From the NCBI GenBank assembly GCA_023374025.1, contig SIJG01000074.1, positions 445,253 to 509,252 of the forward strand: 64,000 nt of DNA. The letters are read 5' to 3'. Position numbers and translations under genes: made by a program. The stretch is from Heterodera schachtii. Lineage: Eukaryota; Nematoda; Chromadorea; Rhabditida; Heteroderidae. The notes beneath the pieces are model-generated. The model saw nothing but the letters and a program-made list of their open reading frames with translations, had not been told where the DNA came from and did not search any database. Shown in pieces: positions 1 through 64,000 of this stretch. Numbering within the stretch: position 1 is the stretch's first letter; each line of letters opens with the position of its first letter.

Positions 1-59
1 TTCATTCAATTTTGCATACAACTTTAAGCACCTTTTAAATTTTTTGAAATATTTGCGAG

Positions 60-350
60 GAGGGGAGAGCGGGGCGAGGTGGGGAGGGGAGGAGAGGGTG
101 GAGGGGGAGGGGGGGGAGGGGAGGGGAGGGGGCCGAAGGCCCCCTACGAGGCCGCGAAGCGGCCGAGCGAGTACCTTAAGGGAGGGGGGGGGAAGGGGGG
201 GGAGAGGGGAGGGGAGGGGGCCGAAGGCCCCCTACGAGGCCGCGAAGCGGCCGAGCGAGTACCTTAAAGAAGGGGGGGGGGGGAGAGGGGAGGGGAGGGG
301 GCCGAAGGCCCCCTACGAGGACGCAAAGCGGCCGAGTGAGTACCTTAAGC
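60..350. repeat. GC-rich tandem repeat, three units of about 81-88 bp
   Basis: A unit built of a G-rich purine run followed by GGCCGAAGGCCCCCTACGAG and a GCGAAGC hairpin-like core occurs three times, with the GGCCGAAGG block at 131, 219 and 300. The third unit is slightly diverged. It continues into a GC-rich unique segment to about 430. The open frames across it are a by-product of the repeat and I do not regard them as genes. Confidence 0.85.
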
Positions 351-420
351 TTATTTGTACAACTGTTCCCGGCTGGCCCCGGTGTTGAAAGCGGCCCCGG
401 CGCTTTAACAGGGCCCATCG

Positions 421-1085
421 GGCCCTGGTTCGAATAAAATTATAAAAAATTATTTTCTGAAGCAATTTGAAAAAATTTCTGATTTTCGACCCTAGAATCT
501 GTTTTTTTATTTTCAGTTTCTGCTTAATAAACTTTTCTATATATTTTTTGTTTAAGAATTGCGAAAAATTTCGTTAAGGTTCAAAAAAGTTATGGCCAAA
601 AAAGCTGAAAAACCTGATTTCTGATGTACCTTTGGGCATAATTTTGTTCAAAATTAACAAAATTTTTTGGAATTTTGCAGGCTAATAGAGGATACTTAGG
701 GATACCAAATGATACCAAGAAAGCTGGATTTTGTTGGCAATAAAAAAAGTTATAGTTCAAAAACTAGGCTGGCGCGAAAATGACTTGGCCCGAAAAAGTT
801 GATCAGACCACGAAAAGCCAAAAAATGGCTTACTTCAAACTTTGGAATATTAGCCTATGTATGACTTGTCTCTGTTATACGGCAAAAGATCACTTTGGGA
901 ATCAAATATCCTACTTTAAAATGCTGTTTATTTATTAAAAAACAGTAATTTAAACGAAAACCCAAATTTGAGCCATTTACGGGGTCTCCTGATCACCTAT
1001 AGATTATTGGTCTGATCAACTTGGCAAGGAGTCTGTGATATTTTGATTCAAATTACGCAAAATGAATGGAGCAATAGAAGTCCCA
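421..1085. other. AT-rich intergenic DNA, nothing recognised
   Basis: This stretch is AT-rich with poly-A and poly-T tracts and no long frame on either strand. I see no RNA gene or element end in it. Confidence 0.6.
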
Positions 1086-1316
1086 TTAAACTTCAACAAA
1101 TTCCTCCTCATTTTTGAAACATGAGAACAATGGGGCCAATTGTTTGGCCCCCAAAACAACAAGGCTTACTTCTTTCCATTTGTCGACACGTGGAAGCAAA
1201 AGGTTGTGAAACAGCCGACAGGACGAGAACGCATTCGGAACGGCATCTTCGGCACGGACGAAGGGCACAAATTCGAACAAAAGTTCGGGCGGAAGGCTTT
1301 TGGGGGCCATTGGCAA
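1086..1316 (-). pseudogene. F-box-like protein relic, copy A
   Basis: The minus-strand frame reads MAPKSLPPELLFEFVPF followed by an amphipathic helix region ending in RVDKWKEV, about 55 recognisable residues. The LPPELL start and hydrophobic spacing fit an F-box motif, the Skp1-binding part of SCF ubiquitin ligase adaptors. Such genes are expanded in nematodes. Nothing after the F-box-like part is recognisable, so it lacks a substrate-binding domain. The same block recurs at 9712-10062 and 20187-20426. It is either a relic or the first exon of a longer gene whose other exons were not found. The F-box assignment comes from pattern only. Confidence 0.4.
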
Positions 1317-1489
1317 CAGAGGAAACGGCGGCAGGGGCCAATTGAGGGCAATTGGGTAATTAGTAAATTAAATGATGGGGAAAGGCGTTGCGCACAGCAA
1401 TTAGCAATTTGGGCTTGGAAATGGGTGCTGGTGGGCTCGTCTCGGCAACAAATGAAGCAATGGCCGCCCGCTTTCTCTTCCCTTGAGGG

Positions 1490-1623
1490 GATATTTTGCT
1501 GTTTTATGTGTCTGTGTCACTCTTTTTCTCTCCCTTCTCAAACCCACACACTCTTTCCCTTTGTTATGCTTCTCTGCCCCGGTGAGTGTTGCGTTATGTC
1601 TGCCTGTTCTCACTGTCTCACTT

Positions 1624-1663
<40 letters not shown>

Positions 1664-1935
1664 TTCCCTGACAAACAAATGAGTCTCTCTCTTCTGAGTT
1701 GGGTCGTTTAAGTGCCGATGTTTCAGCGCCAGTTCAGTTCTTGTTTTTAGACAGTAATTTTTAGAGTTGTACGGGCCCGGGAATTTCGAGAAAAACAGGC
1801 GGCGCCGAAACCACCCATTCTTCCATCTCTCTCCCTTTTTTTTAATCTGTCCTCTCTTTCTCTTTCTCTCGCTCTCTCTCTCTCTCTCGGTCATTCTTCC
1901 CTCTCTCTCTCTTCTCTCACGCTGTCTCTCCTTCT
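1490..1935. repeat. Polypyrimidine (CT)n tract
   Basis: Long runs of CT, TCTC and CTCTCC lie on the plus strand around 1626-1662 and 1855-1935, beside the F-box-like relic. The equivalent tracts are at 10150-10590 in copy B and 20520-20650 in the third copy. The CT run length differs between copies, as expected for slippage. Frames through it are low complexity and not called as genes. Confidence 0.8.
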
Positions 1936-2779
1936 CTATTTTATCTATGTACTCGGATCACAATTTAAAAATGATTAATTTCTTATTTTTGCTTCCAGGC
2001 ACGGCACCGCTATATTTTTTTAGAAATTGTGGAAAAAATAAAACTTGGCTTTTCGTATTTCATTATTTTTTAATTAATTTGGTATTAAATACCTTTGAAA
2101 TTGCTAAATTTAATGTTAATTTAGGGTAGCACTAATGGAGGGATGAAGGCTCTACTAGAAGGAATACGGTATAAGGGTTGCGAAGACAAGGACTGTAAAT
2201 TTAAATACATATAAATACAAAGAAAGGCACATATGTCTTCAGCAGGGCTTACTGTACGTTTCAAGGCGTACTGTACTTAATTTTGTGTTCAGTTAACAAA
2301 TCGTATTTATTCTTCTAAATAACATTTTCCCCAATGGCATTTGTCGGCATCGCCTGACCCCTCGTGACTATTTTTTATAGAATATTAAAAAATGATTTTT
2401 TCCAAAAATGAATGAATCCCTTTTGACCCAAACAGTTGGAATTTTATGTACCTAAAATAATGAATAAATTCCAAAATTCCAAATATTTATTATTATTATT
2501 ATTTGCACAATTACAAATGCATTTTTCTGATGCCCCTCCCCCGCCATTTTCCCCATTGAACGAACATTTGGCACCGCAAAAAGAGGGGGCAATTGTGTGA
2601 CTGATGGGAATTTGATTTTCTTCGCCCCGTCCCATCCCCGTGGTAAATGGTAAATGGGTCATCAGAAATGTCTTGGCGAAACGTAAAAAAGGGCAAAATG
2701 TAAAAGGGGCAGAAAAACGTTCAATGAGAAAATGTAAAAGAAAACATAAAATAAAATAAAATTCCTTTTTTATTTTTTG

Positions 2780-3378
2780 GACCTTGAATTAGTTGAGACC
2801 GAGCCGAAAATTCCCAGTTTTTTCATGTCTCGGTTTTGCCAAAATCCCCGGTCCCTACCAATTCTATTGAATGCGTTGTGTATTTATTTACAAAAATTTG
2901 TCAATTTGATTGGCAAATAGTTCCAAAAATAATTTTTTAAAGCAAATAATTTTTAATTCTTCAACAAAATTAAATAAAAGTATTTTTAAAATATAAAAGA
3001 AAAAATGCAATAAATTAACGTATTTTTGCTGGGGGGTTTTTTTAGTTTTTTATTTGATCAGTTTTTACTGATCAGTTTGGGGGTCAGGGCCAAAAAAGCC
3101 GAAAATTTACAATAGCAAATTGATATAATCTACACAAAAAATCATAAAACGTATTATTTAAAAAAGCAGCTACTTTAAGCGAACTGAACCAACGCATAAA
3201 AGTGCAAAGCGTTGAGCACAAGCCACTTGACCACGTGCACCCAAATAATACTAGCAAGAGTTCAAGGATTTAAATCAAATTTATTTTAACTTTAGGGGGT
3301 TTAAAAAAGGCTTGGTCTCGAGTCTCGAAGACCGATACTTTCTCGAATCGAGACAGAGACTCTCGAGCAGCACTACCC
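2780..3378. repeat. Decayed hAT-type element end, copy A
   Basis: The segment from about 3178 to 3378 resembles the right part of the element at 37,009-38,102. The shared features are the AACTGAACCAACG region, a GAGCACAA stretch, a run leading to TAAAAAA, then GGTCTCGAGTCTCG arms and a terminal GAGCAGCACTA. A shorter GAGACCGAG and GTCTCGG pair lies at about 2795-2850. It is duplicated with the block at 11,430-12,030. The left end is not resolved. Confidence 0.5.
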
Positions 3379-3489
3379 GTCAACATCAAAATCATCAATC
3401 ATTCTCCCAACTTCCTCATCCCATCTTCATAATCATCATCATTAGCATTTTCATCGTCGGATCAGTCTCTCCTCATCCCTCTCCCCGTG

Positions 3490-5152
3490 TCACGGAGTGG
3501 CGGCGATGAATCGGCGATTTGCTTGTCGAAATGCTTTTGCTCTTCGGCGGCTGTCACCGCCGCTGGGGGAGGAGGAAAAGCCGCCGCTTCGACCACGACG
3601 GGGACAACAACAAATGGAGTTGATGAAGTTGTTATTGTTGGCCTTGGCCACAAATTGGTGCAACAGCACAATGATGAAAAGCAACGGAAGCAGCGCAAAA
3701 AGAATCAGAAGAAGGACTTTACCGGCCGTACTCAGTTGGACGGAGCGCAGCAAACGGCGGAGGGGCGACGAGGAAAAAGCAATTTGCTGAAATTGGGAGG
3801 GGGGGGGGGTGTAAAATGGCACGCCAAGGCAATGTTCCACCGTTCGGAATGGGCATGGACGATGCGTCACACTTTGTCCACCATTTGACGCGTCCATTCT
3901 TGCAAGTTTTTACGGTTGGCATTGGCACCATCGGCACTTTTGGAGGCGTTGTCATCGGCACTGATCACTACTGTCTCAACTCGGGCGCCCATTACACTGA
4001 AAATTTGTGCAAGAGACAGTGAAGATCCAACAAAATTTGACGAGACGGACGGAGATGGTGATCGGACAGAGCATTTGTTGCGGAATTCTGTGTGGGCATT
4101 AATTAATTATTGATTGATCACTTAATTTGGACAAAAGCGATCAGTTTTCGTTAGAAATTCAAATAATTCATTATAAGATTTTGGTTGTAATTAGGAGAGT
4201 TTCAATTATCCCGTCCTTTGGAATCTCATAATTAGTCTGTTTTTAGAATGATAATGATCATACAAAATCTTCAATTAGCGTTTGTTTTGGGAATTGGTTT
4301 TTGAAAATGGACCGGACGAGAATCCCAGGGAAAAAAGCTTCAAAATTTGAAAATTTGGTGAGATTGACTAAATCCTTTCAAATTTTGCTTTACTCCAATC
4401 TCTCGCCCACCTTCCGCCAATTGTTGAATGTCAACTGTTGTTCGTTTTGCCATCAAATGTTTCTCATGCCCACAAAATTGGGTCAAATGTCCAATTTCGG
4501 CATAAATTTCCACCCGCTGGGGTGCCAATGTTGAAGCCGAAGAAGAAGCGGCATAAATCGGCACCAAATTACCAGCATGATCATCGTTATTGGCATCATT
4601 ATAGCTGTTAACATCATCATTGTTGTCCCATGGCGTTGTGCCGTGCCGGGGCGATGAAGCAATAGCACCACGACCACACTTGCGCAGAGGGGTGAGAAGC
4701 CGTTCGTCCACGGGATGGTCACGGTGCGCAATGGCACTTTGTTTGGCCTGTGGTACAGTTTTGGGATGCCGAACAATCGGCACTTTCCAAAGGTAAATAC
4801 GGCAGGGACAAACCGTATATGTATTCCAGGAGAGCTCACCCCCCCCCCCCCCCCCCCCCAAATTGGAAAAGGTAAAACTCTGGTAAAACATAACCAAGTT
4901 ACTTATAAATGGCAATAAAATTTGGAATCGAAATTTGCATGCGAAAGGATTCGGATTAGCTCAATTTTTAAATAATTTTTGATTAAATTATTTCTTTCAG
5001 GCACACCTGAAGCGCCACAAGTTCATGCCAAGCCTGGAGAAGTGAGTCATCATTATCACTGAAGAGCAGTCGCGTGGCGACAGAAGCGACGGGACGGAAA
5101 CGCTGAAGAACAACAATAATAGAAAACAGAATTGGGAAAATTCTGATCATTT
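3490..5152 (-). pseudogene. Secreted/membrane protein gene, copy A (nonsense codon)
   Basis: Minus-strand coding pieces line up with the better-preserved copy at 12,372-15,783. In order they are: a signal-peptide exon starting MIRIFPIL (about 5152-5010); an Asn/Asp-rich exon (about 4830-4405) with ERLLTPLRKCG and IQQLAEGG; an exon (about 4087-3845) with SLSLAQIF and LQEWTRQMV; and a last exon (about 3790-3490) with a hydrophobic segment GKVLLLILFALLPLL and a CCCP motif. I do not recognise the family. Relative to copy B, the third exon has a TGA codon just after the LQEWTRQMV segment, so copy A is probably inactive. Exon borders are approximate because splice phases could not all be reconciled. 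Confidence 0.4.
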
Positions 5153-5223
5153 GAAGGAGCGGTGGGCTAATTGACTGATCAAAGGCGCCGCCGGCGTTGA
5201 TTAGTGTTGTGTTCGATCAGCAT

Positions 5224-5436
5224 TTAGGACGATGGCCGGCCATATTTTCTGTGTTTGGCACGACACTTGGTGGCATATAGCAGAGGAAATTCGTCCGTTA
5301 CAAATGATGGATGGTCCAGCAGCGGAATTTGGGCAAATTGTGGCGGACGGATGCATTTTGGTGCAACAATTTCCGTGTCCATTCGTCCGTCCGTCCGAAC
5401 AACAAACGCGAATCGAATAATAATCGTCATCACCAT
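5224..5436 (-). CDS. Small ORF with signal-like N-terminus, copy A
   Basis: This 70-codon minus-strand frame starts with a hydrophobic MVMTIIIRFAFVV stretch and contains two cysteines. An identical frame lies at 15,857-16,069 in copy B. The two DNA copies are almost the same, so the match says nothing about coding. It may be an upstream exon of the adjacent secreted-protein gene or chance. No family is recognised. Confidence 0.2.
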   Translation of the reverse strand: MVMTIIIRFAFVVRTDGRMDTEIVAPKCIRPPQFAQIPLLDHPSFVTDEFPLLYATKCRAKHRKYGRPSS

Positions 5437-5600
5437 TAGCAGCAGCGGAGAGTCAACTCCAAATCACTGCCCCTCCCCCGTCCCTAATTACTCCCTTTTG
5501 TAAGTGCCCACCCGCCGATGACGGGAAAAACTCTCACCACCCCCTTGTGGATTAATTGCCCATCAATTAACAAATTATTCCGTGCAATTCTCATCATGAG

Positions 5601-5981
5601 AAATGAGCAGGTGAAAGGGTGTCAAAAATGGACAAAATACAAATGACAATTATCAAATGTTGATGAAGAAATGAAGTTAATAATTGTAGTTTTTGTTTTC
5701 GGGTCGCTTTTTCCCGAACCCTTTCGTATCAAAAGCCCTTTTTTGCATGGATAATTATTAGAAAGAAAATTAGGAAGCAGCGGGATGGAGCTGTTTGATT
5801 TGCAATTTATTTGAATGACCAATTAAAATGTACATCAATTTTTATGCGAAAAAAGTCAAAACAAAAAAGGCGACACGACACGTATAGTAAGGTTAAAGTT
5901 AAACACCCACGAATTAGAAAGACAAAAAAAATAAAGAAACGTTAAATGCTTTTTGTTAAGGTATGGAAATTAAACGATTAT
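5601..5981. other. Intergenic region
   Basis: AT-rich sequence lies between the end of duplication copy A and the 3' end of the AP-2 gene. No supported feature was seen. Confidence 0.5.
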
Positions 5982-7852
5982 TTATTCTTCCGCATTTTCT
6001 CCTTCGGTCGTAGACGACGTTCGTTTCTCACATTCTTTGACCAATTCGATCAGAACGTTGATCACTGAAGTGAAAGCATAGCCGCCAAAACCGTGCGTAG
6101 CCTGAAAAATCAAAAAATGGAACCGACAATTGACCAAATGATGCGCTGTTTCCCATTTTATTCGACCAACCGAATGCAAATTAACTTAAACCAGCCCATA
6201 AACCAAATTTTGGTTCTTAATTATTTTGCCAAACGGTAATAGTAAGTGGTGCTATCCCAAATTTTTTGTAATTTTTATAACTCGAAAAATTCGACTTTTA
6301 TTCAAATTCTGGTCAAGGTAGGAATTGGTCGTATTGGATGAAGGATTCGTGATCCAAAAACTCTTGGACTTGTTTTTATCAATTAAAAATCGTAAACGCC
6401 CAAAGAAATTTTCTCGTCGGCACTTTTTGTTTCGAGAAGTGAGGGCACTCTTTTCTGCTCACCAAAGAGAAGCGGTTGAACCCCGCGCCGACTTCGTTGC
6501 CAATTTTTTTTTTCTTGACAGCAATAATTGGCAGTTGAAGATGAGGTGTGTGTGGGCTCTCATCCGCCTCTTGGAAATCCAAAACTTCGGCAAGAAAACG
6601 CCTAAAAATTGATCAAATTAATTCAAAAAAGAATCTGGTCCAATTTCTCACCTTACTGTTCCCAGTTCTTCCATGCTATATGGCTTAGCGCCGCTCTCAC
6701 CACCACTTTCACCTGGCAAATTGTGGCAATGAAAATTAAAATTTAAATCAAAGTCTCATTAAAATGGTCATTTTCGTATTCACTTCCAATGTAATCTTTC
6801 GAGTTTTAAAGAAAATTTGGCACTTTTACCTGATGTCATTTCGATGGCAATTGGCTTTATGGGGTAATTGCGGTCGCAAAGTTTCGCAAAGTCTTGAGAT
6901 AGCTAAAAGAAACAGAAAAATGAAAATTTCCACAGGGAAACGTCGGGTGGAAATGCTTTGGGGATTAATGCGCCGCCCCCAAAGGGTCTCTGGCGATACC
7001 CTCGGACTTTTCCCACCCATTGCTCAGACATTCTCCGCAACTTGCCTGGACCGCTTCAGCTTCAAGAAGGAAGGTGAAGCAGGTGTCTTCGCTGTGTTGC
7101 CGCTGTTCCGTTCGAATTTTAATCTCGGACTCCTGTAGCAAATTCAGGAGAAATTAATTGTGGAGATTAGGTGATAAAATCAGTTTGGTTGGTTATTTTT
7201 TAAAATTTGGTAGCCCGTCAAAAATGGTGGTTGCTTTTTTGAAGCCATGCCGCCCAATTTGCATGGCATTTTAACCATTGTCACAGAGTTAGATGACCTG
7301 ACGCCTTTCGGGCATGTTCTTTGCCCCTTGTCGTTTCCCACAAAAAATTTTTACATTTTAAATAAAATTTTCAAGAAAAAAACTTTGCCATCAAAAACAC
7401 GAAAAGAACGCGGCTAACTTTTGAATTTTTGTTAGGCATAAATCAACAAACCTCAATGCTTTTACGCAGATCGGCGCTGTTGCTGCCTGTTTTGCGCAGG
7501 TGAAAAAGAGTGAGAAAATCCGAAATTTTCATTCGGTCTGGCGACTCAACGCGCCGCTGCACTTCTCCAAAAGACACGGGGTAATTAGCCGCGCATCCCT
7601 TTTCAAATGTCAAACGTCCTTTCACTTTCTCTTTGAATGGCTTTGATGGTGACTTGGCAGAGGCGGTTGACGATGATTGAGGCTGGTCAGTGACCGCCTT
7701 TTGCTGTAAAAGGGTGAAATCGGTGAGTTCATCAAACTGAGTTGAAATGGACATTTTACCGCTTTTCCAGCCTTCAGCTCTTCAATAATGGCCTTCAAGC
7801 GTTTGTTCTCTTCCGTCAATTCTTTATTCTGTTCTTTTTGCATCTCGTTTAT
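5982..7852 (-). CDS. AP-2 family transcription factor, 5'-incomplete
   Basis: Seven exons join in frame at 7852-7760, 7703-7452, 7132-7046, 6902-6830, 6712-6652, 6601-6463 and 6101-5982, giving 274 residues to a TAA stop. Exon 1 is a charged coiled coil (ELTEENKRLKAIIEELK). Later exons carry features of the AP-2 C-terminal DNA-binding and dimerisation domain: EVQRRV then SPDRMKISDFL; LLEAEAVQ joined to LSQDFAKLC; FLAEVLD; and RFSL joined to ATHGFGGYAF, matching the family's THGFG signature. AP-2 proteins bind GC-rich sites as dimers in the nucleus. Exon 1 opens directly after a splice acceptor, so the true start and N-terminal activation region lie upstream or are lost; none was found up to 9.7 kb. 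Intron 3 has a GC donor (CAG/GCAAGT). Confidence 0.8.
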
Positions 7853-8238
7853 CTGAAACAGTGATAGCAAGTGAAGTGGTAGAACTGGAATTAATTTAGC
7901 ATATAATCTTTTTGGGTCTTATGCAGTTTCGACATATGTAAATGACCCTCTTCATTTTCTTAGAAGATAATTTTTGAATTAAAAAAAAGTTGTAATTACA
8001 TTACGCCAAATATTTATTGTTTTAGGGATGTGAAAGTTCAAATTTGCGTGTAAAGAACTAAAAAAAATAAAAATCTATAAAAATTCTTTTTTCCAGGCTA
8101 AAAATCTTTTTGTTTTTAGTAAAGTTAATAGAGCATCCGAGGAGCTTTCTAATGAAACCAACACTATTGGGTAATAGTTAAGATGGTAGGCTCTATTTTT
8201 TGCGGAAGTTTTCAAAATTTAAAAAATCGTTCCATATA

Positions 8239-8918
8239 CACAGCGGCCCAATTTTGGGCTCCAAGTACAATTATGCTGGATTTTTCGTCTTAGTGGTCTG
8301 TGAGTTAGTCACCAAAAAGGAAGTCTCAGGTTCAAATCCTCCTTGTGTTTGTGTATAAATTTCAATTTTTTAAAGCAAATAAATAAAATAATAATAAAAA
8401 CAGAACGCCAAAAGAATAAATATAAAAAGTAAAAAGTAGACACTATATTTTACCCTTGATTTTATGAAATTTTTTTAGCTTATAACTTTGTCATTTATAG
8501 ACCAAATAAAACCATTTTATGCTCATTTTGAAGGGAAAATTCTGAAGAATATTTCTAAGTTAGTCAAAAGTTGAAAAAAATTGTTTATTGGCAAACAAAT
8601 GATTCATGTGTTATTTTATACGTTAGAGACATGGAAATAGTATGCCAAAATGAGAGAAAAAGAAAAAACTTTGCCCAGTTGAAAAATTTTTCCCTATGTT
8701 CAAATTTTCTTCAAATTTTGCATAGGCCCATATTTTAACCCAACCTATAGGATGATGCTTTGTTTTTTATCAAAATGCTTTTTAACTCGAGATCGGCTCT
8801 TCTATTTTTACAAGGGAAAATCCCCAAAAAATTTTAAGTTTTGCAAAGTTTTGGCGTTCTGATTACTAAATAAAAAATAAGCATAATTGTACTGGGAGCC
8901 CAAAATTGGGCCGCTGTG
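8239..8918. mobile_element. 680-bp non-autonomous element with TA target duplication
   Basis: The ends are inverted repeats of about 40 bp starting CACAGCGGCCCAATTTTGGG at 8239, mirrored at 8918 with about one mismatch. TA dinucleotides flank both ends at 8237-8238 and 8919-8920, the target preference of the Tc1/mariner superfamily. There is no transposase frame inside, so it is a MITE-type element. It carries a tRNA-like B-box sequence. Confidence 0.75.
8285..8352 (+). other. tRNA-like sequence inside the 680-bp element
   Basis: TAGTGGTCTGTGAGTTAGTC resembles a tRNA D-arm/A-box, and GGTTCAAATCC at 8329-8339 is one base from the B-box consensus. The acceptor stem does not pair, so it is not a working tRNA gene. 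It is more likely a tRNA-derived SINE-like fragment or a pol III promoter relic. Confidence 0.4.
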
Positions 8919-9711
8919 TATATATATGCACCAGGGATGGCAAAAAATTTTCGTAAATCGGAATTCCGATGGTCAAAAAGTTATCTGAAGTCGGAATTCC
9001 GACCCCAAACGTCGGAAATCGTTAATTGTAAATAAATTTTAAAATTCTTAACCAAGTAAAAAGTGATTTAAATGTTTTGGGTATATTTCTCGGACCGGGT
9101 CATTATAGTTTGGCCGTTATAGTCAGGGGTCGGTAAAGTCTGGCAAGCTGTTTTCGCCCATAACTCTTAACAAATATTTTTTTTTGTCAATCATAAATAA
9201 GAAAAAATATAGGCGTTTTTCAAATTAAAGGATAGGCCGGACCGCAAAGATGAAAAAATATATAAAAACCTTAAATTTTCAAATATCTCTGCCGACTGTA
9301 TGCTTAATGTTTTCGATTTGCTTGCACGGCTGAGTTGTCCATCAGCCGAATTGTCTCATTAGTTGACTAGTCCAGAAGCCAAAATCATAAATTTTTAATC
9401 TACTGTAAGGCACTCTTTTACAAGAATATGTACAGTAATCCAAATTGACCTAACAAATGGGTGACCATTGCAATGAAAAAGTGGTTGAGCCTGCGATCTT
9501 TTTGCATTTTCGAGAGAATTTTTGTTAAACTCTGGCTCTAAATTTTTAGCAGCAAGATTTCAAGACCTCACAGGAATTTTTTGAATTTTCCGAATTTACG
9601 CCAAATATTAACTTTGTCTGCTGGTCAGCTTGTGGTTGGGTATCATGACAACGTACAAAAGGCAACTCTTATACAATGGCTTCTAGGCTTAGGCTAGCAT
9701 GGGCCTAGGCT
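8919..9711. other. Intergenic repeat-like DNA
   Basis: Near 8935-9020 a CAGGGATGGCAAAAAATTTT start, typical of hAT termini, is followed by paired CGGAATTCCG palindromes. No matching second end was found. The rest is AT-rich with no frame of interest. Confidence 0.35.
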
Positions 9712-10062
9712 TTATTTTGTAAAACTTTTGTTGTATTGCCGTTGGTCCAATTTGGCAATACGCTTTGATTTAGTTTTACAAAAAAAGACCAATTGTTTGG
9801 CCCCCAAAACAACAAGGCTTACTTCTTTCCATTTGTCGACACGTGGAAGCAAAAGGTTGTGAAACAGCCGACAGGACGAGAACGCATTCGGAACGGCATC
9901 TTCGGCACGGACGAAGGGCACAAATTCGAACAAAAGTTCGGGCGGAAGGCTTTTGGGGGCCATTGGCAACTGAAGGAAACGGCGGCAGGGGCCAATTGAG
10001 GGCAATTGGGTAATTAGTAAATTAAATGATGGGGGAAAGGCGTTGCGCACAGCAATTAGCAA
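9712..10062 (-). pseudogene. F-box-like protein relic, copy B
   Basis: The frame is open for 116 codons. The central part is identical to copy A (MAPKSLPPELLFEFVPF to RVDKWKEV). The sequence before and after it differs, because the duplication border lies at 9791 inside the frame. The C-terminal 30 residues are therefore unique and probably not native. Function is as for copy A: a possible Skp1-binding F-box segment without a substrate domain. Confidence 0.4.
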
Positions 10063-11429
10063 TTTGGGCTTGGAAATGGGTGCTGGTGGGCTCGTCTCGG
10101 CAACAAATGAATAAGCAATGGCCGCCCGCTTTCTCTTCCCTTGAGGGGATATTTTGCTGTTTTATGTGTCTGTGTCACTCTTTTTCTCTCCCTTCTCAAA
10201 CCCACACACTCTTTCCCTTTGTTATGCTTCTCTGCCCCGGTGAGTGTTGCGTTATGTCTGCCTGTTCTCACTGTCTCACTTTCTTCTCTCTCTCTCTCTC
10301 TCTCTCTCTCTATTTCCCTGACAAACAAATGAGTCTCTCTCTTCTGAGTTGGGTCGTTTAAGTGCCGATGTTTCAGCGCCAGTTCAGTTCTTGTTTTTAG
10401 ACAGTAATTTTTAGAGTTGTACGGGCCCGGGAATTTCGAGAAAAACAGGCGGCGCCGAAACCACCCATTCTTCCATCTCTCTCCCTTTTTTTTAATCTGT
10501 CCTCTCTTTCTCTTTCTCTCGCTCTCTCTCTCTCTCTCGGTCATTCTTCCCTCTCTCTCTCTTCTCTCACGCTGTCTCTCCTTCTCTATTTTATCTTGTA
10601 CTCGGATCACAATTTAAAAATGATTAATTTCTTATTTTTGCTTCCAGGCACGGCACCGCTATATTTTTTTAGAAATTGTGGAAAAAATAAAACTTGGCTT
10701 TTCGTATTTCATTATTTTTTAATTAATTTGGTATTAAATACCTTTGAAATTGCTAAATTTAATGTTAATTTAGGGTAGCACTAATGGAGGGATGAAGGCT
10801 CTACTAGAAGGAATACGGTATAAGGGTTGCGAAGACAAGGACTGTAAATTTAAATACATATAAATACAAAGAAAGGCACATATGTCTTCAGCAGGGCTTA
10901 CTGTACGTTTCAAGGCGTACTGTACTTAATTTTGTGTTCAGTTAACAAATCGTATTTATTCTTCTAAATAACATTTTCCCCAATGGCATTTGTCGGCATC
11001 GCCTGACCCCTCGTGACTATTTTTTATAGAATATTAAAAAATGATTTTTTCCAAAAATGAATGAATCCCTTTTGACCCAAACAGTTGGAATTTTATGTAC
11101 CTAAAATAATGAATAAATTCCAAAATTCCAAATATTTATTATTATTATTATTTGCACAATTACAAATGCATTTTTCTGATGCCCCTCCCCCGCCATTTTC
11201 CCCATTGAACGAACATTTGGCACCGCAAAAAGAGGGGGCAATTGTGTGACTGATGGGAATTTGATTTTCTTCGCCCCGTCCCATCCCCGTGGTAAATGGT
11301 AAATGGGTCATCAGAAATGTCTTGGCGAAACGTAAAAAAGGGCAAAATGTAAAAGGGGCAGAAAAACGTTCAATGAGAAAATGTAAAAGAAAATATAAAA
11401 TAAAATAAAATTCATTTTTATTTTTTGGA

Positions 11430-12030
11430 CCTTGAATTAGTTGAGACCGAGCCGAAAATTCCCAGTTTTTTCATGTCTCGGTTTTGCCAAAATCCCCGGT
11501 CCCTACCAATTCTATTGAATGCGTTGTGTATTTATTTACAAAAATTTGTCAATTTGATTGGCAAATAGTTCCAAAAATAATTTTTTAAAGCAAATAATTT
11601 TTAATTCTTCAACAAAATTAAATAAAAGTATTTTTAAAATATAAAAGAAAAAATGCAATAAATTAACGTATTTTTGCTGGGGGGTTTTTTTAGTTTTTTA
11701 TTTGATCAGTTTTTACTGATCAGTTTGGGGGTCAGGGCCAAAAAAGCCGAAAATTTACAATAGCAAATTGATATAATCTACACAAAAAATCATAAAACGT
11801 ATTATTTAAAAAAGCAGCTACTTTAAGCGAACTGAACCAACGCATAAAAGTGCAAAGCGTTGAGCACAAGCCACTTGACCACGTGCACCCAAATAATACT
11901 AGCAAGAGTTCAAGGATTTAAATCAAATTTATTTTAACTTTAGGGGGTTTAAAAAAGGCTTGGTCTCGAGTCTCGAAGACCGATACTTTCTCGAGTCGAG
12001 ACAGAGACTCTCGAGCAGCACTACCCGTCA
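11430..12030. repeat. Decayed hAT-type element end, copy B
   Basis: Duplicate of the remnant at 2780-3378, with the same GGTCTCGAGTCTCG arm and a terminal GAGCAGCACTA. It is related to the 1,094-bp element at 37,009-38,102. Confidence 0.5.
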
Positions 12031-12157
12031 ACATCAAAATCAGATCCCGATAATGATTTATTTTTTTATTGCCGGTCAGAAAATTAATAGAAAAATCTTC
12101 CTTATTCAATAAAATTAACTTGCTACTGCCGAGTTTTATTCGTTTCATTAATGCAAA

Positions 12158-12345
12158 TGCTCACTAATTGCCTGCGCTAATTACGGGCAAAGCTCACTAA
12201 TTGCCTGCGCTAATTACGGGCAAAGCTCACTAATTGCCTGCGCTAATTACGGGCAAAGCTCACTAATTGCCTGCGCTAATTACGGGCAAAGCTCACTAAT
12301 TGCCTGCGCTAATTACGGGCAAAGCGCACTAATTGCCTGCGCTTC
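12158..12345. repeat. 33-bp tandem repeat, about 5.7 units
   Basis: Units begin GCTCACTAATTGCCTGCGCT and end ATTACGGGCAAA. They are nearly identical, so the array is young. It lies exactly where copy B departs from copy A (CAGTCTCTC resumes the shared sequence), which suggests a local expansion or a filler-DNA event. Confidence 0.95.
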
Positions 12346-12371
12346 AGTCTCTCTTCATCCCTCTCCCCGTG

Positions 12372-15300
12372 TCACGGGGTGGCGGCGATGAATCGGCGAT
12401 TGGTTTGTCGGAATCCTTTTGCTCTTCGGCGGCTGTCACCGCCGCTGGGGGCGGAGGAAAAGCCGCCGCTTTGACGACGACGGGGACAACAACAAATGGA
12501 GGTGAAGTAGTTGTTGTTGTTGATATTGTTGGCCTTGGCTTTAGACAGCACAATGATGAGAAGCAACGGAAGCAGCGCAAAAAGAATCAGAAGAAGGACT
12601 TTGCCGGCCGTACTCAATTGGACGGAGCGAAGAAAACGGCGGAGGGGCGACGAGGGAAAAGCAATTTGCTGAATTGGGGGGGGGGGTGTAAAATGGCACG
12701 CCAAGGCAATGACGAAGAATGGCACAAAACGAGCGGGTGGGTGGTAAACAAGCGATCGGATTTCACTTCCTGCACAAAAGAGGCGCCGCCGCCGGGCGGG
12801 AAAATTTGGCAATGGCACCAAACGGCACACCAAACAAATTGGCATTTAAAGCACCAAAACTTATTGGGCACGAAAATTTACTAGTTGACGGAATCCCGAA
12901 ATTATTTAAAAATAGATATGGAAGGATAACGAACATTAGCTCGGTCTGGCGGCACCCGTGGACATGAGATGATGTTGCGCGGAGTTGCCAAGAATGGGCA
13001 GTGGGGACGAGGGCAAAGCGGAGGACGAAGCAACGGCACGTAACTGCAGCAGGGGGATAAAGCCATTTATGAGGGCTTACATAAATAGAACGTAATAGGT
13101 CATGATGGCGGCTCAAATCTAATACGTAATGAGTCCACCCCCGAGAGTTGGCATCTAATTTACGTGATTTGCACAAAAGACAGCGGTTTTTCGTTTCCAA
13201 TAAACGCAAAACGCTGATCAGTGATCAAACAAAGAAACGAATGGACGAACGGTTGTGAGTGGCGAACGCGGGGCTGAACCAGCCAATTCCACAACTGAAG
13301 GTGCAGCAGGGAGAGGCCGCGCGGCGACAAATGCACACAATCGGAAGCCAACGGTGACAGATCAGCGCTGGAACAAGGCCAATTAATGTGATCGGAGGAA
13401 TCAGTCAGAGTTTGTCGGGATTTCCTGGCATATCTGTCGGGATTTTCCCATGGATTAGTGTAGAGAGACGGGGATTTTCCCGTGATCCCGATAAAGAGTA
13501 TAAATGTGTCCGCTTAAACGACCCACGGACAAAGGATCAACAGACAAATGATCCACAAATTAAATAAAACGGACAGATAAAAATACAAACCAAGCTTGGA
13601 GACAAACAAGAACAAATTAGGGTTAATTTACGTTTTTACCTAATGATTTAAATTTGATTTTTTGAGGTATTTTTCAGTCAGCAAAATTGTTTTTCTAAAT
13701 AAATGGCGTATGTTTAGTAAAAAAGAAAAAAATATATAAATATTAATAGTTTAATTGAAATTAATTCATTATCCATCCATTAATAACATGCGATACACTA
13801 AACGACTACTAATTACGTCCTATTTTCAAAGGATTTGGTAGGAAGGATTTCACCAGACAATAACGAAGCATGAGACGGGATTCTGATCAGTTAGACCATC
13901 AGCAGATCACCCAAATGTCTCTCACCAGGTCCCACGCCCTTTCGTCATCGTCCGACTTGCCAAGCTCCCACAGGGACAACATTTTTGAACAAAAGGCGGC
14001 AGCCTTGGCAACAGAACGCCAAAAGGTCTGAAAACACACAGACAAACTCGGCATTTTGAAAAAGCCATTCGCCGAGGCTAATGAGCAGCACTGACCAAGT
14101 TGGACTGGCGAAGGACGAGAAGAAAAGTGCGGCGAGGAAGGCCATGGCGGATCAGCTGCACACTTTGGAGCACGTCCTGGGCAAGTACGGCCGAAGTTTG
14201 CCCGTACGGAATGTCCTTTAAATTGATTGGGACATTCTCTGATCATTTCTAGCATTTGCTTTACCATTTGACTGATCAGAATTTCATAATCAAAATTCTT
14301 ACGTTCGATTAATTGTAAGGCTTTTCCAATTAGTTAATATTCATTCCCTCTAATCACATGCTGATTAGTGAACATAAGCTGAGCTAAGACCTTTTCTAAC
14401 TCTTTTTACATCAAATTAACTAGTGTTTGTTCGTGTAAATGATCAGCAGGATCTAAATAATAAATTTATTAGGGCCAAATCACTAACTGATCAATGACTA
14501 CTCTTTTTATGTAAGCCGACCAAATAGCAATTGATACTAATTACGTGAAGTCCGGGTGCAATTAGCACCAATTTCCACCGCTGGGAATGGGCATGGACGG
14601 TGCGGTGTACTTTTTCCACCATTTGACGCGTCCATTCTTGCAAGTGTTTACGGTTGGCATTGGCACCACCGGCACTTTTGGTGGCATTGTCATCGGCACT
14701 GATCACTACTGTCTCAACTCGGGCGCCCATTACAGTGAAAATTTGTGCAAGAGATAGCGACGATCCAGCAAAATTTGACGAGACGGACGGAGATGGTGAT
14801 CGGACAGAGCATTTGTTGCGGAATTCTGTGTGAAGCATTGACTAATTATTGATTGATCACTTAATTTGGACAAAAGCGATCAGTTTTCGTTAGAAATTCA
14901 TATAATTCATTATAAGATTTTGGTTGTAATTAGGAGAGTTTCAATTATCCCGTCCTTTGGAATCTCACAATTAGTCTGTTTTTAGAATGATAATGATCAT
15001 ACAAAATCTTCAATTAGCGTTTGTTTTGGGAATTGGTTTTTGAAAATGGACCGGACGAGAATCCCAGGGAAAAAAGCTTCAAAATTTGAAAATTTGGTTA
15101 GATTGACTAAATCCTTTCAAATTTTACTTTACTCCAATCTCTCGCCCACCTTCCGCCAATTGTTGAATGTCAACTGTTGTTCGTTTTGCCATCAAATGTT
15201 TCTCATGCCCACAAAATTGGGTCAAATGTCCAAATTCGGCATAAATTTCCACCCGTTGGGGTGCCAATGTTGAAGCCGAAGAAGAAGCGGCATAAATCGG

Positions 15301-15783
15301 CACCAAATTATCAGCATGATCATAATTATTGGCATCATTATAGCTGTTAACACCATCATTGTTGTCCCATGGCGTTGTGCCGTGCCGGGGCGATGAAGCA
15401 ATAGCACCACCACCACACTTGCGCAGAGGGGTGAGAAGTCGTTCGTCCACGGGATGGTCACGGTTCGCAATGGCACTTTGTTTGGCCTGCGGTACGGTTT
15501 TGGGATGCAGAACCAACGGCACTTTTAAAATGTAAATACGGTAAGGACAAACGTATATTACCAGAAAAGCTCCCCCCCCCCCCTAAATTGGATATGGTAA
15601 AATTCTGACAGGGCACAAAACAAAATTAGCCAGGCGCACCTGAAGCGCAACAAGTTCATGCCAAGCCTGGAGAAGTGAGTCATCATTATCACTGAAGAAC
15701 AGTCGCGTGGCGACAGAAGCGACGGGACGGAAACGCTGAAGAATGACAGCAATACAAAGCAGAATTGGGAAAATTCTGATCAT
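12372..15783 (-). CDS. Secreted/membrane protein gene, copy B (split by insertion)
   Basis: The minus-strand pieces are: a signal-peptide exon starting at 15,783 (MIRIFPILLCIAVIL) up to about 15,640; an Asn-rich exon (about 15,520-15,140) with SAIANRDHPVDERLLTPL; an exon (about 14,827-14,570) beginning after CACACAG with CSVRSPSPSVSSNF and LQEWTRQMVEKV; and a final exon (about 12,665-12,372) with the hydrophobic segment GKVLLLILFALLPLL and a CCCP motif. The family is unknown; the layout suggests a type I membrane or secreted protein. The third exon lacks the stop codon seen in copy A, but a 1.86-kb insertion separates exons 3 and 4, so it may still splice as a longer intron. The membrane exon differs from copy A by in-frame changes around an Asn-rich linker, mild evidence that this exon is coding. 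Confidence 0.4.
12712..14571. other. 1.86-kb sequence present only in duplication copy B
   Basis: It interrupts homology between GCCAAGGCAATG and TTTCCACCG. I see no terminal inverted repeats or clear target duplication, so it is either an insertion of unknown type or DNA lost from copy A. Near 13,425-13,500 it has several GTCGGGATTTTCCC-like motifs. A GATCCCGATAA motif occurs both here (about 13,485) and near the other copy-B-specific segment (about 12,045). One 46-codon ORF is listed separately. Confidence 0.55.
14081..14221 (+). CDS. 46-residue ORF, possible exon remnant
   Basis: ATG to TAA with an amphipathic, charged composition (AKDEKKSAARKAMADQLHTL). It is too short to classify, and no ribosome-context or splice evidence decides it. 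It lies in the copy-B-specific insertion. It may be a fragment of a helical protein gene or chance. Confidence 0.2.
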   Translation: MSSTDQVGLAKDEKKSAARKAMADQLHTLEHVLGKYGRSLPVRNVL

Positions 15784-15856
15784 TTGGAGGAGCGGTGGGC
15801 TAATTGACTGATCAAAGGCGCCGCCGGCGTTGATTAGTGTTGTGTTCGATCAGCAA

Positions 15857-16069
15857 TTAGGACGATGGCCGGCCATATTTTCTGTGTTTGGCACGACACT
15901 TGGTGGCATATAGCAGAGGAAATTCGTCCGTTACAAATGATGGATGATCCAGCAGCGGAATTTGGGCAAATTGTGGCGGACGGATGCATTTTGGTGCAAC
16001 AATTTCCGTGTCCATTCGTCCGTCCGTCCGAACAACAAACGCGAATCGAATAATAATCGTCATCACCAT
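15857..16069 (-). CDS. Small ORF with signal-like N-terminus, copy B
   Basis: Same 70-codon frame as 5224-5436, with the hydrophobic start MVMTIIIRFAFVV. The caveats are the same: near-identical duplicated DNA and no recognised family. Confidence 0.2.
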   Translation of the reverse strand: MVMTIIIRFAFVVRTDGRMDTEIVAPKCIRPPQFAQIPLLDHPSFVTDEFPLLYATKCRAKHRKYGRPSS

Positions 16070-16240
16070 TAGCAGCAGCGGAGAGTCAACTCCAAATCAC
16101 TGCCCTCCCCCGCCCCCACCGTCCCTAATTACCCCCCTTTTGTAAGTGCCCACCCGCCGATGACGGGCAAATTTCCACCACCCGCTTGTGGCTTAATTGC
16201 CCATCAACTAACAAATTGTTCCGTGCAATTCTCATCACGG

Positions 16241-16859
16241 AGAATTTTTTTATGAGTTATGAGTCCAATGATTTTTAATAATGTTTTGAGCCCAATTTCT
16301 ATTTTTCAAACTGTCAGCCTAAAATTGCAAATACACAAATTAAAGCAGTAGTTAGCAGTCAGGGATCGTCATCGCTAATCCGCTGGAACCAATTTTTTGA
16401 AGGGTCGATCTTTTTGCTTGTTTCTTGGTTAATGGTTTTAAAGAGATTTAAATTAGCGAATACAAGAAAATTTCAACGCAGAAATGCGTTTTTTGAGCTC
16501 CTTTCTTGGCATTTGTGCCACCGTTTTTCTCTGCTGCAGCGATAGCATTTTCTGCAGCTGTTGGTATTGTCCACCATTGCGTGCATTTTGGTCACCATCA
16601 CCACTAACTTTGGGTCCTTTTCCATGTGTACAACGACGGCGCCATTCACTGAGACACAAAAATGGGCAGAAATATAACTGACGCAGTTTTGGATTTTTTC
16701 TCGAGACTATTGTTCAATAGTTAATGCCAATATCGCCCACATTTCCATGGTACGACTATGCCAGCCCCTCCTTGTCCTGCTCCAACTTCTGCTCCTCCTG
16801 CTGATTTTCCTACCCCTCCTCCCAGTTGACGGATGTTCTGGCTTAAACCAAATTGAGTT
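16241..16859. other. Intergenic region with ambiguous frames
   Basis: A plus-strand ATG frame at 16,484-16,681 has a signal-peptide-like start (MRFLSSFLGICATVFLCC) and several cysteines, but the opposite strand is open in more than one frame across the same bases. No splice or homology evidence decides between them. I do not call a gene. Confidence 0.3.
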
Positions 16860-16867
16860 TTCGTTCC

Positions 16868-17248
16868 GGGTCCACTGCGTTTCGGCGCTGGCGTTTCGGC
16901 GCCAGCATGTTTTTCCACTATAACTTTTTTCTTTGTAAACCAAATCCAAGAATGTTGGTGTCGTTCGAAAGCTTAATCTATTTAGAAGCTTTTCTAAGCT
17001 ATTGCTTTGCGATTAGACAATTATCAAAAAACAGTTATGCATGAAAATTGCGAAGTCGAAATTTTTGAAGTTTTTTCTTAATAAAAATTTTTCTAGGCTT
17101 TAAAATCTATCCGCTTTTGGCAAGGATAATAGAACATGTTAAGAGCTTTCGAATGATACCAAGATTGTTGGATTTGGATGCCAAAGAAAAAAGCTTAAGT
17201 GGAAAAACGGCTGGCGCCGAAACGCCAACGCCGAAACGCGTGGGTCCC
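16868..17248. mobile_element. 381-bp MITE with long inverted repeats and 8-bp target duplication
   Basis: The outer parts are imperfect inverted repeats of over 100 bp. They contain GCGTTTCGGCG and GGCGTTTCGGCGCCAGC on the left, mirrored by CTGGCGCCGAAACGCC on the right, then TTTTTCCACT and a CCAAATCCAA segment. TTCGTTCC flanks both ends (16,860-16,867 and 17,249-17,256). An 8-bp duplication fits hAT-type insertion. There is no coding capacity. Confidence 0.75.
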
Positions 17249-17256
17249 TTCGTTCC

Positions 17257-18044
17257 GATGGCCGCCATTTCCGCGCAGTCGGCCATTGCACCGCCGACAG
17301 CTGAGGCCTGGCCAATTGACTGCGATAAAGGAGGATCAGCAGCAGAACAGGGCAGCGATGTGGACGGAAAGGTGCCGAAAGAGGAGGAAAAAAGGGAGGG
17401 CGATAGGGGAGAACTCTTTCGGCCTCGGTGCCAAAGGGTTGTCGCCAGTGCCACCGAAAATGCCGCCAAACCGACGCAACTCGTAAAGCATTGCGGTGCC
17501 ACCAAAACCAATGCTCGGCAAAATGCCATCGCCGCCGCCGCTGCGGGCGGCCAATTGTGATGGGATTGGCACTGTCCCCGGTGAGCTGCCTTTTTTGAAA
17601 AGTGGGGCTACCAGTTCAATCCAAAGCTATTTAAATGACCGACAAAATTAATATTTGACATATTTGTTTATTCTTGGAATCAAATTACAATGATAAAGTC
17701 AAGAAAAATTGTTTGATTCCATCATAAAAAATGTATTTGTGAGAATAAATTAAATGAGTCGGCAGCGGCAAAGTCCCTGAGATTCTCAACGAAACATCTG
17801 AGAAGAAACAGCACGGCACTCACCTAAACATTGACATAAAACACACAAAATCAATCAATGTTTGAGTAATCCTTCGGAATTTGTGCCCGACGGAAAAATA
17901 AAAAAATTGAAAAAATAAAATTTTTTTTTCACTTTTTCTAAGGTAAAAAGCAGTGCGCTTTTTTTTTTACCATGAACAAGTTCAAATAAAAGTTTTTTTT
18001 CATCGGGACCCAAATTCAGAGAACGATTAAAAGAATGGCACAAA
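17257..18044. other. Intergenic region, possible Gly-rich reading
   Basis: On the minus strand near 17,560-17,340 a Gly-rich frame (GGDGILPSIGFGGTAM, then ELRRFGGIFGGTGDN) looks protein-like. Both strands are open and no splice structure could be fixed. The remainder is AT-rich. No gene is called. Confidence 0.25.
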
Positions 18045-18859
18045 CTACGGAAGGAGGCGGCCGGTCACGGAAGGGAGGGTGAACAGTTCCTCCCCACGCA
18101 CATCAAACGCGACAATTTTGAAGGTGTATTCGTCGTTGGAAGGCTCGTCGACGGGAAAGGTGATACTGTAATCCTCCAACGTGTTGCGCTAAACAAAATT
18201 TGTGTTTGTTTCGATGGTATAATGGAAGGGAGGGGGGGGGTCGGAGAAGGGAAAAACTGCGAATTGTCAGCCGAAAGTGGGTATAATTGGGGAGAATGGA
18301 TTCGATTCGCATAGTGATTTTTAATTATATGAGTAAAAACTGCGGAGTTTCATGCATTGAAAGTCGAATTTGCAGTATTACTTTCAATCGGGTAATAGTA
18401 AAGTTTGTCCCCGCCCATTTTTCGAAAAATTGTTTATCCTCCAAGTCATAAAACATGTTTCCAGTGGTTTTCGGGGTCGCTGACTACGAATTCACCCATT
18501 TAGACCAATTCCGAATCCCGGACCCGAATTGGAACAAAAAGTTAAAAAATTCAAAGTTATCAGTGCTTCAATAAAAAGATCACCTAACATTTTAGGACTA
18601 AACTCGGAAAATTCAAATTTTCAATTTTTTGTTCGGGCCCGGGGTTGGGATTGGTCAAAATGGATGCCGAATTCGCAACCAGCGATCCCGAAAACACTTG
18701 GAAATATGGTTTCATTGTTTCGAAAAGAACTACGGACAATTGCTTCACAAATGTCACGTAATGGGCGATTCTTCGGTCATCAACTGCGTCCCAGCTGATG
18801 CGAAAGTAACGCGGGTATTTTTCGAGCCAAATGATTTGATTTTCAGCGTGCATTTTTAT
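18045..18859 (-). pseudogene. Fibronectin type III-like gene, last exons
   Basis: A minus-strand exon starting at 18,859 after a TTTTTAG acceptor reads YFRISWDAVDDRRIAHY and continues open to about 18,584. A last exon at 18,188-18,045, after TTTGTTTAG, reads NTLEDYSITFPV, then EYTFKIVAFDVRGEE to a TAG stop. The SW-D, aromatic HY and YTFKIVAFD-GE positions fit one fibronectin type III fold, a beta-sandwich of surface and adhesion proteins. The DNA between holds repeat sequence, and the first exon's donor was not fixed. No upstream exons were found, so this is the 3' part of a gene or a relic. Confidence 0.4.
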
Positions 18860-20080
18860 CTAAAAATGATCTAGCAAAAACTTAACACGAATGATAAGCC
18901 AGGAATGTGACCAGTATTTGGTGTTTTGGGCTTGCGGGTACCCTTCAATGGGTTTTTTGTTTTTAATTATGTACATAATTTCCTAAGAAAGGGGTATGTT
19001 GTATCCATAGGTGCTAGGAAACCATTAATGGGAAATTTAAAAAAAATTATTCATAATTTTCCTCTTTCAAAAAAAAAATATTTTCAATTATTTTGGCGTT
19101 TTGCTATATTATTACAAAATGCACGGGCCGGGCCGTTTTCGCGTGGCCGTTTTCGCCTGAGGGCCGTTTTCGCGTGGCCGTTTTCGCCTGAGGGCCGTTT
19201 TCGCGTGACCCGTTTTCGCGTGGGGTACGTTTTCGCGTGAGTGCCTGTTTAGGACTGAAATTGGTCGGATATGTGCCAACATCCATTTTTCGAATCCCGA
19301 ACCCGAACTCGAACAATTTTCATAACTTTTTTTTGTTTTTTCTTTCTTGCGGCTGTTCACCTTCTATAATAATTTGTCAGTTTGTTCGAATGTGCGCCAA
19401 ACGGGAAAAATAAATGAAATTTTATAAAAATTCATTAATTTAACAAAGGAACAAAATTCGGGCAATCGTGAAGATCTTTGGTCCCGAAATTTTTTAATTT
19501 AATTTTTTTTTATCTTAAATTTTTTAACACTTTTCTATGGGTGTTTTGAGGCGCTGAGCACGAATCCGGCCTCCATTTCGGCCAATTCCGAATCCTTAAC
19601 CCGAACTCGAACAAAAAATCGAAAATGCAAATTATCAAAATTCATTTTTAACAGAATGACCATTTTTTGGATTTGAAATGGTTTTTGTCTAAAGTTAACA
19701 ACACCGAAAACACTATAAACAATGTTTTAAGAGAAATTAGAAAAATTTTAAAATGTAATTCTCGGAAAATGTTTGAGTTCGGGTTAGGGGTTCGGAATTT
19801 GTCGAATTCGCGATTTTTGTGCCTAAAAATCGCATCAAACTTCTTTCTTCCTCTTTCCCTCCCGTTCCTCTGCTTTTACTTGACTTTTTAAAATTTAATT
19901 TTTTTTTTCGGAAAATAAATAAGGTGACAAACTAAAGCATACCCTATTACTTATATCAAAAATCAAAGTTTCACTTGGGAAAGATAAGTTTCTTTTAGCT
20001 TATTTTTATAGAAGATTGGTTAGGTCCAACTGGGCAAAATGAGCCAAGGTACTGTAGTTGTTGTCTTATTGACAGTATGA
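18500..20080. repeat. Dispersed repeats with CCGAATCCCGAACCCGAA motifs
   Basis: Variants of TTCCGAATCC(C)GAACCCGAA(C/T)TCGAACAA occur at about 18,508, 19,280 and 19,590, and in inverse form at about 18,628 and 19,770. They are separated by AT-rich DNA with TTAAAAAATT runs. They look like decayed copies of one repeat family inserted in both orientations. No coding frame is supported. Confidence 0.5.
19125..19245. repeat. Tandem repeat of GGCCGTTTTCGC units
   Basis: GGCCGTTTTCGCGT and GGCCGTTTTCGCCTGAG alternate, giving a period of about 37 bp over two to three units, then degenerate to CGTTTTCGCGTG copies. Confidence 0.85.
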
Positions 20081-20186
20081 CCGGTTTACCAAAAGTGCCA
20101 CATTGTCGCACTTTCCTTTTGATCAATTGGCAGAGTTAGGCCCATAGAATGAGTAAATTGGGTGGCCAACGTTACAAAAGTGCATT

Positions 20187-20426
20187 TCAAGCCCAATTCC
20201 TTGGCCCTAATATGGTACGGCATACCTCTTTCCATTTGATGACACGTGGCAGCAAAAGTTTGTGCAGAAGCCAACAGGACGAGAGCGCATTCGGAGTGGC
20301 ATTTTCGGCAGGGATGAAAGGCACAAATTCGAACAAAAGTTCGAGCGGAAGGCATTTGGGGGCCATTGTTGGGAGAAGCATAGTTTTGTTATTTGGGGTA
20401 ATTAGTGAGCAATAGCTGATTAACAT
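20187..20426 (-). pseudogene. F-box-like protein relic, copy C
   Basis: The frame contains MAPKCLPLELLFEFVPF and RVIKWKEV, clearly homologous to but more diverged from copies A and B. The block to 20,650 also keeps the downstream CT-rich tract, so it is an older third copy of the duplicated unit. Its right side is cut at 20,651 by the satellite array. Confidence 0.4.
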
Positions 20427-20650
20427 TGAACGAAAACCGCCGCCGTCGCATTGGCACTTTGAACTTGGTTTGGCTCGCTTCGTCCCGGCACTAACAATAA
20501 CAGCAGAAGGAATGGCCGTTTTTCTTTTCTCTCCTTTCCGTTTGCTTTATCTCTTCTGCTTTGTCTGCCTTTTTCTTTTCGCTCTCACTCTCTCCTCTCT
20601 CTCTCTCCTTCTCTCTCTCTCCTATGCTCTCTTCACTCTCTCTCTTCAAT

Positions 20651-23600
20651 CATCGAATGCGTCTACGAGGCATCGTTATTTTTAAATGTGACGACGACGT
20701 ACTAGAAAATTGAAAAATTGTGCTATTTCAGAAATTTACAGGGCTTCCGAAATACCAGTTTGTCAAAGTTGGGTTCATGCTTCTAGGAAGTGAAATACTC
20801 AAAACCATTAGGATTTGCTAAGTAAGGCTATATTAGAGTAAAAGGATAAAAAGGTCAAATAAAAATTGGCATCAACCCGAATAGGAAACAGCGATTTCCA
20901 CATGGATTTGAGCTATGCTTGGCTTGATTTTCTAAGGTTGGCATTTCTCTAATCCTGTATTTAATCTCACCGATAACAAGGGTTGCACAAATTACGGATA
21001 TGCCGCTAAAAGTAGTCTTGTAACATCGTATTCATTATGTTGTAGCATTCTCCCTGTTATCATTTCATATTTCTGTCATAAGGCTGAAAGCTAAACAATG
21101 TAGAGACCAGATTTTTCATTCGATGGTGTGTATTCCTAAACGATTTTGTGATAGTGTAGTAGCGCTAAGGTGTTTTCTATCATTTTTATTTAGTCTTTAT
21201 CGTCATTAACATAATTTGAAATATCTTCGTAACAAATACATGGTAAGCGACGGAGGGATGGTTTTCTGTACACTTAGCTGGGCTGAATATTGCCATCGAA
21301 TGCGTCTACGAGGCATCGTTATTTTTAAATGTGACGACGACGTACTAGAAAATTGAAAAATTGTGCTATTTCAGAAATTTAAAGGGCTTCCGAAATACCA
21401 GTTTGTCAAAGTTGGGTTCATGCTTCTAGGAAGTGAAATACTCAAAACCATTAGGATTTGCCTAGTAAGGCTATATTAGAGTAAAAGGATAAAAAGGTCA
21501 AATAAAGATTGGCATCAACCCGAATAGGAAACAGCGATTTCCACATGGTTTTGAGCTATGCTTGGCTTGATTTTCTTATGTTGGCATTTCTCTAATCCTG
21601 TATTTAATCTCACCGATAACAAGGGTTGCACAAATTACGGATATGCCGCTAAAAGTAGTCTTGTAACATCGTATTCATTATGTTGTAGCATTCTCCCTGT
21701 TATCATTTCATATTTCTGTCATAAGGCTGAAAGCTAAACAATGTAGAGACCAGATTTTTCATTCGATGGTGTGTATTCCTAAACGATTTTGTGATAGTGT
21801 AGTAGCGCTAAGGTGTTTTCTATCATTTTTATTTAGTCTTTATCGTCATTAACATAATTTGAAATATCTTCGTAACAAATACATGGTAAGCGACGGAGGG
21901 ATGGTTTTCTGTACACTTAGCTGGGCTGAATATTGCCATCGAATGCGTCTACGAGGCATCGTTATTTTTAAATGTGACGACGACGTACTAGAAAATTGAA
22001 AAATTGTGCTATTTCAGAAATTTAAGGGGCTTCCGAAATACCAGTTTGTCAATGTTGGGTTCATGCTTCTAGGAAGTGAAATACTCAAAACCATTAGGAT
22101 TTGCCTAGTAAGGCTATATTAGAGTAAAAGGATAAAAAGGTCAAATAAAGATTGGCATCAACCCGAATAGGAAACAGCGATTTCCACATGGATTTGAGCT
22201 ATGCTTGGCTTGATTTTCTAAGGTTGGCATTTCTCTAATCCTGTATTTAATCTCATCGATAAAAAGGGTTGCACGAATTAAGGATATGCCGCTAAAAGTA
22301 GTCTTGTAACATCGTATTCATTATGTTGTAGCATTCTCCCTGCTATCATTTCATATTTCTGTCATAAGGCTGAAATCTAAACAATGTAGAGACCAGATTT
22401 TTCATTCGATGGTTTGTATTCCTAAACGATTTTGTGATAGTGTAATAGCGCTAAGGTGTTTTCTATCATTTTTATTTAGTCTTTATCGTCATTAACATAA
22501 TTTGAAATATCTTCGTAACAAATACATGGTAAGCGACGGAGGGATGGTTTTCTGTACACATAGCTGGGCTGAATATTGCCATCGAATGCGTCTACGAGGC
22601 ATCGTTATTTTTAAATGTGACGACGACGTACTAGAAAATTGAAAAATTGTGCTATTTCAGAAATTTACAGGGCTTCCGAAATACCAGTTTGACAAAGTTG
22701 GGTTCATGCTTCTAGGAAGTGAAATACTCAAAACCATTAGGATTTGCCTAGTAAGGCTATATTAGAGTAAAAGGATAAAAAGGTCAAATAAAGATTGGCA
22801 TCAGCCCGAATAGGAAACAGCGATTTCCACATGGATTTGAGCTATGCTTGGCTTGATTTTCTAAGGTTGGCATTTCTCTAATCCTGTATTTAATCTCACC
22901 GATAACAAGGGTTGCACAAATTACGGATATGCCGCTAAAAGTAGTCTTGTAACATCGTATTCATTATGTTGTAGCATTCTCCCTGTTATCATTTCATATT
23001 TCTGTCATAAGGCTGAAAGCTAAACAATGTAGAGACCAGATTTTTCATTCGATGGTGTGTATTCCTAAACGATTTTGTGATAGTGTAGTAGCGCTAAGGT
23101 GTTTTCTATCATTTTTATCTAGTCTTTATCGTCATTAACATAACTTGAAATATCTTCGTAACAAATACATGGTAAGCGACGGAGGGATGGTTTTCTGTAC
23201 ACATAGCTGGGCTGAATATTGCCATCGAATGCGTCTACGAGGCATCGTTATTTTTAAATGTGACGACGACGTACTAGAAAATTGAAAAATTGTGCTATTT
23301 CAGAAATTTACAGGGCTTCCGAAATACCAGTTTGACAAAGTTGGGTTCATGCTTCTAGGAAGTGAAATACTCAAAACCATTAGGATTTGCCTAGTAAGGC
23401 TATATTAGAGTAAAAGGATAAATAGGTCAAATAAAGATTGGCATCAACCCTAATAGGAAACAGCGATTTCCACATGGTTTTGAGCTATGCTTGGCTTGAT
23501 TTTCTTATGTTGGCATTTCTCTAATCCTGTATTTAAATAACAAGGGTTGCACAAATTACGGATATGCCGCTAAAAGTAGTCTTGTAACATCGTATTAATT

Positions 23601-26600
23601 ATGTTGTAGCATTCTCCCTGTTATCATTTCATATTTCTGTCATAAGGCTGAAAGCTAAACAATGTAGAGACGAGAGTAGCGCTAAGGTGTTTTCTATCAT
23701 TTTTATCTAGTCTTTATCGTCATTAACATAATTTGAAATATCTTCGTAACAAATACATGGTAAGCGACGGAGGGATGGTTTTCTGTACACATAGCTGGGC
23801 TGAATATTGCCATCGAATGCGTCTACGAGGCATCGTTATTTTTAAATGTGACGACGACGTACTAGAAAATTGAAAAATTGTGCTATTTCAGAAATTTACA
23901 GGGCTTCCGAAATACCAGTTTGTCAAAGTTGGGTTCATGATTCTAGGAAGTGAAATACTCAAAATCATTAGGATTTGCCTAGTAATGCTATATTAGAGTA
24001 AAAGGATAAAAAGGTTAAATAAAGATTGGCATCAACCCGAATAGGAAACAGCGATTTCCACATGGTTTTGAGCTATGCTTGGCTTGATTTTCTTATGTTG
24101 GCATTTCTCTAATCCTGTATTTAAATAACAAGGGTTGCACAAATTACGGATATGCCGCTAAAAGTAGTCTTGTAACATCGTATTAATTATGTTGTAGCAT
24201 TCTCCCTGTTATCATTTCATATTTCTGTCATAAGGCTGAAAGCTAAACAATGTAGAGACGAGAGTAGCGCTAAGGTGTTTTCTATCATTTTTATCTAGTC
24301 TTTATCGTCATTAACATAATTTGAAATATCTTCGTAACAAATACATGGTAAGCGACGGCGGGATGGTTTTCTGTACACATAGCTGGGCTGAATATTGCCA
24401 TCGAATGCGTCTACGAGGCATCGTTATTTTTAAATGTGACGACGACGTACTAGAAAATTGAAAAATCGTGCTATTTCAGAAATTTACAGGGCTTCCGAAA
24501 TACCAGTTTGTCAACGTTGGGTTCATGCTTCTAGGAAGTGAAATACTCAAAACCATTAGGATTTGCCTAGTAAGGCTATATTAGAGTAAAAGGATAAAAA
24601 GGTCAAATAAAGATTGGCATCAGCCCGAATAGGAAACAGCGATTTCCAAATGGTTTTGAGCTATGCTTGGCTTGATTTTCTTATGTTGGCATTTCTCTAA
24701 TCCTGTATTTAATCTCACCGATAACAAGGGTTGCACAAATTAAGGATATTCCGCTAAAAGTAGTCTTGTAACAGCGTATTCATTATGTTGTAGCATTCTC
24801 CCTGCTATCATTTCATATTTCTGTCATAAGGCTGAAATCTAAACAATGTAGAGACCAGATTTTTCATTCGATGGTTTGTATTCCTAAACGATTTTGTGAT
24901 AGTGTAATAGCGCTAAGGTGTTTTCTATCATTTTTATTTAGTCTTTATCGTCATTAACATAATTTGAAATATCTTCGTAACAAATACATGGTAAGCGACG
25001 GAGGGATGGTTTTCTGTACACATAGCTGGGCTGAATATTGCCATCGAATGCGTCTACGAGGCATCGTTATTTTTAAATGTGACGACGACGTACTAGAAAA
25101 TTGAAAAATTGTGCTATTTCAGAAATTTAAAGGGCTTCCGAAATACCAGTTTGTCAAAGTTGGGTTCATGCTTCTAGGAAGTGAAATACTCAAAACCATT
25201 AGGATTTGCCTAGTAAGGCTATATTAGAGTAAAAGGATAAAAAGGTCAAATAAAGATTGGCATCAACCCGAATAGGAAACAGCGATTTCCACATGGATTT
25301 GAGCTATGCTTGGCTTGATTTTCTAAGGTTGGCATTTCTCTAATCCTGTATTTAATCTCACCGATAACAAGGGTTGCACAAATTAAGGATATTCCGCTAA
25401 AAGTAGTCTTGTAACAGCGTATTCATTATGTTGTAGCATTCTCCCTGCTATCATTTCATATTTCTGTCATAAGGCTGAAATCTAAACAATGTAGAGACCA
25501 GATTTTTCATTCGATGGTTTGTATTCCTAAACGATTTTGTGATAGTGTAATAGCGCTAAGGTGTTTTCTATCATTTTTATTTAGTCTTTATCGTCATTAA
25601 CATAATTTGAAATATCTTCGTAACAAATACATGGTAAGCGACGGAGGGATGGTTTTCTGTACACATAGCTGGGCTGAATATTGCCATCGAATGCGTCTAC
25701 GAGGCATCGTTATTTTTAAATGTGACGACGACGTACTAGAAAATTGAAAAATCGTGCTATTTCAGAAATTTACAGGGCTTCCGAAATACCAGTTTGTCAA
25801 AGTTGGGTTCATGCTTCTAGGAAGTGAAATACTCAAAACCATTAGGATTTGCCTAGTAAGGCTATATTAGAGTAAAAGGATAAAAAGGTCAAATAAAGAT
25901 TGGCATCAGCCCGAATAGGAAACAGCGATTTCCACATGGATTTGAGCTATGCTTGGCTTGATTTTCTAAGGTTGGCATTTCTCTAATCCTGTATTTAATC
26001 TCACCGATAACAAGGGTTGCACAAATTAAGGATATTCCGCTAAAAGTAGTCTTGTAACAGCGTATTCATTATGTTGTAGCATTCTCCCTGCTATCATTTC
26101 ATATTTCTGTCATAAGGCTGAAAGCTAAACAATGTAGAGACCAGATTTTTCATTCGATGGTTTGTATTCCTAAACGATTTTGTGATAGTGTAGTAGCGCT
26201 AAGGTGTTTTCTATCATTTTTATCTAGTCTTTATCGTCATTAACATAATTTGAAATATCTTCGTAACAAATACATGGTAAGCGACGGAGGGATGGTTTTC
26301 TGTACACTTAGCTGGGCTGAATATTGCCATCGAATGCGTCTACGAGGCATCGTTATTTTTAAATGTGACGACGACGTACTAGAAAATTGAAAAATCGTGC
26401 TATTTCAGAAATTTACAGGGCTTCCGAAATACCAGTTTGTCAAAGTTGGGTTCATGCTTCTAGGAAGTGAAATACTCAAAACCATTAGGATTTGCCTAGT
26501 AAGGCTATATTAGAGTAAAAGGATAAAAAGGTCAAATAAAGATTGGCATCAGCCCGAATAGGAAACAGCGATTTCCACATGGATTTGAGCTATGCTTGGC

Positions 26601-29600
26601 TTGATTTTCTAAGGTTGGCATTTCTCTAATCCTGTATTTAATCTCACCGATAACAAGGGTTGCACAAATTACGGATATGCCGCTAAAAGTAGTCTTGTAA
26701 CATCGTATTCATTATGTTGTAGCATTCTCCCTGTTATCATTTCATATTTCTGTCATAAGGCTGAAAGCTAAACAATGTAGAGACCAGATTTTTCATTCGA
26801 TGGTGTGTATTCCTAAACGATTTTGTGATAGTGTAGTAGCGCTAAGGTGTTTTCTATCATTTTTATTTAGTCTTTATCGTTATTAACATAATTTGAAATA
26901 TCTTCGTACAAATACATGGTAAGCGACGGAGGGATGGTTTTCTGTACACTTAGCTGGGCTGAATATTGCCATCGAATGCGTCTACGAGGCATCGTTATTT
27001 TTAAATGTGACGACGACGTACTAGAAAATTGAAAAATTGTGCTATTTCAGAAATTTACAGGGCTTCCGAAATACCAGTTTGTCAAAGTTGGGTTCATGCT
27101 TCTAGGAAGTGAAATACTCAAAACCATTAGGATTTGCCTAGTAAGGCTATATTAGAGTAAAAGGATAAAAAGGTCAAATAAAGATTGGCATCAGCCCGAA
27201 TAGGAAACAGCGATTTCCACATGGATTTGAGCTATGCTTGGCTTGATTTTCTAAGGTTGGCATTTCTCTAATCCTGTATTTAATCTCACCGATAACAAGG
27301 GTTGCACAAATTACGGATATGCCGCTAAAAGTAGTCTTGTAACATCGTATTCATTATGTTGTAGCATTCTCCCTGTTATCATTTCATATTTCTGTCATAA
27401 GGCTGAAAGCTAAACAATGTAGAGACCAGATTTTTCATTCGATGGTGTGTATTCCTAAACGATTTTGTGATAGTGTAGTAGCGCTAAGGTGTTTTCTATC
27501 ATTTTTATCTAGTCTTTATCGTCATTAACATAACTTGAAATATCTTCGTAACAAATACATGGTAAGCGACGGAGGGATGGTTTTCTGTACACTTAGCTGG
27601 GCTGAATATTGCCATCGAATGCGTCTACGAGGCATCGTTATTTTTAAATGTGACGACGACGTACTAGAAAATTGAAAAATTGTGCTATTTCAGAAATTTA
27701 CAGGGCTTCCGAAATACCAGTTTGACAAAGTTGGGTTCATGCTTCTAGGAAGTGAAATACTCAAAACCATTAGGATTTGCCTAGTAAGGCTATATTAGAG
27801 TAAAAGGATAAATAGGTCAAATAAAGATTGGCATCAACCCGAATAGGAAACAGCGATTTCCACATGGATTTGAGCTATGCTTGGCTTGATTTTCTAAGGT
27901 TGGCATTTCTCTAATCCTGTATTTAATCTCATCGATAAAAAGGGTTGCACGAATTAAGGATATGCCGCTAAAAGTAGTCTTGTAACATCGTATTCATTAT
28001 GTTGTAGCATTCTCCCTGTTATCATTTCATATTTCTGTCATAAGGCTGAAAGCTAAACAATGTAGAGACCAGATTTTTCATTCGATGGTGTGTATTCCTA
28101 AACGATTTTGTGATAGTGTAGTAGTGCTAAGGTGTTTTCTATCATTTTTATCTAGTCTTTATCGTCATCAACATAACTTGAAATATCTTCGTAACAAATA
28201 CATGGTAAGCGACGGAGGGATGGTTTTCTGTACACTTAGCTGGGCTGAATATTGCCATCGAATGCGTCTACGAGGCATCGTTATTTTTAAATGTGACGAC
28301 GACGTACTAGAAAATTGAAAAATCGTGCTATTTCAGAAATTTACAGGGCTTCCGAAATACCAGTTTGTCAACGTTGGGTTCATGCTTCTAGGAAGTGAAA
28401 TACTCAAAACCATTAGGATTTGCCTAGTAAGGCTATATTAGAGTAAAAGGATAAAAAGGTCAAATAAAGATTGGCATCAACCCGAATAGGAAACAGCGAT
28501 TTCCACATGGATTTGAGCTATGCTTGGCTTGATTTTCTAAGGTTGGCATTTCTCTAATCCTGTATTTAATCTCACCGATAACAAGGGTTGCACAAATTAC
28601 GGATATGCCGCTAAAAGTAGTCTTGTAACATCGTATTCATTATGTTGTAGCATTCTCCCTGTTATCATTTCATATTTCTGTCATAAGGCTGAAAGCTAAA
28701 CAATGTAGAGACCAGATTTTTCATTCGATGGTGTGTATTTCTAAACAATTTTGTGATAGTGTAATAGCGCTAAGGTGTTTTCTATCATTTTTATTTAGTC
28801 TTTATCGTCATTAACATAATTTGAAATATCTTCGTAACAAATACATGGTAAGCGACGGAGGGATGGTTTTCTGTACACATAGCTGGGCTGAATATTGCCA
28901 TCGAATGCGTCTACGAGGCATCGTTATTTTTAAATGTGACGACGACGTACTAGAAAATTGAAAAATCGTGCTATTTCAGAAATTTACAGGGCTTCCGAAA
29001 TACCAGTTTGTCAACGTTGGGTTCATGCTTCTAGGAAGTGAAATACTCAAAACCATTAGGATTTGCCTAGTAAGGCTATATTAGAGTAAAAGGATAAAAA
29101 GGTCAAATAAAGATTGGCATCAACCCGAATAGGAAACAGCGATTTCCACATGGATTTGAGCTATGCTTGGCTTGATTTTCTAAGGTTGGCATTTCTCTAA
29201 TCCTGTATTTAATCTCATCGATAAAAAGGGTTGCACGAATTAAGGATATGCCGCTAAAAGTAGTCTTGTAACATCGTATACATTATGTTGTAGCATTCTC
29301 CCTGCTATCATTTCATATTTCTGTCATAAGGCTGAAAGCTAAACAACGTAGCGACCAGATTTTTCATTCGATGGTTTGTATTCCTAAACGATTTTGTGAT
29401 AGTGTAATAGCGCTAAGGTGTTTTCTATCATTTTTATTTAGTCTTTATCGTCATTAACATAATTTGAAATATCTTCGTAACAAATACATGGTAAGCGACG
29501 GAGGGATGGTTTTCTGTACACATAGCTGGGCTGAATATTGCCATCGAATGCGTCTACGAGGCATCGTTATTTTTAAATGTGACGACGACGTACTAGAAAA

Positions 29601-32076
29601 TTGAAAAATTGTGCTATTTCAGAAATTTACAGGGCTTCCGAAATACCAGTTTGTCAAAGTTGGGTTCATGCTTCTAGGAAGTGAAATACTCAAAACCATT
29701 AGGATTTGCCTAGTAAGGCTATATTAGAGTAAAAGGATAAAAAGGTCAAATAAAGATTGGCATCAGCCCGAATAGGAAACAGCGATTTCCACATGGATTT
29801 GAGCTATGCTTGGCTTGATTTTCTAAGGTTGGCATTTCTCTAATCCTGTATTTAATCTCACCGATAACAAGGGTTGCACAAATTACGGATATGCCGCTAA
29901 AAGTAGTCTTGTAACATCGTATTCATTATGTTGTAGCATTCTCCCTGTTATCATTTCATATTTCTGTCATAAGGCTGAAAGCTAAACAATGTAGAGACCA
30001 GATTTTTCATTCGATGGTGTGTATTCCTAAACGATTTTGTGATAGTGTAGTAGCGCTAAGGTGTTTTCTATCATTTTTATTTAGTCTTTATCGTCATTAA
30101 CATAATTTGAAATATCTTCGTAACAAATACATGGTAAGCGACGGAGGGATGGTTTTCTGTACACTTAGCTGGGCTGAATATTGCCATCGAATGCGTCTAC
30201 GAGGCATCGTTATTTTTAAATGTGACGACGACGTACTAGAAAATTGAAAAATTGTGCTATTTCAGAAATTTACAGGGCTTCCGAAATACCAGTTTGTCAA
30301 AGTTGGGTTCATGCTTCTAGGAAGTGAAATACTCAAAACCATTAGGATTTGCCTAGTAAGGCTATATTAGAGTAAAAGGATAAAAAGGTCAAATAAAGAT
30401 TGGCATCAACCCGAATAGGAAACAGCGATTTCCACATGGATTTGAGCTATGCTTGGCTTGATTTTCTAAGGTTGGCATTTCTCTAATCCTGTATTTAATC
30501 TCACCGATAACAAGGGTTGCACAAATTACGGATATGCCGCTAAAAGTAGTCTTGTAACATCGTATTCATTATGTTGTAGCATTCTCCCTGTTATCATTTC
30601 ATATTTCTGTCATAAGGCTGAAAGCTAAACAATGTAGAGACCAGATTTTTCATTCGATGGTGTGTATTCCTAAACGATTTTGTGATAGTGTAGTAGCGCT
30701 AAGGTGTTTTCTATCATTTTTATCTAGTCTTTATCGTCATTAACATAACTTGAAATATCTTCGTAACAAATACATGGTAAGCGACGGAGGGATGGTTTTC
30801 TGTACACTTAGCTGGGCTGAATATTGCCATCGAATGCGTCTACGAGGCATCGTTATTTTTAAATGTGACGACGACGTACTAGAAAATTGAAAAATTGTGC
30901 TATTTCAGAAATTTAAAGGGCTTCCGAAATACCAGTTTGTCAAAGTTGGGTTCATGCTTCTAGGAAGTGAAATACTCAAAACCATTAGGATTTGCCTAGT
31001 AAGGCTATATTAGAGTAAAAGGATAAAAAGGTCAAATAAAGATTGGCATCAACCCGAATAGGAAACAGCGATTTCCACATGGATTTGAGCTATGCTTGGC
31101 TTGATTTTCTAAGGTTGGCATTTCTCTAATCCTGTATTTAATCTCACCGATAACAAGGGTTGCACAAATTACGGATATGCCGCTAAAAGTAGTCTTGTAA
31201 CATCGTATTCATTATGTTGTAGCATTCTCCCTGTTATCATTTCATATTTCTGTCATAAGGCTGAAAGCTAAACAATGTAGAGACCAGATTTTTCATTCGA
31301 TGGTGTGTATTCCTAAACGATTTTGTGATAGTGTAGTAGCGCTAAGGTGTTTTCTATCATTTTTATCTAGTCTTTATCGTCATTAACATAACTTGAAATA
31401 TCTTCGTAACAAATACATGGTAAGCGACGGAGGGATGGTTTTCTGTACACATAGCTGGGCTGAATATTGCCATCGAATGCGTCTACGAGGCATCGTTATT
31501 TTTAAATGTGACGACGACGTACTAGAAAATTGAAAAATTGTGCTATTTCAGAAATTTACAGGGCTTCCGAAATACCAGTTTGTCAACGTTGGGTTCATGC
31601 TTCTAGGAAGTGAAATACTCAAAACCATTAGGATTTGCCTAGTAAGGCTATATTAGAGTAAAAGGATAAAAAGGTCAAATAAAGATTGGCATCAACCCGA
31701 ATAGGAAACAGCGATTTCCACATGGATTTGAGCTATGCTTGGCTTGATTTTCTAAGGTTGGCATTTCTCTAATCCTGTATTTAATCTCATCGATAAAAAG
31801 GGTTGCACGAATTAAGGATATGCCGCTAAAAGTAGTCTTGTAACATCGTATTCATTATGTTGTAGCATTCTCCCTGCTATCATTTCATATTTCTGTCATA
31901 AGGCTGAAAGCTAAACAATGTAGAGACCAGATTTTTCGTTCGATGGTTTGTATTCCTAAACGATTTTGTGATAGTGTAATAGCGCTAAGGTGTTTTCTAT
32001 CATTTTTATCTAGTCTTTATCGTCGTTAACATAATTTGAAATATCTTCGTAACAAATACATGGTAAGCGACGGAGG
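20651..32076. repeat. 643-bp satellite array, 18 units
   Basis: The reference point CATCGAATGCGTCTACGAGG recurs at 20651, 21294, 21937, 22580, 23223, 23811, 24399, 25042, 25685, 26328, 26970, 27613, 28256, 28899, 29542, 30185, 30828 and 31471. The period is 643 bp, except for two adjacent 588-bp units (starting at 23,223 and 23,811) that share the same two internal deletions and one 642-bp unit (starting at 26,328). The last unit is cut at 32,076. Units differ by a few substitutions that sort into types, for example CACCGATAACAAGGG against CATCGATAAAAAGGG, and ATGCCGC against ATTCCGC. No unit has a convincing gene. The array resumes at 60,261. Confidence 0.98.
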
Positions 32077-32211
32077 CCCCCGTTCTCCTTTTTGTTTCTC
32101 ATGCTTTTCCCCTCGTCGATGCTTGGCGTTGCTGCCCCGCCACGTTTGATGTTCGCCGTTTTACGCTTCGCCGTTGTTGCTTCACTTATGAAAAATTGGT
32201 GTCCATGATTT
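32077..32211. other. Flank between satellite and MULE, probable BEL/Pao 5' remnant
   Basis: This 135-bp non-satellite segment contains GTTGCTTCACTTATGAA, which recurs at 60,041-60,057 on the other side of the composite. It ends with CCATGATTT, the candidate 9-bp target duplication of the MULE. No LTR end could be identified. Confidence 0.3.
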
Positions 32212-32709
32212 CGGAGCAGGTCGTTTCCCCCCCCCCCCCCCGTCGTTTCCCCCCCCCCCCCCCCCCGCCGTTTCCCCCCGTCGTTTCCCCCCCACATCGT
32301 TTCCCCCCCGCGTCGTTTCCCCCCCCCATGTCGTTTCCCCCCCCCCCCGTCGTTTCCCCCCCCACGTCGTTTCCCCCCCCCCCCCGCCCCCCAAAATACA
32401 TAACAATGTATTCTATGCTTCCGTTTATTTTTTGTGCATTGATAACAAACAGAGAAAAAAATCTCTCCGTCTGCCATTTGTTATTTCTTTTGCATATGTT
32501 TGACGCTGCTGAAGGTTTTTGGTGTCTGCTCTTTTTCTTTGCGCCAGCCAGCCCTTTTCTGTTGAGTTACGAAATCGGTTCAGAGGAGCATAAATACCAA
32601 TGGAAACAAAAATCTTTACGTCATTTTGCGCGCGTTTTGTTTCTTTTTTATTGCGAAATTTTTTACTCTCTCTTCCTTCTTTTTTTTGTGCTCTCTCTTC
32701 CTTATTTCT

Positions 32710-33958
32710 TTACAACTGGCAAATCCCAACGAAAACGTGGTAACATTTACGAATTCAAAAAGAGGCAAACAACAAGCAATTTTTGGGGGATATCTTTACT
32801 CATTTCAAAAATTTAGTACCTCAGACCCCGACTTACGTTTTTGGCAATGCATTAACTATGCAAAAGAGGATGAAAACAGTTGTCCCTCGCGCTTACACAC
32901 AAGGGGGAACCAAAAAGTTAAAATACTTAACCAGCACAATCATGATGAGGATCCGGCATTAGTTGAAGCTAAAGACATACGAAATCAAATGAAAGCACGA
33001 GCTGAGAATACGGTCGAATTGCCCGTACAAATAAAGGATAACATTTTGCGTAATACCCAGGCAACTCAACCGGTCGTAGCAAAATTGGGGACCGACAATT
33101 CTTTAAGACTAATGGTTGAGCGAACTCGAAACCGACAGCATGCAGTCCCACCAGACCCACAAAATATTCTTGAACTCGAAATTCCTCAGGATAAAAATTT
33201 TCGATCAAAACACTGGTGAAAAATTCCTCCTTTTTGATTCGGGAGCCGAACAGCCGGATCCTCATCGGATTTTAATTTTCGGCCGCGCTTCAATCAAAAA
33301 TTGGGTTAACCATGTCGAAAACATATACGTAGACGGGACATTCAAAATTGCGCCAAATCTTTTCGGTCAATTACTTATGGTTTTGGGAAAGCGCACAATT
33401 GGAAACGGAAATAGTTATGTACTCCCGCTAATGTATTGCTTAGTCCATGACAAATCACGGAACACACACGAACGTCTATTTCATCAAATTACCGAACTTT
33501 TTCCGGGGTTGATGCCTCTTTCTGCTGCACACGATTTTGAAATTGCACTTTTTGAAAGTATTCGGGCATCTTGGCCTTTGGCACAATTGCATGGTTGTTT
33601 TTTTCATTTGAACAATTCGCTCAAGAAAAAAATAAGAGAACACCATCTTTACAATTCATACAAAAACAATCCCGAATTCAAAATTCACGCAAAAATGATT
33701 GTGGCGATCGCATTTGTTCCGGTCAATCAAATTATACAGACTTTTGCGCAATTGAAGGTTGCCATGATTATTTTCAACCGGAATTTAATTACCGACCACT
33801 TCGTAATCATTTCAACAATGGCAAATCGAAATGTGTTTTTAAACACAAAAAATCGTTTTAAGTGTGCTTTTTTGAAAGATAAATTTGGAGATTTTTCGTG
33901 TTTTTTGGGCGATTTTTTTAGTCGGCTTTTTGGAGAAATAAGATTAACACTGTCTTGA
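32710..33958 (+). pseudogene. FLYWCH zinc finger plus MULE transposase, frameshifted
   Basis: The first frame (to about 33,185) has a FLYWCH finger: GGYLYSFQKF, then RFWQCINYAKED, CPSRLHTRG and HNHDEDP, supplying the Cys and His ligands. Near 33,185-33,220 the reading shifts frame. The second frame continues with the MULE catalytic domain: ENIYVDGTFKIAP (first catalytic Asp), YVLPLMYCLVHDKS and AHDFEIALFESI (second Asp), then LHGCFFHLNNSL. After about 33,740 another frame change is likely, because the alternative frame reads GCHDYFQPEF. I could not find the third catalytic acidic residue region. It is therefore a broken transposase. FLYWCH-MULE fusions are common in nematode and arthropod genomes. 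Confidence 0.75.
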
Positions 33959-33978
33959 TTGTTAGGTGTGGTTTGAAA

Positions 33979-34652
33979 ATGACGCGCAATAAAGGACCAT
34001 GTTTGGAGTTTGTGCCACCACAAACTTTTCGCCAACTTGCACCGTTGAAATTCCCTCTTTTGAAGGGACTGATTGGAAATAAAGAAGCACTTTGTTTTTG
34101 GAAAAAGCCCTTCTCATTTTCGAACTTTTCTGATGCTCCAATTAAAATTTACCGAGAATGGTACCAAAGTACCGAACATTGGTATCAGAGTTCAAAAGCG
34201 CAATACTTCGGCGACGAAGAATTAAAGAAAAAAATTCTTGCTGAAGTTTGAATAATTTGTGGCATTCCATAGTTAAAGTTTAAGGATCAGCCAATCATCA
34301 TTAAAAAACTCGGCCGCAATAACAATGTTAAAGGATTCGATTTATTGGTGTGGAGAACAAAATCCTTTGAGGTTGGACCATTGAGGAATTGTGTAAAAAT
34401 AAATAATAGGTGATGAAGCGCGGATTGGTCGCCAAATTTGTCCAGCATGAGATGTTGAAAAAAATGTTGCTGGGGACAGGAGAAGCTATATTGATTGAAT
34501 CTTCACCCTTTGATTTATATTGGGGTTCCGGTTGGCGAATGGAAGAATGGGCGGAAGGATGCACAAATGACAGAGCAAATTGGAATGGGGAAAATAAGAT
34601 GGGGGAATGCTTGATGGTTGTTCGTGATTTGATTAAAAAGAACTTTAATTAA
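33979..34652 (+). CDS. NADAR (YbiA-like) domain protein in the MULE
   Basis: Exon 1 (from ATG 33,979 to about 34,246) ends with the NADAR N-terminal half: FSFSNFSDAPIKI, then STEHWYQSSKAQYFGD. A middle segment (about 34,274-34,372) has KKLGR and GFDLLVWRTKSFE. The last exon (34,411-34,652) has KFVQHEMLKKMLLGTGEAIL, SSPFDLYWG and MGECLMVVRDL. These are the conserved blocks of the YbiA/NADAR family, which cleave the N-glycosidic bond of damaged riboflavin intermediates or, in other branches, ADP-ribosyl-type substrates. The second junction is a GT-AG intron of 38 bp. The first gap of about 27 bp also starts GT and ends AG but is very short, so it could instead be a disabling indel. The gene is probably a captured host or microbial gene. 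I am sure of the family, less of its activity. Confidence 0.7.
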
Positions 34653-34883
34653 ATTGATATTGTCATTCCCGAGAACGGAGACAAAAATTTTTGTGCAATA
34701 CATGAGATGGTGGGGGGTGGGGGGGAAACGACGTGGGGGGAAACGACGGGGGGGAAACGACATGGGGAGGAAACGATGTGGGGGGGAAACGACCCGGGGG
34801 GGGGGGGGGGGGGAAACGACGGGGGGGAAACGGCGGGGGGGAAACGACGGGGGGGGGGGGGAATGAAGTGCACCCCATGATTT

Positions 34884-35277
34884 ACCCATTCCCGACTCTA
34901 TTAAATTCACATATCTGAAACAATGTTTGTCAGGCCCACCTCTTGCTCTTGTCAATTCTCTCCCAGTTTCCGACCTTTCTTACAATTCTGCTCTAGACTT
35001 ATTAACCAAACATTACGATAATCCCGAGGAAATTGCCCGTGCGTTACACAATTTATTGAGAAAATTGCCGCATGTTCGCGGTGGTGAAAATTTTTGTACT
35101 GATTTGCGCTCCCTCATTGACCAATTTGAATCCATATGTATTCAAATGGGCCAGAAAAGCCTTCCATATGACACCGTTAATTTCCAAATGGCTATTGAAG
35201 AACGCCTCCCCCGTTTTATCCTGGATGAAATATTTATTGCCAAAGAATCAGATGACGCTGGAACACTGATTCTTTGA
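34884..35277 (+). pseudogene. BEL/Pao gag fragment
   Basis: Starting directly after the MULE target duplication, the frame reads IPDSIKFTYLKQCLSGPP, then ALDLLTKHYDNPEEIARAL and LRKLPHVRGGENFCTDLRSL. This is the conserved gag region found upstream of BEL/Pao proteases. It ends in a TGA at about 35,275, whereas an intact element would continue, and the N-terminal part was cut off by the MULE. Confidence 0.75.
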
Positions 35278-35325
35278 AGGAAAAATTACGTGCCATTTTG
35301 AAACGGAAAGAACAAATTCATTCTA

Positions 35326-35727
35326 TTGCCCCAAAAATTCAGTCTCCCCAAAAACCAAAATCCCAACCAACCTTATCCACTCGATGAAAGTCCCCCTGCC
35401 CTCACATTTCATACACAAAATACCCAAAAATTTAACCAACCACGTTCGTCACCCCAACCTAGACTACCGTGTGTTTTTTGTTCTGAAATTGGTCATTTTT
35501 CTAATAAATGTGCAAAATTCCCCGATTTTCAATCCCGTACTGAAAAGTTGAAAACACTTCGCCGTTGTTTTAAATGCCTCAAGGAAGGCCATTTTTCTAA
35601 CCGATGCCCCGCCCCCGCCAATTGTTCCAAATGTAATAAACCACACCCTCGCGCGCTTTGTAAATATTCTGACCAAGATTTTTCCAATCAGCCAATCGCA
35701 ATCACTTTCAATTCCTCAAAATTCTAA
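35326..35727 (+). pseudogene. BEL/Pao gag zinc-knuckle region
   Basis: Two or three Cys/His knuckles are visible: CVFCSEIGHFSNKC, RRCFKCLKEGHFSNRC and NCSKCNKPHPRALC. These nucleic-acid-binding knuckles lie between the gag and the protease in BEL/Pao polyproteins. The frame stops at 35,725 and the protease follows in a different frame, so the polyprotein is broken here. Confidence 0.75.
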
Positions 35728-35728
35728 T

Positions 35729-36610
35729 ATGTCTCTGCATTCATTCCCCGGTACTCCAACACCTTTGCCCACATTCAATTCCCCGTTTTACCACAGACCG
35801 TACCCCGTCTCAGCTGTACCATCGTTGGCATCAACCCCCGTTCCGCCAAATCAGAACGTCATATCAAACTCAAATGAACAATCTACTGATCCTAATAATC
35901 CTCAGACTAACACATCTACAATCACTAATCAATCCTCCATTCGTGGCCCTCCAATTCTCTTAAAATGTGCACGGGTCACCTTTTTTCACCCCGAAAATCG
36001 TAAAAATTCCCGTCAAGGCATCTTACTTTTAGACGATGCCAGTACCAATACCTATATTGATTTGAAGGAAGCAAAATCCATGAAATTGCCACTTTCACCA
36101 AATTCGGTGGAGCTTGGTGTTTTTAACAATCCCAAAAGTAAAACAATTCCTTCATTCCAGACTAAATTTAGCATTGAATTAATAAACGGTAATAGCATAA
36201 TTGTTACCGCAAATACCGTTGATCATTTGACCCAACCCACCCCGTATGTCCCATTTTCTCCCGAATTACTCAACCTTTCTGAGTTAATTCACCTGAACGA
36301 TTCTGTATGCCCGGTAATTTTGCTTGGCGCCGAATTTTATTATGACATCGAACCCACACCCGTTCTTCGTCTTCCCTCTGGCTATTTTTTGATTCAAACC
36401 TTATTAGGACCAATTGTCGCCGGAAAACATTTTAGTAATAAAAAGAATCTTTCCCAAATCCAACAATCTAATTTTTGTACCCAATTGCAAAATCCCCCTA
36501 TTCCTCCCGATTACTTTACTCTCGAAAGCATTGATATAAAAGACCATCCCGATTCCACCAGTGTAAATGAAGCCATTTCTTTACAATTTGAATATTCAAT
36601 TTGTAAATAA
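35729..36610 (+). pseudogene. BEL/Pao aspartic protease region
   Basis: A Ser/Pro-rich linker is followed by a retropepsin-like domain of the BEL/Pao type: ILLLDDASTNTYI, then KSMKLPLSPNSVELGVF, then VILLGAEFYYDI and LPSGYFLIQTLLGPIVAG. The usual catalytic loop in this group ends in Gly (D-G/D-D-G-S/T). Here Ala replaces Gly, which would probably harm activity. The frame then runs towards the reverse transcriptase start but stops at 36,608. Confidence 0.75.
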
Positions 36611-37008
36611 TCGTTATCAAGTGAAACTGCCGTTCCGACTGAAATTTAATATTACATTGTACCCCGAAAATTTTTTGTGGAGCGATTCCTCGACTGTTAT
36701 TCATTGGTTAAATTCGAACTCTTCCCCCAAAGAAATATTTGTGGAGAATCGTCTAAATGTGATTCGTCAATTCCCTAATTTAATTGCTCAACATTTACCA
36801 GGTCCCGAAAACCCTGCTGATTTTGGTACTCGCGGGGTCCCTTCAATTCTAAATCTTAAAACCCAAAAATTATGGTGGCAAGGCCCCAATTGGTTGTCAC
36901 ATCCTCCTAATGATTGGCCTTATAACAGCGATATAAAACCTTTTCACTCAAATAAATATGAATTTTCCATTCCTTCTCCGAATCGCCAAATTTATACCCT
37001 TTGTACAC
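36567..37008 (+). pseudogene. BEL/Pao pol with reverse transcriptase deleted
   Basis: The frame starts in the entry to the reverse transcriptase (NNRYQVKLPFR) and jumps within about a dozen residues to the end of the RNase H region (FLWSDSSTVIHWLNS, then FVENRLNVIRQFPN and GPENPADFGTRGV). Nearly the whole polymerase, including the YxDD site, is absent. The hAT-type element interrupts the segment that follows. Confidence 0.75.
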
Positions 37009-38102
37009 TAGTGCTGTCCGAGACCAAAAATTTCCCGAGACTCGAGACTCGAGACCGAGACCGAGACTTGACCCCGAGACCGAGACTCGACCCCGAGACT
37101 CGAGACCGAGACCCCAAACCCCGAGACCGAGACCAAAAAAAACTCGAGACCCGAGACTTTTTTCAAAAAATTTTCTTATTCGCTTAAAAATCATGAAAAA
37201 TTTTTTTTTTGCGTATTTTAATAATTTTTTTTTAATTTTGACTTAATTAGGTACTATTATCAATCCAAACACGCAATTTTTTGCGCGCTTTTTTAGTCAA
37301 TTAAAAAAGGGGAATTTTGGAGCTCCGGCGGTGCCGATAGGCGCCGCCGGGGAAAATTTTGAAAATTTGAGTGAAATTTGGTAACAGATTTTCACCAAAA
37401 AATTGCCAAATTTTTGCGCTTTAAGTTGACAAATTTTTGCCTTTAAAAACGTTTTTTACGGCGTTTTTCCAAAAAACTTTTGGGGAACCGGGGGGCCGGC
37501 GGTGCCGATAGGCGCCGCCGGGGAAAATTTTGAAAATTTGAGTGAAATTTGGTAACAGATTTCACCAAAAATTGCCAAATTTTTGCGCTTTAAAAACGCT
37601 CTTTTTTACGGCGCTTTTCCAACAAAACATGGAGAACCGGGGGGCCGGCGGTGCCGATAGGCGCCGCCGAGGAAAATTTTGACTTTTTAGTGCAATTTGC
37701 GATAAATTTAGTACAAGAATAACATTATTTTATGATTTTAATTGTTAAAATTGTGATTGAATTCCCACCAAAAAAGGAATAATTTTGAAAATTAGAATAA
37801 AAAACTGATACGTGAAGGGGAACTGATCCAACGGAAAAATGACGAACATAACCAAGAGCACAACCCACTAGACAACGGATATGAACAAGTGAATTAAGCA
37901 AAAAAGGTACCAAAAATACATAAATCTTAAATTTACAAAAAGCCAATCATTAGGGGTGTAAAAAAGTCTCGGTCTCGGTCTCGAGTCTCGAAAAACGAGA
38001 CCGAGACTTAAAAACCCGAGACCGAGACTCGAGACCGATACCAAAAAAACCCGAGACTTTTCTCGAGTCGAGACTCGAGACCGAGACTCTCGGACAGCAC
38101 TA
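37009..38102. mobile_element. 1,094-bp hAT-type non-autonomous element
   Basis: It starts TAGTGCTGTCCGAGA and ends TCTCGGACAGCACTA, a perfect 15-bp inverted match. The flanking 8-bp duplication is TTGTACAC (37,001-37,008 and 38,103-38,110). Both features fit the hAT superfamily. The subterminal 130-150 bp are inverted GAGACCGAGACTCGAG-type repeats. The middle has about three direct repeats (around 37,320, 37,490 and 37,640) with GGCGGTGCCGATAGGCGCCG. No transposase is present. Relatives are at 2780-3378 and 11,430-12,030. Confidence 0.88.
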
Positions 38103-38157
38103 TTGTACACATATTAACACAAAAAATTCTTCTGTTTTTGAACTCAACCGTTTTTCT

Positions 38158-39582
38158 CGTTTGCCGAAGCTCTTTCGAGTTATTGCTTACTGTAATCGTT
38201 TTATCATCCGTGTAAAAAATAAAAATATTCCCCCCGTTAGCTACCCAAATTACTGTATAACATTAAAAGAAATCCGATCCGCCATAATTCGCTTGATTAA
38301 ACACGAACAAAGTATTCATCCGCCCACTGATGACCAAATTAATTCTCTTTGCCTTTATTTGGACAACAATAAATTGTATCGTGCAAAAAGTCGACTCGGC
38401 CACAGTCAGCTATCCCACTCTGCGATTGAACCCATTTATCTCCCGCCTAGTTCACATTTAACCATGTTAATTTTCTACGAAAATCATTTGACTAACCACC
38501 ATGCCAGTCCGCTCACTACACTGTCAATTGTTAGACGACAATTTTGGGTACCCCAAGGACGAAAAATTTCCGAACGTGCCATTTTAAAATGTTGTATAAC
38601 TTGTCGTAAGATTTACAGTCCGAGCATTTGACCTCCCTCCCTTTCCCCAATTACCAAAGGAGCGTGTGAATTTTTCATCCCCATTTTCCTCTGTTGGTCT
38701 TGACTTTTGTGGCCCTGTACGTATTATCTCAGTAAATGAAGACCCTAACCCCCGAAAAAATGCCCGCAAATCCATTGAAAAATATTGGATTGTTGTATGG
38801 GTATGCCTAATTACACGTGGAATTTCCTTAGATTTGGTGCCAGACTAATCAGCACCGACCTTTTTATTAGTATTTCGCCGTTTTTGTGCTAAATATGGAT
38901 ACCCAAAATCAATCTTTTCAGACCAAGCACCAACATTTGTGTCTTTCAAAAATTTCATTCTTCCAATACACCCAATTGAATGGCATTTGAGGGTACCATT
39001 CGCCCCTTGGCGTGGAGGCCACTATGAACGCTTAATAGCATTAATTAAGCATCATTTGCGCCGTGTTTTCTCTGCCCGCTCAGCTCGGTCCATTTCCCTT
39101 CCAAAGTTTAGCACAACAATAGTAGAAATTGAGTCAATAGTTAACTCTCGACCAATCACATTTTTAAAATTTCCTCCCAACGTTCCCCAAAAATAGGAGA
39201 ATTGGTTTTAGTCCATGTTCCAGAAACTCCTCGTTCATTATGGTCTGTGGCCAAAATTGTCGACATTTACAAAAATGAATTAAACTATCCTGACACTGCG
39301 AAAATAAAATTTATGTCTGGCCATATAACCATGCGCTCAATTTCACATTTGTTCCCCTTGGAAATGACTGAAGAACAATTCCAACAAATAACCCCCGTCC
39401 CTCAAATTGCTGACCCTCCAATTAACAAAACTGAACCTATTAATTCTCTACCTAAAATTAAATTTAATTGGGCAAAAGTTCCACCCACCAAGCCCATTAT
39501 AGATAAAAACCAAAAAATACAATGGACTTGGGCCAACCAACCACCAACCACAAAGGCCATTAAAAACTTTCAATTACCATAA
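38158..39582 (+). pseudogene. BEL/Pao integrase, broken by stops
   Basis: A zinc-binding integrase N-domain is visible first (HSAIEPIYLPPSSHLTML, HLTNHHASPLTTL, then CCITCRK). The catalytic core follows in another frame (PFSSVGLDFCGPV; SDQAPTFVSFKNF; APWRGGHYERLIALI), with the usual SDNA changed to SDQA. A stop codon near 38,846 and a frame break near 38,630 interrupt it. A C-terminal piece (39,202-39,582; SLWSVAKIVDIYKN) follows a short deletion. It joins retroelement DNA to the genome in intact relatives; this copy is dead. Confidence 0.75.
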
Positions 39583-39828
39583 ACTTAAACACCCCGACAA
39601 ATGTGACCAAAGATTGTTTTGTTTCCCATCACGTCGTTCCATTATCCTCCATAATTTTACATTAAACTTTTCATGGTTATCACATTCATCGCCCGGCGGG
39701 AAGGCGCTGAAGCGACTGTTAGCGGTGAAGAAGACCGTTACTTATTTCCCACGGCTTATCCTCAAGATTGTTAAGCGATAACCTTCCAAACATCGCTTTT
39801 CCCCGCCCTTACACCATTATATTTCGCC

Positions 39829-39836
39829 TATAAAAG
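39829..39836 (+). promoter_or_regulatory. TATA box upstream of the envelope-like frame
   Basis: CTATAAAAGC lies about 40 bp before the ATG at 39,869, in a 250-bp non-coding spacer after pol. It may be an internal promoter for the envelope-like ORF or part of a decayed LTR. Confidence 0.35.
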
Positions 39837-39868
39837 CCCTTCACTATAGCCAACCATATCATTCTTCA

Positions 39869-40509
39869 ATGGGAAACATCATTGGCCTCGACTTGTCTCT
39901 CAATCTTTATCCCCCACAACCTCAAGAAAATTCCTCCCCTGTCATTTGGACTATTGTAGGCATTTTTGGGGCAATTCTGTGTCTTTTCGGAATCATTGCA
40001 TTGTGTCTTGGGCGCCGTATTTTTAAATTTTTTCGTCCTGCCCTGCCCCTTCTCGCCCCTTCCCTGCCATCAATAACAAGCAGCTCCTCCTCTTATCCTA
40101 CCGCTCCTCAGCCCCAAATCCCCAACAGAGCCCATTCCCCATCATCAATTCCCACTGTTTATGTGATCTTTTTCTTGCCTTTCAACCAATTTTTGCTAAA
40201 CCCATCCCGAAATTCTCCCCCAAAGGAATTGTTAAAGGGTCATTGCCCGTTTTGGCCAACTCCGCCTTATATTTTGGCCTAGAGTCCCTCACATCCGAAA
40301 CTGAATCCCCTCTATCGTCCTTCATAATTGGAATTATTTGTATTTTAAGTGGCATCCTACTACTCATTTTGCTTAAGTTTTTATTGGCCATCCGAAAATC
40401 CTTTTTCTCTCACCCAACTGACCCAAACATACCCACTATTGAATTGGGAGAAATCCGAAACACTGTGCAGGAACTCGTCCACCGCACTAATCCGCCCCTT
40501 CATAATTAA
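39869..40509 (+). pseudogene. Envelope-like membrane protein fragment, frame broken
   Basis: Two overlapping frames lie after pol. The first (39,869-40,282) has one hydrophobic helix (IWTIVGIFGAILCLFGIIAL). The second (from about 40,200 to 40,509) ends with another (IIGIICILSGILLLILLKFL) followed by a short basic tail. The position after pol and the C-terminal anchor suggest the remains of a retroviral-type envelope gene, as some nematode BEL/Pao elements carry. The surface domain and furin-like site are not recognisable, and the frames are shifted relative to each other. The Maverick inserted 27 bp after its end. It is identified only by position and membrane segments. Confidence 0.4.
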
Positions 40510-40536
40510 GGTGTTAGTGTTTCCCCCATGCCTAAG

Positions 40537-40542
40537 GCCATC
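40537..40542. other. Maverick target site duplication, left (GCCATC)
   Basis: GCCATC directly precedes the AGTAG terminus and is repeated at 59,951-59,956. Six base pairs is the duplication size characteristic of Maverick/Polinton integration. Confidence 0.92.
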
Positions 40543-41260
40543 AGTAGTTACCCACTCCATTTTGTCCGGATTACGGTAGCCCCCCATACCTATGGGATGG
40601 CTGCAGGCCAACTGAGCGCCAGCCATTTGAGCGCCAGCCAAGTGAGCGCGGGCCATTTGAGCGCCAAAATTTTCAGTACCGAAGCCAAAACCTATTGCGC
40701 GACTTTTTTTCAAGTGCGCGACTTTATGCAAATTATTGATTTTTTCTTGCAACCCAAGCCTATTGCAGGGGGTGCGCGACTTTTTTCTTACTGCGCGACT
40801 TTTTTCTTACTGCGCGACTTTTTTTTTTTTTTTTGCTGCGCGACTTTATGCAAATTATTTTATTTATTTTAATTTAATTTTTAATTAATTTTTAAACATC
40901 TTAAAGGTCAAACATCTTAAGACACTGACTTTAAAGTCATTTAAAATTCATCAAAAATTCCCCGCACCGAGCGGATCCGAACCCCGATGGGGCGGCCAGG
41001 CTGACGCACTAACCACTCGGCCACATTGGCAATGGATCATAAACATTAATTTGCTCTCATAAAGGGAAAAAATGACGTCACCAGCGGGGGGAGGGGGGCG
41101 AGAGCGTGCGGCGAGAAGGCGGGAGGCGGGGTCAAATAAACAAATCAATTATGAAGGGGGCGGGGTGTTGGAACGGTGCCAAATAAACAAATCAATTTTT
41201 TCGTGCCTTGTGGTGCCGCCCTCCCTCCCGCACACTCATTATGTAATTTGACACCTTCAG
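40543..41260. repeat. Maverick left inverted terminal repeat
   Basis: It mirrors 59,060-59,950. Sub-repeats inside include GAGCGCCAGCC blocks (about 40,614-40,670) and TGCGCGACTTTTTTCTTAC blocks (about 40,690-40,850). A tRNA-like sequence follows at 40,960-41,030. Matching weakens beyond about 41,100 but short blocks pair to about 41,260. Confidence 0.9.
40960..41030 (-). other. tRNA-Ser-like pol III promoter sequence in left TIR
   Basis: Read on the minus strand, TGTGGCCGAGTGGTTAGTGC matches the D-arm/A-box of eukaryotic serine tRNAs, and GGTTCGGATCC is one base from the B-box consensus, about 30 bp later. The acceptor ends do not pair, so it is tRNA-like rather than a tRNA gene. The copy in the right repeat points in the opposite direction, and both point outward. 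Confidence 0.6.
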
Positions 41261-42000
41261 ACAATAAACAATTTTTGTTAATTGATTTTTTGTCCATTTG
41301 GTCATTTTCACTTCATTTAATTCACTTTACGAAAGGAAAAGCCAATCGATAATCCTTTACTATTTTATTTGTGCCAAAGCTTTTCCTACTTTGGCATTTT
41401 TTCACCCAATTTGCCATTTATTTATTTATGTGCCAGTTTGGCATTATTTTGCCAACCTTATTTTGCTGAATTTTGCACAGTTTTTGTGCCAAAATTCCCC
41501 ATTTATTTTTTGCCAATTTTTGGAATTGTTTTGCCCTCCTTTTTTCACATTTTCATTTGCCAATTGCTGCACATTTTGTGCCAAAATTCATTGCCAATAT
41601 TTGGCATTTTTTGCCCCCTTTTTTCACATTTTCCTGCCATTTTTAATTTTATTTCATTCATACCATTCTGTTTTTTTCAAATTTAAAATATTTTAAATCT
41701 TGACAATCTGTTTTTTCAAATTTAAAAAAATTATTTAAATTCTTGGCGTTCTGTTTTTTCAAATTTAAAAATTATTTAAATTCTTGGCGTTCTGTTTTAT
41801 CAAATTTAAAAATTATTTAACTCTTGGCATGCTGTTTTTTCAAATTTAAAAATATTCAAAATCTTGGCATTGTGTTTTTATCAAATTTAAAAATTATTTT
41901 AACTCTTGGCTTCTGTTTTTTCAAATTTAAAAATTTATTTCAACCTTATCTTCCTCTTGTTTTTCATTTTTCATTGATCAATAAGTACTTTGTACTGTCC
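41261..42000. repeat. T-rich Maverick segment with about 46-bp tandem repeats
   Basis: From about 41,660 to 41,945 a unit with CTGTTTTTTCAAATTTAAAA and TTCTTGGCGTT recurs about six times with small changes. Before it (41,370-41,650) TTTTGCCAA and TTCACATTTT motifs repeat irregularly. No gene is supported; frames here are phenylalanine-rich by composition. Confidence 0.8.
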
Positions 42001-42029
42001 TCTCTATCCCCATTTTTTTGTTGGTTTAC

Positions 42030-42780
42030 TCGGTACTAAACCCCTTTAGGATATTTGTTAAGCCGTTTCAAATATCCTGGGGGCCATCCTTAAACCGAGG
42101 AGTCCTGCCCCGGTACTGGGTTACTTCCCAGAGGGGAGGGCACGGGCGTTCACCGTCCACGGGGCTTATTCCGCTGGTATCCAGGGCTGCGGCAGTGACT
42201 GACCGAAACCCAGTTTCCGTCATAGCCCGCCGGGTGTCACAGCGATGTTTAAGCCCAGCCAGATAGTCGGTCTGGTGTGGACGGGGGCCCTTCACTCGCT
42301 GGCCTTGAGGGTGAAGGTGTGCCTGTTCCTAGCAGCGGGGGTGGCGGTTCCCAGCCCTAATGTGCCCTGCCTACGGGCTGCATTGGTACAGCGAGAGAAT
42401 AACCGGGACTGGCTGGCCCGGAGGAACCGCGAGTCACTGAGCAGTGTCGAACGCGCAGCTGCTCAAACTCAACACCCCGGATTAAAATCCGCGTAGACGG
42501 AACACATATGTGCTGTGGGCGTTGGCGCAAATGCTCTGTTAAGGGAGTAATTACCCGACACAGAGATGCCTACACCATACCTCCGCACTTGGGTATGGTA
42601 GTGCCACACACTTTGTGTTCCATGAGCGGTTCCATAATCGCGTGCTATGATAGTCATAGTTGGTGGGCATGCCCTCCAATGTGATGGCTTGGGCCGGAAG
42701 GTTAAAAACGCATGTAGGGGGTGACCTATGCGCGTTTTTTGGCTCTCCAAAAATGGCCCAAATCATCGCTAAGGAGAGGG
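42030..42780. other. GC-rich, hairpin-rich segment of unknown nature
   Basis: This 750-bp block is much richer in GC than its surroundings. It contains several self-complementary pairs: AGGATATTTG with CAAATATCCT at its start, and ACCATACC with GGTATGGT near 42,575-42,600. No long convincing ORF or known RNA family was recognised. It may be an inserted SINE-like or retroelement fragment, or a structured non-coding RNA carried by the Maverick. Confidence 0.45.
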
Positions 42781-42894
42781 GTCATGCCCGATTTTTTTTC
42801 ATGCAGCCATTTACTTTGCCATTTTTCATGCAAATTCAATTCTTTTTTGTTTTCTTAAAATAAAATAATAATAATCAAATCAATTTTAGAATAA

Positions 42895-45800
42895 ATGAGC
42901 CAATTTTCCGACGATTCCCTCCCCCCTACCCTCGATGGGCCTTATTCCCCTGTTGGGAATGATGGAACCGAATTGATGGACGACGCCCCGCCTCTGGAAG
43001 AAGTCATTAAGCACTTGCCAAATACCGTACGTTTTGCGAAATGTCTTTAAATTTTTTCATCTAATTTTGCGAGGTCTTTTCAGGTTGTGCCGTCTGAAGA
43101 GAATGAACGAAAGGCCCACAAGGAACCATCAATAACTCGCGAATTGGACGCCGAATTGTTCAACAGTGATAACTTTATGTGTTTGTCCGCCGCGCAGGCG
43201 GAAGCGGGGCGGTTCAAAGGTGTGGTTGTAATCACAACAATTTTTTAATTTTAAAATTTCTAATTTAATTAATTATTCATTTTATGCTGTAAAAAGTATA
43301 TTAAAAATTTTTTAAATTTGTATTTTGATTAATTGAGGTTTTTAAATGATTTTAGCGTTTCGATTCATTGGCCAATTTTTGATGAGCTTAACGTTCGGCG
43401 CTGTTTTCCCGGAAGAAATCCTACGCAATTTGTTCACGATGTGCCTTAATTATGCCGCCGAGGGTGCCGAATCGATGAAACTTTCGGCCGACCACTTCAT
43501 TTTCCTCTTAACGTCAAAACACCTTGACTACGAGGTTGCGGTTCATTTTAAAAAAATTGACAACACTGCAACTGAGAGGATTCTGACTCGCTTCGAGATG
43601 GTCGACCAAAGCAACAAAGCGAAGGAAAGGCCCTCCCTCCTCGAAGAACCCTTTGTAATTGACATCACGGCAATCGAGAGCAAGTGCGCCAAACCGAAAA
43701 TGGCTGGAAAAGGGAGAAACGACTTCAACGTTGACTATCGTATCGCCGATGGTGCAACTTATGAGATGCAGAACAACGACAACCTTTGCCTTTTCCGGGC
43801 GTTTGAAATGCTGCGAATGAAATGCGTTTTGCCCCGACAACGCTTCTCTGAGTATAAGAGGGATGAGAGAAAGCAGCTTGAAGGCGTGCATGCTTTGGGC
43901 CGGGGATGCAACATTGACATGAACCTGCCCTTCTATTCCATAGAGGAATACGGAGAAAGAATTCAGGCACAAAAAAAAAAAGCTTATTCTTTGTAAGATT
44001 TATCTTTAAGGATTATTATGAGGTGCTACATCCCGGAATGTTTCGGCTTTTTTGCTTTGAGACGTTTGGCAAAATGAAGCCTTCGTGGAAATCAACAGTG
44101 GAAAACTATAAAAATGAGCTTTGCGTTATTTTTATCGAAGGCGAAAACGGCGGTGAAGGGCATTACGACCCGGTTAAAAATGTTGGAAAACTTTTCAGTG
44201 CCCGCAACTATTGTTTTGGGGTACACATAAAGATGACATATAAATTAAGTTAATTAAAATATATTACAGTGTGAGATGCCGTTTCATCAACAATCTCAGC
44301 ACACTTCAAAATGCAAATGGAAATGCCTCAATTGCCTGCGCGTTGGATCAGTTTTTCGAGGAAATTGCGCCCACGCCAATGATGACTTTTTTGAGACCTG
44401 TCTGGGCTGCAATAAAGTAAAGTTTTTTGAGTTTCGTTTTAAAAATTTTGTTTAGACATTTAAAAGTCGTGAATGCTATGAACACCATGCCAAATGCACA
44501 AACAGCCGGGTCAAACGTGACAACGAAGAGCAAATTGTGGGAAAATCAATCTGCATGAGCTCGAAAAAATGTGTTGACTGTGGTGTGATTTACCGAATGG
44601 CGGTAGGTCTTGTATTTTAATATTCATAAAATAAAATAAATAATAAACATCACAGGACCAAGATAAGAAAAAGGGACATGTTTGCGGCCACAAATTCTGC
44701 AAGGTCTGCCTTGGTTTCCACGCGCCGCGCGATTGCTACATTCCATACCGGCCCAAAGTGAAGAAGGAGAAGCGCTTTGTCTTCTTTGACTTTGAATGCA
44801 CGACCGACTTTAAACCGGACCCGCAACTCATGCGGTTCAAACATCAGGTAAACATTTTTTGAGTCAGCAGTTTTAATTTGGAGAAATTCTAAGGTCAACT
44901 TCTGCTTCGCCCATGTGACATGCACTCGGTGCATCGAAAAGGGCATTTGGGACCAGGAACTGGACCGAGCTTGCGCGCTCTGCGGTCGCTTCCGAACATA
45001 TGCCTGGTCCCCGTTCGAGTTTTGGCACACGGACGTGGAGTGCCGTAAAGTCGTCGAAGACCCGCTGGCTGCCTTTACCAAGTGGTTGCTGAACTTTGAA
45101 ACGGAAGTGCTCGGCATGGAACCCGGAGCGAAGAAGCGCCGAAAGCGGAAGATTGCCGAGAACACGGACGCAGATGCCATGGAAGGTGAAGAGGACGAGG
45201 ATGCCGTGGATGAGGACGCCGAGAACAACTGGATGCTTGGGTACGACGAAGCCGGGGAAAAGCCGGAGTCGGTGACGACGTATGCATACGCGCACGCCGG
45301 TAAATTTGAAATTTTAAAAAGAAAATAAATAAATTTTTTTAAAGGGTCCCGCTATGACCATGTGCTGATTTATGGTGAAATGCTGCGCATGGGTGTCCGC
45401 CCTGAACTCATCCGCCAGGGCAACCATCTCCTGGAAATGAAGGCACGCAAAACGGGAGTGTACACAACCACCATCTTTCGCGACAGGTAAAAGTTTGAAT
45501 ATAATTATTTTTTAAATTTTTGATCGCTTTAGCTACAAACTGATCCCAATCAAATTGGCAAACTTTGTCAAGACGTTTGGCCTTGAAATTGAGGGTGTCG
45601 AAAACAAGAAATATTTTCCGCACAAATACAATAAGGTAAGGATAATTTCTAAATTAATTTAAAATTTAATAAAATTACAGGCGGAAAATTACGGCACTGT
45701 ATTGGACACTCTTCCGCCGATGGAGGACTACTATCCGGGTGGTCTCTTCCCGGCGGAGCGCGCAAAGTTTGAGCAATGGTATGACGAGAACCGGGAAACT

Positions 45801-48567
45801 GGGTTTGAGCTCAACGAAGTGATCGCGGACTACTGCAAGACAGGTATAATTTTTGTAAAAATATGCAAAAAATATTCAAAAAAATTTCGAAGATGTACAA
45901 ATCCTGGCCCATGGTATGGTAAAGATGAGGCAGCTGTTCTTGTCCGAGACGCGGCATGACATCACCGATTCGGTCACCATCCCATCTGGTTGCATGAAGT
46001 ATTGGGTGCAGCTGGCGCACCACGACAAAGAGCGAGTTGCCATCATCCCACACCTGGGTTATGAGAAGCGAGGCAAACAGAGCACTATTGCCAGGAAATA
46101 CTTGAAGGTGTGCCAAAAATTATTTTAATTTTACATTTTGCTGTTTCTCAGTGGCGTGCCGAAGAAGAGTTGCGGGAGAACGGGCGAGTCCTCCGCCATG
46201 TCGAAAGTCCTGGAGGGGAGTTCAAATTTGGCAACTACAGCTTGGACGGAATGATGGAGCGGCCGGACGAGGACAAAAATTTGGCCATCGAGGTCAATGG
46301 GTAAGGAAAAAATTCCGAAAATTTTGCCAATTTTCACTCCAAAAAGATGTTATTGGCACGGATGTCCAAGCTGCTTCCCCGATGATGCGGCAATTGTGGG
46401 CGGAGGAGAAACAGCCGGAGCCCTCAGGGCCCGCGATGCCAAGCGAACCCGGGACATTGCGCGGGAATTCGAGGTGGAAATCATCTGGGAGTGCCACCTG
46501 AACGCAATGCTGGAGGACAACCCTGCCATGAAGGCGTACTTCGACAATTGCCCGGATTCTGGACCAATTGATTTCCACGACGCCTTCTTTGGCGGTAACT
46601 TTACCATTTAAATTTTTTAAAATAATTTTGGCACAGGTCGAACTGGGCCCGAGTATTTGGGCGCTTCGGTGATCAACCCTGAGACGGGCGACTGGAAAAG
46701 CCGAACAATCAAAGTGAAGGACTTTAACAGTCTTTACCCGTCGCGGTAAGAAATGCCGGAAAATTAATAATTTAAAAATCTTTGTCACTTTAAGGAATAT
46801 GTTCACCAATTACCCGGTTGGCCACCCGACCGTGGTGCAGTTTGACAAGGACGTCGAATGGTCCTGTCCAGAGGACATTGTCGGCGACGACGGCATCCGC
46901 CTTGAGGGCATCATCAAGTGCTTCGTAGTGCCGCCCCGCCACTGTCACTACGACATCCCGGTCCTTCCGTACCGGCTCAACAACCGCACGCTGTTCCCTC
47001 TGTGCCGTACCTGTTCGGAAATGTACCCGCGCGGCTTGATCGACCCCGAGTACAACTGTCCCCATTTCGAGGACTCTGAAAGGGGTGGGTTTAGAAATTT
47101 ATAATTAAGCAATTATTTATCTTGGTAGGATTTTCGACAACGGTCACGCACATTGAGCTGGAGGCCGCTCTCCGCTCGTGGTACAAGGTGACGCATGTGT
47201 ACCGTGCCTACATCTGGCGGTTTGCGTGCGATTGGAGCAATGGGCTGTTCCACTCGTACCTGCTGAAGTTTCTCAAAATGAAATTTGAAGGTAAAATTTG
47301 AAAAAATCAATAAAATTAATCAACAAAAATTTAAGCAAGCGGGTACCCGGCTTCGTGTACGGAGGCGGGGATCAGCGAGGAGGAGTCGGCACGGAGGAAG
47401 CAGGACCACATCGACAAGGCAAAACAAAAGGCCCAAGTCCATCTGGAGGCGGACCGGATCAAGCACAACCCAGGACTTCGCTACCTGTCCAAGTTGTGTT
47501 TGAACTCGCTGTGGGGCCGGTTCGCACTTCGGTAAAATTTTTGGATAAATTTATGAAAAATTATATATAATCGTAAAGGAATCGCCTCACCAAAACCGAA
47601 ATCGTCGAGTGCCATGCGGAACTCGCCAAACTGCTGAACGACACGAAAATTGAGGTCAGCAGCATCGACCAGCTGACGGAAAAGTTTTGGATGGTCTGCT
47701 ACAAGGCCAAAGATGAGCATGTGGTGGAGCACAGCACGAGCAACGTAAGAAAAGTTTTAAATGTTTCAAAAAATAATTGAAATTTTCTCAGGTGGCCATT
47801 GCCCTATGGACCACCTCTGCTGCGCGAATCCACTTGCTGGAATCGCTGAAAAAGGTGTATGGTCCAGCACCGGGTGTAGAGCGCTACGACACCCGCATTC
47901 TCTACATGGTAAAATCTGGAAATGAAAATATGAAGTATTTTTTTAAATCAGGACACGGACAGCATCTTCTACGACTACCTGACGAGGCTGGGGGACCCAC
48001 TTCCGGGTGGCGAACAACTCGGGGAACTCGCCGACGAGTACCCGAATCACACCATCATGGAGTTTATTTGTGGTAAGATTCGTTAATAATTAAACACAAT
48101 AATAATAATAATAATAAAATGGAAATTTTTGTTTAGCTGGACCCAAGGCGTACGGCTTGTGGCTGCGCAACAACGCAACCGGGGAGGATGAGTACAAGTT
48201 GAAGGTGCGTGGGATCACCCTGGACTCGGATGCCTGCGAAAAGATGACCTTCGACAAGATGAAGGACATGGTTTTGAACAAGCTCGGCCAAGCGGACAAC
48301 AACGTCCGATTCAACTACCCGACGAAAAACTTCCGGATCACCAAGAAGGGAGAAATCTTCACCGTGCCCCTTGTCAAACAGTTCAACCCGACCGTCAATA
48401 AGGGGGTGATCAGGGACCACGGGTTGAAGGTGGTGCCCTTTGGGTTCAGCGACCAAGAGTGGTGTAAGTGGAACTGCCCAGGCGCTTGTTCATGTCTGTT
48501 CAACCCAGACCTCAATGTGAACCTGCTCACAGAAGAGGAGTTGAATGACCCCGATATTATGCCATAA
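42895..48567 (+). CDS. polB: Maverick protein-primed DNA polymerase B, 22 exons
   Basis: The exons are 42895-43026, 43084-43219, 43356-43966, 44011-44220, 44270-44416, 44456-44602, 44656-44847, 44894-45299, 45345-45486, 45533-45635, 45681-45843, 45893-46107, 46152-46300, 46347-46594, 46637-46745, 46795-47084, 47129-47290, 47336-47531, 47579-47744, 47792-47908, 47952-48072 and 48137-48567. All phases agree, giving 1,530 residues with no internal stop. The N-terminal third is the poorly conserved Maverick extension with a Cys-rich region. The exonuclease follows: FVFFDFEC (Exo I), AHAGSRYDH (Exo II, where Ala replaces the usual Asn) and YCKTDVQIL (Exo III). The polymerase has DFNSLYPS (motif A), LCLNSLWGRF (motif B) and MDTDSIF (motif C). 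It would copy the element by protein priming. Intron 3 appears to use a GC donor. It ends 39 bp from the convergent integrase. Confidence 0.95.
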
Positions 48568-48606
48568 TTGTTTTTATTTTTCAATTGATTTTCATTAATA
48601 TTGTTT

Positions 48607-49759
48607 TTATTCATTTATGTCTTCATTTGTCACCCAATATTTTTCAGGAAATCCAATAAATTTCACCAATATTTCTCTTTTTCCGTCTCTCACTCGTTCT
48701 TTGTATTTCTTTTCAATTCGAAACATTGTGTTTTCATCCACTTGTACTTTTGTTAATTCTGGCAAATAAAATTTTCTCTTCAACCTTGTGCCATAATAGT
48801 CTTTGAGCAAATAGTGCTGGGGGTTGGTTGAGCGGGCCTCATCCACGGTGTACACGTGATCAGAGTAATTGGGGATATAGCCTTAAAATTAAAATAAAAT
48901 TGATCGGAAAATGTGTGGGTTACAGTACCCTTCTCGAAAATGTGCTTAGTCTCGGGAATCCTGACCGTCTCCCCGGCCCTGATCTTTGGTTTCTTGTCCA
49001 AATGTGCGTTACCGTACACCCTCTTCCACACCTCCCTCGCATTTGTGTCGCTGATTTCGTTGGGTCTAAGTCCGGTCGCGCGGCACACCGAATTGTTTAT
49101 GGCACTCAAAAACTTTGGCACCACATCCACCCACACAGAAGTGTTGTTGGCGGAAAAATATTTGTACAGTCGGGTCTTCAGGGTGCGGATGGCACGCTCC
49201 GCCACGGCGGCCTTCTTCTTTGAACTGGTTTCAAACTTTTGAATGCCCTTCTCCGCGTAAAATTCCTTCAACGGTTTTGCCACAAATTCCAGTCCCCGAT
49301 CGGTGTACATTGTGTCCGGCACCCTTGGCATTTGTTCGAAAAGCTCCTCAAAAGCCCTTTTCATGTCCACTGGGCGCTTACTCTTTACGGGCGAGCCGAA
49401 CATTCGCCTCGATAGCACATCCACAGCCAACAGCAGGTACCGGTAGCCGCTGTTCTTGCGCGAAAGTGCTTGGAAATCGGCCAAGTCCGCCTGAACATCT
49501 GAAACCCTGAATTATGCGCAATAAGCCCCCATTACAATTCACCGGTCATGAAGCCCGTAGGCACAGTGCGTAGGCGTCGGAACTTCTCCCTCTTTGGCTT
49601 GAACAGCGTGTAGGTGGTGTTCCTCTGCAAAAAGTCCTCAAACTCGGCACGCTTCAACTTCGGGTGCTTCTTCTTCACCGCCGCGTACAGGGCACTCGCG
49701 CCCGCATACCCGCCTGGGTTGGCCGGGTCGGTGTATATTTTGTTTATCTTCTTGTCCAT
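48607..49759 (-). CDS. int: Maverick integrase with chromodomain-like C-terminus
   Basis: Three exons (49759-49543, 49498-48929, 48881-48607) give 353 residues. The N-terminal part matches Maverick integrases (NPGGYAGASALYAAVK, then YTLFKPKREKFRRLR). The DDE core shows DVQADLADFQ (first Asp), MYTDRGLEF (second Asp) and AVAERAIRTLK (Glu). The C-terminal ILVKFIGFPEKYWV resembles a chromodomain, which in related elements steers insertion to chromatin. The enzyme cuts and joins element ends to target DNA with a 6-bp stagger, agreeing with the GCCATC duplication. The start codon lies inside the last codons of the upstream gene. Confidence 0.95.
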
Positions 49760-50554
49760 CTTGAGGGAATAAATCGCGCGCTTTGTTTGACTTCTCCGGC
49801 ATGCCCCATCCGTCCCGATCCAACAAAGAAAGGGTTGAGGAGCCGACTGGCTTGCGGATCCTGTGCGAGTTTCTTCTTCAATTCTTTCGTTCCGCTTGGC
49901 GATGGGGCATTCTCCGGCCGAGGGTCCACCAGGCGTTCAATCGACCAGCCCAAGTCCGAGTCGATGAACTCTCGGCCCGTCTTTGGGTTGATGATTTGCC
50001 CACGTTCCGTTGCGCCGAATCTCTGCGGATCCGACATAATGATGGCCAATAGGTGGTCCTTCTTCTCGGTCAGTTTTTGCTGTTTAGCCGCTTTCTTATT
50101 GGTCCTGGGCGATCGGCTGCTTCCCGCCCTCAGGTTTATTGGCGTTAAAAACTTGGGCACATTAATCTCTTCCTCTTCATCTTCGTCGGTAATCAACACG
50201 GACTTGTCCATCGGCTCATCAGGACCAGGTCGTACCTGCACGCCCGTCTCAACCGTCTTATTTAGCAGTTGGGCACCGTTGCTGAGTTGTACCCGGACGG
50301 GCCGCTCCTTATGTTCCTTGCGCATCTTCAGGTATCGGCGCAGCTGCTGGTTGTACATTGCGTTCCGCTCGCTGACGTTTCCCTTCCGCTTCTGAGCTGC
50401 AGCGGTCACCTGTCGTTTGACAAAACCCAAGTTTGTCCGCTCAGCAATGTCGTCGTCGTCATTCTTGGTTTCTCTCGCTGCAACCAACCTTTCCCAACTT
50501 CTTCAAATAGTCGTAGTTGTGCACAACCCGCTCACCGATCTTCTGTTTAACCAT
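49744..50554 (-). CDS. Maverick charged protein of unknown function (apparent frameshift)
   Basis: An ATG at 50,554 overlaps the ATPase stop by 8 bp and opens a frame with KIGERVVHNYDYLKKLG, which ends after about 32 codons. A second frame, offset by one base and entered near 50,490, runs 240 residues to 49,744. It is rich in Lys, Arg, Glu and Asp (TDEDEEEEINVPKF, KDHLLAIIMSDPQRFG). The segment INPKTGREFIDSDLGWSIERL looks globular. I do not recognise the family. The break could be an assembly error, a mutation, or translational frameshifting at the AAGGTTGG region. The position between ATPase and integrase suggests a structural or DNA-binding role. Confidence 0.6.
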
Positions 50555-51243
50555 TTTTTGGGGCAAAAATGATTCTCTCCTCGTCGTCTGGGAAAATGTT
50601 TGTCCTTAGGCGTATAATGTTGTCTCTGTTCGCGTGAAGGGTCACGAGCAGGTAGCCGTACGGTAGGGCACATGCCTGTCGATAGGCATCCATCAGGAAT
50701 CCCTGCTCCCGAGGGAACATTTGACTTGCCAAATTACGGATGCTCAGCATGTCGTTGGGCGCCCGCATCAGGAAGATGTACTGGGCGTTGGACCTTGGCA
50801 CCCGCATTGACTTGTCAAACAGGTTTTGCGTGAGGAAAATCACGGAAAAATTGTTGTGGTGGGACTTTTTGGTGTACAGGTCTGCCAACTTCTTGGCCTC
50901 AATGTCACCCATCAAGTCATCGTACACAATCAAACAAGGTTTTGGCAGCTTTTTCAGCATTTCGTCAGACGGGGCACCCGCGTGAGGGACAACACCCTGG
51001 CGCTCCAGTTCGGGAATCTGCGCCGAGTACTCGCCATATGCCCACACTTAACAATAACATAATTGCACATTGAAACCCTTTTCACATACCTATAGCCTTG
51101 GGCGGCGGGTCAAACATCACGTTGGCGTGCCGTAACAGTCGAAGGACCAGCTGGGTCTTGCCCGATGAGGACGGACCGCTGACAATTATCCCCGAAGGGA
51201 TGGGAAAAGCGAGTTCACTTTCGTTTATTCTTGGGTAATCCAT
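50547..51243 (-). CDS. Maverick DNA-packaging ATPase (FtsK/HerA, A32-like)
   Basis: Two exons (51243-51090, 51046-50547) make 217 residues. Walker A is SGPSSSGKT (about residues 22-30) and Walker B is PCLIVYDDLM (about 87-96). NFSVIFLTQN follows as the sensor strand, and then RSNAQYIFLMR. The length and motif order match the small packaging ATPases shared by Mavericks, virophages and poxvirus A32. It would pump element DNA into preformed capsids, in agreement with the capsid and protease genes nearby. The intron is a standard GT-AG of 43 bp. Confidence 0.93.
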
Positions 51244-51277
51244 CAGAATAATAACAATAGAAAAAATGGACAAGTGC

Positions 51278-51730
51278 TTAGGGCATCTGGGTCGTTTCCT
51301 TCTGTTCTTTTACGGCTTTTTCTTCCAAGCTTGGGCCGGCGGCATGCACTTCCGGGTGTCGCAGCGGCAGAGTGAACACCTTGTTCCGTGCCCTTATGCG
51401 AAATTTCGCACGATCGGCAAAGTCCACTTAAGAAAAGGGTCAAGTTTTTGGCAAACACCTGTGCCGCTTACCAATTGTGTCAAACGGCACAAAGTTCTCG
51501 CCGTCCGTCTTTAGCCGATTCGAAAAGATGGTCACCCCCTCGGGCTGAATGATGTAGTCCAGCTCAACAGTTCCGCTTCTGCAGCATGAGCACCGCCCGG
51601 GCTGGTCCCATGGCACAAACCGAGGCGTTTGCAGGTGCCGTGGGCAGTACACCGTGACGCCCATTGTGTTGACGGCGAACTCAATCTCTGGGAATTCGCC
51701 CAACTTTTCCGATTGTCTTGCACGCTTCAT
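51278..51730 (-). CDS. Maverick 135-residue Cys-motif protein next to PAZ gene
   Basis: Exons 51730-51472 and 51426-51278 join in phase. The ATG is 3 bp after the PAZ stop codon, so the two are tightly coupled. Residues 28-53 contain VYCPRH and GRCSCCRSG, a possible metal-binding CxC or C-x2-C site. The rest alternates polar and aromatic residues (IQPEGVTIFSNRL, FVPFDTIVDFADR). I do not recognise the family, and it has no membrane segment. Its place in the cluster between PAZ and ATPase genes suggests it is expressed with them; a role with the PAZ protein is only inference. Confidence 0.75.
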
Positions 51731-51733
51731 TGG

Positions 51734-52274
51734 TCAGTAGAGTGTTGACTGCCACCCACTGCGAAAGTTCAAGTAGTCCAGGTAGTCCGTTTCAGCTGCA
51801 GGTCTTTCGGTGGGTTCACTCTCACAGCCCTCCTCAATGGCCAACAACTCTTAAGGGGATTTATTGATTTTTCCCGGACAAAATTTATACCCAGGGGGTA
51901 ATATTTGCAGTGGCCCTTGTTGTGGTACTCAACAATGCACTTGAGCTGAGGGTAGAGTAGGCGGATCCGGTGCTTTATGTAGAAATACTGGTGGACTTTG
52001 ACCTCTGAACGGGGATGAATAACACATTAATTTTTGGAAACTTGCCAAGAAATCCCTCAAAGGCGTAGGTTTCCGAGGCGGCTTTCAGCGAAAATGTGCC
52101 GAACTTGACCTCTTTAGTCTTGCAATCACGACCCTGGTAGGTTGTTTTGAGCTTTTTACCGGCCAGGTAGGCGTTCGCTTTGTTCACAGCCTCGGGGTTG
52201 TTCAAATATTCTGCTAAATTTTCTGGTTTACAGTTTAGCAGTTTGGATAGGGCAGCAGTCAGAGGGAGTACCAT
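51734..52274 (-). CDS. Maverick-encoded stand-alone PAZ-domain protein
   Basis: Three exons (52274-52046, 52004-51891, 51849-51734) give 152 residues. Intron 1 has a GC donor (G/GCAAGT) and intron 2 is GT-AG; with these, the phases agree. Residues about 25-121 fit a complete PAZ domain: YLAGKKLKTTYQGRDC (first strands), FSLKAASETYAFEG, then VKVHQYFYIKHRIRLLYPQL (the V-QYF---H-L-YP signature) and YYPLELLAI (the closing PLE motif). PAZ binds the 3' end of small RNAs in Argonaute and Dicer. Here there are no PIWI, MID or RNase III domains. The acidic tail (about 121-152) is unknown. It is the first gene of the minus cluster, with a 3-bp gap to the next gene. I infer capture from a host Argonaute/Dicer gene and a possible role in sequestering small RNAs. 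An unrelated RNA-binding role is possible. Confidence 0.85.
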
Positions 52275-52533
52275 AATCTGTAAAAAGTCAATAAATTGGC
52301 TTGGGTTTCACTGTGGGTTTGAATTGGCGCCCTTTTGTATCTTTCTCTAACCAGTACTCTCTCGTCTATGTGTTTGTGGATGGGCGTGGCCTATCGATTA
52401 ACAAGGGACACCTCCCGTCTGGAGGTCGCTGCGTGCTAACACCCCATTCATGATTAATCGATAATTATGTGTTCTTTCGCAGGCCCATTTTATGTTTTTG
52501 ACACTTATAATAATAAACTATTTCTTAATCGTA
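52275..52533. promoter_or_regulatory. Divergent promoter region with inverted repeats
   Basis: This gap separates the minus cluster (PAZ first) from the plus-strand late-type genes. It holds an inverted pair ATCGATTAA (about 52,395) and TTAATCGAT (about 52,455), and a perfect hairpin ACCTCC-CGTCT-GGAGGT between them. It may be a shared control region. Function is inferred from position. Confidence 0.5.
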
Positions 52534-53236
52534 ATGGCTCCGCGAAAAATCAATGATCAATTGGTGTTTGAGAATAAAAGTAAACATTTTTTAAATTTTT
52601 TTAATTATAATTTTTATTTTAAAGAAATGGATGAGCCAAAAAGGGAAAATTTTCCCCCTCGAAATGATGATGACGTCATCATGATTGGAGACAACAACAC
52701 TCAAACACTGCTTGACCTACAACCGGGCCCCTCAAAAAGGGGACGCAAGCCTCGCTTGGACAAAATCCATGAGGAAATTGTTTCCGCAATGAAGAAAGCC
52801 AAGGCCATGGAGGCTGAAGGTTCGGTTTCTTTATGCTAATTTTGTTCCAATTCGCAATGTTTAGTGGATGAACTGCCCAAAAAACAACCGACCAATGTGT
52901 TTGAGTACCCGACCATATTTTGGAAATTGGCAAAACCAAAGGTTTTTGAATAAAATTTAATGTTAAAAAAATGAACAAAATTTTAAGTACGGAGTGTTCA
53001 CGTTCATGTGCAATGAGTGTCGTGATGACAATTTCCGGCAGGGGAACAGCCGATTCAAACTCATCAACCAGAATGGCGAGCAGCAGCGACTTGAGTTTAC
53101 CCAATCGTTTTGCCAAGACTGTGCAAAGCTGAACTTTGACTGCACCGATCTGATCATTAAGCACAAAAAGAAGGATGATCCGGCGACTACGACTGTGGCA
53201 AAGAGTTTCCGCTGGATCAAGGATGGGGCAAAGTGA
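52534..53236 (+). CDS. Maverick 188-residue protein with Cys pairs, unknown function
   Basis: Exons 52534-52579, 52625-52819, 52865-52941 and 52988-53236 join in phase. The N-terminal half is acidic and disordered (RNDDDVIMIGDNN) with a basic patch (SKRGRKPRLDKIHEE) like an AT-hook or nuclear signal. The C-terminal half has two Cys pairs, CNECRDD and FCQDCAKLNFDC, about 35 residues apart, suggesting a small zinc-binding fold. Translation could instead begin at the MDEPKREN methionine at the start of exon 2. It is the first gene of the plus-strand capsid block, so a regulatory or DNA-binding role is possible. No family is recognised. Confidence 0.7.
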
Positions 53237-53299
53237 ACAGAGATGGCACACCACGATATAAGGACGATCTCATTTTGAAAAGTTATACTTGTTGATCAA

Positions 53300-55144
53300 A
53301 TGACAAACTCTTTCTTTGTAATTCTGCCGAGCAATACGCCAGGCTTTGTTGGAAATAAAACGAACAAATTCAAAGTGCACTTGCCAAAGAAGTTGGTGTT
53401 TGATGGGGCCGGGTGGATGGTTGGGCTGTCAGGCATAATTTACCCAAACAGGTGGGCGAAATCTAAGGCTATTGGGTCTGATTTTTGACTTAAGTTGGGC
53501 AAAGCTGGGTACATCGGACCGACAGTATGTGATTGTTCACCTGCACGATGGCAGGAAATACCGTTTCCGTGTGCCAAAGGGAAGCTTTCTCTCGCCACAG
53601 CAGCTTGAGAGGGGCATTCATCACGGCATGATTGCCGAGCTCGAGCGGCTGTTGACCCGAAAAAGGTCAGCACCGGTGCACACAAGTTTTGGCAACGCCG
53701 ACGATGATGAGGAGGAGGGCGAGATTCTTGACGTCTCGTTTGTTGAGGAGGAAGAAGAAGATACCGGCGAAGCGCCATTATATCCACTTTCAAATTTGAC
53801 CAAGCTCTCAGCGGAGCAAGAAACGCTAAGGCATGAAAAAAGGGCACAGGAAGAGAGAAGACGAAAGGAAGAGGAGCAGAGAAAACAGAGAGAAGCCGAA
53901 CGTAAACGGCGAGAGGAAGAGGAGAAGCGACGCAAGGCAGAAGACGATAGAAGGAAGGCTGCAGAGAAAACAGCGAAGGAAAAGAAGGCAAAGGAAGAGA
54001 AAGAGGCGAGTGAAAAGAAAGCAAGGGAGGAAAAATTGGCAAGGGAAAAGAAGACAGAAGAACAAAGGCTAGCGAAGGAAAAGAAAGGAGAGAAAGAAGC
54101 CTTGGGCAAAACGGCTGAGAAAGAGAGAGTGGCAAAGGCTGAGGCAGAGAGAACGGCAAAGGAAAGAAAGGCAGAGGAAGAGAGAGTGGCAAAGGCGGAA
54201 GCCGAGAGAGTGGCAAAGGCAGAGGAAGAGAGACTGGCAAAGGAAGAGGAGGAGAGAGCGGTAAACGAGACAAAGAAAAAGCAAGAAGAGGAGAAGCAGT
54301 CGGAAGAACTTAAACGACAGCAATTGGCCACAAGAAAGCAGAAAGAGTTGGAGCTGCTCAAAGAGTTCAGACCATGGCGAGGCGGGTACATGAGACTGGT
54401 GCACGGCAAAGACCCAACCCCTGACGTACATTATTTGCATGAAACGGATGACTATCATTTTGTGAATGCTGTGCACAAGTACCGTGTCCGCCACTCCGAG
54501 CTCCCCTGGGAGGCGCCCGAGTTTAACCCATCGGCGCACATTCAACAAAACATTGCGGAGTTCCGTGAGCTGTTTGAGCAAGAGGTGTACGACGAAAACT
54601 ATGCGGTGAAAACGCGAGAGGAAAAGGAGGAGCTGATTGAGCTGGTCAAAGGGTTCCGCTTTTACTTCACCGAACAAATTGGCCGATTTGAGCTCAAAGT
54701 TTTCAATGGGAAAATTTCGCACATTACGCTGACAGATCAGCTGGCCTACGTATTGGGCTATGAGCAAGAGCAGGAGATCAGAAATGAAGAGCTTGCAAAA
54801 TATGCGGTCGATTTGGGCGGAGGCGTAAGTCATCTGTGCATCTACCTGAACAGTGGCGTCATTGAGAGCATGATTGTCGGCAACACCTTTGCCAATCTGC
54901 TCCAAGTGATTGCCGTTGAGGGAAAATCGGGCAGTGTGGTGGAGAAGGACTTCCAGTCGCCGTTGTTTCACAAAATCATAGCAAGGGAGGTGGATGTGCT
55001 TGACGTTGAGATTCGCACTCTTACCGGGAGGTTAGGCTTTTCCGCTGGCCATTTATTTTTCTAATCACTTATTTAAGGGAGGTGCCATTTGAGTTTGGGC
55101 AAGTTGTGTTGACTCTTCAGTTTAAAAAGGTGTTGACGTTCTGA
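53300..55144 (+). CDS. Penton-like minor capsid protein with long coiled-coil insert
   Basis: Exons 53300-53451, 53495-55030 and 55078-55144 give 584 residues. The N-terminus has the Maverick minor-capsid pattern: FFVILPSNTPGF, then NKFKVHLPKKLVF, WMVGLSGIIYPN and, over the splice, SWAKLGTSD. About residues 120-295 are a highly charged Lys/Glu/Arg/Ala coiled coil (AKAEAERVAKAEEERLAKEE and similar repeats). The C-terminal part resumes normal composition (FYFTEQIGRFELKVF; YAVDLGGGVSHLCIYLNSGV) and ends VVLTLQFKKVLTF. The protein would sit at capsid vertices. Typical relatives lack such a long coil, so it may form a spike or internal scaffold. The next ORF starts 5 bp after the stop. Confidence 0.8.
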
Positions 55145-55149
55145 GAGAG

Positions 55150-55641
55150 ATGGTTCGCGTGATTTTTGACGGCTCAAATTTACGGCTCGAGCAAATTTAT
55201 CAGCAAAATGGAGGCGGAGTTAGCGTCTTTGAGGGCGCCCCAACATTTCAGCGGGGTTACGGCTACTTCTTGGGGGTTCCACGCCAGAAGGGAGCAGGAG
55301 TTGGCTCTGTGCTGCGCAATCTGTGGCGCTATCTTCGCCCAATGGTCTCAGCGGCGCGACCCTATGCGGCAAACATCGCTGCCGAGATTGGCAAAGAGGG
55401 CCTAGAGACGGGTGCACGATTCCTCAATGAGGTGTCCAAGGGCGGCAACATCAAAGACGCGCTGGTGTCGGAGGGAAAGGCGGGAGCGAAAAAATTGCTG
55501 GACAAAACCTCATCATCACTACAAAAGGGACGTGGAAGAAAGAAGAGGAGGCAGGAAAAAAGCGGAAATCATTTTGAAACCCTCAGACGTTGTTGGACAA
55601 ACTGTTCCCCAAAAAGCTCTGTTAAAGAAAAAAAGATTTGA
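55150..55641 (+). CDS. Adenovirus pVI-like minor virion protein
   Basis: The first 130 residues show the Maverick pattern GYGYFLGVPRQKGAGVGSVL, then LWRYLRPMVSAARPYA and GLETGARFLNEVSKGGNIKD, ending in a basic GRGRKKRR tail. Related proteins in Mavericks and adenoviruses bind the capsid interior or DNA and are cut by the viral protease. The last 35 codons (to 55,641) look less natural than the +1 alternative frame (EIILKPSDVVGQTVPQKALL), so a one-base slip or unseen intron near 55,555 is possible. It lies in a compact block between penton-like and major capsid genes. Confidence 0.75.
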   Translation: MVRVIFDGSNLRLEQIYQQNGGGVSVFEGAPTFQRGYGYFLGVPRQKGAGVGSVLRNLWRYLRPMVSAARPYAANIAAEIGKEGLETGARFLNEVSKGGNIKDALVSEGKAGAKKLLDKTSSSLQKGRGRKKRRQEKSGNHFETLRRCWTNCSPKSSVKEKKI

Positions 55642-55664
55642 CTCACTTGGTTATTATTAGCAAA

Positions 55665-57052
55665 ATGTTGTATAAAAAAGTGGATGCATCAAGTGCTGAG
55701 GTGGCAAATGCGGGGCTAGACTTCTTCACCATACCCCCAACAAGCTGTGCAGTGTCCAACTCCAGCTACAGGGAGTACCTGACGCTGAACCCGATAAGCT
55801 CTAGGCCCTTTCATTTTAAGGTAAGCAATTTGCACATATAGTAGCAGGCATAATGTGGTTCAGATCCACCCAATCACCAGCTATGTGGACCTTAGCAAGG
55901 TGTTTGTGTGCACCGAGTTCAAGCTCAAAAAAGTGGCAGATGATGGGGTTGTGGTTGATGTGCCGGCAAACGCTGCAGTAGGCCTTATCCAAATGCCTGG
56001 CGCAACATTCATCCGGAACCTGAAAGTGCACATCAACCAGCGGGAGGTGTACGACTCAAATCAGCTGTACAGCTACAAGGTGTTCCTGGACACCGAGCTC
56101 AGCTATCCTGTGGCGGCAAAGGAAGCATACTTTGGCGTGGCAGGCTATTTCCGTGACAGTGACCCGACCAAAGTAAACGACAGACGGAAAAAGGCGGTGG
56201 AGGAGAGCAAGGGCTTTCAAGCGATAAGCAAACTGAGCGCCGACATATTCAACCAGGATTTGTACATGATCAGCAATGTCGAGATTGACATTGAGCTCGC
56301 CCTGCAGTCGGACGATTTTATGATACATCAGGAAGCCGCAAATAGGGACAAGTACACGCTTGAGGTTGTCGACTGCAGACTGATCGTGAAGACTGTTGAT
56401 CTGATGGACGGACTCAGCCTTGACATTGCAAAGAAGTTGGACATGGAACCCGCCAGATACGGCATTCGGAAAACGCTGATGAAGTCGCTGTTCATCACCG
56501 GAGGGCGATATGATTTTTCAGCCAATCTGTTCACCGAAGAAGTGCCCCGGAGAGTTATCATTGGGCTGGTGCCCAACCAAAATTACATTGGCCACAATCA
56601 GAAGAACCCCTTTTACTTCAATCACCACAATGTATGTACCGCTTTGGCAGTATTTATGGCACAAAAAAATTGTTCAGGTAAGGGACATTGAGCTGACCGC
56701 CTCTGGCAGGACATACCCACAGTTCCCGTACAATTTGGATTACAAAAACAACCGGTACGCTCGGGCGTACCATGACACCCAGGAGCACCTTGGCATGGCC
56801 TGCACAACGGAGAGCAACGGGATCAGCTACAGCATGTTCAAGACTGCCTATTGCCTGTATGTCTTCCAAATGACCAACTCGCAGGAGGACTCTCCTGGCT
56901 TTGAGCTGATCAAAGAGGGCTGTACAGCGGTGAACATTCGCTTTGCCGAAGCGGTGCCAAACGAGGGGGTCACCTTAATAGCATACGCCGAGTCTGACGG
57001 GCTCATTCTGATTGATCGGAACAGATCCATCACTAGTGACCTTACAGTATGA
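55665..57052 (+). CDS. Maverick major capsid protein (double jelly-roll)
   Basis: Exons 55665-55820, 55864-56631 and 56678-57052 give 432 residues in one phase. Features of the Polinton capsid family are visible: an N-terminal segment with NSSYREYLTLNPIS, a strand block with PGATFIRNLKVHINQREVYD, the landmark LYSYKVFLDTELSYPVAAK, then MEPARYGIRKTLMKSLFITG and RRVIIGLVPNQNYIGHNQKN-type text leading to NPFYF. Double jelly-roll trimers build the icosahedral shell of these virus-like elements. The stop codon overlaps the start of the next gene (ATGA). No disruption was seen. Confidence 0.92.
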
Positions 57053-57288
57053 GTGGTGAGAATTATTCCTCCGATTTTGTTCAAATGCCCTCCTCCAATG
57101 CTGTACATGAAGGAATTGTACTTTGCTTCCCGGACGTGATCGAGAAGTCGCCGATCAACTTTTTTCTCTGCCTCATCTACCTGTTTGGGGCAGCAGGCAC
57201 AGCGGTTGCGGGATTTTACCTGTTCTTGAGGGAGAGGCGGATTCGTCGCAGGAATGGACAATCGGTTCATCGACAGAACACTCTTTGA
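57049..57288 (+). CDS. Maverick small single-pass membrane protein
   Basis: 79 residues with one hydrophobic helix (FFLCLIYLFGAAGTAVAGFY, about 38-57) followed by a basic stretch (LRERRIRRRNG). The start overlaps the capsid gene stop as ATGA and the end overlaps the protease start, so it belongs to the same transcript block. A membrane or virion-associated role is possible. No family is recognised. Confidence 0.6.
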   Translation: MSGENYSSDFVQMPSSNAVHEGIVLCFPDVIEKSPINFFLCLIYLFGAAGTAVAGFYLFLRERRIRRRNGQSVHRQNTL

Positions 57289-57739
57289 GAACTCGGCAAC
57301 GAGAAAATTTTTTGCTGGCACATTCCCGGCCGATCGATTGCCAAAGTGCACGAAATTTCCCTGCAGTCTGATTGTCAATTTGGTAAGTGCCAAAAATACA
57401 TTAAAACAAAATTCGCCACTTAAGGACCCATCGGGAATGCCGGGAACCCATTGGTGCGCAATCTGGGGTCGTTCGCCGGGGGTGGCCTACTTTTTTGACT
57501 CGTATGGCGAGATGCCAAATGATCTGATCAAAAAATACTTGGCGAAAAATTTTCAAAAAATTTATTTTAATCGAAGAAAATTTCAATCGATTTTCTCCAA
57601 TGTTTGTGGTCATTATGTTTTAGTGTTTATTTATCTCATGTCCTTAGGATTCGATTTTGAATTTGTAATGCAATGTTTGAAAAGGACAAGTAATTCGGAT
57701 GAATTTGTTTATGAATTTGTGAAACGCAATATACAATAA
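57254..57739 (+). CDS. pro: Adenovirus-type cysteine protease of the Maverick
   Basis: Exons 57254-57382 and 57425-57739 give 147 residues. The catalytic set of the adenain family is visible: His52 in GTHWCAIW, Asp68 in YFFDSYGEM, Gln97 in KFQSIFSN and Cys104 in NVCGHYVLVF. The enzyme would process capsid precursors during virion maturation. It is somewhat shorter than adenovirus protease, as usual for Mavericks. It ends 19 bp from the convergent minus-strand gene. Confidence 0.93.
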   Translation: MDNRFIDRTLFENSATRKFFAGTFPADRLPKCTKFPCSLIVNLVSAKNTLKQNSPLKDPSGMPGTHWCAIWGRSPGVAYFFDSYGEMPNDLIKKYLAKNFQKIYFNRRKFQSIFSNVCGHYVLVFIYLMSLGFDFEFVMQCLKRTSNSDEFVYEFVKRNIQ

Positions 57740-57758
57740 AATATTTTTTAAAATTAGA

Positions 57759-58201
57759 TCAATAATCATCTTCATAGGAAACGGGAACAAAAAATCCAAA
57801 AAAGGTAAAAGCACATGATGCCAAAAAGGATTCAAATCCGCATAACCCATTGTATTTTTCGTAGTGCTCAATCATCACGCGTGTGCTTGTCCCATCTTCG
57901 TTTTCAATGTGTCCTTTCACCTGTGGGGGATTTTTTTAATTTATTTAATTAGCCGCCTTTTACAAAGTACCTGGAGGCAGTCCTCAAATTCGAAAATGTA
58001 GAGCCGATGTCCTGAGCCCACTGATTCCATGAGAACACAGGCATCCAGGTGCTCATTACGACTTGATCTATTTTATAATTTATTAATAAAATTTTCTGTG
58101 ACATACCCAAGGCGTGCAACAGGCTGAACACAACCATACTCTTGGGCTGTACGTTCAATAAATCGGATGCATTCGGATAGTCGAAAATCCTCTGTAGACA
58201 T
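57759..58201 (-). CDS. Maverick 117-residue protein, unknown function
   Basis: Three exons (58201-58107, 58067-57971, 57920-57759) join in phase from ATG to TGA. The sequence is soluble-looking up to the end (FRLSECIRFIERTAQEYG, DACVLMESVGSGHRLYIFEF, KGHIENEDGTSTRVMIEHYE), then hydrophobic and aromatic (FLASCAFTFFGFFVPVSYED). No family is recognised. It lies with 58335-58866 in a small minus-strand block by the right terminal repeat, where Mavericks tend to carry variable accessory genes. Confidence 0.7.
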
Positions 58202-58334
58202 TGTTCAAAAACAAAAAACAAAGGATTATAATAATAAAAGGATTTCTAAATATTTATTGTGGTAAACAAAAAAAATATTTGAAAAATTTATTAATGAGTT
58301 TTTTTAACAAAAAACAACCGACACACAAACACAC

Positions 58335-58866
58335 TCACTGGCACATAAAGAAACAAATGCCAAAAGTGCGCAGAAATGTGAAAAAATGATCAATTCCGTT
58401 GCGCTTATCGAGATACAGCGTATCAATGCTGATGACATGTTCCCCTTGTTTGACTACACCGTCAACTTGTACAGCGGTTCCATCTTCCGAAATGTAGATG
58501 AGGCGCGCCTTGTCCATGTGTTCGAACACGTAACGCTTGTGCTCCTCATCAAATGACACGGGTGTCTCACAGTTGAACAAGACGGCAAATGCATTAAATG
58601 TCGCAGAACAGTCGGCAAGAGCAAACGAAAACGGGCCCACCGTCCGGACGTCACGAATTCCCTAAACAATAAAACAATTAATTTAAAATATTTAATTTTA
58701 AAATTTTTAAAAATTCGAAACAAAAACCCACTCCTCGTGACAGACGGTCCAACACTTCAAGCAGCACCGGTGCTTCATCTTCCACAAACTCAAAATCATC
58801 TTGTGCCCGCGGGTACGGTCCATCGAGCACAGGGGGCTGCGAGTTTTCGTCACTATTTTGGCTCAT
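58335..58866 (-). CDS. Maverick 153-residue protein sharing the polymerase N-terminal motif
   Basis: Exons 58866-58732 and 58661-58335 join in phase. The first 30 residues (MSQNSDENSQPPVLDGPYP) resemble the start of the polymerase gene (MSQFSDDSLPPTLDGPYSP). The body (RTVGPFSFALADCSATFNAF, HKRYVFEHMDKARLIYISED, GEHVISIDTLYL) is beta-rich with no recognised family. The last 20 codons are hydrophobic (FFTFLRTFGICFFMCQ) and could be read-through of a missed intron. The shared N-terminus suggests a common signal, interaction motif or exon duplication. Confidence 0.65.
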
Positions 58867-58869
58867 GAT

Positions 58870-59059
58870 TTGTTTTTGTGTCTAAATTTTATAAAATTAT
58901 TACTTTGAAGTTGAAAAAAAATTTTATTTTATCGGATTAAACCAGCAAAATTGCTTTTGCGAAAAGTGTGATCAATGTGGTGTCAAATTACATAAATGAA
59001 TGGCGCAGAGATGCGGGGCATGACAAATGACCAGACAATCTTTTAATTTTTGACAAAAA
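58870..59059. other. Maverick right non-coding region
   Basis: AT-rich DNA lies between the last minus-strand gene and the right terminal repeat. The upstream strand of the minus block (promoter side) lies here. No distinct motif was found. Confidence 0.5.
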
Positions 59060-59950
59060 TTTAAAGAAGTGGTGTCAAATTACACAAATGAGCAGGTGTG
59101 AGGGAGGGGCAGCGCAAAGATGTAAAATAAATTATTGGTCAAATAAACAAACGGTCAACACCTGAACGGGTGCTGTAATTATTTTTGAGCAGATAAAAAA
59201 GTAACAGACAAATCAATAATTAAAATATTTTATTAATAAAATACATTCAACAACAAAGGGTAAATTAACGTGTATAAAAATAATTAATGAGAAAAATAAA
59301 AAAGTTTAAAATTATTTGTTAATTTCTTCTAAAAATATTTATTATTATTGTACAAATAATAATTCGTTAATTAAACATTTTTATAATTAGTTTAATTCAT
59401 ATTATTTTTACCCCCCTCCCCCCTCTCGCCGCACGCTCTCGCCACCCGCTGATGACGTCAATTTTTCCCTTTATGAGAGCAAATTAATGTTTATGATCCA
59501 TTGCCAGTGTGGCCGAGTGGTTAGTGCGTCAGCCTGGCCGCCCCTCTGGGGTTCGGATCCGCTTGGTGCGGGGAATTTTTGATGAATTTTAAATGACTTT
59601 AAGTTCAAAGTCTTTGAACTTTAAGACGTTTAAAATAATTTAAAATTAATTTAAATTTAATTAAAAATTTGCATAAAGTCGCGCAGTAAGAAAAAAGTCG
59701 CGCAGTAAAAAAAGTCGCGCACCCCTGCAATAGGTTTGGGTTTGCAAGAAAAAATCAATAATTTGCATAAAGTCGCGCACTTGAAAAAAGTCGCGCAATA
59801 GGTTTTGGCTTCAGTACTGAAAATTTTGGCGCTCTAATGGCCCGCGCTCACTTGGCTGGCGCTCAGATGGCTGGCGCTCAGTTGGCCTGCAGCCATCCCA
59901 TAGGTATGGGGGGCTACCGTAATCCGGACAAAATGGAGTGGGTAACTACT
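59060..59950. repeat. Maverick right inverted terminal repeat
   Basis: Mirror of 40,543-41,260. It is about 150-200 bp longer owing to an AT-rich stretch at about 59,190-59,400 that is absent on the left. The outer 550 bp match well, including the TGCGCGACTTT blocks and the tRNA-like sequence. It ends GGAGTGGGTAACTACT. Confidence 0.88.
59503..59573 (+). other. tRNA-Ser-like pol III promoter sequence in right TIR
   Basis: TGTGGCCGAGTGGTTAGTGC (A-box like serine tRNA D-arms) is followed by GGTTCGGATCC (B-box like). The two repeat copies differ at only a few bases, for example CCAGTGTGG against CCAATGTGG. Acceptor pairing is poor, so it is a tRNA-like or SINE-like promoter and not a tRNA gene. 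It is oriented outward, as is the left copy. Confidence 0.6.
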
Positions 59951-59956
59951 GCCATC
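59951..59956. other. Maverick target site duplication, right (GCCATC)
   Basis: Same six bases as at 40,537-40,542, directly after the CTACT terminus. Confidence 0.92.
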
Positions 59957-60260
59957 GCCCCGAAATTGTCCATAAATACTATAAACCGTATTCATAACCA
60001 TTTAAAGTTCGCACCAATTTGTGGACCCAATTCGTCACCTGTTGCTTCACTTATGAATTTTTGTTGATGCTTCCCCCTTTTTTCCGCTTTGATTAAGATA
60101 ATAAAGTGAGAGATTGTTGGAGTTGTGTCTTTGGTTTAGTTCGGTTCTCCCCTTGGTACAATTAAGTCGGTATTCGGATTTGGTTGTTGCACCGTTGCTT
60201 TGGAAATCGGAATCCCTTCCCATTCGATTCTTTCCCTTTCCCTCCTACCCCACCATCCCA
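59957..60260 (+). mobile_element. BEL/Pao 3' remnant with polyadenylation signal
   Basis: Continuation of the retroelement after the Maverick. It holds AATAAA at 60,100-60,105 followed by a GT-rich GAGAGATTGTTGGAGTTGTG stretch and a pyrimidine-rich end (CTTTCCCTCC) before the satellite. This resembles the R/U5 part of an LTR, but no partner LTR was found. GTTGCTTCACTTATGAA at 60,041 also occurs at 32,177. Confidence 0.4.
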
Positions 60261-61145
60261 GTCATTAACATAATTTGAAATATCTTCGTAACAAATATAT
60301 GGTAAGCGACGGAGGGATGGTTTTCTGTACACTTAGCTGGGCTGAATATTGCCATCGAATGCGTCTACGAGGCATCGTTATTTTTAAATGTGACGACGAC
60401 GTACTAAAAAATTGAAAAATTGTGCTATTTCAGAAATTTACAGGGCTTCCGAAATACCAGTTTGTCAAAGTTGGGTTCATGCTTCTAGGAAGTGAAATAC
60501 TCAAAACCATTAGGATTTGCCTAGTAAGGCTATATTAGAGTAAAAGGATAAAAAGGTCAAATAAAGATTGGCATCAACCCGAATAGGAAACAGCGATTTC
60601 CACATGGATTTGAGCTATGCTTGGCTTGATTTTCTAAGGTTGGCATTTCTCTAATCCTGTATTTAATCTCACCGATAACAAGGGTTGCACAAATTAAGCA
60701 TATTCCGCTAAAAGTAGTCTTGTAACAGCGTATTCATTATGTTGTAGAATTCTCCCTGCTATCATTTCATATTTCGGTCATAAGGCTGAAAGCTAAACAA
60801 TGTAGAGACCAGATTTTTCATTCGATGGTGTGTATTCCTAAACGATTTTGTGATAGTGTAGTAGCGCTAAGGTGTTTTCTATCATTTTTATCTAGTCTTT
60901 ATCGTCATTAATATAATTTGAAATATCTTCGTAACAAATACATGGTAAGCGACGGAGGGATGGTTTTCTGTACACATAGCTGGGCTGAATATTGCCATCG
61001 AATGCGTCTACGAGGCATCGTTATTTTTAAATGTGACGACGACGTACTAGAAAATTGAAAAATCGTGCTATTTCAGAAATTTACAGGGCTTCCGAAATAC
61101 CAGTTTGCCAAAGTTGGGTTCGTGCTTCTAGGAAGTGAAATACTC
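60261..61145. repeat. Satellite array, right flank (1.4 units)
   Basis: The same 643-bp satellite resumes, with the reference point at 60,353 and 60,996. Its first 55 bp (to 60,315) repeat the last 55 bp of the left array (32,022-32,076). It ends within a unit at about 61,145 (GAAATACTC). Confidence 0.95.
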
Positions 61146-61531
61146 CAAAATGCATAAAAATTGGAGTGGGTGGTCAGATTTCTCAACATTTCCTAGGCTA
61201 TTTCCTTTTTCTTTGCTTGGCCCGACCAGAGGTTCGGATCTTTGTGCATACGGGTATTCCGACTTTGTCGTGATGATGATTCCTATATTTCTCAAATGTC
61301 GGAACCAGGGTTCCGGTAAAATCCCAACGTGGTCAAAAGGTTCTGGTTGCTGTACGAAAAAATAGCCATAATTGCAACTTGCGCTCAACCCTGTAAATTT
61401 AGAAAGGGCAATGGAGAGCCCACATTCAATCCATTAAATCGGCACTATTAACAAGCAATGTTATCTTTTCCCAAAAATCAGTGTGGTTTTGTAAGCAAAA
61501 TACGAATCTTTGAGCATATAGATTCGAATTT
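61146..61531. other. Intergenic region after the satellite
   Basis: No supported gene. Frames on both strands at 61,128-61,388 overlap and look like chance. Confidence 0.5.
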
Positions 61532-62568
61532 TTATGACAGCAAAGAAATGGCCGGGTTTTCCTGCTGGATGGGCTGCGCACCGCCGCCGGGCCGCCAGCC
61601 CCACAACCAGACGTCGGCGGCGGCAGCGGTGCCCACAATTGCCACCACCGCCACGTCCGTCCAGCCCGCGCCGCCGCGCTGCTCTTCAAACAACTAAATG
61701 TGAAATGATGAATCATTTTAAGTTAAAAAAAAATTATTGACTAAGAGGTTTTATTTGTGTTTCATTATTGTGTACCTCGACCTCGCCCTCTTCCATTGGC
61801 CCGGCGGCGGTGATGCGCTGGCCATCCACCAGCACACGAAAACCTTAAAATTCAACGGGAAACAGTTGATTCCGTAACTGTTTTAGCAAATACTTCTTCG
61901 TAATTATTGTTTACCTCCAACTCGCCCTCCATGGGCTTGCTGGCGGCGCGCGGCGCCCATCCACCAACAGGCGCACCCTCAAAATATGCAACGTGAAATA
62001 GCGGTACATTGTCGATGATGTGCCCCCTTTTTCAAAATATTTTAATTTATATTAGATAACTTTTTTAATCCTTTCTTGAGAATCCGATTCCGTCATTCTT
62101 TCGACCCATTTAAATCCCCACCCAGACTCGAACAAATTCAATTTTTAAAAAATTTACATCTTCTACCAAAAATCTGCGTCGTTGACGTCACCGTCAACAG
62201 CAACAACGCCGCCGTTTCACCTTCGCCTCCTCCAAGCCACCAAAACCAGGCGGCAGCAGCCACCACCGCCACAGCCACCTTGGGCACCGCGCCGCCTCCT
62301 CGCTGTTCCCAGAACAGCTTAAATGTGTACAAAAAACAATTATTTAACACATGTTTTTTATATTATTGCTACCTCTAATTTACCCTCGAAAGGCTCACCG
62401 ATGGCGATGCGATGCCCGTCCGCCAGCAGGCGCGGCTTCTTAAAATATGCAACGTGATTATATTAGAATTTCAATTTTTGTAAAAGTGGACTTCACCTCG
62501 TCTCTGAACGATGTCATTTCCACTTGGCGCTTGCGCCGAATCTCCTCAATTTGGGCGAAAAGAAGTTG
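61532..62568 (-). CDS. Gene with repeated short exons, Ala/Val/Gly-rich, partial
   Basis: Minus-strand exons with matching acceptors and donors: 62568-62497 (IEEIRRKRQVEMTSFRDE), 62438-62373 (PRLLADGHRIAIGEPFEGKL), 62317 to about 62170 (LFWEQRGGGAVPKVAVAVV), 61977-61915 (SKPMEGELE end), 61843-61776 (RVLVDGQRITAAGPMEEGEV) and 61693-61532 (LFEEQRGGAGWTDVAVVAIV to a TAA stop). The second, fourth and fifth are versions of one exon, and the third and sixth of another, so a two-exon module was duplicated. Intron edges are also alike (TGCATATTTTAAG). The first two exons join in phase, but exon 61843-61776 (68 bp) does not preserve phase, so alternative splicing or decay is likely. No family is recognised and the 5' end was not found. 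Confidence 0.45.
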
Positions 62569-62569
62569 C

Positions 62570-64000
62570 TGAAATTTTTTTAAAAAGAAGCGGAGAAAAG
62601 AAACAGTGGGGGACTCCGGTGCACTCCAAAACATCGCCACAGAAATTCACCGGGACAAAACACATTGAAAGAAAATTCTTTTCGACAATTTCTGATATTT
62701 TTGGGCCGATTTTATGTCCCAGGCGACGACAGGGGTTCGGCGGTGTAGAAATTTGGGCCGTGGTTTGAAAATTTGGTCCCCGAGAAATCCCCCCCCCCCC
62801 CCCCCCCCGCCCGCCGTTATCTCAATCGCCGGCGTATGCCCTTCGAAAATTTTCCAACTTTTTCCCATAGGCGTTGGCATTTTTTGAAAAACACGCACCA
62901 AAAATTATTAATTTCAGGTTTTTTTAAAGGAGCCCAAAATTGTTTAAGGCGGATTGAGGCAGCCCAACCAAGAAATTGGGTAAAAAATGCCTCGATCTCG
63001 CGCTCCACGTTGCCAAGTGCGGTGTAAAGAACGACCGAATTTTGCGATTTTTAGGGGTTGGGGTCGGACAAACAGAAAAAAGCGAAAGTGCGAGAGACGG
63101 GGGACAATTTGGCCACCGAGACGCATAGACGGGGGGGAGAGAATTGGCCGGGTCAACCAGCAGAGAGAAAGAGCAATTTCAATTTCATCCGAACACACCG
63201 ATGACGGGCCCTATTCGCCACCCCTCCATTCCCTTCAAATTGTTTTGTGAATTCCATTAGTGACCGGCGGGAAAGGGGGCGCGGGGAACTCAAACGAGAA
63301 TTGCTCTCTGAGTTCCACGAGGCACAAAGACATCGGAACTCAGGAACACGTAAGATAATCGCGCCGATCCAGGCGCCGCAGACCGGTAATTTTGTTCAGA
63401 TTTTAAAGCCGGACAGAGGTGGGCTTTTTACCACTCTTTTTGCCACTGTTTCGGTGTTTTTTTGGCCACTTTTTAGTTAATAATTTTTACCACTAAAGTT
63501 CCGAAATCAGATTTTATCAATATTCAACCCTTTTGGCATGAAATTGGCCCAAAGTAGGGAAACGGCCGGTAGGGAACTGACCCCAACCGCTAACTTGGGT
63601 AGGCCCTAGCCGCCGTAATAGAAGTATCAGATGTTTTATTTTAATTTGGCAACCAATTCTGATATCATATTCGTGATCAGAAGCACCGAAACTCCAGGGT
63701 TCATTTTTTCATAAGAAAAACTTTTTGGGTGGGGCCCAGATTCTCCAGTATCTCCCTATATTTTAAGAGAGGAACTGAACATAAAGAAAATACGAGTGAT
63801 CTCGTCTTTATCGTTCAAAAGGAAACAGAACAAAAAAAAAAACAATTTTTAACGACTCAATTACTCCAATCATCATCCTTCCATCACTTTGTCACTCTTC
63901 TACACAATGCGGCAATTCTTATCAATGTCGGTGCCCTCCCCCTCACGACAAATTGTGACTCGGGTTTAGGTTCAACCACAGGGTTAAGCCAAAAGGCTTC
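62570..64000. other. Intergenic region to window end
   Basis: A poly-C run lies at about 62,790-62,808. Several weak frames (62,944-63,250 on both strands) overlap each other and show no splice or domain evidence. The rest is AT-rich with no recognised repeat. The upstream exons or promoter of the preceding minus-strand gene may lie here. Confidence 0.4.

Follow-up and report, generated by a model that had tools for sequence, protein, structure and literature searches.

What might a PAZ domain do when it is encoded alone inside a mobile element? This domain is the part of Argonaute that grips the tail end of small RNAs. A first-pass annotation of a 64,000-nucleotide stretch of the Heterodera schachtii genome (contig SIJG01000074.1; hereafter the window) had read three exons, joined in part by a GC-AG intron, as a stand-alone PAZ gene of a Maverick/Polinton, and had suggested a profile search, a structure prediction, and dN/dS across the copies as checks. 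The features of the window are summarized in Table 1.

Table 1. Features of the PAZ gene and of the surrounding Maverick-like element (positions within the window)
Feature	Position	Strand	Basis or remark
Stand-alone PAZ gene, 3 exons, 152 aa	51734..52274	minus	Translation, Pfam, predicted fold of P0001
PAZ gene exon 1, 229 nt	52274-52046	minus	Spliced frame and sister copies
Intron 1, GC-AG, 41 nt	52045-52005	minus	Begins GCAAGT, finishes CAG
PAZ gene exon 2, 114 nt	52004-51891	minus	Carries the V-x-Q-Y-F-Y-I-K-H stretch
Intron 2, GT-AG, 41 nt	51890-51850	minus	Also in sister copies
PAZ gene exon 3, 116 nt including the stop	51849-51734	minus	Tail with Gly-Trp (W147 of 152)
Small ORF	51440..51730	minus	ATG 3 nt after the PAZ stop; adjoins other window-type PAZ copies too
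Putative packaging ATPase, two open pieces	50547..51309	minus	AAA_16, Adeno_IVa2, and Pox_A32 matches, all below cut-off
ORF in the same cluster	49744..50502	minus	
rve integrase and a further open piece	48607..49511	minus	PF00665, 38 bits against a cut-off of 32.6, in 48780-49511
Putative DNA polymerase B region, short open pieces	43346..48567	plus	47335-47535 against DNA_pol_B_2, E 1.2e-4, below cut-off
Putative major capsid protein region, two open pieces	55825..57052	plus	
Putative protease ORF	57230..57739	plus	Pattern that we take to be that of an adenain-like protease
Left terminal inverted repeat region	40542..41122	plus	Parts 40542-40709 and 40919-41122
Right terminal inverted repeat region	59411..59951	minus	Parts 59784-59951 and 59411-59614

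The exons were spliced in phase into 152 residues followed by a stop. A Heterodera trifolii gene model of the same length (P0001) was 93% identical to the window protein at 100% coverage. Hence, the splicing was supported by an independent model and by the introns of sister copies, in agreement with the structure first read from the translation. Intron 1 was of the GC..AG kind in 24 of 25 sisters, or in 25 of 26 copies with the window's own; these were 26 of the 29 window-type loci (60% identity or more to the window protein). The sole exception among the 26 was L026, in which intron 1 began with GT. The H. schachtii models P0002 and P0003 lacked 22 residues at the end of exon 1, and the end of this exon was missing from the automated Heterodera models P0002, P0003, P0005, and P0006. 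The truncation was probably caused by a gene finder that disallows the GC donor. The spacing between the PAZ stop and the next reading frame bore out the description of a gene that heads a tightly packed cluster.

The PAZ family (PF02170) was the only one found by Pfam in the window protein, at residues 28-123 (E 2.1e-7; 31.4 bits against the curated cut-off of 28.8), so the suggested profile search succeeded and the domain indeed stood without a PIWI, MID, or RNase III part. The absence of a PIWI match in the window gene sets it apart from an Argonaute, and the absence of an RNase III match in the window protein and in 57 relatives sets it apart from a Dicer. PAZ was matched by 55 of these 57 aligned relatives at E 0.01, with no other family. 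The structure predicted for P0001 had a PAZ fold, with a tail of low confidence. A single-sequence search of the PDB with the window protein gave Argonaute PAZ chains at E of about 0.005. Profile, fold, and conservation together ruled out a chance motif. When the family profile was searched against the PDB at E 0.01, 28 sequences were matched, and all 28 were Argonautes. A Dicer origin was therefore not favoured, and the domain leans toward the Argonaute type in its sequence. The earlier wording, "Argonaute/Dicer" PAZ, was thus sustained on its Argonaute side, whereas the host source was not resolved by the tree described below.

Among the features by which a Maverick/Polinton is recognized, an rve-type integrase and long terminal inverted repeats were found in the window. 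The repeats, with one matching stretch of 168 nt (98%) and another of 204 nt (87%), flanked the gene set at a spacing of 18-19 kb, in keeping with the ends of an element of about 15-20 kb. The 168-nt arm had 40 scored matches genome-wide and is therefore a repeat in its own right. It occurred as an inverted pair around window-type PAZ loci on C38 (19.9 kb), C16 (10.9 kb), and C7 (17.5 kb), besides C74, and these pairs support the arm as an element terminus. Other pairs, such as those on C88 and C99, enclosed no PAZ locus of the 107-locus list given below. The small ORF beside the PAZ gene had no Pfam family match above cut-off. The putative capsid had no Pfam match, no PDB sequence match, and a poor predicted model (pLDDT 46); the putative protease had no family match, and a PDB search gave one match at E 0.32. 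The interval from the PAZ cluster to the putative capsid held a 541-aa open frame (53439-55064), which contained a long charged stretch rich in Glu, Lys, Arg, and Ala and had no Pfam match.

The 178.5-Mb assembly was searched with the window protein. The 143 matches gave 107 loci after exons within 1 kb were merged, the window's own locus included; 29 were of the window type, and 78 were distant (30-48% identity). A profile search added 16 profile-only PAZ loci that had no counterpart among the protein matches. The neighbourhood of each locus was evaluated via matches to the ATPase, integrase, and putative capsid ORFs of the window within 16 kb, and the resulting counts are lower bounds because the best candidates were used. 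At least 86 of the 107 loci had at least one Maverick-type match within this distance (at least 27 of 29 window-type and at least 59 of 78 distant loci), and all three were present at 51 loci or more. Among the matches listed, none of the three hallmarks was found within 16 kb of 21 of the 107 loci, six of which were retroelement loci, or of any of the 16 profile-only loci. As computed on a reduced list, Maverick-type neighbourhoods made up approximately 2.6% of the genome and held at least 85 of 101 loci, the six retroelement loci being set aside. PF03175 polymerase matches within 16 kb were confined to the distant type (41 of 72 loci); the window-type (0 of 29), retroelement (0 of 6), and profile-only loci (0 of 16) had none. 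PIWI (PF02171) was found within 8 kb of none of the 107 PAZ loci, compared with 7 of the 16 profile-only loci, which ruled out a host Argonaute gene whose other domains had been overlooked. The profile match, predicted fold, conservation, and genomic setting thus all supported a stand-alone PAZ gene encoded by a Maverick-like element, as first proposed.

About five gene orders recurred among the PAZ loci. In the window-type order, the PAZ gene, small ORF, ATPase, and integrase were on the same strand, and the putative capsid gene was divergent. In two colinear orders, the putative capsid match was followed by the start of the PAZ gene at a distance of about 2-3.5 kb (e.g., C7:3225036 and C18:1319442). 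In the opposite-strand order, it lay about 5-9 kb beyond this match (C68:354072 and C158:83140), and in the ATPase-divergent order, it was divergent and about 1 kb from the ATPase (C3:1126775 and C40:1217076). Window-type PAZ genes also formed inverted pairs with spacings of 5.7-7.6 kb (C7:2848696/2854437, C21:1834137/1840524, C30:1141608/1149204, and C136:83828/90179), between which the ATPase matches were interrupted or partial; the C7 pair sat within the terminal repeats of the window element. Judged from their arrangement, such palindromic pairs could give rise to hairpin RNA.

The window subfamily was under purifying selection, with dN/dS of about 0.1, which answered the remaining check. 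For exons 1 and 2 of the window type, the value was 0.10 (sum ratio over 155 pairs with dS of 0.03-1.5). It was 0.076 in the main group (75 pairs) and 0.165 in ten copies with an interrupted or partial ATPase match (35 pairs). Exon 1 alone had a median of 0.12 (113 pairs, with the window copy counted twice). For other types, dN/dS was 0.045 for L036/L008 and 0.09 for L041/L042. The diverged pair L047/L052 had a value of 0.52, and many distant pairs were saturated. One copy, L016, was damaged by three stops.

The PAZ domain was also found in a second kind of mobile element. Six of the 143 protein matches were in frames of 1419-3380 aa. The pieces and loci of the two retroelement groups were L039, L040, and L071-L077 (C1, C3, C77, and C81) together with L066-L069. 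At C3, a piece with Phlebovirus G1 and G2 matches (L071; G2 E 2.5e-30) and the adjoining PAZ piece L040 were open in the same register. At C81, 143 bases separated the end of the G2 match in piece L075 (E 8.8e-60) from the PAZ match that followed. L039 had a PAZ score of 26.4 bits on Pfam, just under the cut-off, and of 54.5 bits on the Maverick-relative profile. The second group was formed by L066-L069, four of the 16 profile-only loci, whose PAZ likewise did not reach the Pfam cut-off (L069 scored 25 bits) and scored 42-53 bits on the Maverick-relative profile. At C77, the PAZ frame (L068) abutted in register on a G2 piece (L073, E 6.4e-63). Upstream, the Pao retrotransposon peptidase PF05380 was matched by L076, near the second C3 copy, at 166.5 bits and by L077 on C77 at 82.6 bits, and upstream pieces had integrase zinc-binding matches as well. 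The peptidase, integrase zinc-binding, and phlebovirus G2 matches indicate that both groups are Pao-type elements with a phlebovirus-type env and a PAZ domain.

The state of the 3'-end pocket was explored with AGO2 numbering, which was placed via the HMMER alignment of the family profile with PDB Argonautes. The sections available of PMC5896489 name H271, R315, H316, Y311, and Y338 as contacts of the 3' overhang. The accessible text of PMC7265490 terms L339 the pocket core and describes more modification of exposed miRNA 3' ends with pocket mutation (F294A/L339A and R315M). Residues were counted in set A3, which holds 57 hand-picked proteins of the 99 found. The pocket of the family was partly retained and partly altered family-wide. 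The retained positions were R315 (R in 52, K in 5), H316 (H in 57), Y338 (Y in 54, F in 3), P340 (P in 57), and E342 (E in 57). The altered positions were L339 (Y in 57), H271 (Y in 55), Y311 (H in 52, Y in 4, F in 1), K335 (E in 33, H in 12), and R277 (K in 38, R in 4); the window protein itself retained Y at the Y311 position. In set A2, 17 rows of more divergent types, H316 was H in 17 of 17, R315 was R or K in 17 of 17, and Y338 was Y or F in 14 of 17. Since the pocket core L339 was changed in all 57 proteins, the protein may bind something other than the end of an ordinary siRNA.

The tails after the PAZ domain were rich in D, E, and S, with D and E together at 20%. Of the 99 relatives, 33 ended exactly in Trp, 13 of them as Gly-Trp, and 59 of 99 had a Trp within the last 15 residues, compared with 0 of 85 and 4 of 85, respectively, in the putative capsid family; some proteins in both sets were incomplete. 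The sole Trp of the window protein, at residue 147 of 152, was in Gly-Trp and not terminal. By its composition, the tail would fit a hook for the Trp pockets of Argonaute or an acidic-aromatic recruiting tail.

The A2 profile search gave 98 proteins, of which the named ones were from Heterodera, Globodera, Meloidogyne, and Ditylenchus (one short match). The residence of the PAZ gene in Mavericks was demonstrated in the H. schachtii genome only. P0009 (PAZ) and P0100 (putative capsid) were both on 6,649-base contigs from the same source, which hints at a linkage of PAZ and putative capsid elsewhere. In a 35-row tree without the ATPase-divergent type, supported groups were formed by the rows from C7, by those from C18/C34/C9/C38, and by the opposite-strand rows, the last of which grouped with Meloidogyne P0031, P0040, P0048, and P0052 (97/96). 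The backbone was open, and the retroelement and host rows were not placeable. A worm-type Argonaute was considered as the source, since G-L-T-x-R-G-A was seen by eye in the N half of L003, and it was not claimed because of the open backbone. Single-protein queries gave no relatives among IMG/VR viral contigs, and BFVD viral structures gave 0 matches at E <=0.001.

For a lone Argonaute-type PAZ that keeps the R315 and H316 positions, has no MID or PIWI, is constrained, and occurs in two classes of mobile element, the simplest role would be to act on the 3' ends of small RNAs as a sponge or end-blocker. The protein is predicted to grip the free 3' ends of host small silencing RNAs and to keep them from the Argonautes that silence the element, which would thereby be protected; as a reading of sequence, we give this proposal about an even chance. 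Heterodera belongs to clade IV of the nematodes. According to the parts available of PMC4323106, piRNAs are absent from clades III and IV and PIWI from clade IV, and siRNAs made by RdRP appear to target transposons; in Globodera pallida, small RNAs with a 5'-triphosphate are abundant on transposons, and those of 20-26 nt that start with G have an antisense bias. RdRP-made 5'-triphosphate siRNAs matching transposons in clade IV nematodes would be the most likely ligand. The tail may dock on Argonaute or another partner. With such docking as the main function and the PAZ domain secondary, the protein would be a decoy whose Trp tail occupies the Trp pockets of Argonaute. The frequency of terminal Trp among the relatives, set against its absence from the putative capsid proteins, is consistent with this idea, and a viral suppressor that binds Argonaute via WG/GW motifs is described in the available text of PMC2904775. 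However, the Trp of the window type is not terminal and the tails are poorly alignable, and we see only a slim chance for a decoy. Small RNAs might instead be carried, those of the element or of the host being held to tune the element's own expression or exclude rival copies, or being loaded into particles. The indirect evidence for the sponge applies equally here, and the presence of about 100 relatives in a single genome would speak for cross-regulation of one copy by another; the protein, however, has no MID or PIWI for using a guide, which makes a carrier distinctly unlikely.

Given the changed pocket, ssDNA or some other molecule might also be the ligand. The OB-like PAZ domain might have been reused as a binder of single-stranded or 3'-end DNA in replication, with the acidic-aromatic tail recruiting the polymerase of the element. 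Some phage single-strand-binding proteins recruit polymerase by such a tail. The altered pocket residues, the D/E-rich tails that are often aromatic at the end, and the DNA polymerase B near many distant-type loci are in line with a replication factor, and according to the portion available of a review (PMC6361761), the AGO2 PAZ is able to bind DNA. Nevertheless, the R315 and H316 positions are retained, and the two Pao-type groups, which replicate otherwise, also carry the domain; a replication factor is considered unlikely. Damaged copies such as L016 would be expected if the gene were a captured fragment without function or part of an ordinary host Argonaute gene. That explanation has hardly any chance in view of the purifying selection, the conserved introns, the lack of PIWI near the 107 loci, and the repeated Maverick-type context; a neutral fragment was ruled out by dN/dS. 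The small-RNA-binding reading can be extended in that Mavericks and env-bearing Pao retroelements may each have made an Argonaute PAZ into a small-RNA trap, stand-alone or polyprotein-borne, in many cases with a Trp tail that docks on Argonaute. This extension is tentative and is held at somewhat less than even confidence.

If true, this would be the first case in which the small-RNA 3'-end pocket of the silencing machinery had itself been made into a silencing suppressor, and whole Maverick lineages would have PAZ as a core gene, not as cargo. Encoded by a transposon, a PAZ would directly counter the RdRP-siRNA pathway of clades III and IV and could help explain the persistence of Mavericks and env retroelements in these nematodes. 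The window protein is small and foldable, and its ligand is amenable to a single assay. No report of a Maverick PAZ was found in the mostly open-access literature on PAZ, Mavericks/Polintons, and nematodes. Within the portions available, neither PMC11753138 nor PMC10380595, from the PAZ and Maverick literature, concerns a Maverick PAZ, and the word "PAZ" has 0 occurrences in PMC11071308, PMC10680173, PMC13419823, and PMC11118728. Some relatives are automatically named "PAZ domain-containing protein" in UniProt, with no Maverick link among the names seen.

Compared with the PAZ of Argonaute (human AGO1/AGO2; PF02170), the domain described here stands alone, without MID or PIWI; relative to AGO2, the L339, H271, and usually the Y311 and K335 positions are changed, and an acidic tail, often ending in Trp, is added. 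The siRNA-binding viral suppressors (p19 and others) are described as having the same function as proposed here, the removal of small RNAs from silencing. The folds of suppressors such as p19 differ from PAZ, and we know of no viral silencing suppressor made from a host PAZ. The nematode Maverick cargo (wosp proteases and krma kinases) and a putative fusogen, as given in the available text of PMC10680173, are likewise extra Maverick genes; wosp and krma are cargo moved between species there, whereas the PAZ gene is found repeatedly, in several Maverick gene orders that diverge from one another. The VANC proteins of Arabidopsis VANDAL transposons also represent transposon-encoded counter-silencing; in the sections available of PMC10398659 and PMC5735166, VANCs are sequence-specific anti-silencing proteins, whereas the target of PAZ would be the small RNA itself. 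The role proposed for the Maverick PAZ would thus be of a known kind, that of a small-RNA suppressor, in a new form.
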